This document shows, one piece after another, positions 1 to 64,000 of a stretch of DNA of 64,000 bases; the stretch's first letter is position 1; every line of letters starts with the position of its first letter. Location of the stretch: contig WTIZ01000038.1 of assembly GCA_011525035.1 (NCBI GenBank), forward strand, positions 1-64,000, given 5' to 3'. The translations under genes and the position numbers were made by a program. The notes beneath the pieces are model-generated. The model saw only the letters and a program-made list of their open reading frames with translations, was not told the origin of the DNA and did no database searches. Origin of the DNA: Cryomorphaceae bacterium (lineage in GTDB: Bacteria; Bacteroidota; Bacteroidia; Flavobacteriales; Schleiferiaceae).

Positions 1-302
1 GTTGTGCTGTAGAGTGCACCGGGTCCTACCCAGGTTGGACGCCTAATCCAAAGAGTGCCATTCTAACAACGATGACGGATTTGTACCGCAAGCTTTTTAA
101 TGGTGAGCCGCGCGTAAATGCCTGCCATGCCGGATTAGAGTGTGGAATTTTGGGAACCAACTACCCTGAAATGGAGTTGATTTCATTTGGGCCAAACATT
201 CGTGGTGCGCACAGTCCAGACGAAAAAACACAGATTTCATCCGTGAAAAAGAGCTGGGAGTTTTTCCTAGCAACATTAGAAAACATTCCAAACGTAGACT
301 GA
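1..302 (+). CDS. pepD: Xaa-His dipeptidase (M20 family, PepD-like), 3' end only
   Basis: The reading frame is open from base 3 to the TGA at 300-302, so the gene begins outside the window and only about 99 C-terminal residues are seen. These carry the PepD signature G-W-x-P-N near the start, then HAGLECG and later SFGPNIRGAHSPDE, which match the C-terminal catalytic lobe of cytosolic beta-alanyl/Xaa-His dipeptidases of peptidase family M20C. The His of HAGLE and of GAHSP are expected metal or substrate ligands. The enzyme would cleave small dipeptides in the cytoplasm using two zinc ions. It ends one base before ffh, so the two are probably co-transcribed. The family assignment is firm; the substrate is not readable from a fragment. 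Confidence 0.88.
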   Translation, partial: CAVECTGSYPGWTPNPKSAILTTMTDLYRKLFNGEPRVNACHAGLECGILGTNYPEMELISFGPNIRGAHSPDEKTQISSVKKSWEFFLATLENIPNVD

Positions 303-303
303 T

Positions 304-1635
304 ATGTTTGACAATTTAAGTGACCGTCTAGAAGGCGCGTTTAAGGTATTACAAGGGAATCATAAGATTACCGAACTCAACATTGCGGACAGCGTAAAGC
401 AGATTCGTCGTGCGCTCGTTGAGGCGGATGTTAGTTTTAAAATTGCCAAGCAGTTTACCAATGATGTAAAAGCTAAAGCGCTGGGTTCTGGCGTACTAAC
501 AGCGGTGAAGCCTGGTCAGGCTATGGTGAAGATCGTCCGTGACGAGATGGCCGAGCTGATGGGCGGGCAAGCTGAAGGCTTGAATTTGGCAGGTAAGCCG
601 GCAGTTATCCTTATGGCCGGTCTGCAAGGTTCGGGTAAGACTACCCACAGTGCGAAATTGGCCAATTACCTAAAGAACAAGAAAACGAAAAAGCCGCTAT
701 TAGTTGCTTGTGATGTTTATCGTCCAGCAGCAATCAATCAGCTTCACGTACTAGGGGAGCAGTTGGGCATAGAAGTTTTCTCAGAAGAGGGTAACCAAGA
801 CCCAGTGAGCATCGCTACAAATGCCTTGGCCCATGCTAAAAGCAATGGTCACAATGTAGTGATTGTCGATACTGCCGGTCGTTTGGCAGTGGACGAGGAG
901 ATGATGGCAGAGATTGGTAATATCCACAAAGCTATTGCTCCTTCAGAGACCTTATTCGTGGTGGATTCTATGACGGGTCAAGATGCCGTGAACACTGCGA
1001 AAGCCTTTAACGAGGTGCTGAATTTTGACGGTGTTATCTTAACGAAATTAGACGGTGATACCCGCGGTGGTGCAGCACTTACCATTAAAAGTGTTGTAAA
1101 CAAACCCATCAAATTCATTGGTACAGGAGAAAAAATGGAGGCCTTAGACGTATTCCATCCTGACCGTATGGCAGACCGGATTCTCGGTATGGGTGATGTG
1201 GTTTCCCTTGTGGAGCGCGCTCAAGAACAGTTTGACGAGCAAGAGGCTCGTAAGATGAGCAAGAAGATCGCTACCGATTCATTTGGTTTCGACGACTTTA
1301 TGAATCAGATCCAGCAAATCAAGAAAATGGGGAACATGAAGGACCTCATGGGTATGATTCCAGGTATGGGGAAAGCCATGAAGAACATTGATATTGATGA
1401 CGATGCATTCAAGCACATTGAAGCGATGATCAACAGCATGACTTTAGCGGAACGCCAGCAGCCTGATATCATCAACGGTTCTCGCAGAAAGCGTATTGCT
1501 ATGGGTTCGGGACGCACAGTCCAAGACGTGAACAACCTGCTCAAGCAGTTTGGTGATATGCGCAAAATGATGAAGATGATGCAAAGCGGCGGAGGACGTC
1601 GTGGAATGATGAACATGATGCGCGGAATGCGCTAA
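304..1635 (+). CDS. ffh: Signal recognition particle GTPase Ffh (SRP54)
   Basis: 443 residues, the normal length for Ffh. The N domain (1-85) precedes the GTPase G domain: P-loop GLQGSGKT at 106-113, the insertion-box sequence DVYRPAA from 137, DTAGR at 189-193 and TKLD at 247-250. The C-terminal M domain (about 320-443) is very methionine-rich and ends in repeated MM/RRGMM motifs, as expected for the signal-peptide and 4.5S RNA binding groove. Ffh binds hydrophobic signal sequences on ribosomes and delivers them to FtsY at the inner membrane. The ATG lies one base after the stop of the dipeptidase gene, and folD follows after 11 bases, suggesting one transcript. No 4.5S RNA gene was recognised nearby. 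Confidence 0.98.
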   Translation: MFDNLSDRLEGAFKVLQGNHKITELNIADSVKQIRRALVEADVSFKIAKQFTNDVKAKALGSGVLTAVKPGQAMVKIVRDEMAELMGGQAEGLNLAGKPAVILMAGLQGSGKTTHSAKLANYLKNKKTKKPLLVACDVYRPAAINQLHVLGEQLGIEVFSEEGNQDPVSIATNALAHAKSNGHNVVIVDTAGRLAVDEEMMAEIGNIHKAIAPSETLFVVDSMTGQDAVNTAKAFNEVLNFDGVILTKLDGDTRGGAALTIKSVVNKPIKFIGTGEKMEALDVFHPDRMADRILGMGDVVSLVERAQEQFDEQEARKMSKKIATDSFGFDDFMNQIQQIKKMGNMKDLMGMIPGMGKAMKNIDIDDDAFKHIEAMINSMTLAERQQPDIINGSRRKRIAMGSGRTVQDVNNLLKQFGDMRKMMKMMQSGGGRRGMMNMMRGMR

Positions 1636-1646
1636 AGACATAAACT

Positions 1647-2519
1647 ATGGTAGTTTTAGACGGAAAAGCAACATCGGCACAGATTCGAGCAGAATTGGCC
1701 GAAAAAGTAAAAGGACTCAAAGCAGAAGGGAAGAAAGTCCCGCACTTAGCCGCCATCTTGGTAGGAGAGGACGGTGCTTCTCGTACGTATGTGAATGCGA
1801 AAGTTCGTGATTGTGAAGAGGTTGGTTTTGGTTCAACACTGATCAAGCTTCCTGCAGAGACCACTGAGGCTGAGCTGTTAAAAGCCATTAATAAGCTCAA
1901 TAACGACGAGGATATCGATGGATATATCGTTCAGTTGCCGTTGCCAAAGCATATTGATGAAACTAAGGTACTGTTGGCCGTAGATCCGAAAAAAGACGTA
2001 GACGGATTCCACCCGGAAAACGTTGGTAAAATGACGCTAAACCTTCCAACGTACATCCCTGCTACGCCGCAGGGTATTGTTGAGATTCTTCGTAGATACA
2101 ACGTACCAACGGAGGGTAAGGATTGTGTAGTTATTGGTCGTAGCCATATTGTAGGTTCTCCGATGTCTATCCTGCTTAGCCAGCACAATTACCCGGGCAA
2201 CTGTACTGTCACGCTTTGTCATTCAAGAACAAAGAATCTAAAAGAGGTTTGCCAGAAGGCAGATATCATCGTAGCAGCTTTGGGACGTCCAGGATTTGTG
2301 ACGGCAGATATGGTCAAGGAAGGCGCTTGTGTTATTGATGTGGGTATTACCCGTGTAGATGACCCTTCGAAGAAAAGTGGTTTCAGATTATTGGGTGATG
2401 TGGATTATGACGCCGTAGCGCCTAAGTGTAGCTTCATTACGCCTGTACCAGGTGGTGTAGGTCCAATGACCAGAGCTGCACTCATGATGAATACGATGAA
2501 AGTAACCGAATTGTCTTAA
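1647..2519 (+). CDS. folD: Bifunctional methylene-THF dehydrogenase / methenyl-THF cyclohydrolase FolD
   Basis: 290 residues, typical FolD length. The catalytic segment S45-x2-Y48-V-x2-K52 is intact (K52 is the cyclohydrolase lysine). The GRSHIVGSP motif in the NADP-binding Rossmann half and the [10 protein letters not shown] signature near the C-terminus are both present. The enzyme interconverts 5,10-methylene-, methenyl- and 10-formyl-tetrahydrofolate in the cytoplasm, supplying formyl groups for purines and for the fmt product encoded at 11190-12116. It follows ffh by 11 bases and precedes queE by 5 bases, so it sits inside a plus-strand operon. No anomaly seen. Confidence 0.98.
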
Positions 2520-2524
2520 ATCGT

Positions 2525-3172
2525 TTGAAGGACATAACCACATCTCAGAGTTACAATAGCGCCGACGTGCGTAATGGATTTGTGGTGCCCTTGATGGAGG
2601 AATTTTACACGATCCAAGGAGAGGGCGCGCACACGGGCAAAGCAGCGTATTTTGCTCGCATTGGCGGCTGTGATGTAGGCTGTCACTGGTGTGATGTCAA
2701 AGAGAGTTGGAACCCAGATACACATCCACCTACTCCTATTTCAAGCATTGTCGCCAATGCCAAGAAGTATAGCGATACTATTGTTGTTACGGGTGGTGAA
2801 CCGCTCACATGGGACATGAATCCTTTGGTAGATGCGCTCCATGAGGTCGGGATGAAAGTTCATGTGGAGACCAGTGGTGCTTATCCATTGACCGGAGACT
2901 GGGATTGGATTTGTTTAAGTCCAAAAAAAACAGCTCCTCCAAAACAAGAATATTACACCTCCGCCGATGAATTGAAGGTGATTGTATACAATCAGAACGA
3001 TTTTAAATGGGCAGAGGAACACGCGGAAAAAGTAGGAGAGAAGTGTGCATTGTTTTTACAACCAGAATGGAGCAAACGAGAAGAAATGATGCCCCATATT
3101 GTAGATTACGTCATGAAGCATCCGCGATGGAAAGTAAGCCTACAGACCCATAAATATTTGAACATTCCATAA
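2525..3172 (+). CDS. queE: 7-carboxy-7-deazaguanine synthase QueE (radical SAM)
   Basis: 215 residues from a TTG start. The core begins with MEEFYTIQGEG (about residue 24), and the radical-SAM cluster motif is C-D-V-G-C-H-W-C (CX3CX2C) followed by DVKESW. TGGEP (SAM binding) and VETSG follow. QueE converts 6-carboxytetrahydropterin to 7-carboxy-7-deazaguanine using a [4Fe-4S] cluster and SAM, a step toward queuosine in tRNA. The start is uncertain: no ATG precedes the core, and besides TTG at 2525 there are in-frame GTG codons at 2567 and at the two valines just before PLMEEFY. I keep TTG because related proteins (from memory) carry a similar short N-terminal extension. It lies between folD and the Sua5-like gene with gaps of 5 and 3 bases. 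Confidence 0.95.
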   Translation: MKDITTSQSYNSADVRNGFVVPLMEEFYTIQGEGAHTGKAAYFARIGGCDVGCHWCDVKESWNPDTHPPTPISSIVANAKKYSDTIVVTGGEPLTWDMNPLVDALHEVGMKVHVETSGAYPLTGDWDWICLSPKKTAPPKQEYYTSADELKVIVYNQNDFKWAEEHAEKVGEKCALFLQPEWSKREEMMPHIVDYVMKHPRWKVSLQTHKYLNIP

Positions 3173-3175
3173 AGC

Positions 3176-4120
3176 ATGGCGATTACAACGGACATAGATA
3201 AGGCCGTTCAGCTTTTGCTTGAAGGAGCATTGGTAGCATTGCCTACAGAAACAGTTTATGGATTAGGAGCTAATGCTCTTGATATCAACGCGGTAGCTAA
3301 GGTATTCGAAGCGAAAAACAGACCTTCTTTTGATCCATTAATCGTTCATGTAGCCTCCATTGAACAGGCTCAAGAAGTTGCCGAATTAAACGACGCTGCG
3401 ATTGCGTTGTTCGAGCGGTTTAGTCCTGGCCCCTTGACGCTAGTTTTGCCAAAGAAAGAGGTTGTGCCTGATTTGGTGACTTCAGGGCATCCAACGGTAG
3501 CCATTCGTATTCCCAATCATCCCATGACCCTCGAAGTCATCCGAAAAAGCGGATTATGTATCGCTGCACCTAGTGCAAATCCTTTTGGTTATACATCCCC
3601 AACGACTGCTGCTCATGTTCAGGAGCAACTCGGTGACAAGATAGATGCTATTCTAGACGGAGGTCCTTGTGGTGTTGGGTTAGAAAGCACCATTGTCAAT
3701 CTGTGCGGAGATCCTCGTGTTTTGCGTTTGGGAGGATTGGCATTAGAGGAGCTGGAATCTGTACTCGGGGCTCTAGAAGTTCAAACGAGTTCCTCGAATC
3801 CGAAAGCGCCTGGAATGCTTAGCGCTCATTACAATCCGGGCGCTAGTGTTCGACTCTTTTCCAACAAACAGGAATTGATCGATCACTACAATGGTGTTGA
3901 TAACTCTAAAACAGGAGTGCTTATCATGGGCGAGGGTCTTGAAGGCTCAACAGTGTTCAATTTGAGTCAATCTGAAAACGACGTAGAAGCGGCATCTCGC
4001 TTATTTACTGGCTTGAGAGCGTTACGTGCCATGGGATGTACGGAAATATGGACACATTATTTACCGGAAAAAGGATTGGGACGCGCCATAAATGACCGCT
4101 TGAAACGAGCAGCGAATTAA
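3176..4120 (+). CDS. L-threonylcarbamoyladenylate synthase, Sua5/YwlC type
   Basis: 314 residues, the long two-domain Sua5/YwlC form. The N-terminal YrdC/TsaC domain has the start ALPTETVYGLGANA and the conserved SANPFGYTSPT region. The linker into the C-terminal Sua5 domain is the typical APGMLSAHYNPGA. The enzyme makes threonylcarbamoyl-AMP from threonine, bicarbonate and ATP; TsaD (20396-21415) uses it for t6A37 tRNA modification, so two parts of that pathway are in this window. It begins 3 bases after queE. The 61 bases after its stop hold a weak stem (AAGGG with CCCTT, about 4133-4151), which I do not call as a terminator. Confidence 0.95.
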   Translation: MAITTDIDKAVQLLLEGALVALPTETVYGLGANALDINAVAKVFEAKNRPSFDPLIVHVASIEQAQEVAELNDAAIALFERFSPGPLTLVLPKKEVVPDLVTSGHPTVAIRIPNHPMTLEVIRKSGLCIAAPSANPFGYTSPTTAAHVQEQLGDKIDAILDGGPCGVGLESTIVNLCGDPRVLRLGGLALEELESVLGALEVQTSSSNPKAPGMLSAHYNPGASVRLFSNKQELIDHYNGVDNSKTGVLIMGEGLEGSTVFNLSQSENDVEAASRLFTGLRALRAMGCTEIWTHYLPEKGLGRAINDRLKRAAN

Positions 4121-4181
4121 TCATTTCGATTAAGGGGTTTATTCACCCTTTATTTCTTAAGCTTTTAGTATTTTGTTCCTC

Positions 4182-6944
4182 ATGAACAGAACACTACTCG
4201 CAATCTTCCTATTCTTAGGGACATACCTCAATGGTCAGATACGTGGAACCGTCTTTGATGATAAGAAAGAGCCTATCATTGGTGCTTCGGTACGTGTGGT
4301 ACTCAATGGAGAATTGAGCAACATAGGAACGGTTACAGATTTCGATGGTGCCTGGTCGTTGGACATCTTTAATTATCCAGTTCAAGTCGAAGTCAATTCT
4401 ATGGGATTCGCCACACAACGCGTGGTAATACAGAATGCTTCTCCAGTTCGCATCACATTGAAACCGGACCGCAATGTCTTGACGGAGGTAAGTGTGGTTC
4501 AACAACGATTAAGTGAACAACAAGAAAAGAGTGCTCTTACTGTCGAGAGTATGGATGCGCTGGCCATTAAAGAAAGCCCTAGTGTCAGCTTTTACGATCA
4601 CCTTGGAACGCTAAAAGGAGTGGACTTAACTTCCGCAAGTATTGGATTCAAGATTATTAATACGCGCGGATTCAACAGTACCTCTCCTGTACGATCACTT
4701 CAGCTCATTGACGGTGTAGATAACCAGAGCCCTGGTCTAAACTTCTCTTTAGGAAACTTTTTGGGTGCGCCCGATCTCGATATCATGTCCGTGGATGTTA
4801 TTGCTGGAGCAAGTACAGCATTTTACGGTCCGTCTGCTTTTAACGGTGTCATCTCAATGACGACCAAAGATCCTTTTGTCTTTACAGGAATTAGTTCTAG
4901 TCTTAAAGTAGGGGAGCGTAACCTGACAGAATTAAGTGTTCGCTGGGCAGATAAAGTCAATGATAAGTTCGCCTACAAAATCAATCTCTTTGCATTAAGA
5001 GCAGACGATTGGCAGGCCGAAAACTATGATCCTACTGATGTTAGCGCCGACGATGCTTTGAATCCAGGTGGATATGATGCTGTAAATCGTTACGGTGATG
5101 AAGAATACTGGGATGCAGGGGGAGATGTTAAAGGATACCCGGGACTGGGAAGATTCTACCGTCCAGGTATTGAAGAAAAACACCTGGTAGATTACGATAC
5201 TGAAAACCTCAAATTGACCACAGCACTTCATTACAAGTTCAATGACAATGTACGAGGCATCTACGCAATGAATTTTGGTGCAGGTACTACCGTCTATCAA
5301 GGGGATAATAGATATAGTCTGAAGGATATTCTATTCCTTCAAAACCGCATAGAGCTTCGTGAAGAAACGGGCAAGTGGTTTTGGCGTGCATATTCAACTC
5401 ACGAGGATGCTGGCAATAGTTATGATGCTTATTTCACTGCACTTCGCATGCAAGACAGTATTGTACCGGATCAGTTCTACAGCAATCAATACCGCACTAT
5501 GTGGTACATCTTTAACAGACCTCAGGTAAGAGCGCTGCCAGATTACCCATCGAATACATTGAGTAACGCAGACTTTGAGGCAGAGATGCAAAACGTTATT
5601 GCGAACAACAGGGACTTCTTTAACCAGCTTCACGATACGACCAATGCCATTGTAATGAGTTTCATGGAGGCGGTGTACGGCTATTCGGTTGTGAATTATT
5701 TAAAGCCAGGTACAACGGAGTTCAATGAGCTAAAAGGACATATTACTTCTACATTATTTACCGAAGGAGGGAGTCGATTCTACGACAAAAGTGCGCTATA
5801 CCACAGTCAAGGTGAACGCACTTTCGATACTGATGCGGGTCAATTTAGAGTGGGTGGTAATGTTCGACTCTACACTCCAAATAGTGCAGGTACCATCTTT
5901 AGTGATACCGGAGATGTCGTCATACGAAATTACGAAGCCGGTATTTATGGTGGTTGGGAACAATTCTATTTGGATGAAAGACTGAAGACCAGTGTTACAG
6001 CCCGTCTAGATAAAAACCAAAACTTCCAGCCATTGGTGAGTCCAGCGGCATCTGTTGTCTACAAGGCTAATGAAAATCATACATTCCGTTTCAGCTTGAG
6101 TAGCGCAATTCGAAACCCTACACTGGCAGATCAATATTTGAATTACAATGTAGGTCGAGCAGTACTGTTAGGTAATCTTGACGGATTCGATTCACTCGTA
6201 ACCCTGGATAATATTGTCGATTACCTCGCAAAGCCAGGAAACGAACGTTTGACGCACGATTTTGGCTATTTCGATGTGGATGCAATCCGCCCCGAGAGAG
6301 TACGAACTGCTGAAGTAGGGTGGAGAGCCACCTTGTTTGAGCGTGTTTTTGTTGACGCTAACTATTACTACAGCAACTACAACGATTTCATCGGCTACAT
6401 TATCGGTGCAAAGATTGTAGAAGGTACCACGGCTATCGACCGACTGAAAGAGCTCCAAGTATACCGTGTTGCGGCCAATGCGACCGAACAGGTTACTACC
6501 CAAGGCTTCTCTATAGGATTAAACACATTCATTGGTGATTACCACAGTCTTAGCGGAAATTACAGCTGGAACAAGCTCACATCGGCGGTCAATGACCCTA
6601 TTGTACCTGCCTTCAATACACCTGAGCACAAATTCAATATTGGATGGAACATGAGAAACTATCCAATCAAGAATGACAAGGACAAATTGTTGGGCGCAGG
6701 TGTGAATTACAAATGGGTAGAAGGGTTCTTGTTCGAAGGTTCGCCTCAATTCACAGGAAGTATTCCTTCTTATGGCTTAGTAGATGCACAGTGCTCTCTA
6801 ACCCGAAACCATTTGATCAATAACAAAAAAACAACTGTTACGTATAAAATAGGTGCTAGTAATGCACTGAATAACAAAGTATATCAAGTATTTGGAGGGC
6901 CTTTAGTAGGGAGGTTGGCCTATCTAAGTATTCAAATTAATTAA
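4182..6944 (+). CDS. TonB-dependent outer-membrane receptor with CarboxypepD_reg-like domain
   Basis: About 920 residues. The ATG at 4182 is preferred over a TTG three codons upstream because it opens a clean signal peptide (MNRTLLAIFLFLGTYLNGQ). An immunoglobulin-like carboxypeptidase-regulatory domain follows (IRGTVFDDKKEPIIGASV, about 20-105). Next comes a plug domain (about 115-235, with NTRGFNSTSPVRSL and IDGVDNQSPG) and a long aromatic-rich beta-barrel to the C-terminus. The protein would import a ligand across the outer membrane using TonB energy; the ligand cannot be read. No SusD partner is encoded. Only 21 bases separate it from the T9SS-exported hydrolase-like gene downstream, and a strong terminator follows that gene, so the pair is probably a two-gene transcript. 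Confidence 0.92.
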   Translation: MNRTLLAIFLFLGTYLNGQIRGTVFDDKKEPIIGASVRVVLNGELSNIGTVTDFDGAWSLDIFNYPVQVEVNSMGFATQRVVIQNASPVRITLKPDRNVLTEVSVVQQRLSEQQEKSALTVESMDALAIKESPSVSFYDHLGTLKGVDLTSASIGFKIINTRGFNSTSPVRSLQLIDGVDNQSPGLNFSLGNFLGAPDLDIMSVDVIAGASTAFYGPSAFNGVISMTTKDPFVFTGISSSLKVGERNLTELSVRWADKVNDKFAYKINLFALRADDWQAENYDPTDVSADDALNPGGYDAVNRYGDEEYWDAGGDVKGYPGLGRFYRPGIEEKHLVDYDTENLKLTTALHYKFNDNVRGIYAMNFGAGTTVYQGDNRYSLKDILFLQNRIELREETGKWFWRAYSTHEDAGNSYDAYFTALRMQDSIVPDQFYSNQYRTMWYIFNRPQVRALPDYPSNTLSNADFEAEMQNVIANNRDFFNQLHDTTNAIVMSFMEAVYGYSVVNYLKPGTTEFNELKGHITSTLFTEGGSRFYDKSALYHSQGERTFDTDAGQFRVGGNVRLYTPNSAGTIFSDTGDVVIRNYEAGIYGGWEQFYLDERLKTSVTARLDKNQNFQPLVSPAASVVYKANENHTFRFSLSSAIRNPTLADQYLNYNVGRAVLLGNLDGFDSLVTLDNIVDYLAKPGNERLTHDFGYFDVDAIRPERVRTAEVGWRATLFERVFVDANYYYSNYNDFIGYIIGAKIVEGTTAIDRLKELQVYRVAANATEQVTTQGFSIGLNTFIGDYHSLSGNYSWNKLTSAVNDPIVPAFNTPEHKFNIGWNMRNYPIKNDKDKLLGAGVNYKWVEGFLFEGSPQFTGSIPSYGLVDAQCSLTRNHLINNKKTTVTYKIGASNALNNKVYQVFGGPLVGRLAYLSIQIN

Positions 6945-6965
6945 CCCCCCTGCAAAACCTTGCTT

Positions 6966-8555
6966 ATGAAAAAGACTTTACTTTTTATTTGCGCGCTTTT
7001 GATGTCGTCGAGTGTATTCGCACAGCGCTACACGACTCCAATCTTTAGCGAAGCTGACGTAGTAACGTCAACGAACGTAGCGTACGGTGTAAACTTTAAC
7101 CCGTACATCGATTCTGCCTTATTGGGTGGAACAAATCTTCAACCATTGATGGCAGACTTTTACATGCCTTCACCAGCAGTTGATACGGCAACGGATCGTC
7201 CGGTTGTTATTGTATGGCATACAGGATCTTTCATTCCTAAAGGACTTAACGGTTCACCACTAGGAACGAAAGAAGATAGTGCCGTTGTGGAAATGTGTAC
7301 TCGATTCGCAAGAATGGGTTATGTGGCTATTGCTGCTTCTTACCGTTTAGGTTGGTTGGCAAACAGCACAAACCTTGATTTGCGTCGTGGAACCAACCTT
7401 CTTGCGGTGTATTACTCCATCCAGGATGCCAAATCTTTGGTTCGTTACTTGAACCTTACTCAAGTGGGTGCTGGTAACCCTTACGGTATTAATGCTTCAA
7501 ACACAATCATGGTAGGACAAGGCTCTGGTGGATACATCACCTTTGCATATGCTACTATCGACAAGCATTCTGAGGTGACTGTACCTTCGAAATTCCAATA
7601 CCAAGATACCATCGGTATGTTCGGTGGCACCGTCTCTGTAGGTGATCCTTATGTAGATACTTCAGTAGTAGGTGATATTGACGGCTACGGTGGTCAAGTT
7701 ACCGTAACTGGTCAAAACACATTAGGTCTTCCGACAATGGACTACAGTTCACCAGGACGTAACTTCGTGAACCACGCAGGTATGCCAGATGACGTATTGA
7801 TGGTGATCAATATGGGTGGTGCGCTAGGTGACGGTGCTTGGTTGGAGCAAGGTGATGTTCCAATGTTGAGTATCCACAGCAAGTTTGACTTCTTTGCACC
7901 TTACGATACAGGTATGGTATACGTACCTATTGGTCAGCAATTCTTCCCGGTTGTTAGTGTTACAGGTTCTTACGGTGCTATCAAGGCAGCGAACGGATTC
8001 GGTAACAACGATGTATTCTTGAATGAGAACTACACGGATCAGATTTGGGTTGATGAGCAAAGTACTAACCCAACCGGTGAAGAATGTATTTACACTGTGG
8101 AGATTCCACCAACAAATGCACTTCAACCATGGGTTGTAAATACAGCACCATGGAACTGGTATGATCCAAATGACCCTTACGCTTCTCAGAACCCTGCAAA
8201 TCCAAATAACGCTGCTACTTCGCAAGCTTGGATTGATACGGTAATGGCATTTATCGTTCCACGTATGGCCACTGTACTTCAGGCGGAAGGTGTTCCAGCT
8301 GGAATTCAGGAGTTTGATTTAGAAATGAAGGTATATCCTAACCCTTCTTCAACTGGTTTGATGAATGTGGTTACTGCAAATAATGTAGCTATTGAAACGT
8401 TAACGGTATTCGATATTACAGGACGTGTAGTTGTTCAAAAGCAAGGCCTCGGCAATGCGACAGAACTGGATCTTACAGCATGGAATTCAGGGGTATACAT
8501 CCTCAAAGTAGAGACGGAGCAAGGAGCTGCGGTTCGAAGAATTACTGTGAAGTAA
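6966..8555 (+). CDS. Secreted alpha/beta-hydrolase-like protein with T9SS sorting domain
   Basis: 529 residues from the ATG at 6966 (a TTG two codons upstream is less likely). The signal peptide ends near SSVFAQ. The body resembles carboxylesterases: VIVWHTGSF sits where an HGG oxyanion loop would be, then GYVAIAASYRLGW, and a nucleophile-elbow-like VGQGSGG. That elbow departs from the usual G-x-S-x-G because the residue two before Ser is Gln. The last roughly 75 residues form a T9SS type-A sorting domain (VYPNPSSTG, later FDITGRVV and SGVYILKV), so the protein should cross the outer membrane and be surface-attached or released. It lies in an apparent operon with the TonB receptor. Substrate unknown; it could be an esterase or a catalytically dead relative. 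Confidence 0.8.
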   Translation: MKKTLLFICALLMSSSVFAQRYTTPIFSEADVVTSTNVAYGVNFNPYIDSALLGGTNLQPLMADFYMPSPAVDTATDRPVVIVWHTGSFIPKGLNGSPLGTKEDSAVVEMCTRFARMGYVAIAASYRLGWLANSTNLDLRRGTNLLAVYYSIQDAKSLVRYLNLTQVGAGNPYGINASNTIMVGQGSGGYITFAYATIDKHSEVTVPSKFQYQDTIGMFGGTVSVGDPYVDTSVVGDIDGYGGQVTVTGQNTLGLPTMDYSSPGRNFVNHAGMPDDVLMVINMGGALGDGAWLEQGDVPMLSIHSKFDFFAPYDTGMVYVPIGQQFFPVVSVTGSYGAIKAANGFGNNDVFLNENYTDQIWVDEQSTNPTGEECIYTVEIPPTNALQPWVVNTAPWNWYDPNDPYASQNPANPNNAATSQAWIDTVMAFIVPRMATVLQAEGVPAGIQEFDLEMKVYPNPSSTGLMNVVTANNVAIETLTVFDITGRVVVQKQGLGNATELDLTAWNSGVYILKVETEQGAAVRRITVK

Positions 8556-8575
8556 TCTCCTCATAACTTTTAGTT

Positions 8576-8605
8576 ATCCCCGCCTTGCAGGCGGGGATTT
8601 TTTTT
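8576..8605 (+). terminator. Rho-independent terminator after receptor/hydrolase genes
   Basis: A perfect 7-bp stem CCCCGCC (8578-8584) and GGCGGGG (8590-8596) with a TTGCA loop is followed by eight T residues from 8598. It lies 20 bases past the hydrolase stop codon and directly before the promoter of the next gene, so it insulates the two transcription units. Confidence 0.93.
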
Positions 8606-8609
8606 GCCC

Positions 8610-8617
8610 TAATTTTG
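8610..8617 (+). promoter_or_regulatory. -7 promoter element for the class IV aminotransferase gene
   Basis: TAATTTTG matches the Bacteroidota -7 consensus TAnnTTTG at every fixed position. It lies between the upstream terminator and the ATG at 8638, 20 bases before the start codon. A possible -33 TTG is at 8585-8587 with a 22-base spacer, but that falls inside the terminator hairpin, so only the -7 box is convincing. Confidence 0.6.
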
Positions 8618-8637
8618 ACCCTTCTTAGACAAACAGT

Positions 8638-9486
8638 ATGATCAATTATCAAGGGGATATTATCGAGCTGAACGCATTGCCTGTTCAAGACGTGAAAAGA
8701 GCTACGATGTACGGAGATGCCGTATTTGAAACCATCCGCATGCGCGATAATAAGTTGTTGTTTGTCGAAGATCACTACTTCCGTTTGATGGCAAGTATGA
8801 GGATCCTTCGAATGCCCATACCGATGGAGTTTACCCCGGAATTCTTCGTTGATGAAGCCAACAGGTTGGCTGAAGAAGTAGCAGTAACAGATGGACGGTT
8901 GAGACTACAGGTCGTTCGTAAATCTGAGGGTAAGTATACGCCTGACGAAAACAACGAATGCGTTTGGTGGATGGAACTTGAAGAACTGAGTACTCAAGAT
9001 TATACTTGGACACCGAAAGGACTGAAGGTGGATCTATTCAAAGACCATTACATTCAGCCGGGACTTTTATCGACATTGAAATCTTCAAATGCACTGCCGT
9101 ACGTACTTGCGGGCATTTTTGCCAAGGAAAATGGTTTTGATGCAATGCTATTGGTAAATGATAAAAAGATGTTAGTCGAGGCAAACGCGGCTAATGTCTT
9201 TGTCTTAAAGGACAACATTTTAAAGACTGCTCCTTTGGAGGATGGACCGTTGAGAGGTGTCTTCAGAAAGAACCTTATTGGCTGGGCAAAAGAAATTGGC
9301 CTTGAAATCAAAGAGGAAAGTATCAATCCTTTTGAACTTCAGAAAGCCGATGAAATCTGGCTTACTAATACCATAAGTGGCGTACAATGGGTGGAGAAGT
9401 ACAGAAAGCGTACTTATAAGGGCGATAAAGCAAAAGAGCTAATCGAACTGCTTCAACGCAAATTGAACGTCTTAGGGGCCCTTTAA
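8638..9486 (+). CDS. Class IV PLP-dependent aminotransferase / aminodeoxychorismate lyase-like
   Basis: 282 residues, fold-type IV PLP enzyme. Visible signatures are GDAVFETIR near residue 26, the Schiff-base lysine K148 in STLKSSNALPYV, and the LVEANAANVF motif with the PLP-contacting Glu. The same fold serves branched-chain aminotransferases, D-amino-acid aminotransferases and PabC. The length and the VFETIR start fit PabC or a short branched-chain-type enzyme, but no residue I can see decides between them. It has its own -7 box after a terminator. Its 3' end overlaps the convergent yqgE gene by 4 bases. Confidence 0.85.
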   Translation: MINYQGDIIELNALPVQDVKRATMYGDAVFETIRMRDNKLLFVEDHYFRLMASMRILRMPIPMEFTPEFFVDEANRLAEEVAVTDGRLRLQVVRKSEGKYTPDENNECVWWMELEELSTQDYTWTPKGLKVDLFKDHYIQPGLLSTLKSSNALPYVLAGIFAKENGFDAMLLVNDKKMLVEANAANVFVLKDNILKTAPLEDGPLRGVFRKNLIGWAKEIGLEIKEESINPFELQKADEIWLTNTISGVQWVEKYRKRTYKGDKAKELIELLQRKLNVLGAL

Positions 9487-10046
9487 TTTAGCAACGGGTC
9501 GGAGGGGGCATTTGCCCAAAGCGCATACTTACCGCCCATTTGTTTCATCAGTGTTCTCCAAGCATCACTTGTAGCAGAGAGAGGGTCAATGTTGAATGGA
9601 GGCTCCAGTACAATCCAAGTATCACTTTTTAACTCTTCCTCTAGTTGACCTGGAGACCAACCGCTATATCCTAAAAAGAACTTTGGTTGTGGCAGAGGCA
9701 TGGATAGCTCTTTTTGTTCTGCATACAATACTTTGAATAATTCAAAGTCACCACCGAGGTAGAGTGAATTACCAACTTCCACGGCTCCCGGCAACTTGTC
9801 GTAACCGTGCAGATAGAACAAGGCATCTTGTTCAACCGGACCGCCATAAAAAATAGTGTCCCTTCCACTAAATTCGTCGATAAAGTCCTGGGCAATAAGG
9901 GAGGAAACCTTATTCAAAGTGAAGCCTAGCGAACCTTCGGCATCGTGTGCAGTTAGGTACACAACACTTTGTTCAAAGAATCCATCATTGATCAAAGGCT
10001 TGGATACGAGGATGCATCCTTTTTTAGGGGTATTAGTCTGCTCCAT
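9483..10046 (-). CDS. YqgE/AlgH family protein
   Basis: 187 residues, the usual size of this family. The N-terminus GCILVSKPLINDGFFEQSVVYL corresponds to the family opening (LIAMP-x2-D-x2-F-x-R-SV-x-L), and FYGGPVEQDALFYLH and FLGYSGWSPGQLEEEL are clear family hallmarks. The molecular role of YqgE/AlgH is not established; AlgH was named as an alginate regulator in Pseudomonas. Here it is divergent from pdxH with only 17 bases between the two ATGs, and both starts are 4 bases from a shared symmetric -7 element. Confidence 0.93.
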   Translation of the reverse strand: MEQTNTPKKGCILVSKPLINDGFFEQSVVYLTAHDAEGSLGFTLNKVSSLIAQDFIDEFSGRDTIFYGGPVEQDALFYLHGYDKLPGAVEVGNSLYLGGDFELFKVLYAEQKELSMPLPQPKFFLGYSGWSPGQLEEELKSDTWIVLEPPFNIDPLSATSDAWRTLMKQMGGKYALWANAPSDPLLN

Positions 10047-10050
10047 TACA

Positions 10051-10059
10051 CTAATTTAG
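10051..10059. promoter_or_regulatory. Symmetric -7 element shared by yqgE and pdxH
   Basis: CTAATTTAG reads as TAATTTAG on the plus strand (10052-10059) and TAAATTAG on the minus strand (10058-10051). Both are TAnnTTTG with one mismatch. The plus copy is followed by 4 bases and the pdxH ATG (10064); the minus copy is followed by 4 bases and the yqgE ATG (10046). No TTG lies at the expected -33 distance on either side, so the call rests on the -7 box and the symmetric spacing. Confidence 0.5.
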
Positions 10060-10063
10060 CATT

Positions 10064-10699
10064 ATGGATTTACATAACATACGAGAGACCTACAATTTTG
10101 ATTCATTAGACACTGATAAGCTAAAGGACAGTCCTATGGATCAATTCCAACATTGGTTCGAGGAATACAAGCAATTGGGCGTTAAGGACTACAACGCCAT
10201 GGCTATTTCAACTGTGAATGGAGATGTTCCCGAGAGTAGAATTGTCCTATTGAAGGAGATTCGTGATAACGGATATGTCTTCTATTCAAACTACGGTAGC
10301 ACTAAGGGTAAAGCCCTTGAGGCCAATCCCAATATAAGTGCCTTGTTTTTTTGGCGTGAACAAGAGCGTCAAGTTCGAATTAGTGGGAAAGTGGTTAAGA
10401 TCGATGAGAAGGAAAGCAAGTCCTATTTTGAAACGAGGCCATACCTCAGTAAAATAGGAGCAGCCGCTTCAAATCAAAGTCGACCTATTGGTTCTCGTAA
10501 AGAGTTAGAAGATAAGTTCGATTCGTTCACCTCGAAGTACCCGGAAGGTTCAGACGTTCCTATGCCTTCTGAGTGGGGTGGGTATTTAATCATTCCAAAC
10601 CGATATGAATTCTGGCAGGGTAGAGAGGGAAGACTCCACGACCGTCTAGTCTTTATTCTGGAGGACGGCCACTGGAATATTCAGCGCATTCAACCTTAA
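10064..10699 (+). CDS. pdxH: Pyridoxamine/pyridoxine 5'-phosphate oxidase
   Basis: 211 residues, normal PdxH length. The family features are in order: an N-terminal R-x2-Y start (IRETYNFDSLD), PESRIVLLKEIRDNGYVFYSNYGSTKG (FMN and PLP site), LFFWREQERQVRISG, and the C-terminal EFWQGREGRLHDR with the substrate-binding Arg residues. The enzyme oxidises PMP or PNP to PLP with FMN in the cytoplasm, supplying cofactor for enzymes such as the aminotransferase at 8638. The ATG sits 4 bases after a TAATTTAG box, so the message may be leaderless. A bidirectional terminator follows. Confidence 0.97.
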   Translation: MDLHNIRETYNFDSLDTDKLKDSPMDQFQHWFEEYKQLGVKDYNAMAISTVNGDVPESRIVLLKEIRDNGYVFYSNYGSTKGKALEANPNISALFFWREQERQVRISGKVVKIDEKESKSYFETRPYLSKIGAAASNQSRPIGSRKELEDKFDSFTSKYPEGSDVPMPSEWGGYLIIPNRYEFWQGREGRLHDRLVFILEDGHWNIQRIQP

Positions 10700-10710
10700 A
10701 TACAGGTATA

Positions 10711-10745
10711 AAAAAAGCCCTCTCCGTGTGGAGAGGGCTTTTTAT
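10711..10745. terminator. Bidirectional terminator between pdxH and the HU gene
   Basis: A perfect 10-bp stem AGCCCTCTCC (10716-10725) and GGAGAGGGCT (10730-10739) has a GTGT loop. An A run precedes it and a T run follows it, so it provides a U-tract in both directions. It separates the convergent pdxH and HU genes. Confidence 0.93.
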
Positions 10746-10763
10746 TCAAAGTCCAGTAAAGGA

Positions 10764-11033
10764 TTAGAGCTTACCGTTTAGATCAGCACCAGCCTTAAAC
10801 TTAGCTACTTTCTTAGCAGCGATTTTGATTACTGCACCAGTCTGTGGGTTACGACCGTCACGAGCTGCACGCTCAGAAACAGAGAAAGAACCGAAACCTA
10901 CTAGAGATACACGGCCACCGCCTGCTAGTGTAGAACCTACGTTACCAGTAAAAGAATCCAAAGCTGCTTTAGCTTGTGCTTTAGAGATGCCAGCGTCTGC
11001 TGCCATTGCGTCGATCAATTGTGCTTTGTTCAT
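10764..11033 (-). CDS. HU-type histone-like DNA-binding protein
   Basis: 89 residues, standard HU size. The N-terminal dimerisation helices ([20 protein letters not shown]) are followed by [25 protein letters not shown], the HU/IHF DNA-binding arm signature, and the conserved end [16 protein letters not shown] bends and compacts DNA in the nucleoid. It lies alone between a bidirectional terminator and its own promoter, which suits strong independent expression. The sequence is a generic HU rather than an IHF subunit; I cannot say which paralogue. Confidence 0.96.
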
Positions 11034-11075
11034 TGCAATTAGTTTTTATTAGTTGTTATTAATACGAATGCTTAT

Positions 11076-11105
11076 CAAATATAGCCGAAATTTGCATCTA
11101 TCCAA
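11076..11105 (-). promoter_or_regulatory. Promoter of the HU gene (TTG-N19-TAnnTTTG)
   Basis: On the minus strand a TTG (11105-11103) is separated by exactly 19 bases from TATATTTG (11083-11076), a perfect match to the Bacteroidota -33/-7 promoter. It lies 42 bases upstream of the HU ATG, giving a leader of roughly 38 bases. Confidence 0.85.
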
Positions 11106-11189
11106 GTATTCATGGGGGTTGAGCGAAAAAAAGTTTGGCAAAAATTGTTAATAACTCAGATTTGAGGCAAAAGTGAGTACAAACACTTA

Positions 11190-12116
11190 TTAATCAAGGG
11201 GTAAAACCGCCACTTTAAGCCCGTTTATGAATGATTTTGCATCCATATTCTTCTTTCCGTTAGGCTTAATCTCAACGATTTCAACACTTCCGAGGGGGTA
11301 ATCAAGATATAAACGCTTTTCAGAAACGCTTAAAACTGGTTTTTCGGAGGTATGCATTCGCGAACAAACGCGTGCCCTCATAAACTTAAAATCTCCATAG
11401 TAAGATCCCGGGAAAGGATTTAGTCCCAAGATTTGTTGTACCAACTCGTCTGGAGTTTTCGATAAATCAAGCTTACTATTGTCTTTATTGAGTTTAGGAG
11501 CATGAGTAGCTAGCTCGTTATTCTGGGCTATCGGGCTTAGCGTGCCAGAAACAAGACCTTTAACGGTATTTAATACAAGCTCTGGACCTAATGACATAAG
11601 TTCATTATGAAGTTCGCCCGTGGTCATCCCATCTTTTATTGGATGTTCAATCTGCAAAAGCGTACCGCCAGTATCTATTTTCTTGTCCAACAAAAATGTA
11701 GTAAGTCCCGTGGAACGGTCACCGTTAATGATTGCCCAATGTATCGGCGCCGCACCTCTATATTTTGGCAACAATGATCCGTGTAAGTTAAATGTGCCTA
11801 AGGCAGGCATAGACCAAACTATTTCAGGGAGCATTCTGAACGCCACAACTATAAATAGATCTGCATTTAACGACCGTAGTTCAGTAACAAAGTCTTCATC
11901 TTTTAGATTGGTGGGCTGTAACACCTTCAAGCCATTTTTAACGGCGCATACTTTTACTGCGCTTTCACGCAACTTCCGTCCACGTCCAGCTGGCTTGTCA
12001 GCAACGGTGATGACCGCAGGTATTGTATAGCCTGCCTCAATTAAAGCTTCAAGAGGAGGAACGGCAAATTCCGGCGTTCCCATATATACAATACGTGTAT
12101 TAGTTCTTGAGCTCAT
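11190..12116 (-). CDS. fmt: Methionyl-tRNA formyltransferase
   Basis: 308 residues from the ATG at 12114-12116, which begins MSSRTNTRIVYMGTPEFAVPP. A longer frame upstream lies inside recQ and adds an unrelated hydrophobic stretch, so I reject it. The formyltransferase core has FNLHGSLLPKYRGAAPIHWAI (the SLLP loop with the catalytic His-Gly) and the IDTGGTLLQ segment with the catalytic Asp; the C-terminal OB-like domain follows. The enzyme formylates initiator Met-tRNA using 10-formyl-THF. Its start overlaps the 3' end of recQ by 17 bases, so translation is probably coupled. Confidence 0.96.
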   Translation of the reverse strand: MSSRTNTRIVYMGTPEFAVPPLEALIEAGYTIPAVITVADKPAGRGRKLRESAVKVCAVKNGLKVLQPTNLKDEDFVTELRSLNADLFIVVAFRMLPEIVWSMPALGTFNLHGSLLPKYRGAAPIHWAIINGDRSTGLTTFLLDKKIDTGGTLLQIEHPIKDGMTTGELHNELMSLGPELVLNTVKGLVSGTLSPIAQNNELATHAPKLNKDNSKLDLSKTPDELVQQILGLNPFPGSYYGDFKFMRARVCSRMHTSEKPVLSVSEKRLYLDYPLGSVEIVEIKPNGKKNMDAKSFINGLKVAVLPLD

Positions 12117-13893
12117 CAGGGTTGCAATTAAGATCGAACCAAATATCATCAAAAGAATGACCATCTCTTAGCATTTGTTCGATAATCGTAGAATCAGGAT
12201 AATGATTGAAAGTACATGCGCTGCAAATGCCACATGACTTATCATCCGTTTGACCGAAGTAATGCGCTATCTGTGTGGTCATGCATTCTTCACTTTTCAA
12301 GAAAGCTAGCATCGCATTGGTGCGTTCTTTTTTAGCATTGATATAAGCATCAACAAAAGTGGAAGGAAAGCTTACGTACTTATCGGCGGGACGCGGTTCC
12401 ATGAACTGAATAGCACTTTTGTTGTCTGCGGCCTGGTATTCTATCAGCCCTTTGGTTTGAAACGAGAGTAACAACTTATCAAAATCGGAAGGGGTTAGCA
12501 TAGCCATTGCAGCCAAACGTTTTCGATCGAATCTAACGGGTCCATCGACGGCGAGTGGATACATTCTATAGAGGGCCACGAGAACTTCTTTTGATTCCTG
12601 AGTAAGGCCATTCCAGTTTTCAGGAGTAGAGGTAAATTTGATTTTAGGAACAGTAAAAGCAGATTCAATGAATTGCCAATAACCTCGTTGCTGTATCAGC
12701 TTAATGAAGTTTAGCAACTTCGGAATGGGTAAATCAAATCGTTTGGCTAGATCAACAATATTGAATTCAATCTTTTCCTCTAGTCCACTACCTATTGCTA
12801 TTTGATGCTTGCTGCAAAACGATTTGTAAAAAGTCTCTACAGCTTGAATATCAGGTAATTCTTCGATGCTTTTGTTTAACCGCTCGAAATCATATTGATT
12901 GTAAAGCAAATGTGTATGGCTTGTATCACCATTTCTTCCTGCACGTCCGATTTCTTGATAGTACCCCTCCAAGGTATCGGGAACATCCCAGTGCACAACC
13001 CAGCTCACGTCACCTTTATCTATTCCCATACCAAAAGCAGTGGTAGCCACCATTACTTTGACCTCATTGGCAATCCACGCAGCTTGGTTCTTGATTTTAA
13101 TGTTGTCATCTACGCCCGCGTGGTAAAAACAACTAGCAAAACCTTCATTGGAGAGTAGGTTGCTCAGCCCTTCACAGCTTCGTCGAGTTTTTGCATAAAT
13201 AATTCCCGTGCCTTCAAGTTTCGCTATGAGCCGTAACAATTGCTTCTCTTTATTAGGCGTAAAGTGTCGGTGAAGAATTAAGTTGTCTCTACGAACCGAT
13301 CCTTCAAAAACCTTCGCATCGGGAATGCGCAACTCTTGAAGTAAATCCACCTTTACGCGAGGTGTGGCAGAGGCCGTTAAGGCTATAGTAGGGGTATCAG
13401 GAAGTATTTCCTTGACTTTGTGAATATTTAGGTAGGACGGTCGAAAATCGAAACCCCATTGAGAAATGCAGTGTGCTTCATCAATGGCAATCAATGAAAT
13501 ATCAGCATTGCTCAGGTATTCAAGGAAAAGTGGATTCGACAATCTTTCTGGAGCGAGGAAGGCGAATTTGTATTTGCCATACCTGAGGTTTCTGAATGCT
13601 TCATCAAGCTTTCGGACCGAATAAGAGCCTTTGAAGTGGTAACTTTTGATTCCCCGCTGGACCAATCCGTTATGTTGGTCCTCCATCAATGCAACAAGAG
13701 GAGATATGACTAGTGTGGTTCCTGGGTAGATGATTCCCGGTACTTGGTAGCAGATAGATTTACCACCTCCCGTGGGCAAGAGTCCAATGGTATCCTTTCC
13801 AGACAGTGTCGAGGTAATGATTTCTCCTTGTAATCCTCGGAAATCATCGTAGCCCCAATACTTTTTTAATACCGCCCTTGCTTTGTCTATCAT
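12100..13893 (-). CDS. recQ: ATP-dependent DNA helicase, RecQ family (short, no HRDC domain)
   Basis: 597 residues. Helicase motifs are present: FRGLQ (motif 0), TGGGKS at 41-46 (Walker A), DEAH at 138-141 followed by CISQWGFDFRPSY (the aromatic-rich loop), and QEIGRAGRNG (motif VI). A zinc-binding site of four cysteines (C537, C554, C557, C560) lies near the C-terminus, farther than usual from the helicase core because a winged-helix-like segment comes before it. No HRDC domain is seen, so this is a short RecQ. The protein unwinds DNA 3' to 5' in recombinational repair. It overlaps the upstream kinase gene by 4 bases and fmt downstream. Confidence 0.94.
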   Translation of the reverse strand: MIDKARAVLKKYWGYDDFRGLQGEIITSTLSGKDTIGLLPTGGGKSICYQVPGIIYPGTTLVISPLVALMEDQHNGLVQRGIKSYHFKGSYSVRKLDEAFRNLRYGKYKFAFLAPERLSNPLFLEYLSNADISLIAIDEAHCISQWGFDFRPSYLNIHKVKEILPDTPTIALTASATPRVKVDLLQELRIPDAKVFEGSVRRDNLILHRHFTPNKEKQLLRLIAKLEGTGIIYAKTRRSCEGLSNLLSNEGFASCFYHAGVDDNIKIKNQAAWIANEVKVMVATTAFGMGIDKGDVSWVVHWDVPDTLEGYYQEIGRAGRNGDTSHTHLLYNQYDFERLNKSIEELPDIQAVETFYKSFCSKHQIAIGSGLEEKIEFNIVDLAKRFDLPIPKLLNFIKLIQQRGYWQFIESAFTVPKIKFTSTPENWNGLTQESKEVLVALYRMYPLAVDGPVRFDRKRLAAMAMLTPSDFDKLLLSFQTKGLIEYQAADNKSAIQFMEPRPADKYVSFPSTFVDAYINAKKERTNAMLAFLKSEECMTTQIAHYFGQTDDKSCGICSACTFNHYPDSTIIEQMLRDGHSFDDIWFDLNCNPDELKN

Positions 13894-14417
13894 AGCCTAT
13901 CTAAAATGAAGGCAACGCGCTCTTTTACAGGGATTTTGGGTACTACTACGAGTTCATAGCCTAATTCTTCGTAAGCATCGATAATGAACTTCTCTACCTC
14001 CATACAGTCTTCGAGCGTTTCCATACGTTCGCTATCCAATGCATGTATTTCGGGCCATACTGGCAGCAAGAAGACTTTATCAAAGCGACGTTCATTCATG
14101 TCCTTTACCCAACGATCCAATGGTTCAACATTGCCTTTTAAAAGGTAGGCATACGAATCGAGAACAGTGCGGTCGTAAAAACTTTTAGTTCCCAACACAG
14201 CGCTATCGTATTGCTCATTACGTAAGTTCCATACCACATCGGTGAAGCCCATTAGGTCTTTCCAAGGAAGTATATCACTGCCTTTTTCCAAGCTGTCGCT
14301 AATAATTTCGCGTGCCTGCTCATGAAAAACCTGGTGTCCCAGCTCTTCTAATGCTTGACTTACAGTGGTTTTTCCTGTTGCAGGTGCACCAGTTAATACA
14401 ATTCTCGTCGTTTTCAA
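13890..14417 (-). CDS. P-loop NTPase, NadR-like nucleoside kinase family
   Basis: 175 residues from a TTG at 14417-14415 (KTTRIVLTGAPATGKTT follows the initiator). The Walker A motif is GAPATGKTT. A central DRTVLDSYAYLLKG and the C-terminal arginine-rich/RVAFILDRL pattern fit AAA_28/NadR-like ATPases, many of which phosphorylate small metabolites such as nicotinamide riboside; the substrate here is unknown. A TTG ten codons farther upstream (14447) also starts the frame, but a perfect -7 box (TACTTTTG, 14452-14445) covers that codon, which makes the downstream start more likely. It is the first gene of a kinase-recQ-fmt operon. Confidence 0.8.
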   Translation of the reverse strand: MKTTRIVLTGAPATGKTTVSQALEELGHQVFHEQAREIISDSLEKGSDILPWKDLMGFTDVVWNLRNEQYDSAVLGTKSFYDRTVLDSYAYLLKGNVEPLDRWVKDMNERRFDKVFLLPVWPEIHALDSERMETLEDCMEVEKFIIDAYEELGYELVVVPKIPVKERVAFILDRL

Positions 14418-14444
14418 TGGGTATGAGATATCTTCGTAGAAGAA

Positions 14445-14458
14445 CAAAAGTACTTTTA
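14445..14458. promoter_or_regulatory. Palindromic -7 region between the NadR-like and OmpA genes
   Basis: CAAAAGTACTTTTA contains the 12-bp palindrome AAAAGTACTTTT. On the minus strand it reads TACTTTTG, a perfect -7 box for the kinase-recQ-fmt operon. On the plus strand it reads TACTTTTA, one mismatch, directly abutting the OmpA-family ATG at 14459. The minus promoter is the better supported; the plus one would initiate inside the first codons and may not be the real promoter. Confidence 0.5.
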
Positions 14459-16378
14459 ATGGGCCGATTCCTGTACCTATTTCTCTTAGTTGTTATGATG
14501 AGCTTTTCCACAAGTGGACAAAGCAAATCGGCCATCGCAAATTTTCAAAAAGCCAAAGAGGCTTTTAAGCAAAACGATGAAGAGAAGGGTTGGACTTATT
14601 TAGAAAAGGCCATCAAGAAAGGCGGTAATACCTATTACCAACCTTTGATTTTTGCTGGTGACCGCCGGTTTAAGGAAGGTGATGTTCTCCAGTCAATAGC
14701 GTACTACGATAGAGCGCTACAGATTCAAGAGCTTTCTAGCATCCATTTGAAGAAGAGTATTGTTTACAAGTATGCTGGCGAATTTGATCTAGCCATTGAT
14801 TCTTATCAACTGTATATGAAGAATGCTCGGATGTCGAAGGAACGATTCCGGGCTTCAGAATTGGCGCTAAATAACCTAAAATTCACCAAGGAGAAGTATG
14901 AAGAATACATGGCTCTAGGTGCTCCATTAGAGGTGGTGAAACTGGTCTTTAGTGATGAAAAAATGGAGTATTTCCCTTCACCTACGGGAGACGATAGAAA
15001 ATTGTTGTTTACCGCACGTATGGTGCAAGATGGAGCACCTTCAGACGAGAATTTATTTGTGGCACAACGCTCTGGTCGAGGATGGGAGAGTAGTGCTAAA
15101 CCAGTCTTAGGACGTGTGAATACTAGAATAAATGAGGGTGCATCAAGCATAAGCGCCGATGGAGAGTACATGGTATTTACAGCTTGTAACAGACCAGACG
15201 GTGTAGGGAGTTGTGATTTGTACTACAGCTATTTCGATCCAGTGAAAGGTTGGGGGTTCCCGGAATTACTCCCAGGGAAAATCAATACCAAGCGCTGGGA
15301 GAGCCAGCCAACCTTGGGACCGGATGGCACAACCCTTTATTTTGTCCGAGGCTCTCACAGTCAAGCAGATGATCTAGACATCATGGTAGCCTACAAGGAC
15401 GATGAAGGCATTTGGTCGAGCGTAGAGAAATTGCCTTCTGAGGTTAATTCATCAGGCCGTGAGCGCAGTCCATTCATACACTTTGACGGCACAACACTAT
15501 ACTTTGTCTCAGAACGAAGTCCATCTATTGGAGGGTCCGATTTCTTCATGGCCAAAAGGCTTTCGGACTCGACTTGGTCGGAACCTGAAAACTTGGGTTT
15601 TCCATTGAATAGTTTCGGAGATGAATTCTCTTTAGTGGTTAATGCAGCTGGAACGCACGGATATTTAAGCTCCAATAGGGGCAAAGACATCGTTCCAGAG
15701 CAGGATGCTATGGCTGAAATGGATTTATATGAATTCGCATTGCCTGAAAAAATGAAACCCGAGCAGCGACTCTTTAAGGATTTTGTGGTGGTGAATGAGG
15801 CTACACGTATCCCTCTAGGTCTCGCAAATGTGAAACTTAAAGGCTTAGATGAAAAAGAAGTGTATGCGGGAACAAGTTCAAAAAACACAGGCTTAGTAAG
15901 GGCCATGCACGACGGAGCGAATGATTTGCGCATAAGTGCCTATAAAAAAGGGTTCTTGCCGTATTCAGCAGTGGTCTCTAAGGGTGATTTGATCGATGCT
16001 ACTACGATTTACGAATTGCCTCTCACTCCACTGAAATCAGCTGATTCGTTTGTGCTAAGAAACCTTTTGTTTGATACTGATAAGAGCGAATTGCTTGCGG
16101 CCAGTGAGCAAGAATTGAAATTGTTGAAGAAACTTTTACTAGATAACCCTAGTCTTAATGCGACCATTGTTGGTCACACTGATAATCAAGGTGGAAGGAG
16201 CTATAATCAAAAGCTCAGTGAAGACCGTGCAACGGCTGTATTGCAGTGGTTGGTGAGTGAAGGAATTGATCCCGAACGATTAATGGCAGAGGGAAAGGGA
16301 ATGAATGAGCCGGTAGCCACCAACGATACTGAAGAGGGAAGAGCCTTGAACAGACGCACTGAGGTTCGACTGCGCTAG
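14459..16378 (+). CDS. OmpA-family outer-membrane protein with TPR and PD40 (WD40-like) repeats
   Basis: 639 residues from the ATG at 14459, which gives a compact signal peptide (MGRFLYLFLLVVMMSFSTSGQ); an ATG at 14423 would add 12 basic residues and overlap the divergent gene. An N-terminal TPR-like helical region (about 25-140) is followed by PD40 beta-propeller blades (about 150-400; several STRDG/SPFIHFDGTTLYFVSE-type repeats), a carboxypeptidase-regulatory-like segment, and an OmpA peptidoglycan-binding domain at the end (LFDTDKSEL, VGHTDNQGG, LSEDRATAV, RALNRRTEV). Such proteins tether the outer membrane to peptidoglycan. The architecture is the same as T9SS component PorE, but similar paralogues are common, so I do not assign PorE. 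It overlaps convergent rarA by 4 bases. Confidence 0.88.
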   Translation: MGRFLYLFLLVVMMSFSTSGQSKSAIANFQKAKEAFKQNDEEKGWTYLEKAIKKGGNTYYQPLIFAGDRRFKEGDVLQSIAYYDRALQIQELSSIHLKKSIVYKYAGEFDLAIDSYQLYMKNARMSKERFRASELALNNLKFTKEKYEEYMALGAPLEVVKLVFSDEKMEYFPSPTGDDRKLLFTARMVQDGAPSDENLFVAQRSGRGWESSAKPVLGRVNTRINEGASSISADGEYMVFTACNRPDGVGSCDLYYSYFDPVKGWGFPELLPGKINTKRWESQPTLGPDGTTLYFVRGSHSQADDLDIMVAYKDDEGIWSSVEKLPSEVNSSGRERSPFIHFDGTTLYFVSERSPSIGGSDFFMAKRLSDSTWSEPENLGFPLNSFGDEFSLVVNAAGTHGYLSSNRGKDIVPEQDAMAEMDLYEFALPEKMKPEQRLFKDFVVVNEATRIPLGLANVKLKGLDEKEVYAGTSSKNTGLVRAMHDGANDLRISAYKKGFLPYSAVVSKGDLIDATTIYELPLTPLKSADSFVLRNLLFDTDKSELLAASEQELKLLKKLLLDNPSLNATIVGHTDNQGGRSYNQKLSEDRATAVLQWLVSEGIDPERLMAEGKGMNEPVATNDTEEGRALNRRTEVRLR

Positions 16379-17640
16379 CCTTCGTATTTATCTTTCCACA
16401 TGGCCTTTTGTTGGGCGCTGATTTGCTGTTCTTTTGGGTTGGCTGCAGGCGACCACAATACACTGCCTTGAATGTCTTTTGGCAAGTATTCTTGCGCAAC
16501 GAAGCCCCCTGAGTGATCGTGTGGATAGAGATACCCTTTGCCGTGACCTAAATCTCTTGCAAGTGCACTCGAAGCATTTTTAAGATGATCTGGGACCTCG
16601 AGGTTCCCCGTTTGCTGAACCAATTTTTGTGCCTTGCCAATGGCAGTATAAGCACTGTTTGATTTTGGTGAAGTGGCCAAATAGATAGTGCACTGGCTTA
16701 AGATGATCCTGCTCTCTGGCCATCCTACGCGCTCCACGGCACTAAAGGTTTCATTAGCGAGCATCAAGGCGTTTGGATTGGCGAGGCCGATATCTTCTGC
16801 CGCCGAAATGATCAATCTGCGTGCAATAAACTTCACATCTTCACCACCTTCAATCATTCGAGCGAGGTAGTATACCGCAGCTTGTGGATCGGAGCCTCTA
16901 ATGGATTTGATGAAAGCTGAAATGACATTGTAATGCTCATCACCACCTTTGTCGTATCTAATTTGTGCGTTGCTTAGGACATTTTGCGCGAACTCTTCAT
17001 CTATCGGTACACCCGACTGCCCTTGCTGAAAACAGAGCTCTACAAGGTTATAAAGCTTCCTTGCATCGCCCATACTTTGACGAATCAAGAAGTCGTGTGC
17101 GGTGATCTTGAGTTCCTTTTGGGAAGCGTATTCTGTCGCATTCGCCAGGTCAATCATCTTAGTCAGATCCTCTTTTGAATGTGAATTCAACACATACACC
17201 TGCATCCTAGAAAGCAATGCTGCATTGATTTCAAAAGACGGATTCTCTGTAGTGGCACCGATGAGCGTGATCCAACCTCGTTCAACAGCGTGGAGCAGAC
17301 TATCTTGTTGGCCTTTGTTAAAACGATGAATCTCATCGATGAATAGTATGGGGCGCTTGCTGTCAAAAAGGCTCTTTTTTTCGGCTGTTGCAAGCACTTC
17401 ACGTACATCTTTGACACCAGCACTTACAGCGCTTAGTTGATATAAAGGCGCTTCTAGTTCTTTGGCTAAGAGCAACGCAAGTGTTGTTTTCCCAACTCCT
17501 GGGGGTCCCCAGAGGACAATGGAGGGTAATCTTCCGATATCTAAGCTTCGGCGCAATGCGCCATTTTGACCTACGAGGTGTTCTTGGCCTAAATATTGGT
17601 CCAATGTCTGTGGTCGAAGCTGTTCTGCAAGCGGTTTCAT
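16375..17640 (-). CDS. rarA: Replication-associated recombination protein A (RarA/MgsA AAA+ ATPase)
   Basis: 421 residues. After the family start MKPLAEQLRPQTLDQYLGQ come the Walker A GPPGVGKTTLA (about residues 46-55), Walker B FIDEIHRFNKGQQD, sensor 1 GATTENPSFE, and a C-terminal tetramerisation region (AAVYYLARMIEGGED, RLIISAAEDIGLANPNA, YLYPHDHSGGF). RarA acts at stalled replication forks with SSB. Its ATG is 4 bases from a TACTTTCG box (one mismatch to the -7 consensus), and only 26 bases separate it from the divergent rhomboid ATG. Confidence 0.97.
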   Translation of the reverse strand: MKPLAEQLRPQTLDQYLGQEHLVGQNGALRRSLDIGRLPSIVLWGPPGVGKTTLALLLAKELEAPLYQLSAVSAGVKDVREVLATAEKKSLFDSKRPILFIDEIHRFNKGQQDSLLHAVERGWITLIGATTENPSFEINAALLSRMQVYVLNSHSKEDLTKMIDLANATEYASQKELKITAHDFLIRQSMGDARKLYNLVELCFQQGQSGVPIDEEFAQNVLSNAQIRYDKGGDEHYNVISAFIKSIRGSDPQAAVYYLARMIEGGEDVKFIARRLIISAAEDIGLANPNALMLANETFSAVERVGWPESRIILSQCTIYLATSPKSNSAYTAIGKAQKLVQQTGNLEVPDHLKNASSALARDLGHGKGYLYPHDHSGGFVAQEYLPKDIQGSVLWSPAANPKEQQISAQQKAMWKDKYEG

Positions 17641-17644
17641 AACT

Positions 17645-17662
17645 CGAAAGTAACTATCTTTT
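17645..17662. promoter_or_regulatory. Back-to-back -7 boxes between rarA and the rhomboid gene
   Basis: Minus-strand TACTTTCG (17652-17645) lies 4 bases before the rarA ATG; plus-strand TATCTTTT (17655-17662) lies 4 bases before the rhomboid ATG at 17667. Each has one mismatch to TAnnTTTG and they are 2 bases apart. No -33 TTG is seen at 17-23 bases on either side. Confidence 0.45.
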
Positions 17663-17666
17663 CGCT

Positions 17667-18416
17667 ATGTCGGAATGGAGTAAATATGGAATTCACAAGG
17701 GTCTGTTCTTATGGCCTGGTTTATGGGTACTTACGGCATGGCTCATCTTTGCTTTTGAGCATGCTTCTGGAAACTCATTGAGCGCTTATGGATTGATTCC
17801 AGGAAACTTAGGAAGTTGGTACGGACCTCTTACTTTCCCGTGGTTGCACGGAGATTTGAATCACATCACGAGCAATACGATTAGTTTGTTTTTTGTTGGC
17901 GCCTTGATTCGTTACAGTTTTCCGAAAGTATTCGATATGGTGTGGGCCATAAGTTTACTAGCACCTGGGATTATTTTATGGTTCATAGGTCGTCCAAATG
18001 TTCACATTGGCGCCAGTGCTTGGCTGTATGCTTTAGTAGCATTTGTATTCTTTAGTGGTGTACTACGGTTACACATACGCCTGCTAGCACAGAGTATGCT
18101 TATGGTGTTCTTATACGGGAGCTTTGTTTGGGGAGTGTTGCCTCACGATCCGTCCATTAGTTATGAAGGGCATTTGAGTGGGGCAGTAGTAGGGTTCTTG
18201 ATCGCAATATGGTTTCGAAAGATTGAACCTATTGAGTCACTTAAAGACCAGAAGCCAATTTTAGAGGAGGAGGTTCCTTGGGACGATTGGAAGCACCCCT
18301 ACGAACGAGCGTTGGACTTCGAAGAGGTTATCCCAACTCTTGATACACCGTCGATACGGCCACAAGACCAGCAGTTTCGGTACGAAGACGGCTCGAGCCC
18401 AGATGAATTGGCCTAG
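17667..18416 (+). CDS. Rhomboid-family intramembrane serine protease
   Basis: 249 residues with about six hydrophobic segments. H61 and H66-x3-N70 in WLHGDLNHITSN match the rhomboid loop and helix 2 pattern. The nucleophile motif is G115-A-S117 in HIGASAWLYAL, and the second catalytic residue H169 lies in GHLSGAVVGF. These suit an active intramembrane protease in the cytoplasmic membrane, cleaving unknown substrates. The final 60-odd residues are an acidic, soluble tail; the last 89 bases of the gene lie antisense to the conserved 3' part of rsmE. The start is 4 bases from a -7-like box. Confidence 0.9.
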   Translation: MSEWSKYGIHKGLFLWPGLWVLTAWLIFAFEHASGNSLSAYGLIPGNLGSWYGPLTFPWLHGDLNHITSNTISLFFVGALIRYSFPKVFDMVWAISLLAPGIILWFIGRPNVHIGASAWLYALVAFVFFSGVLRLHIRLLAQSMLMVFLYGSFVWGVLPHDPSISYEGHLSGAVVGFLIAIWFRKIEPIESLKDQKPILEEEVPWDDWKHPYERALDFEEVIPTLDTPSIRPQDQQFRYEDGSSPDELA

Positions 18417-19023
18417 CACCAGCATCGAGGGCTAATTGAATTTCAGCAGGTGAAAAATCTCCTTCAGGTCCAATCATAATTGTTGTTGATGCATTAGCAT
18501 CGAGAACATCTTTTAGAGACGATTTATCTCCTTCTTCACAATGAGCAATCAATAAATTTGAATGTTTCTCAGTGATAAATTCCTTGAAGGATACTGCTGG
18601 TAGAACCTTGGCAATCCTCCCTTTTAAGCTTTGCTTGGTGGCACTTAGGACAATCTTACGGAGCCTTTCCTCTTTAATGACTTTACGCTCACTATGGTCG
18701 CAAATGATAGGTATAATGGTGTCTATCCCCATCTCCACAGCCTTCTCTACAAACAGCTCTATGCGGTCCATATTCTTGGTAGGGGCTATGGCCATTGTTA
18801 AGGAATAAGGAACGGCACCAAAGTTAGATTCTACTTGAGAGTAGCTCCCGTATACCTTTGATTTAGAGGTGAATGAAATTGACCCTTTGTAAAGCGCTCC
18901 ATCACCTGTGATAAAGTGAATACTATCACCTACAGATTTCCTTAGGACTTTAACGCAATGTTGAACTTCTGCTGCATCGAGCTGAAATTCATTGCCTGTG
19001 ATATGTCCTAAAAAGAGTTGCAT
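18328..19023 (-). CDS. rsmE: 16S rRNA (uracil-1498-N3)-methyltransferase RsmE
   Basis: 231 residues, close to the family norm. The N-terminal PUA-like region includes the family pattern HCVKVLRKSVGD. The SPOUT methyltransferase half has the knot motifs MIGPEGDFSPAEI and HLGSSRLRTETAGLVA, which form the SAM-binding trefoil knot. It methylates U1498 of 16S rRNA in the 30S subunit. It is the last gene of rimB-rimK-rsmE and directly abuts rimK. Its 3' end is antisense to the rhomboid tail for 89 bases; the conserved LRTETA motif lies inside that overlap, so both frames are constrained there. Confidence 0.96.
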   Translation of the reverse strand: MQLFLGHITGNEFQLDAAEVQHCVKVLRKSVGDSIHFITGDGALYKGSISFTSKSKVYGSYSQVESNFGAVPYSLTMAIAPTKNMDRIELFVEKAVEMGIDTIIPIICDHSERKVIKEERLRKIVLSATKQSLKGRIAKVLPAVSFKEFITEKHSNLLIAHCEEGDKSSLKDVLDANASTTIMIGPEGDFSPAEIQLALDAGARPIHLGSSRLRTETAGLVAVSTVYQELG

Positions 19024-19935
19024 CTATACGCCTACCTTATCTTTTGTTCTATTGAGTGGACGTTCAATCTGTTTTTCGATGAATTCGATGATTTTACCGG
19101 CAACATCCACACCAGTGACGTTTTCTACGCCTTCTAATCCTGGAGATGAATTGACCTCTAAAACCAACGGTCCACGTTCACTTCGAAGCATGTCCACACC
19201 TGCAATATTAAGACCTAGAGCTTTACAAGCCGCTACCGCTGTCTTTTTTTCAAGTGCACTTAGCTTCACCTTGGTTCCTTGTCCACCTCTGTGAAGGTTG
19301 GATCTGAACTCACCTTCTTGTCCTTGGCGCTTATACGCAGCAATGACTTTTCCACCGACGACAAAGGCTCTAATATCTGAGCCGCCGGCTTCTTTGATAA
19401 ACTCTTGTACTAGAATGTTAGCATTAAGACCATAGAACGCTTCTATGACGCTCTTAGCAGCGGTCTTAGTTTCTGCCAGTACCACTCCAAGTCCCTGTGT
19501 ACCTTCCAAAAGCTTAACAATTAGGGGAGGACCACCTACTGTTTTGATTAGATTATTCACATCACGCGGTTGCTTGGCGAATACCGTTTTAGGAATACCA
19601 ATACCGTGTTTTGCCAAGACCTGAGTAGCACGAAGTTTATCTCTCGATCGAACCAATGCCAAGGAGCTGAGGGTAGTGTAGATATTCTTGACTTCGAATT
19701 GACGGATGATTGAACCTCCGTGAAAGGTCACTGATGCCCCAATGCGTGGGATAATCGCCTGGAAATCGGTCAATTCCTGTTCACCGAGATAAACATTGTT
19801 GTTTCCAGTTTCCATTCCTACATAGCAGTGGTTATGGTTAATTACATGAGCTTCATGACCACGCTCTTGAGCCGCTTCGGCAAGCCTTTTAGTACTGTAT
19901 AACGCTGGATTAGCGCTTAGGATGGCAATTTTCAT
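19024..19935 (-). CDS. rimK: RimK-type alpha-L-glutamate ligase (ATP-grasp)
   Basis: 303 residues, the same size class as E. coli RimK. The N-terminal domain ([18 protein letters not shown], then [18 protein letters not shown]) is typical. The ATP-grasp region has [45 protein letters not shown] and the metal-binding [13 protein letters not shown]. RimK adds glutamate residues to the C-terminus of ribosomal protein S6. It sits 3 bases after the RimB-like protease gene and directly before rsmE, so all three would be made together and all point to the 30S subunit. An S6 with a glutamate-rich tail elsewhere in the genome would support this substrate. Confidence 0.95.
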
Positions 19936-19938
19936 TCT

Positions 19939-20343
19939 CTATTTAGTAACGTCTACTATATATCCTGATTCTAACAAATTTCTGCCTATGAGCATGTCAT
20001 AGGTGAGTAGGGTACGGTCGGAAAATCCAACCAACACGCGATGACTTGCACCAGCGAGTTCAATTTGCGTTTCGACCATAGGTCGAGCTTTACGACGTCC
20101 GAAAGAATTTCGAACATTTCTCACGATAAACTCTGAAAATATTAATTCTTCACCTGTGTATAAATCACTTTCAGGATCAAAGAGTATCACTCTCAGCTCA
20201 TTTCTTTCCTCATCAATAGTGATAGAGGAGGCGTGCAGGGCACATGTGGCCGCACCAGTATCTACTCTTGCGTGTAGATTATTCACCGCTAATTCGGGCA
20301 GCTGCACCTTGGCAGTGGCACCGATAACAATGGACGCTTTCAT
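19939..20343 (-). CDS. RimB-like retropepsin-fold protease (PF05618 type)
   Basis: 134 residues from the ATG at 20341-20343 (a start five codons upstream adds MHFCP only). The central motif is ARVDTGAATCALHA, with D28-T-G like the active site of single-domain aspartic (retropepsin-like) proteases; MLIGRNLL near the C-terminus is the second family hallmark. In Pseudomonas the equivalent gene rimB lies in a rimABK operon and antagonises RimK-dependent S6 glutamylation (from the literature as I recall it). Here it immediately precedes rimK, with no rimA seen. A CACTTTTG box (one mismatch to the -7 consensus) lies 4 bases before the ATG. Confidence 0.85.
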   Translation of the reverse strand: MKASIVIGATAKVQLPELAVNNLHARVDTGAATCALHASSITIDEERNELRVILFDPESDLYTGEELIFSEFIVRNVRNSFGRRKARPMVETQIELAGASHRVLVGFSDRTLLTYDMLIGRNLLESGYIVDVTK

Positions 20344-20395
20344 GGGGCAAAAGTGCATTCTTTTACCTTTTGAAAAACATCACTTTTAAAATTTA

Positions 20396-21415
20396 CTAAA
20401 ACTTAACTTTTGCGGATGCAGAGATGCTTAAATCGGACGATTCCCCTGCGAGATAATTGTAGTAACCGGCGATGCCGATCATAGCTGCATTGTCTGTAGT
20501 ATACTGAAAGGGAGGTATATAGGTGTTTAAACCATCGCGTTCACCTAATGATGTGAGCCTTTTCCTCAATTCGGAGTTCGCGCTAACACCACCAGCAATA
20601 GCCACATGTTGGCAGCCGGTGTCTTTAATGGCCATCTCAAGTTTTTTAAAAAGTACATCCAACAAAGCATTCTGATAGCTCGCACAAATGTCTGCCCTGT
20701 GCTGTTCAACAAAATCAGGATCCTGTTGTACTCTTTTTTGAAGCGCATATAAGAAACTGGTCTTCATGCCTGAGAAACTGAAGTTGTAACCTTCCACCTG
20801 TGGACGACCGAATTCCATGAATTTAGGATTCCCTTCTTTCGCCAAGCGGTCGATATGCGGACCACCGGGGTAGGGTAATCCTATGATTTTAGCGGCTTTA
20901 TCGAAGGCTTCTCCCACTGCATCATCTATGGTTTCACCAAGAATACGCATGTCTTTAGGGCTATGAACTTCGACAAGTTGGGTATGACCTCCACTTACCG
21001 TAAGACACAGAAATGGGAAACCGATAGGCGTCTTGTGGGCATCTTCGATCAAATGTGCTAGAATGTGTGCATGCATATGATGCACAGGAATCAAAGGAAC
21101 ATTCAAAGTCATGGCTAGACTTTTTGCGAATGACGTTCCTACGAGTAAGGAACCCATTAAGCCTGGACCGTTAGTAAAAGCGATGGCATTTAGCTGTGAA
21201 GGTTCGATATTTGCTACCTTTAAAGCACGGTCAATCACAGGTACTATGTTCTGTTGATGCGCCCGTGAAGCCAATTCAGGAACGACACCACCATACGCCG
21301 TATGTACCGCTTGAGAAGCTACTTCATTGGACAATACACTATTTCCATGCAGCACTGCAGCGGAGGTATCGTCGCAACTACTTTCAATTGCCAATATGTA
21401 AGGAGTGTCGTTCAT
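20396..21415 (-). CDS. tsaD: tRNA N6-adenosine threonylcarbamoyltransferase TsaD
   Basis: 339 residues. The ASKHA-fold signatures are present: ILAIESSCDDTSAAV, GGVVPELASRAH, FTNGPGLMGSLLVG, the metal-binding VHHMHAHILAH (about 111-121), LTVSGGHTQLV and AGGVSANSELR. TsaD transfers the threonylcarbamoyl group to A37 of ANN-decoding tRNAs, using the product of the Sua5-like enzyme at 3176-4120. Its ATG (21415-21413) overlaps the divergent tamB ATG (21414-21416) in a shared CATG. A perfect minus-strand -7 box TACTTTTG (21431-21424) is 8 bases upstream and therefore lies inside the tamB coding sequence. Confidence 0.98.
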   Translation of the reverse strand: MNDTPYILAIESSCDDTSAAVLHGNSVLSNEVASQAVHTAYGGVVPELASRAHQQNIVPVIDRALKVANIEPSQLNAIAFTNGPGLMGSLLVGTSFAKSLAMTLNVPLIPVHHMHAHILAHLIEDAHKTPIGFPFLCLTVSGGHTQLVEVHSPKDMRILGETIDDAVGEAFDKAAKIIGLPYPGGPHIDRLAKEGNPKFMEFGRPQVEGYNFSFSGMKTSFLYALQKRVQQDPDFVEQHRADICASYQNALLDVLFKKLEMAIKDTGCQHVAIAGGVSANSELRKRLTSLGERDGLNTYIPPFQYTTDNAAMIGIAGYYNYLAGESSDLSISASAKVKF

Positions 21416-24400
21416 GAATGAGTCAAAAGTACAGCAAAATCGCCTGAAAACTTGGCGGTATTATTCCTTGATGTTGGCTTTTTCCACCCTATTGGTAGTG
21501 GCCTTAACGGCCACTGTTACGCTGAATTCAAGACCTTTCCAAAAGTGGCTCTTCTCGAGTTATGTGGCACCTTCATTAGCAGAAAAGGGACTATCTGTAG
21601 ATTTTTCAGGCTTTGATTATCAGTTTCCAAGCTCATTTTATTTCGGGCCAACCACTTTGAATTACAGAGACAGTGCCTTGATTACGGTCAGAAATATTGA
21701 GTTGCACGATGTATTCTGGTCATCTCAAATAGGTGTACGAGACATTCGTGTGAATCAATGCGAACTGCATTCACCCTTGGATGGCGAACAGATGAAGGGC
21801 TTTCTAAAAACCTTTAGCTCGGACTCAAACGATGTTGGGCAATCATTTCAAGCAACCATAGGTGCTATTTATGTGGATTCAATCCATGGTAGCATCAGCA
21901 ATGATATCTCGTGGACGATCAGTGGTGAAAGTGGTGATGTGGTCCTTGATGATGAATTGAGCGCAGAGGATGTATCTCTTCTTGCAGTGCTGAATGGTGT
22001 TCAGTTTGAAGTGAAATCCGAAAACATCAGTAAATCATCAGAGGGCCAAATTAAATTCGATTATTTACTGACTTCTAACGGTATAGCTAAAGCCTCTGGT
22101 AACGTGAGCGGTTTTGTGGATTCCTTGTATTTGGAGGGATCAATTGAAACAGATACTTCAATTGAATTAGCTTCAATGGGTATGGAAGAGTACGAGCCTG
22201 TTTTGCAAGCTTGTGAATTCTCATTTAACAGCTCATGGTACAATTCCGAATTTACTGGTCGAGTATCAGGAGGAAATTCTAGCTACTCAATGCGCTCAAC
22301 ATTGACTCAAGAGGAGTCGAATTCTTATACTATAAGTACGGATTTAGACCTGAGTCGTGAATTCTATAATTGGCCAATTTTTAATGGTTTTGAGCCTGTT
22401 TTGGGTCTTTTTCGTCCAAAAAACGCCAAAATCGGTCTAAAAACGGATTTTTCTGAATTTTCTTGGTCAACAGTTTTGACGGATAAAAACAACCGTTGGG
22501 AGCTTTCCAGTGAAAGTCTAAACAATCCTGTTCGAGGAATGCTCTTAAGTAACCAGCTAGCCCTTGGACCTATTGAATCTGCCAAGGCTCAGATGAGCAT
22601 CTTGCCCAATTTAAGTGCAGTAATTGAAGGGGATGACTTTGAAATCTTAGCAGCTCTTCCAGAAATTCGTTCTAACGGCCAGAAGGTTAAGGGGTTGAAT
22701 GCACGCTTTGAACACCGACAAGATAAAGACTCGCTATGGCTTAGTTCACTTGATCCAAATTGCGATATTGAATTGATGTACAGTCGGGTAGGAACGCTCA
22801 ACAGCATCTCAGGGCAATTAAACACACTCGATTTAGGATTAGTCGATCCCCTTGATACAGGACAGCGATTAACAGCCACGGCAAACATCAACTTTACCGA
22901 CGAAGGATTAGGTTCCGTTTTACTTCAAGATGTCATTTTAACGCGTCCCGAAGACGTTATTTTCCTGAGAGAATTATCCTTGACCCATGTTCTAGGTGCA
23001 AAGAGTCGAAGCCTCGTCTTATCAAGTGATGTACTTGATTTTTCAGTCAATGGGAATTGGGATTTCGCAGATTTTCCAAAAGTTGCCTCTCATGTATTCC
23101 AAGACATCATCGTACAAAAAGAAGAACAATGGCCACAAGCGGCATTTAAATTTGACATTCAAGCAGGAAATGTAGGATGGATAGCTGATCTCATACATCT
23201 CGATGTATTCCTCAGTGAGGATACACACATCTTTGGGAAGTACAATGGTATGCGTAAGATGTGGTCTACCACCATGTTTATTCCTGAAGCAACCTATGAA
23301 AACCATAGCGGAAAGGATATCGTCGTGGCTTCCTCTCAAACGCAAGATGTTCACAATACGACGCTCAAGGCGGATAAATTAAAATTTGACACTTGGAACT
23401 TTTCTAAGGTGAACCTCAGTTCAAACGGAAGTGTTGGTCCGAAGAGAATCCAGTTCTCAGGTGTTGTAGAAGATTCTATCCCGAGTAAGATACATTTGGA
23501 AGCATCATTGCTAAGCGGAGAGGCAGGTATTACTACCGCAGCTTTCAACATTGGGGAATCGCATTTCACACTTTTAGATACTGCGAACCTACAATGGCAA
23601 AATGCGCAACTCAATGTGGATTCTTTGATACTAGCCGGCAAGGACGGTAGGTTCGTACTGAACGGTCAACTATTTGATACAGAAGCTCCTGAGCTTGAGC
23701 TGGGTTTAGAAGATTTTAATTCGAAGGTGGTCAATTACTTGTTCCGTACTCCAGAAGCTTTGTTTTCAGGTACATGGAATGCACAATTAAAGTTGAAAGA
23801 TTCATTCTTCCGACCGTTTATTCAAGCACAGATTGAAGTTGCCGATTTTGGATTGAATAATTATGAATATGGTCGGTTCACAGCGGATGCCGAAATCGAA
23901 AACTTAACGCACCTAAATGCTTTCGGCCAATTGCGTCAGGGTACATCGAGTTCCTTTTCCTTTAGTGGGGACTATGATTTTACAACCCATGAAATTGATG
24001 TCAGAGCGAGCATAGATGAATTTGCTGTCGATCCTTTTAACCCACTTTTTAACGGGGTTTTAGATGAATTTAGTGGTACACTTCAAGGTGGTTTAGAATG
24101 GTACGGTCCTTTGGAAGCATATACCTTGAATGGTGCGTTTACTATGAGCGACGGTCATTTCATAGTGCCTATTGTTGGAGCGGAGCTAAGTGCCGCTGAG
24201 CCCATAGAATTGGTCATTTCAGAGGATGAAATCACCCTAGACACTGCTAAATTCTATGCTCCGAAAGACAGCACAACTGCAATAGTCTTTGGTGGTATTC
24301 ATCACAATCAGTTCGACAGTCTTGTATTTGATCTAAAACTTCATAGTGATAGTATACGTGCGGTTGATTTAAGCAGGAATATCGACGGCTACTTTTACGG

Positions 24401-25574
24401 TACGGCAGTAGTGGAGGGGGATCTAGTCTTAGAAGGACCCTTGGAACAATTGCATTTAGACCTCGCCGTAGCCACAAAAGACGGTACCAATTTTAAGATC
24501 CCTCTGGATAACCCAACCGCGGTTGAGATGCCGAGCTACATTCGTTTTAGTGATGCTGGACTGCCTACAGCGGATAGTGTTTTTGTTCAAGAGCTGGAAT
24601 ATTTTACGACGGATATCGCTATTGAAGCTACGCCAAATGCTGATGTGGAGCTCGTGCTTGATGAAGTATTAGGAGATGTAATCAAAGCTCGCGGAAGCGG
24701 TAATATGCGTCTCAAGATATTAGAAGATGAAAGCCTCGAGCTGTACGGCTTATATACGCTGGTTTCGGGTGATTATCTCTTTACTCTGCAGAATATCATT
24801 AATAAGCCTTTTGAGATTATACCTGGTGGCACCATTTTATGGAGTGGTGACCTTTATGAGGCACAAGTAAATATTGACGCGAAATATTCCCTTTCTACCG
24901 ACCTGCAAGGCTTGGTCTCAAATGCGAATTACAACAACGAGAATGTCAATGTTGATTTGATCATTAACCTTAGCGGCGCCTTGATGAATCCTGACATTGC
25001 GTTCACAGTGGATTTGCCAAATGCGCCAGCAAGTTATTTGGAGGAACTCCAAAGACACTTTTTAAGCGAGGATGCTATGAATTATCAGGCATTTTCATTG
25101 CTGCTCTTAGGTGAATTCTACCAACAAGATTTAGCGGTACAGGAGGGCTTTGACCTTAGTGGTTCTGTTAGCAGAAACACGTCGGAATTACTCGTCAGTG
25201 AATTTGGAAGCTGGCTGGCAGCAGGAATTGGTTCATACGTCGACTTAGAATTGGACTATACAAGTGGTACCAATCCGTATGAGGTATTAGGTACGACCCA
25301 GAATAATTTGAATCTCGGCCTTGGAAAGGACTTCCTTGACGGCAGATTGAGCATTAATTCTTCTTTGGATATTCCCATCGGTCAATCCGGCGCATCGACG
25401 CTTTTATTGGGTGATACGGAGGTAATCTACTCTCTGACTAAGGACGGACGAATCAAACTTCGAGCATTTAACAGAAGCAATCGTAACGATCCACTGATGC
25501 AAAACTCAGGTCCATACACACAGGGTGTGGGTATCTTATTCCAAAAGGAATTTGAATCAGTTCTTAAAGATTAG
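21414..25574 (+). CDS. TamB-like translocation/assembly module protein
   Basis: 1386 residues from the ATG at 21414; a GTG at 21405 would add three residues. A single N-terminal membrane segment (about residues 18-38 of the mature frame, SLMLAFSTLLVVALTATVTL) is followed by a long repetitive beta-rich region and the conserved C-terminal TamB/DUF490 domain (about 1000-1386, e.g. ARGSGNMRLKI, YTLVSGDYLF, GGTILWSGDLYEA, NLGLGKDFLDGRLSI). TamB-type proteins bridge the inner and outer membranes and are implicated in outer-membrane protein assembly and phospholipid transport. No tamA lies next to it. The start codon shares bases with divergent tsaD, and the end overlaps the convergent nucleotidyltransferase gene by 4 bases. 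Confidence 0.93.
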   Translation: MNESKVQQNRLKTWRYYSLMLAFSTLLVVALTATVTLNSRPFQKWLFSSYVAPSLAEKGLSVDFSGFDYQFPSSFYFGPTTLNYRDSALITVRNIELHDVFWSSQIGVRDIRVNQCELHSPLDGEQMKGFLKTFSSDSNDVGQSFQATIGAIYVDSIHGSISNDISWTISGESGDVVLDDELSAEDVSLLAVLNGVQFEVKSENISKSSEGQIKFDYLLTSNGIAKASGNVSGFVDSLYLEGSIETDTSIELASMGMEEYEPVLQACEFSFNSSWYNSEFTGRVSGGNSSYSMRSTLTQEESNSYTISTDLDLSREFYNWPIFNGFEPVLGLFRPKNAKIGLKTDFSEFSWSTVLTDKNNRWELSSESLNNPVRGMLLSNQLALGPIESAKAQMSILPNLSAVIEGDDFEILAALPEIRSNGQKVKGLNARFEHRQDKDSLWLSSLDPNCDIELMYSRVGTLNSISGQLNTLDLGLVDPLDTGQRLTATANINFTDEGLGSVLLQDVILTRPEDVIFLRELSLTHVLGAKSRSLVLSSDVLDFSVNGNWDFADFPKVASHVFQDIIVQKEEQWPQAAFKFDIQAGNVGWIADLIHLDVFLSEDTHIFGKYNGMRKMWSTTMFIPEATYENHSGKDIVVASSQTQDVHNTTLKADKLKFDTWNFSKVNLSSNGSVGPKRIQFSGVVEDSIPSKIHLEASLLSGEAGITTAAFNIGESHFTLLDTANLQWQNAQLNVDSLILAGKDGRFVLNGQLFDTEAPELELGLEDFNSKVVNYLFRTPEALFSGTWNAQLKLKDSFFRPFIQAQIEVADFGLNNYEYGRFTADAEIENLTHLNAFGQLRQGTSSSFSFSGDYDFTTHEIDVRASIDEFAVDPFNPLFNGVLDEFSGTLQGGLEWYGPLEAYTLNGAFTMSDGHFIVPIVGAELSAAEPIELVISEDEITLDTAKFYAPKDSTTAIVFGGIHHNQFDSLVFDLKLHSDSIRAVDLSRNIDGYFYGTAVVEGDLVLEGPLEQLHLDLAVATKDGTNFKIPLDNPTAVEMPSYIRFSDAGLPTADSVFVQELEYFTTDIAIEATPNADVELVLDEVLGDVIKARGSGNMRLKILEDESLELYGLYTLVSGDYLFTLQNIINKPFEIIPGGTILWSGDLYEAQVNIDAKYSLSTDLQGLVSNANYNNENVNVDLIINLSGALMNPDIAFTVDLPNAPASYLEELQRHFLSEDAMNYQAFSLLLLGEFYQQDLAVQEGFDLSGSVSRNTSELLVSEFGSWLAAGIGSYVDLELDYTSGTNPYEVLGTTQNNLNLGLGKDFLDGRLSINSSLDIPIGQSGASTLLLGDTEVIYSLTKDGRIKLRAFNRSNRNDPLMQNSGPYTQGVGILFQKEFESVLKD
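21424..21431 (-). promoter_or_regulatory. -7 promoter element for tsaD, inside the tamB 5' end
   Basis: Minus-strand TACTTTTG matches TAnnTTTG exactly, with 8 bases to the tsaD ATG. It lies within codons 4-6 of tamB. No -33 TTG is found at 19 bases. Confidence 0.5.
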
Positions 25575-26863
25575 CCCTGTGCTTCGATGAGGGAAACGGC
25601 CTCTACGAGTGAATCGACGTAATGATCAGGGACAGCAGTATGGGGCTTTAGTCCATGTCCAGTCTTAACTCGAATGGTGGTTACTCCCGCATTCTGACCA
25701 GCTTCGATGTCTCTTGGAGAATCACCGACGAGGAAGCTTTGAGCTAAATCAATATTGAACCTTTCCTTTGCTGCTAACAGCATACCAGGTGAGGGTTTCC
25801 GGCACTCGCACGGAATCTTATATTCTGGAACTTCACCTTCAAAACCGCCGTGCGGGTGGTGTGGGCAGAAGTAAATGGCCTCCACAAAGGCGCCTTGCTC
25901 ACCTAGTTGGGTCTCCATCTTTTTATGAATGTTTCCTAATTCTTCGATAGAACACAGTCCTCGTGCGATCACGCTTTGATTGGTGACCACGACTACGAGG
26001 TAACCAAGCTTGTTCAACTTCTTGATACAATCAGCTGCGTAAGGGTACAATTCAAAATCCTCAGGTCTGTGAATGAGATCAGTATCTATATTAATTACAC
26101 CGTCACGATCGAGGTATACACATTTTTGTGGCCTGTTTAAGTTCCGCGCAGCAACCTTTCCAGAGGAAATGGCTTGTTCTACTTTTTCCAATCGGTCCGG
26201 AGTACCCATGTCTTTGAGATACTCGGGTGTATTGTAGGCATAGACATTTAATCGTTCGTGAAGGGTAGGGAAGATGTCTTTTCCGAAATCGGCTTTTACG
26301 CCTTCTTCAAGGTGTTCTAAGACCACGGGATTAAAAACATAGGCCGCTGCATTAACTAGGTTTCTGTAAACTAGGCCCTCAGGGTGTGGCTTCGCATAAA
26401 AGGCACAAACCTTGTCGTTTTCATCAACATCGAGAAGATCGCTATCGTAAGGATGATCATTCGGGTGAACCACTAACGTGGCATCCGCATTGTTCGCGTG
26501 GTGGAAGTCAAATAGTCGATGTAAATCCATATTCATCATCACATCACCGTAAAGCACAATGAACGGTTCCGTCAAATGCTCTTGCAGGGCTTTGACACCA
26601 CCCACCGTCCCTAACGGAGTTGGTTCTACGTAATAGTGAATGCGTATTCCAAAGGCTTCTCCTTTTCCAAAATGATCTTCAATGTGATGGTACAAATGAT
26701 TGACAATGAGCCAAACATCAGTAAAGCCATGGTCTTTTAGAAGGTTGATTTGATACTCAAGAATGGGCTTGCCGAGAACTGGCATCATAGGCTTAGGAAT
26801 ATCGTCTCTGACTTGTGCAAGACGGGTTCCTTTACCACCGGCAAGAATGAGTGCTACCTTCAT
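25571..26863 (-). CDS. Sugar nucleotidyltransferase fused to GmhB-like HAD phosphatase
   Basis: 430 residues from the ATG at 26861-26863. Residues 1-235 are a nucleotidyltransferase: LILAGGKGTRL (4-15), IPKPMMPVLGKPI, and YGDVMMNMD (105-113). Residues 245-430 are a HAD-IIIA phosphatase: DRDGVIN (252-258), TNQS (294-297), zinc ligands around C333-P-H-H-P-H and C352-E-C354, and GDSPRDIEAG. This pairing joins the activities of HddC/RfbF-like enzymes and GmhB, which act on heptose bisphosphate and heptose 1-phosphate in ADP- or GDP-heptose synthesis. The exact sugar is inference. A perfect -7 box TAGGTTTG (26886-26879) lies 15 bases upstream. Confidence 0.88.
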   Translation of the reverse strand: MKVALILAGGKGTRLAQVRDDIPKPMMPVLGKPILEYQINLLKDHGFTDVWLIVNHLYHHIEDHFGKGEAFGIRIHYYVEPTPLGTVGGVKALQEHLTEPFIVLYGDVMMNMDLHRLFDFHHANNADATLVVHPNDHPYDSDLLDVDENDKVCAFYAKPHPEGLVYRNLVNAAAYVFNPVVLEHLEEGVKADFGKDIFPTLHERLNVYAYNTPEYLKDMGTPDRLEKVEQAISSGKVAARNLNRPQKCVYLDRDGVINIDTDLIHRPEDFELYPYAADCIKKLNKLGYLVVVVTNQSVIARGLCSIEELGNIHKKMETQLGEQGAFVEAIYFCPHHPHGGFEGEVPEYKIPCECRKPSPGMLLAAKERFNIDLAQSFLVGDSPRDIEAGQNAGVTTIRVKTGHGLKPHTAVPDHYVDSLVEAVSLIEAQG

Positions 26864-26878
26864 AGTTAGATGTTTGCT

Positions 26879-26886
26879 CAAACCTA
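26879..26886 (-). promoter_or_regulatory. -7 promoter element for the nucleotidyltransferase/HAD gene
   Basis: Minus-strand TAGGTTTG matches TAnnTTTG, 15 bases before the ATG at 26863. No TTG at 19 bases. The rest of the roughly 190-base gap up to the tRNA promoter shows no gene. Confidence 0.5.
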
Positions 26887-27082
26887 AGAAGCTTTATGGA
26901 GCTAAGAAAGTCTTCTAACGAAAGATTCTTAACATCCTTGCACGGCGCACCGACAACGTCCAATGTTAGACGGAAAAAGGGGTACAATGGTCTAATTTGT
27001 TGAATAGGAAGAAGTTCAATATCGTACGTTCACAACCACGCTTTAAGCACCAATTTTTTTTCAAATTTTTGAGTCCTAACTA

Positions 27083-27112
27083 TTGCAAAAATGAAAATAG
27101 CCGTTACATTTG
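27083..27112 (+). promoter_or_regulatory. Promoter of tRNA-Asp (TTG-N19-TAnnTTTG)
   Basis: TTG at 27083-27085, a 19-base spacer and TACATTTG at 27105-27112 match the Bacteroidota promoter at every fixed position. The -7 box ends 18 bases before the tRNA 5' end, leaving a short precursor leader. Confidence 0.88.
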
Positions 27113-27130
27113 CAACCGCAATTGAAACAC

Positions 27131-27207
27131 GGTCCGGTAGTTCAGTTGGTTAGAATACAAGCCTGTCACGCTTGGGGTCGCGAGTTCGAGTCTCGTCCGG
27201 ATCGCCA
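27131..27207 (+). tRNA. tRNA-Asp (anticodon GUC)
   Basis: The 77 bases fold as a cloverleaf. The acceptor stem is GGTCCGG (27131-27137) with CCGGATC (one G-U pair), then discriminator G and an encoded CCA (27205-27207). The D arm is AGTTCAGTTGGTTAGAA; the anticodon stem CAAGC/GCTTG encloses CTGTCAC with anticodon GTC at 27165-27167; the T loop is TTCGAGTC. The gene stands alone with its own promoter and terminator. Confidence 0.98.
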
Positions 27208-27216
27208 ACAATTAGA

Positions 27217-27247
27217 AAAGCCCTCGGAGAAATCCGGGGGCTTTTTC
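27217..27247. terminator. Terminator after tRNA-Asp, probably bidirectional
   Basis: Stem AAAGCCCTCGGA (27217-27228) and TCCGGGGGCTTT (27233-27244) with one G-U pair and a GAAA loop, followed by T residues on the plus side and preceded by A residues. It ends the tRNA transcript and may also serve the convergent gene ending at 27258. Confidence 0.9.
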
Positions 27248-27257
27248 TTTCTATGCG

Positions 27258-27677
27258 TTAGCGCTTTTTCTTCTTAGTTCTTGTTTTGTGGAGTTCACAA
27301 TACCTGCTATCGGTCATTGCCTCTCGTTCGCATTTAGCACCACTGGCTGTTTTGAATCCACACTTCCTAAAAACTTCTTTCTTTTTAACGATTTTCTTCT
27401 CTCTCAAGTAGGGCAGATCTGACGTACGCTCTGGAAGGCAGACACTACAAGGCAATAAACCCCTCTGTAGGGCAATGCGTTCGTCAATGTGAATCTGACC
27501 GTTTTTCAGGTAGCGACAACCGTCGATATGATAACGTGCGCCAGATGCGTTAATGCCTCGTGTGGTAAAAACTACGATTTCAGAAACCTCTGTAGAGTCA
27601 GAAAGCGATTGTGCGTTAACTTGCGTACTAACCAACCAGCAAAAGCCTACCAATACAATGCGTAATAGATTTCTCAT
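27258..27677 (-). CDS. Secreted protein with two putative zinc-binding motifs, function unknown
   Basis: 139 residues from the ATG at 27675-27677; a longer frame starting six codons upstream is not supported because the -7 box TAGTTTTG (27690-27683) lies only 5 bases before this ATG. A signal peptide (MRNLLRIVLVGFCWLVSTQVNAQ) is followed by YHIDGCRYL...LLPCSVC, which resembles the Ada-type/nuclease-associated H-x3-C...C-x2-C metal site. A lysine-rich linker leads to CGFKTASGAKCEREA...RYCELHK, a second C/C/C/H motif often seen beside HNH or other nuclease domains. No catalytic domain is visible. It diverges from the tandem repeat-protein genes, with the two start regions overlapping by 20 bases. 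Confidence 0.7.
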   Translation of the reverse strand: MRNLLRIVLVGFCWLVSTQVNAQSLSDSTEVSEIVVFTTRGINASGARYHIDGCRYLKNGQIHIDERIALQRGLLPCSVCLPERTSDLPYLREKKIVKKKEVFRKCGFKTASGAKCEREAMTDSRYCELHKTRTKKKKR

Positions 27678-29016
27678 CTCGACAAAACTATCCATTCTTT
27701 GTATAATAATGGCCTCAGTTCAGGGATTTGCGCAATTGACTTCTATAAACTTTGATTATCTCACTGTTGATGAAGCACCCAAAGGGCCCATTGGCTTTGT
27801 GGGGACCGGTGTTAGCATTCACCATCCCTCTTTACCTGTATATGGTGGTATTCGACTAAATAACGCCGCCGTTGGCATTCGCGCTGGTTACTACACCTTT
27901 GGATACCATGCCGGTGCTAGGGTGCCGCTTGTAGATAAGTGGTCTTTTCATCCTCGGTTGATGTATACCACTGGCGGAGGTGCTGAAAGCAATGACGGTT
28001 CCGGTTGGTTTATCACACCAGCTGCTTCATTAGACAGGCAGTTTGGTGATTACACATTGGGCGTGGGTGCACAATACAGTTACGTGAGTACGGGAGTAAT
28101 CACAGGGTCGAGCGCCTATTTCAGCCTCAATAAACAGATAGATTTTAATCGAAAAGGGCTTAATCCCTTTCACACCCAACTTTTTACTAATACAGTATTC
28201 AGTTCGCATAATGAAAGGAACAGCAACATCGGCTTCATTGGGGTAGGTGGACGTTCCTTCCAGAAAAGGACCTATCAAAGTGTGTACTTAACTGCTGCGG
28301 TGACGGATTTAGGCGGATATATGGACGTATATGGCGGCTATGGCCTTTGGGAGCAATTTGGAGCATGGCGATTTTTGACAGAGCTGAATTTTGGTACCGG
28401 CGGCGGTGGTCGAGCACCTGCAGGTGGAGGGCTACTTTATGGTGCCGGGGGTGAAGTACAATATCATTACAACCAATACTTTATAGGCGGAAGTACTGGA
28501 GTTATAAAAAGCTTGGACGGACCGTTCTATTTTTCATTTATCGGCCTTCATTTGGGTACCGATTTTAATTTCACCAGTACTCAAAATGAAATAGGCTATT
28601 TACCCATGAATCTCAGTATTGAAAACGGGATCAGAACGTATCTCGGAGAAGATGGCTTTTCAAACCTTGGCATAGCCTTCCGACTGTATAGAAAAGGTAT
28701 GGTCCAGCTTCGTGGAGAGAGTTACTGGGCCTTTACAGACGGCAGAGGTGCCTATGCAGAAGGGTTGTTTGGCCTGCGCCTTCAGCCAAATATTTGGTTT
28801 ATCGAGACGCAGGTGGGTGCTGGAGCAGGGGGTGGAATTAACCTATGGGGCGCTGCCGCGCTAGCCTTTGTCAATGCGGGTTTTGAAATACCTGTAAACG
28901 ATTATTGGGATGTTACAGCTCGCGGTATCTACAACGTATATTCTTCTCAGGCATTTCCTACCTACGGGTGGCAATTGGGCATGACTTTTAATATTCCTTT
29001 TAATACCCAATTCTGA
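27658..29016 (+). CDS. Secreted glycine-rich repeat protein A (probable outer-membrane beta-structure)
   Basis: 452 residues from the ATG at 27658, which opens a signal peptide (MRNRFLISTKLSILCIIMAS, cleaved near GFAQ). I do not recognise a named family. The mature protein divides into three similar units of about 143 residues: a glycine-rich strand recurs at residues 106, 249 and 391 (TTGGGA, GTGGGGRAP, GAGAGGGIN). Each is preceded about 30 residues earlier by a G-Y-x-hAG-type motif (GYHAGA, VYGGYG, AYAEG) and followed by alternating hydrophobic/aromatic strands ending near an F-x-L/hG motif. The pattern suggests a beta-barrel or large beta-sheet in the envelope. The downstream gene is a paralogue with the same layout, overlapping by one base (TGATG). 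Confidence 0.75.
   Translation: MRNRFLISTKLSILCIIMASVQGFAQLTSINFDYLTVDEAPKGPIGFVGTGVSIHHPSLPVYGGIRLNNAAVGIRAGYYTFGYHAGARVPLVDKWSFHPRLMYTTGGGAESNDGSGWFITPAASLDRQFGDYTLGVGAQYSYVSTGVITGSSAYFSLNKQIDFNRKGLNPFHTQLFTNTVFSSHNERNSNIGFIGVGGRSFQKRTYQSVYLTAAVTDLGGYMDVYGGYGLWEQFGAWRFLTELNFGTGGGGRAPAGGGLLYGAGGEVQYHYNQYFIGGSTGVIKSLDGPFYFSFIGLHLGTDFNFTSTQNEIGYLPMNLSIENGIRTYLGEDGFSNLGIAFRLYRKGMVQLRGESYWAFTDGRGAYAEGLFGLRLQPNIWFIETQVGAGAGGGINLWGAAALAFVNAGFEIPVNDYWDVTARGIYNVYSSQAFPTYGWQLGMTFNIPFNTQF
27683..27690 (-). promoter_or_regulatory. -7 promoter element for the Cys/His-motif protein
   Basis: Minus-strand TAGTTTTG matches TAnnTTTG exactly and is 5 bases from the ATG at 27677. It lies inside the coding sequence of the divergent gene. 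Confidence 0.5.
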
Positions 29017-30449
29017 TGCGCAGGTTGTTGCTCCTCCTTTTCGTTGTAGCCCATCAATACCTTATCGGTCAAGGGACTTCCATGACTCTTATGTTTGAGC
29101 CATTGGAATCTTCTAATGACATGATGTGGGTGACTCAGCGCTTTGAGTTAGTCAAGGATTATACGAAGACAAAAACCTCCATTTCTGGTGGTCTAGAGAC
29201 CCAGAGTGCCATTTTGGGTAATTATGGTGGTTTCTATGCCTTCGGATTTACAGGAGGTGTGTACCAATATATACGTCCATGGGTATTTGCTCATATGGGT
29301 GGATCGCTAGCCTCTGGAGGCGGTGCAGGTGCCCCAGACGGCGATGGATTAATGTACCGTGGGTATGCGGGAATGAGTGTTAAGAGTAAATATGGGTTTG
29401 TGGATGTAGCGTACAATCACATTAATTTTCCTTCAGGAGCAATTACCTCGAATCATATATCCATCGGCTACACCCATGTATTGCCTTATCGAATAGAATA
29501 TAGCGGCCATAACAGCTATTATCCCACCTATTTTGAATTGGTCACTGGGCTTTGGTTCTTAGGGCCGGAAGATGCATCCCGCAACAGTGAACCGGTGCAA
29601 AGTGCCTATGCAGGTGTGCGTGTTGGGCAGTATTTGAACACCATTCATACCGTTGGAGCTGAACTGCAACTAGGGGCAGGTGCATTAGGCAACATCGACG
29701 GGTATATGAATTACTCCATGGGGCTACGCTTTAATACCCCTTCACAACGTCTATTCTTTCGTACGCACCTAGGATCCGGCGGTGGCGGCGGTGTGTACAC
29801 AGGTGGGGGGATATCCACTATGGTAAGTGCTGGGGCCCAGTTTGGCGGGCATCAATTCAGCGTAGGACAATGGACGGCGCTAAGCGATGAAGCTTCTATT
29901 CCCTTTGTTTCGTACAGCCGACATCTGGATTTCAAAAGCTCTTTAGGCTTTCATCGTCAAGGGGTAGACTATACTTACAATGACTCACGCGAGGTAGCCT
30001 TGAAGGTCTTGGCTGGAGCGGGTCAACAGCGTTCTCCCGGTCTAGATCGAAACGGTAATCCATACAATCCTATGTCGGGTATAGCCATGGGGCTAGGCAT
30101 TGAGGCGTGGAGCAATGAGAATTATTCGTTGGATGCCTATGGTCATACGTTTTGGGCGGCCAGTGGCGGTTACGGTGCTTATGCAGAGGGGTTGTTCAGT
30201 GCAGCGTTTATGAAAGACAGCGAGACTTTTAGATACGGTGTGGACCTCACTTCGGGCATTGCTGGTGGTGGTGGAATAGAGGTGGGTTCTGGCCTGATGA
30301 TTGCACCCGGAGTACAGGTGGAATGTAAAATTGGCCCCTTATCAAATCTCAAAATGAACCTCAGACAAAAATACTTCCCAGGCGGCACCTACAGTCCCGT
30401 ATATTTTGGTGTGGAACTAATTCAATCCTTGCCTGTTCAGTTGTGGTAA
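29016..30449 (+). CDS. Secreted glycine-rich repeat protein B, paralogue of the preceding gene
   Basis: 477 residues. A short signal peptide (MRRLLLLLFVVAHQYLIGQG) precedes three repeat units with glycine-rich strands at residues 101-106 (GGGAGA), 254-260 (SGGGGGV) and 416-420 (AGGGG), spaced about 155-160 residues. The pre-strand motif also recurs, most clearly GYGAYAEGLFSA in unit 3, which matches GRGAYAEGLFGL of the upstream protein. The two genes are therefore tandem duplicates and translationally coupled through TGATG. No catalytic motif is seen; an envelope beta-structure is the best guess. I could not place either in a known family by eye. Confidence 0.75.
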   Translation: MRRLLLLLFVVAHQYLIGQGTSMTLMFEPLESSNDMMWVTQRFELVKDYTKTKTSISGGLETQSAILGNYGGFYAFGFTGGVYQYIRPWVFAHMGGSLASGGGAGAPDGDGLMYRGYAGMSVKSKYGFVDVAYNHINFPSGAITSNHISIGYTHVLPYRIEYSGHNSYYPTYFELVTGLWFLGPEDASRNSEPVQSAYAGVRVGQYLNTIHTVGAELQLGAGALGNIDGYMNYSMGLRFNTPSQRLFFRTHLGSGGGGGVYTGGGISTMVSAGAQFGGHQFSVGQWTALSDEASIPFVSYSRHLDFKSSLGFHRQGVDYTYNDSREVALKVLAGAGQQRSPGLDRNGNPYNPMSGIAMGLGIEAWSNENYSLDAYGHTFWAASGGYGAYAEGLFSAAFMKDSETFRYGVDLTSGIAGGGGIEVGSGLMIAPGVQVECKIGPLSNLKMNLRQKYFPGGTYSPVYFGVELIQSLPVQLW

Positions 30450-30454
30450 GTGCC

Positions 30455-30462
30455 TAAATTTG
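30455..30462 (+). promoter_or_regulatory. -7 promoter element 4 bases before the MORN-like gene
   Basis: TAAATTTG matches TAnnTTTG exactly and is 4 bases from the ATG at 30467, which predicts a transcript beginning at or next to the start codon. A TTG at 30429-30431 has a 23-base spacer, the long end of the reported range. Confidence 0.55.
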
Positions 30463-30466
30463 CAAT

Positions 30467-31156
30467 ATGAAAAAGATTCTTACAATGCTCTTTGCTCTTG
30501 TTAGTCTGTCTATGTCTGCGCAGGGGAACTTTACGGATGCCTCTGGCAAGAAACAAGGCAAATGGGTGAAGAAATATGAAAGCGGCAAAACCAGATATAC
30601 GGGTACGTTCAAAAACGATATACCTGTGGGCACATTTACCTATTATTTTGAAAGAGAAGGCGGTAAGATGTCTGAAATCTCCTACAGAGGTACAACAGGC
30701 GTGGGCTATGCGAAGCTTTACCACAGATCTGGTGTCCTTCAAGCTGAAGGGATTTATAATGCGCAATTGAAAGACAGTACTTGGACGTATTACTCCAGAA
30801 GCGGTGTATTGACGCAGCGCGAGGATTATAAAATGGGGGTACTTGAAGGCAAACAGTTGACCTATTGGGAAAACGGCAGGGTTAGTCAGCGTATCGACTT
30901 TGTTGGTGATGAGGAAAACGGAAGTTGGATTCGAAAATGGGACAATGGAACAATGCGGACTAAAGGCACCTATGAGGAAGGCCAATTAGAGGGTGAGTGT
31001 AAGTTCTTTGATGAAGAAGGCAAACTCATAGCGAAAGGTCCCTATCACAATGGAAAAAAGCACGGTACTTGGTATTATTTCGAAGAGAACAAGGTGGTCT
31101 TGAAAGAGTTATACAGGTACGGCACACTTGAAAGTGAAACCAAATACGATGAGTAA
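30467..31156 (+). CDS. Secreted MORN-like repeat protein (YwqK-type)
   Basis: 229 residues. The signal peptide ([20 protein letters not shown]) is followed by about eight MORN_2-type repeats of the pattern h-x-Y-x-x-G-x-h-x-G-x-W/h-x-Y-Y (for example [39 protein letters not shown]). Databases call many of these YwqK-family antitoxins, but here a signal peptide argues for an exported protein and no toxin gene is adjacent, so I do not infer a toxin-antitoxin system. It overlaps mnmA by 8 bases (ATGAGTAA), suggesting co-translation. Confidence 0.85.
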
Positions 31157-32336
31157 ATCAATTGCTGAAACTACGGTAGTCGTAGGTCTTAGCGGAGGGG
31201 TGGATTCCTCAGTCACGGCTTACTTGCTTAAGGAGCAGGGGTACAAAGTCATAGGTTTATTTATGCGTAATTGGGTAGACGAGAGTGTTACCATACACGA
31301 CGAGTGCCCGTGGGTTGAGGACAGCAATGATGCGATGCTTGTTGCGGATAAGCTCGGTATTCCTTTTCAAGTCATTGATATGAGCGGCCCTTACCAAAAG
31401 CGTATTGTCGATTATATGTTTGGCGAATACGAGAAGGGCAGGACTCCGAATCCGGATGTGCTGTGTAACCGTGAAATCAAATTCGATTTATTTCTCAAGA
31501 CTGCGATGTCTATTGGTGCGGATTACGTCGCTACAGGTCATTACGTGCGAAAGGAAACCATTGAAAAAGACGGCGAGCAAATCCATCGATTACTGGGTGG
31601 GTTAGACCCGAACAAAGACCAGAGCTACTTCCTATGTCAGCTGAATCAGCAGCAGTTGAGTAAGGCGATGTTCCCAATAGGACATTTGCAAAAAGCTAAG
31701 GTTCGTGAGATTGCCGCTGAAGCAGGACTGGCAACGGCTGAGAAGAAAGACAGCCAAGGATTATGCTTCATTGGAAAGGTACGTTTGCCCGATTTCCTAC
31801 AGCAAAAATTAGAACCTAAATCCGGCAATGTGTGGGAGATTCCTGCAGATGCAGAATTATTTGATGCTGAGAGAAGTACACTAGAATTGGCCGCAGCTCC
31901 GTATGATTTCCATCCAAAGCACGGTAAGAAGCGAGGGCGCCACAATGGTGCACACTATTACACTGTGGGCCAACGTAAGGGACTGAACATCGGAGGCAGT
32001 CCAAAGCCACTTTTCGTTCTTGGTGTTAATACAGAATACAATGCTATTTATGTTGGGCAAGGCGATGATCACCCAGGCTTATATAGAACTGCACTCAAGA
32101 TAAGTAACCACGAAGTACACTGGGTTCGCGAAGACTTGAGGCTTGAAATAGGACAAACTGCTCGATACAGAGGACGTATACGTTACCGTCAACCTTTGGT
32201 GGATATTACATTACATCAGAAAGAAGATGCCCTTTATATTGAGTTTGATCTACCGGAAAAAGCCATAACTCCGGGTCAATTTGCGGCCTGGTATTTGGAG
32301 GACGAATTAGTAGGAAGTGGAACTATTGCACATTAG
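31149..32336 (+). CDS. mnmA: tRNA-specific 2-thiouridylase MnmA
   Basis: 395 residues from the ATG at 31149 (the frame extends upstream into the previous gene, but the family start is the PP-loop region). The PP-loop is SGGVDSS at 15-21. The catalytic cysteine pair is C106 ([12 protein letters not shown]) and C206 ([10 protein letters not shown]). ATGHYVR and DQSYFLC are further family marks, and the C-terminal beta-barrel domain contains GLNIGG and GRIRYRQP. MnmA thiolates U34 of Lys, Glu and Gln tRNAs, taking sulfur from a relay. The next gene starts one base after its stop. Confidence 0.98.
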
Positions 32337-32337
32337 A

Positions 32338-33903
32338 ATGAAGTACATAAGAATGGTAGTGGCATGTTTGCTATTTCTGAGCGCTGCACAGGCTCAGGAA
32401 ACCCATTCTTACAGTGTTTTTCTAACTGCTAAAGAAAACGTCCAACAACTAGATCATCCACAAGAATTCCTGTCAGAACGTGCATTACAGCGCCGTGAAA
32501 AGCAAAATATAGCTGTAAAACGCTCAGATTTACCCATATCCTTAGATCGACTAGAAGCCATTGAAAGTATCGTTTCTTATCAAGGTCGGCATTCAAAATG
32601 GCTAAATAGCGTTTATGTAGAGGCCACGGCTGAAGAGGTCGTTGCGTTATCGGAACTCAGTTTTGTAAAAGACATTGTACCGGTAAGCGGACACACGTAC
32701 ACAACGACTTCTATAATTCCCATTTATGATCACGGTATAGCTGCCGAACAAGCCGATCAAATTACTCTTGTTGAAGGCTTACATAATCTTGGTTATATAG
32801 GTACGGATATGGTCATAGCCGTGTTAGATGCAGGATTTGTTGGGGCAAATACAGTAGATTTCAATGATTACAGTCAAATCATAGCTACGCGGAACTTTGT
32901 GGAAGGCGGTACCAATGTCTACCAAGGTTCTTCGCACGGTTTCTCCGTGCTAAGTACCATGGCTGCGGATAAAAACGGTGCTTTTGTTGGAACGGCACCA
33001 TTTGCCCAATATGTACTGGTGAAGACAGAGAAGGAGCTCAGTGAAACGCCAGAGGAGATGTACAATTGGATTGCTGGGGCAGAATATGCAGATTCCATAG
33101 GTGCGGATATCATCAATAGCTCGCTGGGATACAGTGAATTTGACGACCCTGATGACAATTATACAGTTGATGATCTAGATGGACGTACGAGTATCATCTC
33201 ATTAGGTGCAGTTGCTGCTGCGCGAACTGGAATGCTCGTAGTTACCAGTGCCGGTAATGCCGGAGGAGGAGCATGGAATAAACTCACTATGCCCGCAGAT
33301 GCAGATAGCATTCTCACCGTAGGATCCGTAAACCAATTCGGAATCGTCAGCGGTTTTAGTTCACGCGGATATACGACCGATGGCCGTATTAAACCCAATG
33401 TATGTGCAAGGGGAGAAGGTGCCTATGTGTATCGACCTGATGGTACCATTACTCCAGCTAATGGAACCAGTTTTAGTTCACCAATTATTGCAGGAGCTGC
33501 TGCCTGTCTATGGGAATCATCGCCCAGTGCTACGGCGCAAGACGTTATTAAAGCCTTGGAGGTGAGTAGTTCGCACTATTACACTAAGAACGAGCGCATT
33601 GGATACGGCATCCCTAATATGAAGTTTGCTCGGTTCTATTTAAGCTCAAATCCCGGGAATGAGATTTCTGTGTATCCAAATCCATTTCCAGACCATCTAA
33701 TCTTCTTCTTACCCGACGATAATACGACGGATATTTCGCTGGAACTAAGAGATATGTACGGGCGTATCGTGGCGAGTGAGGTAATCACAGGACGTCGTTA
33801 CCAATTCCGATGGGTACCCGGTGAGTACATCGCTGCGGGTACTTATTTCCTTAAAATAACCCGAGGTTCAAAAACGCAGGTTACTCAGGTATTTAAGATC
33901 TAA
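32338..33903 (+). CDS. Secreted subtilisin-like (S8) serine protease with T9SS sorting domain
   Basis: 521 residues from the ATG at 32338. The signal peptide (MKYIRMVVACLLFLSAAQAQ) is followed by an inhibitor-like propeptide (about 21-120) and the S8 catalytic domain: Asp164 in VIAVLDAGF, His200 in SSHGFSVL, oxyanion Asn307 in SAGNAGG, and Ser378 in NGTSFSSPIIAG, so the triad is complete. The last roughly 75 residues form a T9SS type-A sorting domain (VYPNPFPDHL, RDMYGRIV, AAGTYFLKI). The protein should be exported across both membranes as a surface or secreted protease. It begins one base after mnmA, an odd partner, so the grouping may only reflect compaction. Confidence 0.93.
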   Translation: MKYIRMVVACLLFLSAAQAQETHSYSVFLTAKENVQQLDHPQEFLSERALQRREKQNIAVKRSDLPISLDRLEAIESIVSYQGRHSKWLNSVYVEATAEEVVALSELSFVKDIVPVSGHTYTTTSIIPIYDHGIAAEQADQITLVEGLHNLGYIGTDMVIAVLDAGFVGANTVDFNDYSQIIATRNFVEGGTNVYQGSSHGFSVLSTMAADKNGAFVGTAPFAQYVLVKTEKELSETPEEMYNWIAGAEYADSIGADIINSSLGYSEFDDPDDNYTVDDLDGRTSIISLGAVAAARTGMLVVTSAGNAGGGAWNKLTMPADADSILTVGSVNQFGIVSGFSSRGYTTDGRIKPNVCARGEGAYVYRPDGTITPANGTSFSSPIIAGAAACLWESSPSATAQDVIKALEVSSSHYYTKNERIGYGIPNMKFARFYLSSNPGNEISVYPNPFPDHLIFFLPDDNTTDISLELRDMYGRIVASEVITGRRYQFRWVPGEYIAAGTYFLKITRGSKTQVTQVFKI

Positions 33904-34125
33904 TTACTTACCGTCGAAGAAACCACTCATAACCTTGCGTAGGCCACTCACAGCAAGGAATACAGCGACAAGCATGATTGCAATAGACAGAGCGGTCCAA
34001 TACCATGCACCACTGGTTCCTTTTCCGATATAAAGGGACGGTCCAACGAATATAAAGGGGAAGGACCAAGCCAGTCGAAATAGGCCTGCGACGATGAGAT
34101 CTTGATTGCTTTTATTTCCGCTCAT
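33904..34125 (-). CDS. Small two-helix membrane protein, DUF6095-like
   Basis: 73 residues with two hydrophobic helices (about 12-32 and 41-62) separated by a GKGTSGAWYW loop, and a C-terminal GLRKVMSGFF. This layout matches my recollection of DUF6095 proteins in Bacteroidota; the assignment is by eye. It overlaps murQ by 14 bases and is the last gene of the minus-strand operon, ending base-to-base with the convergent subtilase gene. Function unknown. Confidence 0.75.
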   Translation of the reverse strand: MSGNKSNQDLIVAGLFRLAWSFPFIFVGPSLYIGKGTSGAWYWTALSIAIMLVAVFLAVSGLRKVMSGFFDGK

Positions 34126-34924
34126 TGTTGTACGAATCTACAGCAGCTCTTACACTGCCGTGTTTTAATAGTAATTCCTGTGCCAATTCACTCTCGATTC
34201 CTAGCGCGTCAGCAACCATACGTGTACCGCGATCTACCAACTTGTCGTTAGAAAGTTGCATGTCTACCATTTTGTTGCCTTTCACACGCCCTAATTTGAT
34301 CATGGTAGCCGTAGTAATCATATTCAGTACCATCTTCTGGGCAGTTCCAGATTTCATGCGTGTAGAGCCTGTGAGAAACTCAGGACCAACAACTACGGCA
34401 ATCTCGTGCTGAGCCGCCATTCCCAGGGGACTCCCTGCGTTACATGTAATACAACCGGTTAACAGCCCATGTTTGTTCGCAGCCTCAATTCCTCCAATAA
34501 CGTACGGTGTGGTGCCGCTAGCAGCAATCCCAACAACGGTATCTAATGAATGTATCTCGTACGCTTGTAAATCGTTCCAAGCACCTGTGGTGCTGTCTTC
34601 AGCATTTTCAACAGCTTTGCGAATGGCACTATCACCACCGGCTATTAGGCCAATGACCATATCATGACTAACGCCAAAAGTTGGAGGGCATTCGCTGGCA
34701 TCTAGAATTCCAAGTCGCCCCGAAGTCCCTGCACCAATGTAGAACAGCCGTCCACCTTGCTCCATACGAGGCACCAAAGCCTCAATGAAAGCAGTAATGG
34801 AAGGGATTTGCTCACCAACAGCATGTGCCACCTTTTGATCTTCGGAATTGATTCCATGCACTAAATCAGAAACACTCTTGTGTTCTAGGTTTGAATGCAA
34901 GCTATCCTGTTCTGTCGTCCTCAT
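34112..34924 (-). CDS. murQ: N-acetylmuramic acid 6-phosphate etherase MurQ
   Basis: 270 residues, slightly shorter than the roughly 300 of E. coli MurQ. SIS-domain features are clear: GGRLFYIGAGTSGRLGILDASECPPTFG, VGIAASGTTPYVIGGIEAA, and GSTRMKSGTAQKMVLNMI. The enzyme cleaves the D-lactyl ether of MurNAc-6-phosphate to give GlcNAc-6-phosphate in peptidoglycan recycling. It overlaps the upstream RNA methyltransferase gene by 4 bases (ATGA). Confidence 0.97.
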   Translation of the reverse strand: MRTTEQDSLHSNLEHKSVSDLVHGINSEDQKVAHAVGEQIPSITAFIEALVPRMEQGGRLFYIGAGTSGRLGILDASECPPTFGVSHDMVIGLIAGGDSAIRKAVENAEDSTTGAWNDLQAYEIHSLDTVVGIAASGTTPYVIGGIEAANKHGLLTGCITCNAGSPLGMAAQHEIAVVVGPEFLTGSTRMKSGTAQKMVLNMITTATMIKLGRVKGNKMVDMQLSNDKLVDRGTRMVADALGIESELAQELLLKHGSVRAAVDSYNNERK

Positions 34925-36126
34925 TTCTTCTTCATTTTCGCCATGTAGAAGCCGTCATTATGGGCTCCAGGGTCAACAGTACGTTCCTCGACCAATTCAA
35001 AATCATCGTTGTTTTCCAAAAACTGTCGTACCTGATGACCATTTTCCATTGGTAAAATACTACAGGTCGCATAAACAAGTGTACCTCCTGATTTGAGCAT
35101 TCTAGGATAACGGTGGAGAATATCGGCTTGAACACCCTCAAGTCGCTCTAAATGCTCTGGCTGCAGTTTCCATTTCGTATCTGGCTCTCGCTTAATGACT
35201 CCCGTTCCAGAACAAGGAACATCCAACAAGAGGTAGTCGGCGGTTTCAGTGAGTTTTTCTAAAATCTTCGGTTCTTCCCAAGCTCTAGTATCTACGATAT
35301 CTAAACCGCTCCGCTGTGTTCTCTTCTTGAGTTCTCCTAGCTTTCGACCCTCAACATCCATGGCGATGAGCTGACCCTGATTTTGCATCAATGCACCTAG
35401 TAGCAGCGTCTTACCACCTGCACCTGCACAGGCATCAATGGTCGTACTACCCGGGGAAGGATTCAAGAAATACCCGATCTGTTGAGAACCGGCGTCTTGA
35501 ACTTCAAAATTGCCATTCTGAAATCCAGGTATATTGTTTAATCGTGGGCGTCCTTCCAGGTAAAAAGCATTTTCGAATACAGGATGGGGATGCACTTCTA
35601 TGTTATGCGCTTCCAATTCTTCTAATACCTCTTCAGGGCTCGCCTTCAGCGTATTCACACGAATATTCACTGTATTGGGAACGTTCATGTTTCGTGCAAT
35701 CTCGGGCCATTTATCGCCCAACTGGCTAGATGCAAGCTCATTGAACCATTCAGAATAGCTCTCCTTGTCTTGAATTCGATCTAATTGTGCCAGGCGCTCT
35801 TTTACCGGAAAATCTCGCACAGCATCAAACTTTGGCCAATCGGGGAGGGTATAACCTCTCCATTGCCAGTAGATGCCGAAGAGCTTTTGCAAGTCCTTTC
35901 GTTTGGTGGAAGGTTCACGGTCGTAAAGAGCCCACAATAAGCCCCACCAACGCACCATTTCATAGGTGTGTTCTGCGACGAAACTACGGTCACGCGATCC
36001 CCACTTTTTATTTTGCTTGAGTAACCTCTCAACTACTCGGTCCGCATAAATGCCCTTTCCAAAGCTCATTTCAAGCGCCTCAAGGACACCCGCTACTGTA
36101 TTTGGAAATAGACGCGGTTCTTTCAT
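34921..36126 (-). CDS. RsmB/NOP2-type RNA (cytosine-C5)-methyltransferase
   Basis: 401 residues. An N-terminal NusB-like/RsmB helical region is followed by the Rossmann methyltransferase: SAM motif TIDACAGAGGKTLLLGAL, LLDVPCSGTGVIKREPD with the PC motif, and LVYATCSILPMEN with the catalytic TC cysteine. Both catalytic Cys residues are present. The family methylates C5 of cytosines in rRNA (C967 in E. coli RsmB), but the site is not readable here. It begins one base into the end of the E1 gene (TAATG) and overlaps murQ. Confidence 0.93.
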   Translation of the reverse strand: MKEPRLFPNTVAGVLEALEMSFGKGIYADRVVERLLKQNKKWGSRDRSFVAEHTYEMVRWWGLLWALYDREPSTKRKDLQKLFGIYWQWRGYTLPDWPKFDAVRDFPVKERLAQLDRIQDKESYSEWFNELASSQLGDKWPEIARNMNVPNTVNIRVNTLKASPEEVLEELEAHNIEVHPHPVFENAFYLEGRPRLNNIPGFQNGNFEVQDAGSQQIGYFLNPSPGSTTIDACAGAGGKTLLLGALMQNQGQLIAMDVEGRKLGELKKRTQRSGLDIVDTRAWEEPKILEKLTETADYLLLDVPCSGTGVIKREPDTKWKLQPEHLERLEGVQADILHRYPRMLKSGGTLVYATCSILPMENGHQVRQFLENNDDFELVEERTVDPGAHNDGFYMAKMKKK

Positions 36127-38519
36127 TACAGGGCAGGAAACTTCGCAGGATCCTTTTCATTCATCATGGCATAGATTTCCTCGACCATATCGTCGAGCGA
36201 AGGCTTCGAGAAATAATCGCCGTCAGAGGCGAATGCCGGTCTGTGATCTTTAGAACTTACCGTTTTCGGCGCTGCATCCAAATATTGATAGCCGCCTTGA
36301 TCTTCAAGGATGTGCTGGAGTAAGAATGCGCTTGCTCCTCCGCGAACGTCTTCATCTACAATGACCAACGTATTGGTCTTCTTGAGAGACTCCACGACAT
36401 CATGTTTTGTGTCAAAAGGAATGAGGCTTTGTGCATCAATGAGCTCAACACTAACACCCAGCTCTGCGAGTTCGGCGACTGCGGCTTCCGCTATGAAACA
36501 GTTTGATCCGTAAGTCAACATGGTAATGTCAGTTCCTTCGTTCAAAACTTCAACTTCACCAATCGGTGTTGTGAATTCACCCAGGTTGGTAGGAAGCAAT
36601 TCCTTACGACGGTAGCCATTGAGACACTCAATCACTAGGGCAGGGTTGTCCAACTGAAGTAATTTGTTGTAGAAACCTGCTGCTTTCGTCATGTTACGCG
36701 GAACTAGCACATACATCCCTTTGATGCTATTGATAATGGTTCCCATCGGAGATCCCGAATGCCAAATCCCTTCCAAACGGTGTCCGCGTGTACGTACTAT
36801 GGTAGGTGCCTTTTGACCTCCAACTGTTCTGTAATGAACTGTCGCTAAATCGTCGGACATGATTTGAAGGGCGTAGAGCAAATAATCCAAATACTGAATT
36901 TCAGCAATAGGGCGGAGGCCACGCATGGCCAAACCAATACCCTGTCCCATAATGGTGGCTTCACGAATACCGGCATCTGCTACACGCGTTTCTCCGTACT
37001 TCGCCTGCATTCCTTCAAGGCCTTGATTTACGTCCCCGATTTTACCGCTATCCTCTCCGAAGACCATGGTTTGTGGGTACAATTCAAAGAGTTTATCAAA
37101 ATTGTCTCTGATAACTATACGGGCATCTACCTCCTGTGCTTCGTTATACTGTGCTGGGGTAGAGGATAGTAAGTCGTTAGAAGGGTTCTCACTGTACAGG
37201 TGTGAGCTGTATCGACGCTCCTGATCTTGCTTGCTGATGGCAAGCCAATTCTTTAATGCAGAGCTATCCACCCTGTTGTCGCCACGAACAATACGTAAGG
37301 CTTTTCGAGCTGCTTTGAAACTATGTGAGACTTCTACATCCTCAACGGCTTCTAATTCCTTGATGGTATTGGTTATAAAAATGCCTTTTTCGCCTTGCTG
37401 TTGCATGGCTTTTAGAATGGGCAACACCTCATTGCGTAAACGTTTTGGTACCTCTTGGTAAATGGTCCAAGCCGCTTTCTTGCCTTCGCGAGCTGATTTT
37501 TTAGCTTCTTTTGTGAGCTGGTCCAATTCTTCCTGGGTTGCAATACCTTGGTTAATCATCCACTCACCGAACTTAAGGATACAATCGTGGTCTTTTTCCC
37601 ACTGAAGACGCTCCTTACTCTTATAACGTTCGTGAGAACCACTAGTACTATGTCCTTGTGGCTGAGTCATGCCTTTCACATGGATCATTACAGGCACGTG
37701 CTCCTCACGGGCAACCTGTCCCGCTTTAGTAAACGTATTAATTAGGGCTGGGTAGTCCCAGGCTTCAACGACGAAGATGTCGTATCCATTGCCCTTTTCA
37801 TCGCGCTGAAATCCTTTGAGAATCTCCGAAATATCTTCTTTAGTGGTTTGGTATTCAGCACCTACTGAAATGCCGTATTCATCGTCCCAAATTGAAATAA
37901 CCATGGGTACTTGAAGGACACCTGCTGCGTTTATAGTCTCAAAAAACAGACCTTCAGAAGTAGAAGCATTTCCGATGGTTCCCCATGCAACTTCATTGCC
38001 TTCATTGCTGAACTTCTCAGAACCTTCGAACTTTACTTCTTTGAAAACCTTTGAAGCTTGGGCGAGGCCAAGCAAACGAGGCATTTGACCGGCTGTTGGG
38101 CTAATGTCCGATGAACTGTTGTATTGGTTGGTCAGATCAACCCAGTTACCATCTTTATCTAAACTGCGTGTAGCAAAGTGTCCATTCATTTGACGTCCAC
38201 CAGCCATAGGCTCGTGCTCAATATCCGTCACAGCATATAATGACGTAAAGAATCCGATAGAATCCAGCTCTCCAAGAGCCATCATGAAAGTTTGATCTCT
38301 GTAGTAACCGCTTCGGAAATCACCCTTTTTAAAAGCTTTAGCCCAAGCGATTTGAGCCAATTCTTTACCGGCACCAAAAATTCCAAATTTGGCTTTACCA
38401 GTAAGTACTTCTCGACGACCCATTAACGAGCATTCACGAGATAGAACGGCGGTAAAATAATCGTGATGAATCTCTTTCTTGAAATCGAGGTAACTGATTT
38501 CCTTCTGCTTATCTGTCAT
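36126..38519 (-). CDS. 2-oxoacid dehydrogenase E1 component, alpha-beta fusion
   Basis: 797 residues joining an alpha half (about 1-420) and a beta half (about 470-797), which are separate genes in many bacteria. The alpha half has GNASTSEGLFFETINAAGV (the TPP/Mg region) and GHSTSGSHERYKSKE with phosphorylation-loop-like sequence. The beta half has VFGEDSGKIGDVNQGLEG, VADAGIREATIMGQGIGLAMRG and GANC-like TYGSNCFIAEAA. The enzyme decarboxylates a branched-chain or other 2-oxoacid and passes the acyl group to an E2 lipoyl protein. The substrate is inference. A perfect -7 box (38559-38552) lies 32 bases upstream. Confidence 0.9.
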   Translation of the reverse strand: MTDKQKEISYLDFKKEIHHDYFTAVLSRECSLMGRREVLTGKAKFGIFGAGKELAQIAWAKAFKKGDFRSGYYRDQTFMMALGELDSIGFFTSLYAVTDIEHEPMAGGRQMNGHFATRSLDKDGNWVDLTNQYNSSSDISPTAGQMPRLLGLAQASKVFKEVKFEGSEKFSNEGNEVAWGTIGNASTSEGLFFETINAAGVLQVPMVISIWDDEYGISVGAEYQTTKEDISEILKGFQRDEKGNGYDIFVVEAWDYPALINTFTKAGQVAREEHVPVMIHVKGMTQPQGHSTSGSHERYKSKERLQWEKDHDCILKFGEWMINQGIATQEELDQLTKEAKKSAREGKKAAWTIYQEVPKRLRNEVLPILKAMQQQGEKGIFITNTIKELEAVEDVEVSHSFKAARKALRIVRGDNRVDSSALKNWLAISKQDQERRYSSHLYSENPSNDLLSSTPAQYNEAQEVDARIVIRDNFDKLFELYPQTMVFGEDSGKIGDVNQGLEGMQAKYGETRVADAGIREATIMGQGIGLAMRGLRPIAEIQYLDYLLYALQIMSDDLATVHYRTVGGQKAPTIVRTRGHRLEGIWHSGSPMGTIINSIKGMYVLVPRNMTKAAGFYNKLLQLDNPALVIECLNGYRRKELLPTNLGEFTTPIGEVEVLNEGTDITMLTYGSNCFIAEAAVAELAELGVSVELIDAQSLIPFDTKHDVVESLKKTNTLVIVDEDVRGGASAFLLQHILEDQGGYQYLDAAPKTVSSKDHRPAFASDGDYFSKPSLDDMVEEIYAMMNEKDPAKFPAL

Positions 38520-38551
38520 AGTATTTGGGTAGAGCTAGGTTAAACTCACCA

Positions 38552-38559
38552 CAAATATA
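38552..38559 (-). promoter_or_regulatory. -7 promoter element for the E1-RsmB-like-murQ operon
   Basis: Minus-strand TATATTTG matches TAnnTTTG, 32 bases before the E1 ATG at 38519. No TTG at 17-23 bases. It lies in the gap between the small membrane protein gene and the E1 gene. Confidence 0.5.
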
Positions 38560-38572
38560 CGCCATTATCCAC

Positions 38573-38764
38573 CTAGAAAAGGCGCTTGAATACAAAGAGA
38601 ACGAACAGTGTGATGACGATTAACAGGGCGACTTGTATACCTCCACTGCGGTAGTGAATCTTGTGCATCGCTAAATCTTTGCGGTAACTGATAAATAGAA
38701 AGGTCAAAAACGCCAAGGCGAATATGCCAGCAAAAATCCAATGTCCTGTTGTAATGTTCTCCAT
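38573..38764 (-). CDS. Small two-helix membrane protein of unknown function
   Basis: 63 residues from the ATG at 38762-38764; a much longer frame upstream runs antisense through the pyrophosphohydrolase gene and is rejected. Two hydrophobic helices (about 9-28, HWIFAGIFALAFLTFLFISY, and about 42-62) flank a basic YRKDLAMHKIHYRSGG loop. A perfect -7 box (TAAATTTG) lies 5 bases before the ATG. I do not recognise a family. Confidence 0.7.
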   Translation of the reverse strand: MENITTGHWIFAGIFALAFLTFLFISYRKDLAMHKIHYRSGGIQVALLIVITLFVLFVFKRLF

Positions 38765-38769
38765 AGCGT

Positions 38770-38777
38770 CAAATTTA
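38770..38777 (-). promoter_or_regulatory. -7 promoter element 5 bases before the small membrane protein gene
   Basis: Minus-strand TAAATTTG matches TAnnTTTG exactly; 5 bases separate it from the ATG at 38764. A TTG at 38804-38802 has a 24-base spacer, longer than usual. Confidence 0.5.
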
Positions 38778-38804
38778 CTTTCTTTGAAGCATAAAATAGA
38801 GCAA

Positions 38805-39191
38805 ATGAAAAAGCAATTAAACCACGTCGAAAAATTCCACGATACGTTTGGAATTCCGAATGAATACACGCCAAAAGCGACTATTAGCAATGACTTAATT
38901 GATTTACGCTTTAAGCTAATGGCTGAGGAGAACGAAGAATACCTCGAGGCTGCGAAGAATGGGGATTTGGTTGAAGTTGCAGATGCATTAGGCGATATGA
39001 TGTACATCCTCTGTGGAACTATTTTGAGTCACGGCATGCAGCATAAAATAGAAGAGGTTTTTGAAGAAATTCAACGCAGTAACATGAGTAAACTTGGTGA
39101 AGACGGTAAACCCATTTACAGAGAGGATGGTAAGGTTTTAAAAGGACCGAATTACTTCAAGCCTAACATTGCCAAAATCATTGAAGGGTAG
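38805..39191 (+). CDS. All-alpha nucleoside triphosphate/phosphoribosyl-ATP pyrophosphohydrolase-like protein
   Basis: 128 residues from the ATG at 38805; the frame is open upstream but that part is antisense to the small membrane gene. The MazG/HisE-type metal-binding pattern E-E-N-E-E-Y (about 45-50) plus E-V-A-D-A-L-G-D-M-M-Y lies on two helices. Such enzymes hydrolyse NTPs or dNTPs to NMP and pyrophosphate; the substrate here is unknown. The 3' end overlaps the convergent OstA-like gene by 14 bases. Translation starts 40 bases from the divergent ATG. Confidence 0.85.
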   Translation: MKKQLNHVEKFHDTFGIPNEYTPKATISNDLIDLRFKLMAEENEEYLEAAKNGDLVEVADALGDMMYILCGTILSHGMQHKIEEVFEEIQRSNMSKLGEDGKPIYREDGKVLKGPNYFKPNIAKIIEG

Positions 39192-40680
39192 GCCTGGTTT
39201 GAATCTTTGAAGTACGTTGCTCAAATAGTGGCGTACATCCCGGTAAACTTTTCATTTCTTCGCTAGCGCTATCCCAAGGAGCATAAGAGGCTTCAACACC
39301 CTTGTTCGCATTTATCTTTCTTACGTTTCCTTCCTCGAAAGAAATCGAGATATACGCACAAGCAGTTTTGTTTACACCCTCAACAACCTGATCGTCATTG
39401 ATACTATGGGTGATGTTTTGGGCATTCCCTCGTAGTTCAAGGGAGTGAATGGCATTATCCATAAATTTCCCTTCCAGTTCTTTTCCTACAGCTTGATCGA
39501 AGTGAATAGAGTCATCAGTTAGACTAACGATAGCAGTATTACCCATTAGGAACAAGCTATCTAATGCTTCATCGAGCAGTGATAATACTGCGGAATCGCA
39601 GGTAAACTGACTGTTTTCACTCCACATACGAGGACTAGGATACAACGTCAGCTCCTCGTTAGTTTCGGTATAGTTGAAGAATTCACTTCTTCCTTGAAAA
39701 TCGGTGCTGTAAAACGAAGTATTATGCTGTAGGTCTACCTTTCTATATCCCATGGAATCTGTTCGTATATGCAAAGTGTCGCCTTTTGCATATAATGTGT
39801 CTTCATCCATCCTCTGGCGGTAATACACGGGGAAATGAGCGTCGACAAAGTTGGGTTCTTTGGTATAGTCGATAAATTCAGATTCAAGAACAAGACCTTG
39901 AGCAGTATCAGCTACTAGGGCATTACCAAAAAGTCGTCCAGCTTCGGATTTGAGATTATAACTAATCGAATCAGATTCGATATAATTACCTGGAGCACTG
40001 ATGCTTGCACCTTGGCCTAGATTGAGCTGTGCACTTTCTGCAAGATATTCGCCGATGCTGCAAAGAATAGTGGTGCTGTCTCGAAGGAGGGTGGAAGGCC
40101 CTGCAAATTCATACCTGTTGGTATTAGGAAAATACAAAAGCGTATCGGTGTAAAGGGAATACGTAGAATCTAAGGCTTCAACGTTGCCTCTTAACCATAC
40201 CGTTTCGTAATCTGTGTTATAAGAACCTCTGTCCGCTGTTAACTCTAGCGACTTCCTTACCAGGGTACTACGAACAGTATAATAGGCGGTGGCACTCTTT
40301 CTATCGTAAAAGAGTTGTTTGGTATTTAATTGAGAAGATGGGGTGGTTAGCTGTACATTCTGGCTGATAGTAAATGTTCTACTCTCGCCGTCGTAGTCTA
40401 AGCGATTCCCCGTGATAATGGTTGTATCTGCCTGAACGATTCGAACATTTTTGAATGCTTTGAATTCGTTTTGAGGCTGTATCAATACGGCAGAATCACA
40501 AGTCATCACCGCCACATCTTGTTGAAGACCTACATTTCCTCTCAGATAATAAATACGTGAGCCGTCTTTCTGCTTGACGATATCTGTAATGTCAGAGCTG
40601 AGAATACGAATCTTTGTCTGTGCCTCAACGGAGGTACAGACAAAAAGAAGGGCCCATCCAAAAAGAAAGGCCCTCATCAT
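39178..40680 (-). CDS. OstA/LptA-like secreted beta-jellyroll protein
   Basis: 500 residues. A signal peptide (MMRAFLFGWALLFVCTSVEAQ; the second Met is an alternative start) is followed by many short repeats of the OstA type, V/I-x-L-x-G-N/D-V-x-x-x-x, as in YYLRGNVGLQQDVAVMTCDSAVL, VWLRGNVEALDSTYSLYTDTL and SLELRGNAQNITH. This fits the OstA_2 family of LptA/LptD-N-like beta-jellyrolls that carry lipopolysaccharide. A place in LPS transport is inference. The ATG overlaps the purA stop by one base, so it is co-translated with purA. Confidence 0.88.
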   Translation of the reverse strand: MMRAFLFGWALLFVCTSVEAQTKIRILSSDITDIVKQKDGSRIYYLRGNVGLQQDVAVMTCDSAVLIQPQNEFKAFKNVRIVQADTTIITGNRLDYDGESRTFTISQNVQLTTPSSQLNTKQLFYDRKSATAYYTVRSTLVRKSLELTADRGSYNTDYETVWLRGNVEALDSTYSLYTDTLLYFPNTNRYEFAGPSTLLRDSTTILCSIGEYLAESAQLNLGQGASISAPGNYIESDSISYNLKSEAGRLFGNALVADTAQGLVLESEFIDYTKEPNFVDAHFPVYYRQRMDEDTLYAKGDTLHIRTDSMGYRKVDLQHNTSFYSTDFQGRSEFFNYTETNEELTLYPSPRMWSENSQFTCDSAVLSLLDEALDSLFLMGNTAIVSLTDDSIHFDQAVGKELEGKFMDNAIHSLELRGNAQNITHSINDDQVVEGVNKTACAYISISFEEGNVRKINANKGVEASYAPWDSASEEMKSLPGCTPLFEQRTSKIQTRPTLQ

Positions 40681-41951
40681 TATTTTCTCATAATAGTTTG
40701 CGCTCGGTCTGGGCCTACGCTGATTAAAGAAATCGGCACACCTACTTCTTTTTCGATGTAATCGATGTACGATTTAAAGCTCTCAGGAAATTCATCTTCC
40801 GAGGTCATCTTCGTGAGATCTTCATCCCAACCTGCTACTTCAGTGAAAATTGGCTCAATCAAATCCTCCTCAAGCTTGTAAGGAAGGTGTTCAATGACCT
40901 CACCTTTGTATCGGTAGGCGGTACAAACCTTCAAGTTTCCAATACCACTAAGAACATCAGCTTTCATCATCATCAGTTCTGTAACGCCATTTACGTCGAT
41001 AGCGTATTTAAGTGCAGGTAAATCTAACCAGCCACATCTTCTTGGACGGCCTGTAGTGGCTCCAAATTCGTGACCTTGTGCTTGTATCGTCTCCCCAGTT
41101 TCATCAAACAATTCCGTAGGGAAGGGGCCTGAACCTACACGAGTACAGTACGCTTTGAATATACCGTAAACGTTTTTGATGCGATTCGGGGCAACACCTA
41201 GGCCCGTACAAGCTCCAGCACAAGTGGTATTCGAAGACGTTACGAACGGGTAAGTCCCGAAATCTATATCCAGCAAGGTACCCTGAGCACCTTCGGCTAA
41301 AATTGTTCTGCCATCCTTGATTGCTTGGTGTACATAAGGTTCGCTATCAATGATATCAAGCGTTCTTAGGTACTCAATAGCTTCAAACCATGTCGGCTCA
41401 AGTTCACTTAAATCATAAGTGAAATCAGGATATCCACTTAGTAATTGCTTGTGTTTGGTAACGAGATTGTTGTAAAGTTCTTGGAAGTTGTCCAATTGGA
41501 TATCACCAACCCGAAGGCCATTTCTACCGGTTTTATCCATGTATGTTGGTCCAATTCCTTTAAGGGTTGAACCTATCTTTTTCTTTCCTTTTGCAGCTTC
41601 ACTTGCCGCGTCTAGAAGGCGGTGCGATGGCAAGATAAGGTGAGCCTTTCGAGAGATTTTTAGACGAGACAGCACATCAGGTTCTTGTGCGATGAGTTTG
41701 TCCAATTCGCCCTTAAAGATTACTGGATCAATCACCACACCGTTTCCAACAACATTACAAACCTTCTCATGGAATACTCCAGAAGGAATGGTGTGTAGTA
41801 CGTGTTTCTTGCCTTCAAATTCAAGCGTGTGTCCCGCATTCGGACCGCCTTGAAAGCGTGCGATAATGTCATACTTACGCGTAAGTACATCAACAATCTT
41901 TCCTTTTCCTTCATCTCCCCATTGGAGACCTAGTAGTACATCTACTGCCAT
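40680..41951 (-). CDS. purA: Adenylosuccinate synthetase
   Basis: 423 residues. The GTP-binding P-loop GLQWGDEGKGKIVD is at 8-21, with GGPNAGHTL, ISRKAHLILPSHR, GSTLKGIGPTYMDK, GAQGTLLDIDFGTYPFVTSSNTT and TGRPRRCGWLDLPALKYA. These are invariant PurA segments. It joins IMP and aspartate with GTP to give adenylosuccinate in AMP synthesis. It follows the Fur-like gene by 11 bases and overlaps the OstA-like gene by one base. Confidence 0.98.
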   Translation of the reverse strand: MAVDVLLGLQWGDEGKGKIVDVLTRKYDIIARFQGGPNAGHTLEFEGKKHVLHTIPSGVFHEKVCNVVGNGVVIDPVIFKGELDKLIAQEPDVLSRLKISRKAHLILPSHRLLDAASEAAKGKKKIGSTLKGIGPTYMDKTGRNGLRVGDIQLDNFQELYNNLVTKHKQLLSGYPDFTYDLSELEPTWFEAIEYLRTLDIIDSEPYVHQAIKDGRTILAEGAQGTLLDIDFGTYPFVTSSNTTCAGACTGLGVAPNRIKNVYGIFKAYCTRVGSGPFPTELFDETGETIQAQGHEFGATTGRPRRCGWLDLPALKYAIDVNGVTELMMMKADVLSGIGNLKVCTAYRYKGEVIEHLPYKLEEDLIEPIFTEVAGWDEDLTKMTSEDEFPESFKSYIDYIEKEVGVPISLISVGPDRAQTIMRK

Positions 41952-41962
41952 GGCTTAAGTAA

Positions 41963-42400
41963 TTAGGATTCCTTCTTCTTTGCGTAAAAGTATAAGCTAT
42001 GGCTGCTTACATCTACGTTGAAGACTTCCTCTATCGTTTTTTTAATGTTTTCAATTCTAGGATCGCAGAACTCATAAACCTCACCCGAATCTAAAATGAC
42101 ATGATCGTGCTGCTTGTTGAAATACGATTTCTCGTAAAAGCTCTGATTCTGACCAAACTGATGCTTTCGAATCAATCCACAAGTAAGCAGTAATTCAATG
42201 GTGTTGTAAAGTGTTGCTCGCGATACTCGATAGTTCTTGGATTTCATGTTTAGATACAGGGTTTCAACATCAAAGTGATCGTTACTCTCGTAGACCTCTT
42301 TAAGTATGGCGAAGCGTTCGGGAGTTTTACGTTGCTTGTTTTCCTCCAGAAAAGTGCTAAACACCTTTTTTACTTGTTCCTGTGCGTCTAAATGGCTCAT
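41963..42400 (-). CDS. Fur-family transcriptional regulator lacking the usual CxxC zinc pairs
   Basis: 145 residues. The winged-helix DNA-binding part ([34 protein letters not shown]) and the HDH-x-I metal-sensing start of the dimerisation domain are Fur-like. The structural-zinc C-x2-C of many Fur proteins is replaced ([17 protein letters not shown]), and no second C-x2-C occurs near the C-terminus; the protein has only two Cys in all. It may therefore be a Fur/PerR relative with just the regulatory metal site. A -7-like TATTTTAG (42423-42416) lies 15 bases upstream. It sits between relA/spoT and purA. The metal and target genes are unknown. Confidence 0.87.
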
Positions 42401-42429
42401 GTGAGAACTAAAGCGCTAAAATACTTCTA

Positions 42430-44655
42430 CTAATTGAATTTACCCACCCTATTTACGGCGCTAATTCCCTCTAGTGACTTGATATTGTTAATAGTGTCTG
42501 TTAAACCCACTTTATCCGCGACTTCGATGGTTAACTGACCTGTGAATAACCCATCATCTACTGAGAAAGAAATGGCTTTAATATTGATGTTTAAGTCCCC
42601 AGATACAATTTTGGTCACATCATTTACGATACCGACTCTATCTGCTCCAGTAATTTCAATATTCACGGTCACCTTGGCCCGCTCGGTGGCAATCCAGTTT
42701 GCTTTCATGACCCTATTGGCGAATCGTCCTTGGAGCATGACGGCGTTCGGACAATCGTGTCTATGTACCTTGATGCCTTCTGCGGTTGTAATAAAGCCAA
42801 ATACACGTTCGCCAGGCAAAGGAGAGCAGCATTTGGCCAATGAATAGTCGAGTTGCTGTTCGTCATTTCCAAAGACAAGTTCAACATGCTCTGCGCCAGT
42901 ATCTTTTGGCTTTTGACCTTTGGTCTCAAGCTTTGCCTTGGCGTAGGAACTCTTGACGATTCTCGAACGGAAATAGTTTACAAATCCCGATGTTTCGCGT
43001 GCATACTGACGAAGCTTCTTGTTGTCAATGACACCAAGCCCAACTTTGTAGTAGAGTTCTTCGGGGTTTTTAAGGCCGTAATAGTTGACCAGCTTCTGAA
43101 TGTTACTTGATGTTGCTTTTAGCTTTAGGACGCGCAATTTGCGCTCAAGCATCATGTAGCCTTGTCCAGAGATTATTTGTTTTTCCTTCTTCAGCGATCT
43201 TTTAATGCGCTGTTTCGCCTTTCCTGTCTTTACAAAACTCAGCCAATCCTCCTTTGGCTCTTGTTTCATTGAAGTCAAGATTTCAATCTGATCACCCGAT
43301 TTAAGCGGGGTGGAAAGCGGAACCAATTTTCCATTGACCTTTGTCCCAAGGCAGCGAGCACCAACATCACTATGTATATCAAAAGCAAAATCAAGCGCAG
43401 TTGCACCTTTAGGCAGCGTGCGCATTTCTCCTTTTGGAGTAAAGACGAATATCTCGGAAGCGAAAAGATTCATCTGAAAACTTTCTATGAAGTCTTCATT
43501 GTCGTTGTCAGGATCTTCTAAGAACTCCTTAATCCGCATCAGCCAAGTATCCAAAGAATTCGATCCAGAGCTATCTTCTTTATACTTCCAATGCGCTGCA
43601 AAGCCGTTTTCAGCAACATCGTCCATTCTGGCTGTTCGTATTTGAACTTCGACCCATCTGCCGTCTGGTCCCATCACTGTGGTATGTAGACTCTCGTAAC
43701 CGTTGCTTTTTGGAGAAGAGATCCAATCCCTCAAACGAAGTGGGTTAGGACTGTAGTTCTCAGTGACAAGGGAGTATGCTTTCCAACAATCCGATTTTTC
43801 TTGCTCTAATGAGGAGTCCAGAATAATTCGGATGGCGTATTTATCATAGACTTCATCAAAGCGAACCCCTTGGTTTTTCATCTTACGACGAATGGAATAT
43901 ATACTCTTGGTACGCTTCTTTATTTTAAAGGATAACCCTGCCTCATTAAGCCCGTTTTCTACTGTAGCGACAAACTTGTTTAAGTATGTGAAATCCGCTT
44001 TCTCCAGAGCTTCCATCTGATCGTGAATCTCAGCATACACTTCTGGCTCCGTGTACTTTAGGCTTTGGTCCTCAAGCTCTGTTTTAATGCGGTATAAACC
44101 CAGTCTATGGGCTAGAGGAGCGTAAATAAACAGAGTTTCGGAAGCCTTAGTAAGCTGCTTGTGAGAGGGCATTCCATGCATAGTTCGCATGTTGTGCATG
44201 CGGTCAGCAATCTTGATGAGAATTACGCGGATATCGTCACTGATTGTAAGCAGCATTTTCCGGTAGTTTTCAAGTTGCATGTTATTATCAACGGTGGTGA
44301 CACCACTGATTTTGGTCAAACCATCGATGAGTTTGGCAATATTTTTACCAAACATGCTTTCGATATCATCAAGCGTATAATCACTGTCTTCTACGACATC
44401 ATGCATCAACGCCGTAGCAATACTGGTAGGGCCAAGACCAATTTCCGTGGCAACTATCTGCGCTACCTCAATAGGATGAGTGATATAGGGTTCTCCCGTT
44501 TTTCTCCTTATCCCGTTGTGTGCATCATTGGCAAGTCGAAAAGCACGCTTTATCAGATCGACATCGTCCTTATCTGTCTTGTATTCAATGCTGTTCAATA
44601 AATCTTTGAACGCATTGTCAATGAGTGCTTTATCTTCTGGGTTCCAATCAGTCAT
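42430..44655 (-). CDS. Bifunctional (p)ppGpp synthetase/hydrolase (RelA/SpoT)
   Basis: 741 residues, full-length long RSH. The HD hydrolase domain retains its catalytic motif (TALMHDVVEDSD, plus the N-terminal HPIEVAQIV), so hydrolysis should be active. The synthetase domain has the loop RTKSIYSIRRKM and YESLHTTVMGPDGRWVEVQIRT. TGS (about 395-455), the zinc-finger/RIS region with CCSPLPGE, and a C-terminal ACT domain (about 665-740) follow. It sets ppGpp level in response to amino-acid and other starvation. It starts directly after the RsmI-like stop codon (TAA-ATG), so it is co-translated. Confidence 0.95.
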   Translation of the reverse strand: MTDWNPEDKALIDNAFKDLLNSIEYKTDKDDVDLIKRAFRLANDAHNGIRRKTGEPYITHPIEVAQIVATEIGLGPTSIATALMHDVVEDSDYTLDDIESMFGKNIAKLIDGLTKISGVTTVDNNMQLENYRKMLLTISDDIRVILIKIADRMHNMRTMHGMPSHKQLTKASETLFIYAPLAHRLGLYRIKTELEDQSLKYTEPEVYAEIHDQMEALEKADFTYLNKFVATVENGLNEAGLSFKIKKRTKSIYSIRRKMKNQGVRFDEVYDKYAIRIILDSSLEQEKSDCWKAYSLVTENYSPNPLRLRDWISSPKSNGYESLHTTVMGPDGRWVEVQIRTARMDDVAENGFAAHWKYKEDSSGSNSLDTWLMRIKEFLEDPDNDNEDFIESFQMNLFASEIFVFTPKGEMRTLPKGATALDFAFDIHSDVGARCLGTKVNGKLVPLSTPLKSGDQIEILTSMKQEPKEDWLSFVKTGKAKQRIKRSLKKEKQIISGQGYMMLERKLRVLKLKATSSNIQKLVNYYGLKNPEELYYKVGLGVIDNKKLRQYARETSGFVNYFRSRIVKSSYAKAKLETKGQKPKDTGAEHVELVFGNDEQQLDYSLAKCCSPLPGERVFGFITTAEGIKVHRHDCPNAVMLQGRFANRVMKANWIATERAKVTVNIEITGADRVGIVNDVTKIVSGDLNINIKAISFSVDDGLFTGQLTIEVADKVGLTDTINNIKSLEGISAVNRVGKFN

Positions 44656-45354
44656 TTAGTCAAGGAGGAAAATGGTTGGTCGTTTGTGTAAATCAGGCAA
44701 ATTCCTTGCCCAATCGGCAATAGTCTTAGTTTCAATGTACTCATTTTGCAGCGTGATATCGCAGGCGATGCACAACTTTGTCTCAGGATGGAGGACTTTT
44801 AAGAGTTCTTCCACAAGTTTATTGTTGCGGTAAGGAGTTTCCATAAAGATCTGAGTAATGCCGTCCTTTAAATCTTTTGTCATCGCCTGAAAAACGCGCT
44901 TCCGAATCCCTTGGTCGAAAGGAAGGTATCCTCGAAAGGTGAATTGCTGTCCGTTAAAACCACTGCCCATTAGTGCTAGAAGGATAGAGGAGGGGCCAAC
45001 TAAAGGTTTGACGGAAAGTCCTTTACGATGTGCAATACTGACGATCTCTGCTCCAGGATCGGCAACACAGGGGACTCCAGCTTCTGAAATTATCCCAACA
45101 TTCTCGCCTCTTTCTACAGGCTTTAAAAAACCAGGTAGGTCCAATGGATCTGTGTGCTTATCAAGAATTTCCATGTTGATGTCTCGCTGTATTTTCTCTG
45201 GAAGAAGACGCTTGATAAAGGCTCTGGCTGTTTTTTCATTCTCCACAATAAAATACTCTAGTGAATCAATGATCTTCACTACATCTGGAGGAAGTATTTC
45301 AGAGAAATTGTCTTCTCCTAAGCTATTAGGAATCAGATAGATATTTCCTTTCAT
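44656..45354 (-). CDS. Short tetrapyrrole-methylase-fold methyltransferase (RsmI-like)
   Basis: 232 residues, against about 286 for E. coli RsmI. The family marks are ISEAGVPCVADPGAEIVSIAH and LVGPSSILLALMGSGF (SAM-binding) and FMETPYRNNKLVEELL. RsmI methylates the 2'-OH of C1402 in 16S rRNA, but this short Bacteroidota variant lacks part of the C-terminus, so the target is uncertain. It overlaps the LMW phosphatase gene by 4 bases and directly precedes relA/spoT. Confidence 0.85.
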   Translation of the reverse strand: MKGNIYLIPNSLGEDNFSEILPPDVVKIIDSLEYFIVENEKTARAFIKRLLPEKIQRDINMEILDKHTDPLDLPGFLKPVERGENVGIISEAGVPCVADPGAEIVSIAHRKGLSVKPLVGPSSILLALMGSGFNGQQFTFRGYLPFDQGIRKRVFQAMTKDLKDGITQIFMETPYRNNKLVEELLKVLHPETKLCIACDITLQNEYIETKTIADWARNLPDLHKRPTIFLLD

Positions 45355-45797
45355 GAGTGTTGTTCTAAGAATTTTTCGATGGCCAAATCAAGCATATCAT
45401 ATACATCTTCAAAGCCACGCTGTCCACCTGTATATGGATCAGGCACTTGCCTATTTTCTCCTGGATATGCTTCATTCATGATTAAGCGCACTTTTGCTTT
45501 TGATGCTTCATCTGGAGCAAGTCTCGTAATGTTGGTATAGTTGGAGCTGTCCATGGCGAAAATTATATCGAACCTTTCAAAATCTTCAGCTAAAAATGGT
45601 CTTGAACGCTGCTGGTCTATATTCAATCCGCGGCCTTTTGCCGTAATGATAGATCGAGTATCAGGTCGCTCACCTTCGTGCCAACCGGACGTTCCCGCAC
45701 TGTCTATATACCAGTTTTCAGGTGCCTTTGATTCTAAAATTCCATGTGCAAGGGGAGAACGGCAAATGTTTCCCAAGCATACCATAAGTACATTCAT
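45351..45797 (-). CDS. Low-molecular-weight protein tyrosine phosphatase
   Basis: 148 residues, the usual LMW-PTP size. The active-site loop C7-L-G-N-I-C-R13-S (CX5R) comes directly after the first strand, and the general-acid motif DPYTGG lies near the C-terminus. It would dephosphorylate phosphotyrosine or act like arsenate reductases of this fold; the CX5R plus DPY loop favour phosphatase. The ATG directly follows the T-tract of the dnaA terminator, so it has no room for a separate promoter unless one lies in the terminator region. It is the first gene of the LMW-PTP, RsmI-like, relA/spoT group. Confidence 0.94.
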   Translation of the reverse strand: MNVLMVCLGNICRSPLAHGILESKAPENWYIDSAGTSGWHEGERPDTRSIITAKGRGLNIDQQRSRPFLAEDFERFDIIFAMDSSNYTNITRLAPDEASKAKVRLIMNEAYPGENRQVPDPYTGGQRGFEDVYDMLDLAIEKFLEQHS

Positions 45798-45828
45798 AAA
45801 AAAAAGTCAGTACCCGAAGATACTGACT
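45798..45828 (-). terminator. Rho-independent terminator of dnaA
   Basis: On the minus strand a 10-bp stem AGTCAGTATC / GGTACTGACT (one G-U pair, 45828-45819 and 45814-45805) has a very stable TTCG tetraloop and runs into eight T residues (45805-45798). The T-tract ends exactly at the ATG of the LMW phosphatase gene (45797). Confidence 0.93.
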
Positions 45829-45852
45829 CTTTTATGCATTCGTAGTATAAAA

Positions 45853-47286
45853 TTAAGCGAGTGTCAATCTCTTTTGTAGATCGTCCACGTAAGTCTTAAA
45901 TCGCTTATCTGTTTCTTTTAAATTGTTCACTGTACGGCAGGCGTGCAGTACTGTAGCATGGTCTTTATTCCCACACTGCTGACCAATAGAAGCAAGGCTG
46001 TTTTTAGTCAATTGTTTTGAGAAATACATGCTCAATTGACGTGCTTGTACAATTTCTCTCTTACGTGTTTTCGATTTGAGTAATTCTAGTGGCATGTCGA
46101 AATAATCGCAAACCACTTTTTGAATAAAATCGATTGAGATTTCACGAGTCGTACTCTTAACGAACTTATCTACCATCGACTTTACAAGTTCCATGGTGAT
46201 TTGCTTCTTATTCAAAGAGCTTTGAGCGAGAATACTAATAAGAGCCCCCTCGAGTTCACGTACATTCGAATTGATTGAGTAGGCGATAAACTCAACAATA
46301 TCTTGCTCTACTTCAATACCGTCATTGTACAATTTTTTACCTAAGATGGCTACACGAGTCTCGAGTCCTGGCTTCTGCAAATCAGCACTCAAGCCCCACT
46401 TAAAGCGACTTAACAAGCGCTGTTCCATTCCTTGAAGTTCCACAGGAGCTCTATCTGAGGTCAGAATGATTTGCTTCCCGTTTTGATGCAAGTGGTTAAA
46501 GATTTCAAAGAACACATCCTGAGTCTTCTCCTTTCCTGAGAAACTCTGAACATCATCAATGATCAACACATCAATCATTTGATAGAAGTGTACAAAGTCG
46601 TTTTTAGAGTTGTTACGGATGCTATCTATAAACTGCTGCGTGAATTTCTCAGCGCTTACATACAAAACAGTCTTCTCAGGGTAGTTGTCTTTGATTTCTA
46701 CACCGATAGCATGTGCCAAGTGTGTTTTACCAAGACCCACACCGCCATACAACATTAATGGATTGAATGAAGTACCTCCGGGACTCTTTCCAACTGCTAA
46801 ACCGGCTGATCTTGCCAGTCTATTGCAATCACCCTCGATAAAATTGTCGAAAGTGTAGTTAGGGTTTAGTTGACTATCAATATTCAACTTCTGCAATCCA
46901 GGGATCACGAAAGGATTTTTGATACTCTTTTCATTGGTAATAGCCACCGGCATATTTACGCTCTGAGGCTTATGCTTACGACGTCCTGAACTCGGTAGTT
47001 TCATGGTTGGCGGCGTACTGTTGTCATAGGAGTTCTCCATGACTATACTATATACCAGTTTTGCACCTTCACCAAGCCCTTTTGTAATAGCTGCTTTTAG
47101 TAAAGAAATGTAGTTTTCTTCAAGGTACTCGTAAAAGAATTTTGAAGGAACTTGGACGGTAAGAACGGTGCCTTGAATTTTAATCGGTTTGATCGGCGAA
47201 AACCATGTGTCATAACACTGGTCATCGACGTTATCCTTGATAAATTCTAAAGCTTCATTCCAAATAGTTCCAACTGTTTTACTCAT
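45853..47286 (-). CDS. dnaA: Chromosomal replication initiator DnaA
   Basis: 477 residues. Domain I (1-85, TIWNEALEFIKDNVDDQCYDTWFSPI) is followed by a short linker. The AAA+ domain III has Walker A GGVGLGKT at 181-188, Walker B VLIIDDVQ and the arginine-finger region ERTLLSRFKWGL-like (QRLLSRFKWGL). Domain IV ends with the DNA-binding helix-turn-helix (GNKDHATVLHACR). DnaA binds DnaA boxes at oriC and unwinds DNA; it also commonly regulates its own gene. A 333-base gene-free region with palindromes lies upstream, and a strong terminator lies downstream. Confidence 0.98.
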   Translation of the reverse strand: MSKTVGTIWNEALEFIKDNVDDQCYDTWFSPIKPIKIQGTVLTVQVPSKFFYEYLEENYISLLKAAITKGLGEGAKLVYSIVMENSYDNSTPPTMKLPSSGRRKHKPQSVNMPVAITNEKSIKNPFVIPGLQKLNIDSQLNPNYTFDNFIEGDCNRLARSAGLAVGKSPGGTSFNPLMLYGGVGLGKTHLAHAIGVEIKDNYPEKTVLYVSAEKFTQQFIDSIRNNSKNDFVHFYQMIDVLIIDDVQSFSGKEKTQDVFFEIFNHLHQNGKQIILTSDRAPVELQGMEQRLLSRFKWGLSADLQKPGLETRVAILGKKLYNDGIEVEQDIVEFIAYSINSNVRELEGALISILAQSSLNKKQITMELVKSMVDKFVKSTTREISIDFIQKVVCDYFDMPLELLKSKTRKREIVQARQLSMYFSKQLTKNSLASIGQQCGNKDHATVLHACRTVNNLKETDKRFKTYVDDLQKRLTLA

Positions 47287-47619
47287 GGCTCAAAAAAGGT
47301 CCTGTCTCGAGGTTGTTCAAGTCTCGAGACCGTGTTCGTGTGTCTCTTAAAAATAAGGGGTCTGCGCAGAGGAAAATTTTCCTCTTTGGCTTGCATTACA
47401 AATCTGTTGATAAATTCTCTTTCAACAAAATTTTTTTAGGGTTGTGTTAATAAAAAGTTTTTCTTAAGGGATTTGTAAACATCTGATTATCAGTGTATAA
47501 ATAATACCACCAAATTTTTTCGGTATAAAATACCACAATCGCCTCAATGTGTTGAAAATTCGAGGCTTGCAGAAGATTCCGTCCTAAAAACCGACTTTCA
47601 AAAATCTTAGATTTACCTC
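47287..47619. promoter_or_regulatory. dnaA/thioesterase intergenic region with palindromes
   Basis: This 333-base AT-rich gap holds no credible gene. Seen features: GTCTCGAG at 47304-47311 and the 10-bp palindrome GTCTCGAGAC at 47321-47330; a perfect 18-bp palindrome AGAGGAAAATTTTCCTCT at 47368-47385; a minus-strand TATTTTTA (47355-47348), one mismatch to the -7 consensus and pointing at dnaA; three DnaA-box-like sites with one or two mismatches to TGTGGATAA (47405-47413, 47445-47453, 47492-47500); and GGTATaaaATACC near 47522. It could be an autoregulated dnaA promoter, part of an origin, or both. No clear DnaA-box cluster is present. Confidence 0.45.
47608..47615 (+). promoter_or_regulatory. 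-7-like element 4 bases before the thioesterase gene
   Basis: TAGATTTA differs from TAnnTTTG only in the last base and is 4 bases from the ATG at 47620. No -33 TTG is found at 17-23 bases. Confidence 0.4.
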
Positions 47620-48048
47620 ATGGAAAAAATAAATTTGAAAGGAATTTTTGAGTTTCGTCCTAGATATTCTGAGACTGATCAAATGGGTGTAGTCTACTAC
47701 GGTAATTACGCTACCTATTTTGAGGTTGGTCGGGTCGAATTATTACGCGATTTAGGCATGAGCTACGCGGAGATGGAAAAGTCTGGAACGATGCTCCCAG
47801 TAGTCCATCTCGATATGGACTTTAAAGCAGGAGCAAAATATGATGAAGAACTCGTGCTTGAAACCTCCATTCTCGAAGTCCCCTCAAGAAAGATATCATT
47901 TTACCACACACTCAAGAACAAGGAGGGTAAAACTTTGGTAACAGGTAAAGTAGTCTTAGTATTTGTCGATACCAAAACCTTCAAAACAAAACAGTGTCCG
48001 GCAGATTTTAAAACACTACTGCTTAAGGCTTCTTCAACACAGTCGTAA
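47620..48048 (+). CDS. Acyl-CoA thioesterase, hotdog fold (YbgC/FadM type)
   Basis: 142 residues, typical for the family. The signature FRPRYSETDQMGVVYYGNYATYFEVGRVELLR contains the catalytic Asp of the 4-hydroxybenzoyl-CoA thioesterase class and the Y-G-N-Y motif. The protein should form a tetrameric hotdog enzyme hydrolysing short or medium acyl-CoA. The substrate is not readable. Its ATG is 4 bases from a TAGATTTA box. The 3' end overlaps the convergent protease gene by 26 bases. Confidence 0.93.
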   Translation: MEKINLKGIFEFRPRYSETDQMGVVYYGNYATYFEVGRVELLRDLGMSYAEMEKSGTMLPVVHLDMDFKAGAKYDEELVLETSILEVPSRKISFYHTLKNKEGKTLVTGKVVLVFVDTKTFKTKQCPADFKTLLLKASSTQS

Positions 48049-49603
48049 TTCCTGTTGAACTCGTAACGTGAATAACACTAGGAACATCCTCCAAATGCAA
48101 CTCATTCATCGCTGTTCCTGAAGACAACAGCTGTCCGTTTAAGCTATATATCTGGTAGGAATAAGCTTCGTCTGTAGGGAATTTCACCTTAACAGTGCCT
48201 TCATAACTCAAATAAGGTGTTTTCTGGTCTTTATTCTCTTCTTCAATAGAAATGCCGCTCAGTATGTTTTTTGGTGCTCCAAATGCTGCGTAAATGGCTT
48301 GCGAGTAGTTCCCATTGTTCACAATTGAGTCAGCGGACAACATATTTTCCGCGATGTCACGTAAACTTTGAAAGGACATGAGTTGATATAGGCTTTCTAG
48401 AACTATTTTATCTGCAAGTGAGTCATTCACTGTGGTAGCTGCGCTAAACTCAAGCATTGCACCGACCATGATATCTGTGTGCTGATAGATGTTCCAAAAC
48501 GAACTAATAGTGTTGTAATCCTTTTGTCCGTCATAAACGGCACTTCGTCCGTTCCAAAAGGTATTATTACCGTCCCAATCGAATATTCGCGTGCTTTGAA
48601 CACCACTCATTCTGCCGTAACGCTCCGCGAAATAGTCGCCTAATGCCTCATCAAAAGTTCGCCTCTCATCACCATTGGTAGAGGCTGGAGCAGCACCGTG
48701 ACTGATGGCGTGTCCAAGTTCATGGATAATAACATCTGCATCTTCCGCATCGTCTACGCCGCCTTCTCCGAAAAACAGGCGCGGAGGGTTAGTACCCCAG
48801 TTGAACATTGAGTTATCCTGTCCATTTAATGCTTGAGGATCAACATGTATGGCATAATTAAGAATGTTTCCATAGCCCAATGCATTCAAGTATTCGTTTT
48901 GCTTGGTAATGTGGTAGGTTACCATCACTTGTTCGAATTCATCGTTGGCTCTTCCCGAAACCCAATTGTTAGGGTCAGTACTGATGCTGATGTATGGTGC
49001 ATCGAAGTCAATCACATGTATGTAATCGTTTTTCAAACGAACTGTATCATTTACAACATCTACGGTCACAGAGTCGAGCACAGTTAAACTGTCAAGCACC
49101 CCGGCATTTCCATCGTTCATATCAGTGTATATACCACCATAACTTAAGTTGTTGGGGGTCAATGGATCTGGGTTAAATACACGAACTTGCACAGTTGTAT
49201 CATTAAAATGAAGATTTAAGTCTAACTCTTCAATTAATTCATTTTCAGAATTATAGAATGAAACAGAATGTTCGAATCCGTCGTTAGTCGTATCAGGTCT
49301 AACGGACAGCCAGTTGTTGGACCTCCACAAGAGATATGGACCTTCTAGAGACGGGTTAAGAGCGGCACGGGCTTCTTGACTTAATGATGATTTCGTTTTA
49401 ATCATGTTGCCATCTAGCGACCGAATTTCCAAGTACTGATGCTCGAGAATTGGGATGTTTTGGTAGCGATAAGTAAATCGTTGGTATTGCGCATGCGGGC
49501 TATTACGCGTGGTAAAATACTCGTGCTCTAATCCCTCGATATTCTGACCGTAGGTTAAACTACTTATTAGTGTGAACAGTAATGTGATGATTCTTCTTGA
49601 CAT
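48023..49603 (-). CDS. Secreted zinc metalloprotease (HEXXH, gluzincin-like) with C-terminal sorting-like domain
   Basis: 526 residues. The signal peptide (MSRRIITLLFTLISSLTYGQ) is followed by a propeptide-like half (about 21-215), then the catalytic motif HELGH at 294-298 with third ligand Glu319 in TFDEALGDYFAE, as in thermolysin/fungalysin-type peptidases. The last 75 residues (SYQIYSLNGQLLSSG...VPSVIHV) resemble a T9SS type-A sorting domain but lack the usual Y-P-N-P start. The protein is probably exported to the surface and degrades peptides or proteins. It overlaps yigZ by 44 bases and is the last gene of ribD-yigZ-protease. Confidence 0.9.
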   Translation of the reverse strand: MSRRIITLLFTLISSLTYGQNIEGLEHEYFTTRNSPHAQYQRFTYRYQNIPILEHQYLEIRSLDGNMIKTKSSLSQEARAALNPSLEGPYLLWRSNNWLSVRPDTTNDGFEHSVSFYNSENELIEELDLNLHFNDTTVQVRVFNPDPLTPNNLSYGGIYTDMNDGNAGVLDSLTVLDSVTVDVVNDTVRLKNDYIHVIDFDAPYISISTDPNNWVSGRANDEFEQVMVTYHITKQNEYLNALGYGNILNYAIHVDPQALNGQDNSMFNWGTNPPRLFFGEGGVDDAEDADVIIHELGHAISHGAAPASTNGDERRTFDEALGDYFAERYGRMSGVQSTRIFDWDGNNTFWNGRSAVYDGQKDYNTISSFWNIYQHTDIMVGAMLEFSAATTVNDSLADKIVLESLYQLMSFQSLRDIAENMLSADSIVNNGNYSQAIYAAFGAPKNILSGISIEEENKDQKTPYLSYEGTVKVKFPTDEAYSYQIYSLNGQLLSSGTAMNELHLEDVPSVIHVTSSTGITTVLKKP

Positions 49604-50177
49604 AATCCATTGCCTCGCCGAACAGTGACCGACGAATTGTTAGGGTATAAGTTACTCTTTCTCGTTGTTCTCTAGCTACAACATCTGCGCCATAGATTTT
49701 GATCATTCTCTCCACCAAGGCCATGTGCTCATAGCTTGTGCTCAAGGTAAGCTCCTCAGAAATGATCTGTTTGATCTTCGGGGCGTTAGCAACTGCCAAT
49801 TCAGCACTGCCACCGTAAGCTGCTATTAAACCTGGTACGCCGAGTTTAGTACCTCCGAAATATCGGACCACCACACAGGCTAAATTCGTCATGCCCGAGC
49901 TCACAAGCGAACGAAGTATAGGAGCTCCAGCAGTGTTTCTTGGCTCTCCGTCGTCGTTGGATTTATGAAAGTCAGCCTCTTCGCCTAAAATGAACGCCCA
50001 GCAGTGATGACGCGCATTAGGTTCTTGTTCCTTGATGAAATTGAGCTGACTTTTAAAGCTCTCTTCACTTTTCACCGGAAAGAGATAGGCCTTGAATTTG
50101 CTGCCCTTATCCTTTAATTCACCTAAAGCAGGTTCATCTATTGTATAGAAGAAATCAACTGCGCTCATATCGGTCAT
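49560..50177 (-). CDS. YigZ/IMPACT family protein
   Basis: 205 residues; a Met three codons downstream (50168) is an equally likely start. The IMPACT/UPF0029 core is clear: GSKFKAYLFPVKSEESF, ARHHCWAFILGE, DDGEPRNTAGAPILRSL and VVVRYFGGTKLGVPGLIAAYG. The C-terminal domain is short and ferredoxin-like. The biochemical role of YigZ proteins is not settled. It overlaps ribD by 23 bases. Confidence 0.95.
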   Translation of the reverse strand: MTDMSAVDFFYTIDEPALGELKDKGSKFKAYLFPVKSEESFKSQLNFIKEQEPNARHHCWAFILGEEADFHKSNDDGEPRNTAGAPILRSLVSSGMTNLACVVVRYFGGTKLGVPGLIAAYGGSAELAVANAPKIKQIISEELTLSTSYEHMALVERMIKIYGADVVAREQRERVTYTLTIRRSLFGEAMDYVKKNHHITVHTNK

Positions 50178-51162
50178 TTCCTAGTTGAGCAAGTGTAGTA
50201 AGTTTCGGTGCTTCAGGAGCATTAACTCCATCTTCAAGTTGATCCTTTGAAATATACTTATGAATGCTATCGGCAAGATTAGAATCGATAAAGGACTGTA
50301 ATATTCTTGCACCACCTTCAACCAAAATGTGATTCAGACCGAAATCTAACAACTTAGGCACCCATTGATCTAAATTCCTGGGGTCACAATTGATTCCGGA
50401 ATACCCCTGCGGCAATTTATTACCGATAATTATAGGCTGAACTGCTAAGCTAGCGAGCCATTCTCGTTGCAAGGGAAAGTCTTGGCTAAGTAAAATGATA
50501 GGGGTAGGGCTTTGACCAGACCATTTTCTAGTGGTTAAACTAGGCCTGTCGAAACATGCAGTTTTAGAACTAATCAAAATACCGTCGACAGATCCACGAA
50601 GTTGATGTGTTCTCAATGCAGCTAATGGACCGCTTATGCTCAAAGCTTTTTCCTCAGCAGTTCTGTATCCGTCGATATGGCCCGAATCATTCTCAGCCCA
50701 CTTCAACGTGAAATGAGGCCTATTCTTGGTCATATTCGTCCAAAAGACCTCGTTCAGCTGCCTGTATACCTTTGGTGAAGGCGCAAACTCTACTTTGATT
50801 CCATGATTTCTAAGATGAGCGACACCCTTCCCGTCAACCTTACTATGAGGATCACCAGTACCAATAACCACATGAGGAATACCATGAGAAGAGATAAGTT
50901 CACAGCAAGGTGGTGTCTTGCCGTAATGGGCACAAGGTTCTAGAGAGCAATATAAAATGCTCTGCTTCAGTAAATCATGGTTTTCGACACTTCTAATGGC
51001 CATGACCTCTGCATGAGGTTCTCCAGCCTTTCTATGGTAACCTTCTCCTATGATTACACCATTGTGAACCACGACTGCACCTACCATAGGATTGGGAGAT
51101 GTAGTGCCTCTGCCATAGTTAGCGAGTTGTAGGCAACGTGTGAGAAACTTACTGTGGTTCAT
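50155..51162 (-). CDS. ribD: Bifunctional diaminohydroxyphosphoribosylaminopyrimidine deaminase / reductase RibD
   Basis: 335 residues. The N-terminal deaminase has the zinc site HAEVMAIRS (His-Ala-Glu) and CSLEPCAHYGKTPPC (two Cys). The C-terminal reductase domain (about 150-335) has GSVDGILISSKT and HILVEGGARILQSF. The enzyme performs two steps of riboflavin synthesis from the GTP-derived pyrimidine. Its promoter is the best in the window: a TTG, 19 bases, TACCTTTG, then 4 bases and the ATG, so the message should be leaderless or almost so. It leads the ribD-yigZ-protease operon. Confidence 0.96.
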   Translation of the reverse strand: MNHSKFLTRCLQLANYGRGTTSPNPMVGAVVVHNGVIIGEGYHRKAGEPHAEVMAIRSVENHDLLKQSILYCSLEPCAHYGKTPPCCELISSHGIPHVVIGTGDPHSKVDGKGVAHLRNHGIKVEFAPSPKVYRQLNEVFWTNMTKNRPHFTLKWAENDSGHIDGYRTAEEKALSISGPLAALRTHQLRGSVDGILISSKTACFDRPSLTTRKWSGQSPTPIILLSQDFPLQREWLASLAVQPIIIGNKLPQGYSGINCDPRNLDQWVPKLLDFGLNHILVEGGARILQSFIDSNLADSIHKYISKDQLEDGVNAPEAPKLTTLAQLGNDRYERS

Positions 51163-51166
51163 AGCT

Positions 51167-51196
51167 CAAAGGTAGGAGGCTGTGATGTAATTTCAA
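51167..51196 (-). promoter_or_regulatory. Promoter of ribD (TTG-N19-TAnnTTTG, 4 bases from the ATG)
   Basis: On the minus strand TTG (51196-51194), 19 bases, and TACCTTTG (51174-51167) match the consensus at every fixed position, and AGCT separates the box from the ATG at 51162. Given where Bacteroidota -7 boxes usually sit relative to +1, transcription would begin at or within about two bases of the start codon. Confidence 0.85.
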
Positions 51197-51201
51197 GCCA
51201 A

Positions 51202-54490
<3,289 letters not shown>

Positions 54491-54498
<8 letters not shown>

Positions 54499-55378
54499 AG
54501 GAGTACCGAAAGGAGTAGGGGTCGCTTTGATAACACCCTTTCACAATGATGGCTCTATTGATTTTAACGGCCTAGAAAGACTACTTGAACACTGCATTAA
54601 TGGTGGAGTAGATTATTTCGTGGTCAATGGAACCACTGCAGAAAATCCAACACTGAGTAAAGAAGAGCGATACACAGTATTAGATTTCGTTTTAGAAAAG
54701 AATGCCAATCGTTTGCCTGTGGTTTTCGGAATTGGCGGAAATAACACCATGGCTGTTGCGCAGGAAATGTCTGCATTTAATGTTGACGGTGTAAGTGCGT
54801 TGCTAAGTGCAAGTCCATACTACAATAAGCCTACTCAAGAAGGAATTTACCAGCATTACAAGGCTTTGAGTGAAGCGTCTAGTTTGCCAATTATTCTTTA
54901 CAACGTTCCTGGAAGAACAAGCTCTAATATCTCTGCGGAAACTACGCTGCGTCTAGCTGCTGACTTTGAAAATATTGTAGCAATTAAAGAGGCGAGTGGA
55001 AATTTAGATCAGATCACTGAACTTGTTTTAGGGCGTCCAGAAGGTTTTAAAATCATTTCTGGTGACGACAATCTAACATTTGCCATGTTAGGTATAGGTT
55101 GTGACGGTGTAATCTCTGTCAGCGGACAAGGAGTGCCAGAAGTATTCTGTAAGGTTTACGATGAAGCCGTTCAAGGCAATTGGTCCGCATCAAAAGAGGC
55201 ACATCTATCGCTGTTTAACCTGACTAATTTGTTATTTGCAGAGGGTAATCCTGCAGGGATTAAGGCTGTTCTGGAAATAAGAGAGATTTGTGGTGACCAT
55301 GTAAGATTGCCTTTGGTTCCTGCTACTTCAAGGCTAAAAGCATCTATCAAAGCGGAGTTAGACCGTTTAGACTTTTAG
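54491..55378 (+). CDS. dapA: 4-hydroxy-tetrahydrodipicolinate synthase
   Basis: 295 residues, normal DapA length. The Schiff-base lysine is K166 (VAIKEASGN) and the proton-relay tyrosine is Y137 (ILYNVPGRTSS); VVNGTTAENPTLS carries the TTAE-type substrate loop (TTGE in many homologues). It condenses pyruvate with aspartate semialdehyde in lysine and diaminopimelate synthesis. It lies between the DUF6913-like gene and a glycosyltransferase. Confidence 0.97.
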
Positions 55379-55384
55379 ACATTC

Positions 55385-56416
55385 ATGTCTATTAAGATTC
55401 TTTACGCTTTTCAGGGTACTGGCAATGGCCATGTCGCCCGAGCAAGAGATCTTGTTCCCCGTTTAAGTAAGTACGCCGAGGTTGATGTATTGGTAGCTGG
55501 TACGCAAAGTGATCTCAAATTAGATTTCCCCATTAAATACCGCCGATATGGACTTACTATGGTCTATGATTCCAAAGGGGCGGTTAGTTATTGGCAAAGC
55601 TTTATTCGGAACAAGCCCATTCGATTCATAAAAGATGTCCTTTCCCTTCCTGTAAGGGAATATGACGCCGTATTCATCGATTTTGAAGCTGTCGCTTCAT
55701 ACGCTTGTTTACTGCGAGGGATACCTTCTCTACAACTAAGCCATCAAGCTGCTTTTTGGTCAAGTAAAACCCCACGTCCAAGAAAGCGTATTTGGCACTG
55801 GGAGTGGGTGATATCGAACATGTCCCCATCGAAATACGCCATTGGATTTCACTTTGAAAACTATGATAAATTCATACTCCCACCCATCATCAGGAAGGAA
55901 ATCCGGGAACTAGAATTAGAGGATAGAGGACATTACACTATTTACTTGCCATCCTATTCAGCAGAGGAAATTGTAGCTTTTACGGCCCAATTCCCAAACG
56001 AACGTTTTGAAGTGTTTTCTCGAGTAGAGAAACAGTACTCTACTGATAACACGATTGTTAAGCCCGTAGGAGTTGAAGGCTATCTCGAGAGTTTCAGAAC
56101 TTGTACTGGTCTTATTTGCGGTGCTGGCTTCGAAGCACCTTCCGAAGCCTTGTACTGCGGCAAAAAACTACTGATTAGCCCGATTAATGGCCAATATGAA
56201 CAAGCCTCTAACGCAGTTGCAGCCTCGCTAATTGGTGTTGAAGTATTTGATTCTTTGGACACGACTGGCAAGGCCATTTGGCAAGAATTCTTAAACAGTA
56301 CACATCGGAATAAAATTGATTTTCCTGATTATGCGGATGTACTAGTTGAACAGCTGATTAGCAATGTAGAAAAGGGCAGGGATTATGATGATATTTCCTC
56401 TTTACAAGTTTGGTAA
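55385..56416 (+). CDS. Glycosyltransferase of the MurG/GT28-like (PF13528) type
   Basis: 343 residues. The N-terminal Rossmann start (ILYAFQGTGNGHVARARDLVPRL) resembles GT-B enzymes such as MurG and monogalactosyldiacylglycerol synthases. The C-terminal half has LICGAGFEAPSEALYCGKKLLISPINGQYEQASNA, which corresponds to the donor-binding motif of this class. The donor and acceptor cannot be read. It follows dapA by 6 bases and ends 21 bases before bamD. Confidence 0.85.
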   Translation: MSIKILYAFQGTGNGHVARARDLVPRLSKYAEVDVLVAGTQSDLKLDFPIKYRRYGLTMVYDSKGAVSYWQSFIRNKPIRFIKDVLSLPVREYDAVFIDFEAVASYACLLRGIPSLQLSHQAAFWSSKTPRPRKRIWHWEWVISNMSPSKYAIGFHFENYDKFILPPIIRKEIRELELEDRGHYTIYLPSYSAEEIVAFTAQFPNERFEVFSRVEKQYSTDNTIVKPVGVEGYLESFRTCTGLICGAGFEAPSEALYCGKKLLISPINGQYEQASNAVAASLIGVEVFDSLDTTGKAIWQEFLNSTHRNKIDFPDYADVLVEQLISNVEKGRDYDDISSLQVW

Positions 56417-56422
56417 ATACCT

Positions 56423-56430
56423 TACCTTTG
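56423..56430 (+). promoter_or_regulatory. -7 promoter element for the bamD operon
   Basis: TACCTTTG matches TAnnTTTG exactly, 7 bases before the first bamD ATG (56438) and 10 bases before the second. No -33 TTG at 19 bases is present (TTT at the expected place). Confidence 0.55.
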
Positions 56431-56437
56431 CCCGTCA

Positions 56438-57205
56438 ATGATGGGAAAGAAATTCTTTACATATATGCTCCTTGCCGTAATGGCAACTTCATGTGGTGAG
56501 TACCAAGAAGTGCTAAAAAGCAAGGATTTGGATTTTAAATTCGGAAAAGCAGTAGAATACTACGAGGCTGGTGAATACAACAAAGCGTATCCAATATTTG
56601 ATGAATTAATTACGCTGTATCGTGGTACTGAAAAGGCGCAAGAGGTTTATTTCTATTACGCTAATACGTTGTATCTGCAGAAGGATTACATCTTAGCCGG
56701 CTATCACTTCAAGAATTTCTACAAAACCTTCCCGCAAAACGAACAAGCAGACGAAGCTGCATACCTGACAGCATACTGTTACTATTTGGAAGCGCCTACG
56801 CACAGCTTGGATCAAGCATACACCTACAAAGCAATCAATGAATTGCAGTTGTTCATCAATACACATCCTGGATCGGATAAAATTGATTTGTGTAACGAGT
56901 ACATGGAAGATCTTCGTGGTCGCTTAGAACAGAAGAGCTACGAGATTGCAAAACAGTATTACAAGACGAGAAAGTACAAGGCTGCAATGACGGCATTCAC
57001 GACTACCTTGAGTGAATACCCGGATACACCATATCGCGAAGAAGCCATGTATCTTAAAGCAAAGGCTGCTTTTAAGCTAGCTGAGAACAGTGTCGCTGAG
57101 CTTCAAGAAGAGCGCTTTATTGAAGCCAACACTGCATTGAATGACCTTGAGGAGATTTACCCAGAAAGTGAATACCTCCCAGAATTACGTAAATTGACTA
57201 AATAA
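56438..57205 (+). CDS. bamD: Outer-membrane assembly lipoprotein BamD
   Basis: 255 residues. The lipoprotein signal ends in the lipobox M-A-T-S-C19. The rest is TPR-rich (FKFGKAVEYYEAGEYNKAYPIFDEL, YILAGYHFKNFYKTFP, SYEIAKQYYKTRKYKAAMTAF), the BamD/YfiO layout of about five TPR units. It is the essential lipoprotein partner of BamA in outer-membrane protein insertion. A second ATG immediately follows the first, so the start is uncertain by one residue. It is first in bamD-rpoZ-coaBC-DUF4835-recN, a common Bacteroidota order. Confidence 0.94.
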   Translation: MMGKKFFTYMLLAVMATSCGEYQEVLKSKDLDFKFGKAVEYYEAGEYNKAYPIFDELITLYRGTEKAQEVYFYYANTLYLQKDYILAGYHFKNFYKTFPQNEQADEAAYLTAYCYYLEAPTHSLDQAYTYKAINELQLFINTHPGSDKIDLCNEYMEDLRGRLEQKSYEIAKQYYKTRKYKAAMTAFTTTLSEYPDTPYREEAMYLKAKAAFKLAENSVAELQEERFIEANTALNDLEEIYPESEYLPELRKLTK

Positions 57206-57220
57206 ATCATCCCAAAGCAC

Positions 57221-57544
57221 ATGGATTACAAGAAAATGCCTGCGGATAAAACCACAAGAACGCACGACACTAACAAGATTGACGCGCCTACAGAGAATAT
57301 CTACGAGGCGTTAACAATTATTGCAAAGCGTGCGGAGCAGATCAACGATGACACTCGTGAAGAATTACACGCTAAACTTCAAGAGTTCGCATCTTCGACT
57401 GAATCTCTTGAGGAGATCTTTGAAAATAAAGAGCAGATTGAAGTAAGCCGTTTTTACGAGAGCTTGCCAAAGCCAACTGCACTTGCAATGCAAGAGTGGT
57501 TAGACAATAACATCTACTTCAGAAGAGAAGGAGAAGAGAAATAA
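57221..57544 (+). CDS. rpoZ: DNA-directed RNA polymerase omega subunit (Bacteroidota type)
   Basis: 107 residues. The omega/RPB6 core is short and divergent: NIYEALTIIAKRAEQIN (about 28-44), followed by an acidic helical tail. In Bacteroidota the gene between bamD and coaBC is usually annotated as omega, which supports the call. A Met six residues in (MPADKTT) is an alternative start. Omega helps assemble and stabilise beta prime in RNA polymerase. Confidence 0.85.
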   Translation: MDYKKMPADKTTRTHDTNKIDAPTENIYEALTIIAKRAEQINDDTREELHAKLQEFASSTESLEEIFENKEQIEVSRFYESLPKPTALAMQEWLDNNIYFRREGEEK

Positions 57545-57554
57545 ATCTAATCCG

Positions 57555-58787
57555 ATGAGTCTTTTGTACAATCGCAAGGTGCTGCTTGGCGTTTCAGGTA
57601 GTATTGCAGCTTACAAAAGCGCGCATCTAGTTAGAGAACTCATTAAAAGGGGTGCCGAAGTCCAGGTTGTCATTACTGATGCCGCCAAGGATTTCGTCAC
57701 CCCTTTGACTCTTTCCACCCTGAGTACACGTCCTGTTTATAGTGCTTTCATCGAAGAAGAGCAGAAGGCTTATGGCGTTTGGAACAATCATGTTGAAATG
57801 GGCTTGTGGGCCGATTTAATGGTTATTGCGCCAGCCTCATCTAATACGCTTTCTAAAATGGCAACGGGTGCCTGTGACAATCTTTTAACAGCGGTTTATT
57901 TGAGCGCTAAATGTCCTGTTTTTGCAGCGCCTGCAATGGATCTTGATATGTACGCCAATGGCGCAACTTCGGATAACCTCAAGATTCTCGAACAGCGAGG
58001 GGTGGGAATTATAGACTCCGATTACGGCGAATTGGCCTCAGGATTAGTAGGAAAAGGCAGAATGGCAGAACCTGAAGCTATTGCTGATCACCTAGAGGAA
58101 TACTTGAGCTCGACGCTTCCATTATATGGCAAAAAAGTTCTAATTAATGCAGGACCGACGCACGAACATTTAGATCCGGTTCGATTTTTAGGTAATAATA
58201 GCTCCGGCAAAATGGGAGCGGCAATTGCAGCTGCAGCAAGAGATTTGGGTGCGAATGTTCATTTAGTTTTGGGACCAACTCAAACGGCGCTTGACCTAAA
58301 GGGGATAAAAGTTACTCGTGTTACTAGTGCAGACGATATGCTCAGTGCAATGGTATCTGAGTTTACAGATAGCTCCTTAACGGTGTGTTGTGCTGCAGTA
58401 AGCGATTATAAACCTGTATCTCAAGCGGAACACAAGATTAAAAAATCTGATGAGGGCGACTCATTGACTATTTCATTAGAGAAAACACCTGACATTCTTA
58501 GTACACTAGGTACACTCAAAAGCGATGAAAATCATCTCGTAGGTTTCGCCCTTGAAACAAGAGACGGTGAGTCATACGCCAAACAGAAGCTCGATAAAAA
58601 GAATGCTAGCGCAATAGTTCTGAATACTTTAGGTAAGCAGGGAGTGGGCTTTGAAACAGATACTAATGAAGTGTCTGTGTACACGGCATCCGGTAAAACT
58701 TTTTCTTTTCCATTAACTAGCAAGATTGCGCTCGGAAAATCGTTACTTGAGTTATTCATGAGTGAATTTAATTTATCCGATGCGTAA
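57555..58787 (+). CDS. coaBC: Phosphopantothenoylcysteine decarboxylase / synthetase CoaBC (Dfp)
   Basis: 410 residues. The CoaC half (1-180) has GVSGSIAAYKSAHLVREL, PASSNTLSKMATGACDNLL and PAMDLDMYANGAT (the PXMNXXMW-type loop). The CoaB half (about 185-410) has VLINAGPTHEHLDPVRFLGNNSSGKMG and the CAAVSDYKP motif. It turns phosphopantothenate into phosphopantetheine in coenzyme A synthesis. It is 10 bases after rpoZ and overlaps the next gene by 8 bases. Confidence 0.97.
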   Translation: MSLLYNRKVLLGVSGSIAAYKSAHLVRELIKRGAEVQVVITDAAKDFVTPLTLSTLSTRPVYSAFIEEEQKAYGVWNNHVEMGLWADLMVIAPASSNTLSKMATGACDNLLTAVYLSAKCPVFAAPAMDLDMYANGATSDNLKILEQRGVGIIDSDYGELASGLVGKGRMAEPEAIADHLEEYLSSTLPLYGKKVLINAGPTHEHLDPVRFLGNNSSGKMGAAIAAAARDLGANVHLVLGPTQTALDLKGIKVTRVTSADDMLSAMVSEFTDSSLTVCCAAVSDYKPVSQAEHKIKKSDEGDSLTISLEKTPDILSTLGTLKSDENHLVGFALETRDGESYAKQKLDKKNASAIVLNTLGKQGVGFETDTNEVSVYTASGKTFSFPLTSKIALGKSLLELFMSEFNLSDA

Positions 58788-59685
58788 GATTATTCTTGTT
58801 CTTGTTGCTTTCGTCGCCATAGTTAATGTGCAGGCCCAAGAGCTTCGGGCTACTGTGAAGGTTCTAAGCCCTGAAATACAGACGACTAATAAGGATGTAT
58901 TTGTTGCCTTGGAAAATACTATCCAGAGCTTTTTGAATGGGTATACCTTCACCGAGCACAAGTATTCAGACGAAGAAAGAATAGCCTGTAGTTTCATTTT
59001 GACTATTGAAGCTATGAATGGAGCTCGTTTTGACGGTAATCTGCAAGTTCAATATTCTCGCCCTGTATATGGATCTCAGTACAATAGTCCGGTGCTTAAT
59101 GTGTTGGATAAAGATGTGGTCTTCAGTTACCGTGAAAATGAACCTATTGAATTTCAACAAAATACATTTACTACAAACCTGAGTAGTATACTGGCTTTCT
59201 ATTCATACACCATCATTGGTATGGACCGATCGACCTTTAAGTCGAACGGTGGAGATGCCGAATTTGCGATTGCACAAAGTATAGTCACCACAGCACAGAG
59301 TAGTGGTGGGGCAAGTGGCTGGAAAAGTTTTGACGGAAATAAAAATAGGTTCTGGATATCGGATGCCTTGAATTCTCCAGCGTTTGAACCTGTAAAGGAG
59401 TGTTTGTATCTCTACCACCGTCAAGGGCTGGATTTGATGCATATGAGTAGCAATCATAAACAGGCATTGACGACCATAACAACAGCGCTTCGTAAACTCG
59501 AGGAGCCCAACCAAAAACGTCCGAACAGCTATTTAATGAATCTCTTTTTTGATGCTAAGAATCCTGAGATAATTAGTCTCTATTCAGAAGCTGAGTCGCT
59601 GGGTGTTGACATTAAAGGTCTACAAGCGATGCTAGAGTCCATTGACCGAACACACGCAAGTTCCTACTCCAAATTCGGCAGGTAA
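58780..59685 (+). CDS. DUF4835 family secreted protein
   Basis: 301 residues from the ATG at 58780. A signal peptide (MRKIILVLVAFVAIVNVQAQ) precedes a conserved region including TVKVLSPEIQTTNKDVFVAL, DGNLQVQYSRPVYGSQYNSPVLN, and ISLYSEAESLGV near the C-terminus. The family is unknown in function and is typically found between coaBC and recN in Bacteroidota, which the present order supports. A periplasmic or outer-membrane location is likely from the signal peptide. Confidence 0.9.
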   Translation: MRKIILVLVAFVAIVNVQAQELRATVKVLSPEIQTTNKDVFVALENTIQSFLNGYTFTEHKYSDEERIACSFILTIEAMNGARFDGNLQVQYSRPVYGSQYNSPVLNVLDKDVVFSYRENEPIEFQQNTFTTNLSSILAFYSYTIIGMDRSTFKSNGGDAEFAIAQSIVTTAQSSGGASGWKSFDGNKNRFWISDALNSPAFEPVKECLYLYHRQGLDLMHMSSNHKQALTTITTALRKLEEPNQKRPNSYLMNLFFDAKNPEIISLYSEAESLGVDIKGLQAMLESIDRTHASSYSKFGR

Positions 59686-59686
59686 G

Positions 59687-61327
59687 GTGTTGAGAACCAT
59701 ATACATAAAGAACTTCATTTTAATTGACGAGTTACATCTTGATTTTACTCGTGGCTTAACCGTGCTCACAGGTGAAACAGGCGCTGGAAAAAGTATACTT
59801 CTTGGTGCGCTTAACGCAGGACTAGGGAAAAGAATCTCGTCAAAAGGAATCCTCAAGGACCCGACCAAAAAAGGGGTTGTAGAGATCACTATTGATATAG
59901 AAGAACATCTAAAAGATGCTTTCGAAGCACTTCAACTTGATTTCGAACCGATAAGCACTTTTCGAAGAGAGATATTACCAGGTGGTAAAACACGATGTTT
60001 TGTGAACGATACTCCAACAAAAGCCTCAGCTTTACAGGATATTACTGGCCATTTAGTGGACATAAACTCACAAAAAGACGAAGGTCTTATTCACAGGCCG
60101 TTAGAACAGCTTTCATTGATCGATAGCTTCGTAGAATTTCGCGATGAGAAGAAAAACTATGAGGAGAAATTCATTGAATATAGAAGAGTCACTCTCGCTA
60201 TAAAGGAATTAGAAAATATTGGTCCATCCGAAGATCTCGACTACTTGAAATTCGTGTATGAAGAGTTGAACGGATCACCTGTTACACAGGAACAATATAT
60301 TGCTCTAGAAGAAAGTATTCTTCGGGCTAAATCTATTAGGAATGAGCAAGTTTCGTACGAGAAAGCAAGCGGTATTCTCAGTAGTGAAAATGGATTGCTC
60401 GACCAGCTGTATTCACTCGAATCTGCTTTAATGCAAGCTTCAGACGACGAAACACTTCAGAATCAACTTGAACAGGTACGTAATATCATTGCCGATATAA
60501 AAGGAGTGGAGCGGGCCATCTCCAAAGGCTTGAATGAGACAATCTCTGAAAGCGAATTCAATGCTTTGCTGCAGGAAAAATCGAGTATTGACGCTCTTGT
60601 CAAGAAGCATAGGGTTTTAACTGTTGAAGAACTTGAGGTAAAGCGTGAAACAATACGAGAGCGAATATCTCTGTTAGAGAATAAGGACGAAGAGCTGATT
60701 CGTTTAAATGAGTTGCGTGAACGATTATTAGTAGACCTTGATGCTCTTGGAAACGATATGCATCTATTGCGTAAGTCGGCTTCAGACCAAATAGAAAAAA
60801 CACTCAGTGAATATCTCGAGAGGGTAGACCTACCGAAAGCAAGGCTGCAATTAAGTTGGAATCAAACCTCCTTTGGAAAATATGGTAAGTATCTACCAGA
60901 ACTGTTGTTTGCTGCTAATCCTGGTTCTAATATGCAACCGTTAAGCAAAGTAGCTTCAGGAGGTGAGCAAAGCAGAGTGAAGTTGGCTTTAAAGGCCGTT
61001 TTAGGACGTGATTCTGGATTGAGCACACAACTTTTCGATGAAATAGATTCAGGTATTAGTGGTTCAACGGCAGAGAAAATCGGCACGCTAATGAGAGAAA
61101 TGTCTGTAAATCAACAGATTATAACCATCACACATCTTCCTCAGGTTGCAGCCAAAGGCGATGTACACTTGTTGGTATCAAAATCGCAACGAGTCGATTC
61201 TACTACTTCGAATGTTGTTCCTTTATCTTTTAAAGAAAGAGAGCAAGAAATTGCTAGAATGCTAAGTGGAGAGAATATTTCTCAGGCCGCTAAGAATCAA
61301 GCGAAAACATTGCTCAACGCACGGTAA
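59687..61327 (+). CDS. recN: DNA repair protein RecN
   Basis: 546 residues from a GTG at 59687, which gives the family start (V/M)LRTIYIKNFILIDELHLDF directly after the previous stop; a TTG is the next codon, and a TTG 15 codons upstream would overlap the previous gene. The SMC-like ATPase has Walker A GETGAGKS at 29-36, the RFVVNDTPTKA-like SOS loop, a coiled coil (about 155-370), a signature VASGGEQSRVKLALKA, and Walker B LFDEIDSGISG. RecN holds broken DNA ends for homologous repair. It closes the bamD operon; its 3' end contains the fabI promoter. Confidence 0.95.
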   Translation: MLRTIYIKNFILIDELHLDFTRGLTVLTGETGAGKSILLGALNAGLGKRISSKGILKDPTKKGVVEITIDIEEHLKDAFEALQLDFEPISTFRREILPGGKTRCFVNDTPTKASALQDITGHLVDINSQKDEGLIHRPLEQLSLIDSFVEFRDEKKNYEEKFIEYRRVTLAIKELENIGPSEDLDYLKFVYEELNGSPVTQEQYIALEESILRAKSIRNEQVSYEKASGILSSENGLLDQLYSLESALMQASDDETLQNQLEQVRNIIADIKGVERAISKGLNETISESEFNALLQEKSSIDALVKKHRVLTVEELEVKRETIRERISLLENKDEELIRLNELRERLLVDLDALGNDMHLLRKSASDQIEKTLSEYLERVDLPKARLQLSWNQTSFGKYGKYLPELLFAANPGSNMQPLSKVASGGEQSRVKLALKAVLGRDSGLSTQLFDEIDSGISGSTAEKIGTLMREMSVNQQIITITHLPQVAAKGDVHLLVSKSQRVDSTTSNVVPLSFKEREQEIARMLSGENISQAAKNQAKTLLNAR

Positions 61328-61339
61328 GTGCTATTTTTG
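61310..61339 (+). promoter_or_regulatory. Promoter of fabI (TTG-N19-TAnnTTTG)
   Basis: TTG at 61310-61312, 19 bases, TATTTTTG at 61332-61339: an exact match. The -33 part lies in the end of recN and the -7 box is 23 bases before the fabI ATG. Confidence 0.87.
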
Positions 61340-61362
61340 AATTACGAAAAAACACAAAACGT

Positions 61363-62184
61363 ATGTCAAACGGATTACTAGAAGGCAAATGCGGTATCGT
61401 ATTTGGCGCACTTAATTCAGATTCAATTGCTTGGAAAGCCGCTGAAGCAATACATGCTCAAGGCGGTAAAGTGGTATTGACCAATGCTCCTATTGCAATG
61501 CGCATGGGTGAGCTCAATAATCTCTCGGAAGCAATTGATGCTCCGATAATTCCAGCCGATGCAACAAGTCTCGACGATCTTAATGCACTTATTGATGGTG
61601 CTATGGAACATTTTGGAGGTAAAATCGACTTCATCCTACATTCTATCGGAATGAGCGTTAACGTCCGTAAAGGAAAGCACTATACGGAGTTGAACTATGA
61701 CTGGCTGCAAAAGGGCTGGGATGTAAGTGCAGTGAGTTTCCACAAGGTGATGCAATGTGCCTGGAATAAGGATGCTATGAACGAGTGGGGTTCTATCCTG
61801 GGATTAACCTACATGGCAGCGCAACGTACATTCCCGGATTACAATGATATGGCTGATAATAAGAGCTACCTCGAAAGTATCGCACGCAGCTTTGGTTACC
61901 ATTGGGGAGTTAAAAACAACGTCCGCGTTAATACAATTTCTCAAAGTCCTACACCAACTACAGCAGGATCGGGTGTTAAAGGATTTGATGGCTTCATCGC
62001 GTACGCCGAGAAGATGTCACCATTAGGTAATGCAACGGCAGAAGACTGTGCAAATTACATTGTAACTATGTTCTCTGATCTCACGCGACGTGTAACCATG
62101 CAAAACCTCTACAATGATGGAGGATTCAGCAATATGGGAGTAAGCAACATGGTCATGCAACAATTCATGGAAGGAGAGGAATAA
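61363..62184 (+). CDS. fabI: Enoyl-[acyl-carrier-protein] reductase (NADH) FabI
   Basis: 273 residues, the usual FabI size. The divergent FabI-type nucleotide site is GIVFGALNSDSIAWKAAEAI (11-30). The catalytic residues are Y150, Y160 and K167 (Y-x6-K, FPDYNDMADNKSYLES). The C-terminal GLAVTMQNLY-type and MVM... end is also FabI-like. It reduces trans-2-enoyl-ACP in fatty-acid elongation and is the classic triclosan target. It has its own consensus promoter and terminator. Confidence 0.96.
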   Translation: MSNGLLEGKCGIVFGALNSDSIAWKAAEAIHAQGGKVVLTNAPIAMRMGELNNLSEAIDAPIIPADATSLDDLNALIDGAMEHFGGKIDFILHSIGMSVNVRKGKHYTELNYDWLQKGWDVSAVSFHKVMQCAWNKDAMNEWGSILGLTYMAAQRTFPDYNDMADNKSYLESIARSFGYHWGVKNNVRVNTISQSPTPTTAGSGVKGFDGFIAYAEKMSPLGNATAEDCANYIVTMFSDLTRRVTMQNLYNDGGFSNMGVSNMVMQQFMEGEE

Positions 62185-62205
62185 TCCTGTACCATGACAT
62201 TATAT

Positions 62206-62243
62206 AGAGAGCCGTTAGCCGTTAAGGTTAGCGGCTCTTTTTG
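62206..62243 (+). terminator. Rho-independent terminator of fabI
   Basis: Stem AGAGCCGTTAGCC (62208-62220) and GGTTAGCGGCTCT (62226-62238) pair over 13 bases with two G-U pairs and a GTTAA loop, followed by a T run. The 3' half overlaps the end of the convergent GT39-like gene (stop at 62228-62230). Confidence 0.92.
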
Positions 62244-63592
62244 TAGAGATAGATCTCCGTCTTAGCAAATTGCTCTACAAATTCAAATCCAGCGACTTCT
62301 CCAGGCATATTTGAAATATAGTATACAGCATCATTTTCTGTGAAATGGTAATCTGTATATCGCTCAGCTATTGCTGCCAAACGCCAGTTTTCAGAAAGGG
62401 CATCTACCTTTACAGCACTAGGCTTATATGATTCTTCGATTGCCTCGAGTGCGTGGATAACATGTTTATCTCTAGACGGACTTTTGGAGAAGTAGATACT
62501 TAGGCCAATGGCGACAACCCAACTACAGAGGTTCGAAAGTGAAATAACCTTCACCCACTTTTTTCGCTGAATCGACCATGGATACTCATGTTGTGCAAGG
62601 TGAATTGCAAACCCCATCATCCAAAAAGCCATGGATGGCATAAAGTAGTAATGGTGTTGGCGGTCCATCAATAGGAATGGAAGAGTACCACACAAAGCGA
62701 GTAGGAAGAAGAAAACACTTCCACGTTGTAAAGTATAAGCTTCTTTCTTTCTCCACCTAAAAACAATAGTTACGAGAATGGGAAGAATCAACTGCTTTAA
62801 AACTTCTAGAATACTCTCTAGAGCACTACCTGCTTGCTCTCGGTTACCAGATAGTGTTGGTAAAAGTTGCCGATCGAGATACGTAGAAAAGAAACTTTCA
62901 AAAGCCGGTTGATACAGGTAAAAGTAGGAGAAGAGGGTGCTGAAAACGATGATCATGACTGACATTGAAACCAATGCAGCTTTTCTTCGCTCAGCATATA
63001 ATGTGGCCATGATAGGCAGGGTCATTAACGGGAATAAACTTACCGGACCTTTAATACCTAAACTGAAGAAGAACACGATCCCAGCTAGTGCGCTCCAGAA
63101 GTAGTTCTTTTTCATAGTTCCTTCAAATAGAAGCCACACAACACATAGAACTGCTGCAGAAAGAGGTGCTTCTAACATGTTGTTTTGATGTACCCAAATA
63201 ACCGTTGGTGTTAACGTCCAAAGCAGTTGAGGAATCCAAGCCCTGTGACCGGCAGGAACAAACAATACCCATATTCTTCGAAGCATCAGCACACTTAGGC
63301 CGTACATGGTATATGGGTAGATACGGTCAACCCAAGGCTGATCACCGAATAATCGATAGAATATACTGTGCAATCCAAATGAAAAAGGAGGGTGCTCGTA
63401 GAATTCCGGATGGATAGTTGGAGTATAGGAAGGAACCCATAAGGTGCCAACTCCCTCATTAATATTTCTCGCAATTGAAGCATAGGTAAGCCCGTCGAAG
63501 AACATTCCTTTTGTAAACAAGAGCGGCAAAAGCAATAACGCAGCTATTGCCCAAGAGAACTGATTAAGTCTGTAGTTTATAATGTGACTCAT
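62228..63592 (-). CDS. ArnT/PMT-type glycosyltransferase (GT39-like, PMT_2)
   Basis: 454 residues with about eleven hydrophobic segments. The N-terminal loop holds the catalytic-type Asp (FFDGLTYASIARNINEG, D33), followed by the conserved YEHPPFSFGLHSIFYRLFG. These fit the PMT_2 domain of polyprenyl-phosphate-sugar-dependent transferases such as ArnT and protein mannosyltransferases, which act on the periplasmic side of the inner membrane. The sugar and acceptor cannot be read. It overlaps the prfC stop by one base. Confidence 0.9.
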   Translation of the reverse strand: MSHIINYRLNQFSWAIAALLLLPLLFTKGMFFDGLTYASIARNINEGVGTLWVPSYTPTIHPEFYEHPPFSFGLHSIFYRLFGDQPWVDRIYPYTMYGLSVLMLRRIWVLFVPAGHRAWIPQLLWTLTPTVIWVHQNNMLEAPLSAAVLCVVWLLFEGTMKKNYFWSALAGIVFFFSLGIKGPVSLFPLMTLPIMATLYAERRKAALVSMSVMIIVFSTLFSYFYLYQPAFESFFSTYLDRQLLPTLSGNREQAGSALESILEVLKQLILPILVTIVFRWRKKEAYTLQRGSVFFFLLALCGTLPFLLMDRQHHYYFMPSMAFWMMGFAIHLAQHEYPWSIQRKKWVKVISLSNLCSWVVAIGLSIYFSKSPSRDKHVIHALEAIEESYKPSAVKVDALSENWRLAAIAERYTDYHFTENDAVYYISNMPGEVAGFEFVEQFAKTEIYLYKKSR

Positions 63593-64000
63593 TAGAATTC
63601 GCTCTTCATGTGGAACGTAATCTTGTCAAACTTGTCTTGGGCCATCTGCAATGAAAATTGTGAATCGGCTAAGAATACGAGTCGACCGTACTTGTCTTCG
63701 GCGAGATAGCGTTGTTTCAAAGTGGAGAACTCTTTGAGCTGCTCCTCGTCATTACTTTCAATCCAACAGGCTTTAAAGGCAGGAAAGTTTTCATAGGAGC
63801 ACTTGGCGTTATACTCATGTTCTAGACGGTATTGAATCACCTCATACTGCAATGCTCCCACAGTACCAATAATCTTTCTGTTGTTTTGTTTAAGAGTAAA
63901 CAATTGGGCTACACCTTCATCCATTAACTGATCAATCCCTTTATTCAACTGCTTTGCCTTTAATGGATCCGCATTGTTAATGAATCTGAAATGCTCAGGT
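63592..64000 (-). CDS. prfC: Peptide chain release factor 3, C-terminal part
   Basis: The frame is open to the window edge, so only about 135 C-terminal residues are seen. The sequence PEHFRFINNADPLKAKQL, then IGTVGALQYEVIQYRLEHEYNA and the end VFLADSQFSLQMAQ are characteristic of the RF3 C-terminal domains. RF3 is a GTPase that removes RF1/RF2 from the ribosome after termination. The stop codon overlaps the GT39-like ATG by one base. Confidence 0.95.
   Translation of the reverse strand, partial: PEHFRFINNADPLKAKQLNKGIDQLMDEGVAQLFTLKQNNRKIIGTVGALQYEVIQYRLEHEYNAKCSYENFPAFKACWIESNDEEQLKEFSTLKQRYLAEDKYGRLVFLADSQFSLQMAQDKFDKITFHMKSEF

Follow-up and report, generated by a model that had tools for sequence, protein, structure and literature searches.

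In the 64,000-nucleotide stretch of DNA analysed here (the window), the genes yqgE and pdxH diverge from start codons that are only 17 bases apart. The genes were identified by profile matches, DUF179/AlgH-like for yqgE (1.3e-35) and TIGR00558 for pdxH (1.1e-71). The features of the locus are the following.

9483..10046, minus strand: yqgE (DUF179/AlgH-like), 187 aa; ORF call and profile match.
10064..10699, plus strand: pdxH, pyridoxamine 5'-phosphate oxidase, 211 aa; ORF call and profile match.
10051..10059, no single strand: putative symmetric sigma-A -7 element CTAATTTAG (CTAA-n-TTAG), common to both directions; sequence, column conservation and sister-genus palindrome.
10052..10059, plus strand: predicted -7 box of pdxH, TAATTTAG, at -12 to -5 of the start at 10064; sequence and mapped position in F. 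psychrophilum (PMC9723704).
10051..10058, minus strand: predicted -7 box of yqgE, TAAATTAG, at -12 to -5 of the start at 10046; sequence.
10064, plus strand: predicted leaderless start of the pdxH mRNA, the A of its ATG; 4-nt box-to-start distance and the -12 leaderless peak.
10046, minus strand: predicted leaderless start of the yqgE mRNA, the A of its ATG, 18 bp from the pdxH start; box-to-start distance, the -12 peak and the 18-bp spacing of bidirectional promoters (PMC10268837).

The spacer reads CAT (10044-10046, the yqgE start on the minus strand), TACA, CTAATTTAG (10051-10059), CATT and ATG (10064-10066, pdxH). The palindrome CTAA-T-TTAG has its center at 10055. The first bases of the two ATGs, the A residues at 10046 and 10064, lie equally far from it on either side, 18 bp from one another. 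The initial annotation had described a symmetric element 4 bases from each ATG with 17 bases between the start codons, and the sequence agrees with that description. Because an in-frame TAA is present within CTAATTTAG on both strands, neither gene can begin further upstream, and N-terminal extensions of YqgE or PdxH are excluded. The first 50 nt of the predicted yqgE and pdxH mRNAs showed no RNA folding beyond that of shuffled sequences. At the far end of pdxH, a GC-rich inverted repeat with T-runs, recognized by eye at window positions 10709-10745 between pdxH and a convergent HU-family gene, is probably a bidirectional terminator.

We compared the element with promoters mapped in flavobacteria. 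The sigma-A box of F. psychrophilum, TAnnTTTG, has been mapped at -12 to -5 (PMC9723704), and in F. johnsoniae 4 or 5 nt separate the box from the start (PMC6847099). TAATTTAG and TAAATTAG each carry five of the six specified bases of TAnnTTTG. The single mismatch per box, already noted in the initial annotation, is an A at -6 on each strand. An 18-bp spacing of starts pairs position -12 of one strand with position -6 of the other, so that TAnnTTTG cannot be self-complementary with a T at both. If the T at -12 is kept, an A is forced at -6, and the self-complementary optimum becomes CTAAnTTAG, the observed element. From the published box we thus infer that the mismatch is what the symmetry requires. 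An A at -6 was found in 5 of the 24 TAnnTTnG boxes at -12 or -13 in the window's genome, those of yqgE and pdxH included. As T at -6 is nearly invariant among mapped F. johnsoniae promoters (PMC6847099), the A should weaken both directions, and both promoters are probably weak. A TTG at a usable -33 distance is absent for both genes, on both strands, as had been remarked before; its absence had also been taken as a possible sign of weakness, an argument that does not hold, since mapped promoters of F. johnsoniae likewise have a weak -33 motif (PMC6847099). For yqgE, positions -34 to -32 fall within pdxH codons and hold an invariant ATG, which is no more than suggestive as a counterpart of that motif.

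Bidirectional promoters known from E. coli and Salmonella most often space their starts by 18 bp, with reciprocal -7T/-11A and a T at -18 (PMC10268837; PMC12825309). The 18-bp spacing of the predicted starts, the reciprocal -7T/-11A and the -18T are all present here at the sequence level. Most likely, CTAATTTAG is a bidirectional housekeeping promoter of the Bacteroidota sigma-A type that gives rise to two leaderless mRNAs, those of yqgE and pdxH. RNA polymerase carrying the housekeeping sigma factor would bind these 9 bp in one orientation or the other, with TAATTTAG driving pdxH and TAAATTAG driving yqgE. Transcription would start at the A residues of the two ATGs, symmetrically about 10055, and both mRNAs would open with AUG and no leader. 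With -12T, -11A and -7T required on both strands, a fixed distance from box to start and a start that coincides with the ATG, the spacer would be fixed at 17 bp. Three of these predictions are absent from the initial annotation: two leaderless mRNAs, an 18-bp distance between their starts and a mismatch required by the symmetry. A counterpoint is that a 5-nt box-to-start distance, as in some F. johnsoniae promoters, would remove the A of the AUG. On geometric grounds the two polymerase orientations would exclude each other sterically, as stated for E. coli bidirectional promoters (PMC12825309), though they would hardly compete in practice as long as basal activity is low. In the E. coli promoters tested, basal activity was too low for competition to matter and none was seen (PMC12825309); regulatory coupling of yqgE and pdxH is therefore not to be assumed.

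Homologous loci were present in 54 of the 60 relatives searched. Every one of the 23 genomes of the same genus with a pdxH gene has a spacer of exactly 17 bp and predicted starts 18 bp apart, though identity drops to 53% for YqgE and about 60% for PdxH. T10052, A10053, T10057 and A10058 are invariant in 23/23 genomes, and with them the reciprocal -11A and -7T of both strands and the -12T of both directions. The bases that serve one direction only, C10051 and A10054 (-5G and -8T of yqgE) and T10056 and G10059 (-8T and -5G of pdxH), are each retained by 22 or all 23 of the genomes. Three genomes deviate (G003 for pdxH, G024 and G002 for yqgE), by one base each and in one direction, at -5 of pdxH in L008, at -8 of yqgE in L010 and at -5 of yqgE in L014, never at -12, -11 or -7. 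Were only one direction functional, drift would be expected either at C10051 and A10054 or at G10059 and T10056; neither pair drifts, which argues that function is not limited to one direction. The initial annotation had proposed that one shared element drives both genes and that its symmetry be checked in relatives. No loss of symmetry was seen, and the conservation of both arms supports that proposal.

Parsimony changes were counted on a YqgE+PdxH tree of 21 of the 23 same-genus genomes. The block ACTAATTTAG, columns 10050-10059, underwent 2 changes in total over its 10 columns (0-1 per column), versus a mean of 5.1 per site for 102 synonymous third positions of yqgE and pdxH on the same tree. 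Columns 10060-10063 underwent 3-5 changes each. The 9-mer CTAATTTAG alone is at chance level in the window (1 present, 0.71 expected); it is its conservation, not its mere occurrence, that exceeds chance. Codons 2, 3 and 5 of pdxH (GAT, TTA and AAC) are also invariant in the 23 genomes; of the 39 two- or three-fold sites of pdxH that were tested, those of GAT and AAC alone underwent no change. This region, 10067..10080, corresponds to -21 to -34 of the yqgE promoter, and F. johnsoniae promoters have an AT-rich motif near -28 (PMC6847099). The conservation of these early codons might reflect an upstream promoter contact for yqgE or a constraint on translation initiation of a leaderless pdxH mRNA.

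We conducted a box census on 843 kb of the window's genome, with 653 ORFs called and 271 likely transcription-unit heads. The TAnnTTTG boxes upstream of start codons fall into two groups, a broad one at ~23-40 nt and a sharp one at exactly -12. For TAnnTTnG, 11 genes have the box at -12, whereas the other positions average 1.8 (Poisson P 3e-6), and only 4 have it between -22 and -14. With their boxes at -12, yqgE and pdxH are both members of the sharp group and carry a box at the position typical of leaderless genes. The sister-genus genome G034 shows the same peak, with 10 boxes at -12. A point against the leaderless reading is that such mRNAs form a minority in flavobacteria, 5.5% in F. psychrophilum (PMC9723704). 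CTAAnTTAG occurs only twice in the 843 kb, both times at the -12/-13 box position, 4-5 nt before an ATG; the sole other CTAATTTAG, at L101:16377-16390 (G000:C50), precedes a 116-aa ORF, 5 nt from its ATG, again at the leaderless box position.

Other divergent pairs were also noted. At window positions 17640-17667, two genes are separated by 26 bp, with TACTTTCG at -12 of the minus-strand gene, the leaderless position, and a weaker TATCTTTT at the same position of the plus-strand gene. The pair at 51162-51202 is 39 bp apart, and its minus-strand gene has TACCTTTG at -12, making it a leaderless candidate. In G034, several divergent pairs 39-48 bp apart (L162:16311-16359, L163:8063-8106 and L169:5629-5668) have a box at 12-17 nt from each of the two start codons. 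Divergence of leaderless or near-leaderless genes, each with its own box, thus seems common in that sister-genus genome.

The history of the element was traced in other genera of the family. In the sister genus, CTAAnTTAG lies between yqgE and pdxH in 19 of 20 loci, with A or T at its center; the exception, L144, reads TTAATTTAG. The start codons are there 5-6 nt (yqgE) and 7-9 nt (pdxH) from the palindrome, a shift of 1-5 nt, and the flanks change. This genus and that of the window are sisters on the YqgE+PdxH tree, with a support of 0.97. Eight of ten other genera have a TAnnTTTG box with T at -6 no more than 110 bp upstream of pdxH, in six cases 12-31 nt from the pdxH ATG, start codons having been picked automatically so that single distances are approximate. 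The yqgE-pdxH spacer of these genera measures 38-103 bp where measurable. The 17-bp arrangement is thus probably derived, the shared element having arisen by the collapse of a longer spacer.

Within the family, the exact pattern CATN4CTAAnTTAGN4ATG occurs once per genome, at the yqgE/pdxH locus only. It is rare across the class: a class-wide scan showed no enrichment, the pattern being matched in 2 genomes besides that of the window versus ~9 for the reversed control. Class- and order-wide scans returned few matches outside the genus and one true second gene pair, in another Bacteroidota family, where asparagine synthase and a PBP4-type D-alanyl-D-alanine carboxypeptidase diverge from a 17-bp spacer with CTAATTTAG (L150:1501-1523). 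That arrangement is kept in a second species (L172:1311-1333), whose proteins are 68% and 62% identical, and by its sequence it represents an independent occurrence of the predicted yqgE/pdxH architecture. Two further matches were rejected as gene pairs, G224 (L151) because no gene opened on one side and G657/G755 (L182, L181) because one side held only a 6-aa frame. It is tentatively conceivable that double-leaderless bidirectional promoters, with start codons 18 bp apart serving as the two start sites of one self-complementary -7 element, are a recurrent Bacteroidota device, and that competition between orientations ties together the outputs of both genes, here YqgE and the PLP-making PdxH.

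The conserved palindrome might also be the operator of a dimeric transcription factor controlling both genes, with promoters elsewhere or overlapping. Two conserved arms between divergent genes are typical of operators, the site of a small dimeric repressor would look alike, and the center base can flip. However, nine bp is short for this purpose, the element sits exactly at -12 to -5 of both ATGs, where the leaderless boxes of the genome peak, and no regulon copies were found elsewhere in the 843 kb, where both copies precede an ATG as described. Furthermore, no widely conserved alternative box was found in the 250 bp upstream of pdxH in the 23 genomes, and upstream of yqgE there is only a partial one at -77, inside pdxH. 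We thus consider an operator unlikely. The box at -77, of a weaker, one-mismatch type in 11/23 genomes, would also fit a situation in which one direction only is real at the element, the promoter of the other gene is inside its neighbor and the symmetry is incidental, as chance symmetry can arise. Conserved strict boxes inside the neighboring genes were searched and none was retained: there was none for pdxH, and for yqgE the strict version at -77 is found in 2/23 genomes. A single direction is improbable, given that the one-direction bases of both arms are each retained in at least 22/23 genomes, that both arms persist in the sister genus despite changes in the flanks and that, in the window's genome, the 250 bp upstream of yqgE and of pdxH contain no strict box.

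A translational origin of the conservation, in the form of context signals around the two start codons instead of a promoter, appears very improbable. Flavobacteria do use an A-rich context upstream of AUG (PMC6847099), and the first pdxH codons are unusually conserved, but few spacer positions vary as much as the four bases beside the pdxH ATG, and the conserved block begins 5 bases away. The block is symmetric about the center of the spacer, not about either ATG, and the sister genus keeps its sequence while the distance to the ATGs varies. Chance resemblance combined with phylogenetic inertia, for which the chance-level frequency of the 9-mer would speak, is barely credible, as it is already contradicted by the 2 changes of the block on the tree that gave the synonymous mean, and by the presence of the element at the homologous place in two genera.

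A bidirectional promoter with two leaderless mRNAs, the reading we favor, would superimpose promoter, start-site and start-codon constraints in 17 bp, which would explain the intergenic distance frozen across the genus. The arrangement belongs to a group of small-genome Flavobacteriales (a 2-Mb assembly here), an order assigned on the basis of gene content and promoter type. It suggests that bidirectional promoters extend to a divergent Bacteroidota sigma factor, with the predictable self-complementary CTAAnTTAG, and that selection can preserve them as drivers of two mRNAs instead of merely tolerating them as noise. It may also offer a natural system for the study of polymerase-orientation competition and of leaderless translation without Shine-Dalgarno signals. 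A search of an incomplete literature collection found no paper naming both yqgE and pdxH, and none on double-leaderless symmetric promoters among the papers listed.

Three known systems invite comparison. The element resembles Bacteroidota sigma-A (sigma-ABfr) promoters, with their -7 TAnnTTTG and weak -33 motif, in its T-12, A-11, T-8, T-7 and G-5 and in its position at -12 to -5, and differs from them at -6, where the symmetry calls for an A on both strands instead of the T. A TA-like box ~12 bp upstream of the start codon has been described for leaderless genes of various bacteria, Bacteroidetes/Chlorobi included (Zheng et al. 2011, PMC3160421); the box at -12 of the ATG is shared with those genes, whereas here one box would serve two leaderless genes on opposite strands. 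With the symmetric -10 bidirectional promoters of Warman et al. 2021, as far as they are presented in the papers citing them (PMC10268837; PMC12825309), the locus has in common a single melted element that would be used in both orientations, starts predicted 18 bp apart, the reciprocal -7T/-11A, the -18T and the expected mutual exclusion. In contrast to those promoters as presented there, the box is the Bacteroidota TAnnTTTG, so that symmetry costs the T at -6, and both mRNAs are predicted to be leaderless, with start codons that would be the start sites and an intergenic length fixed at 17 bp.
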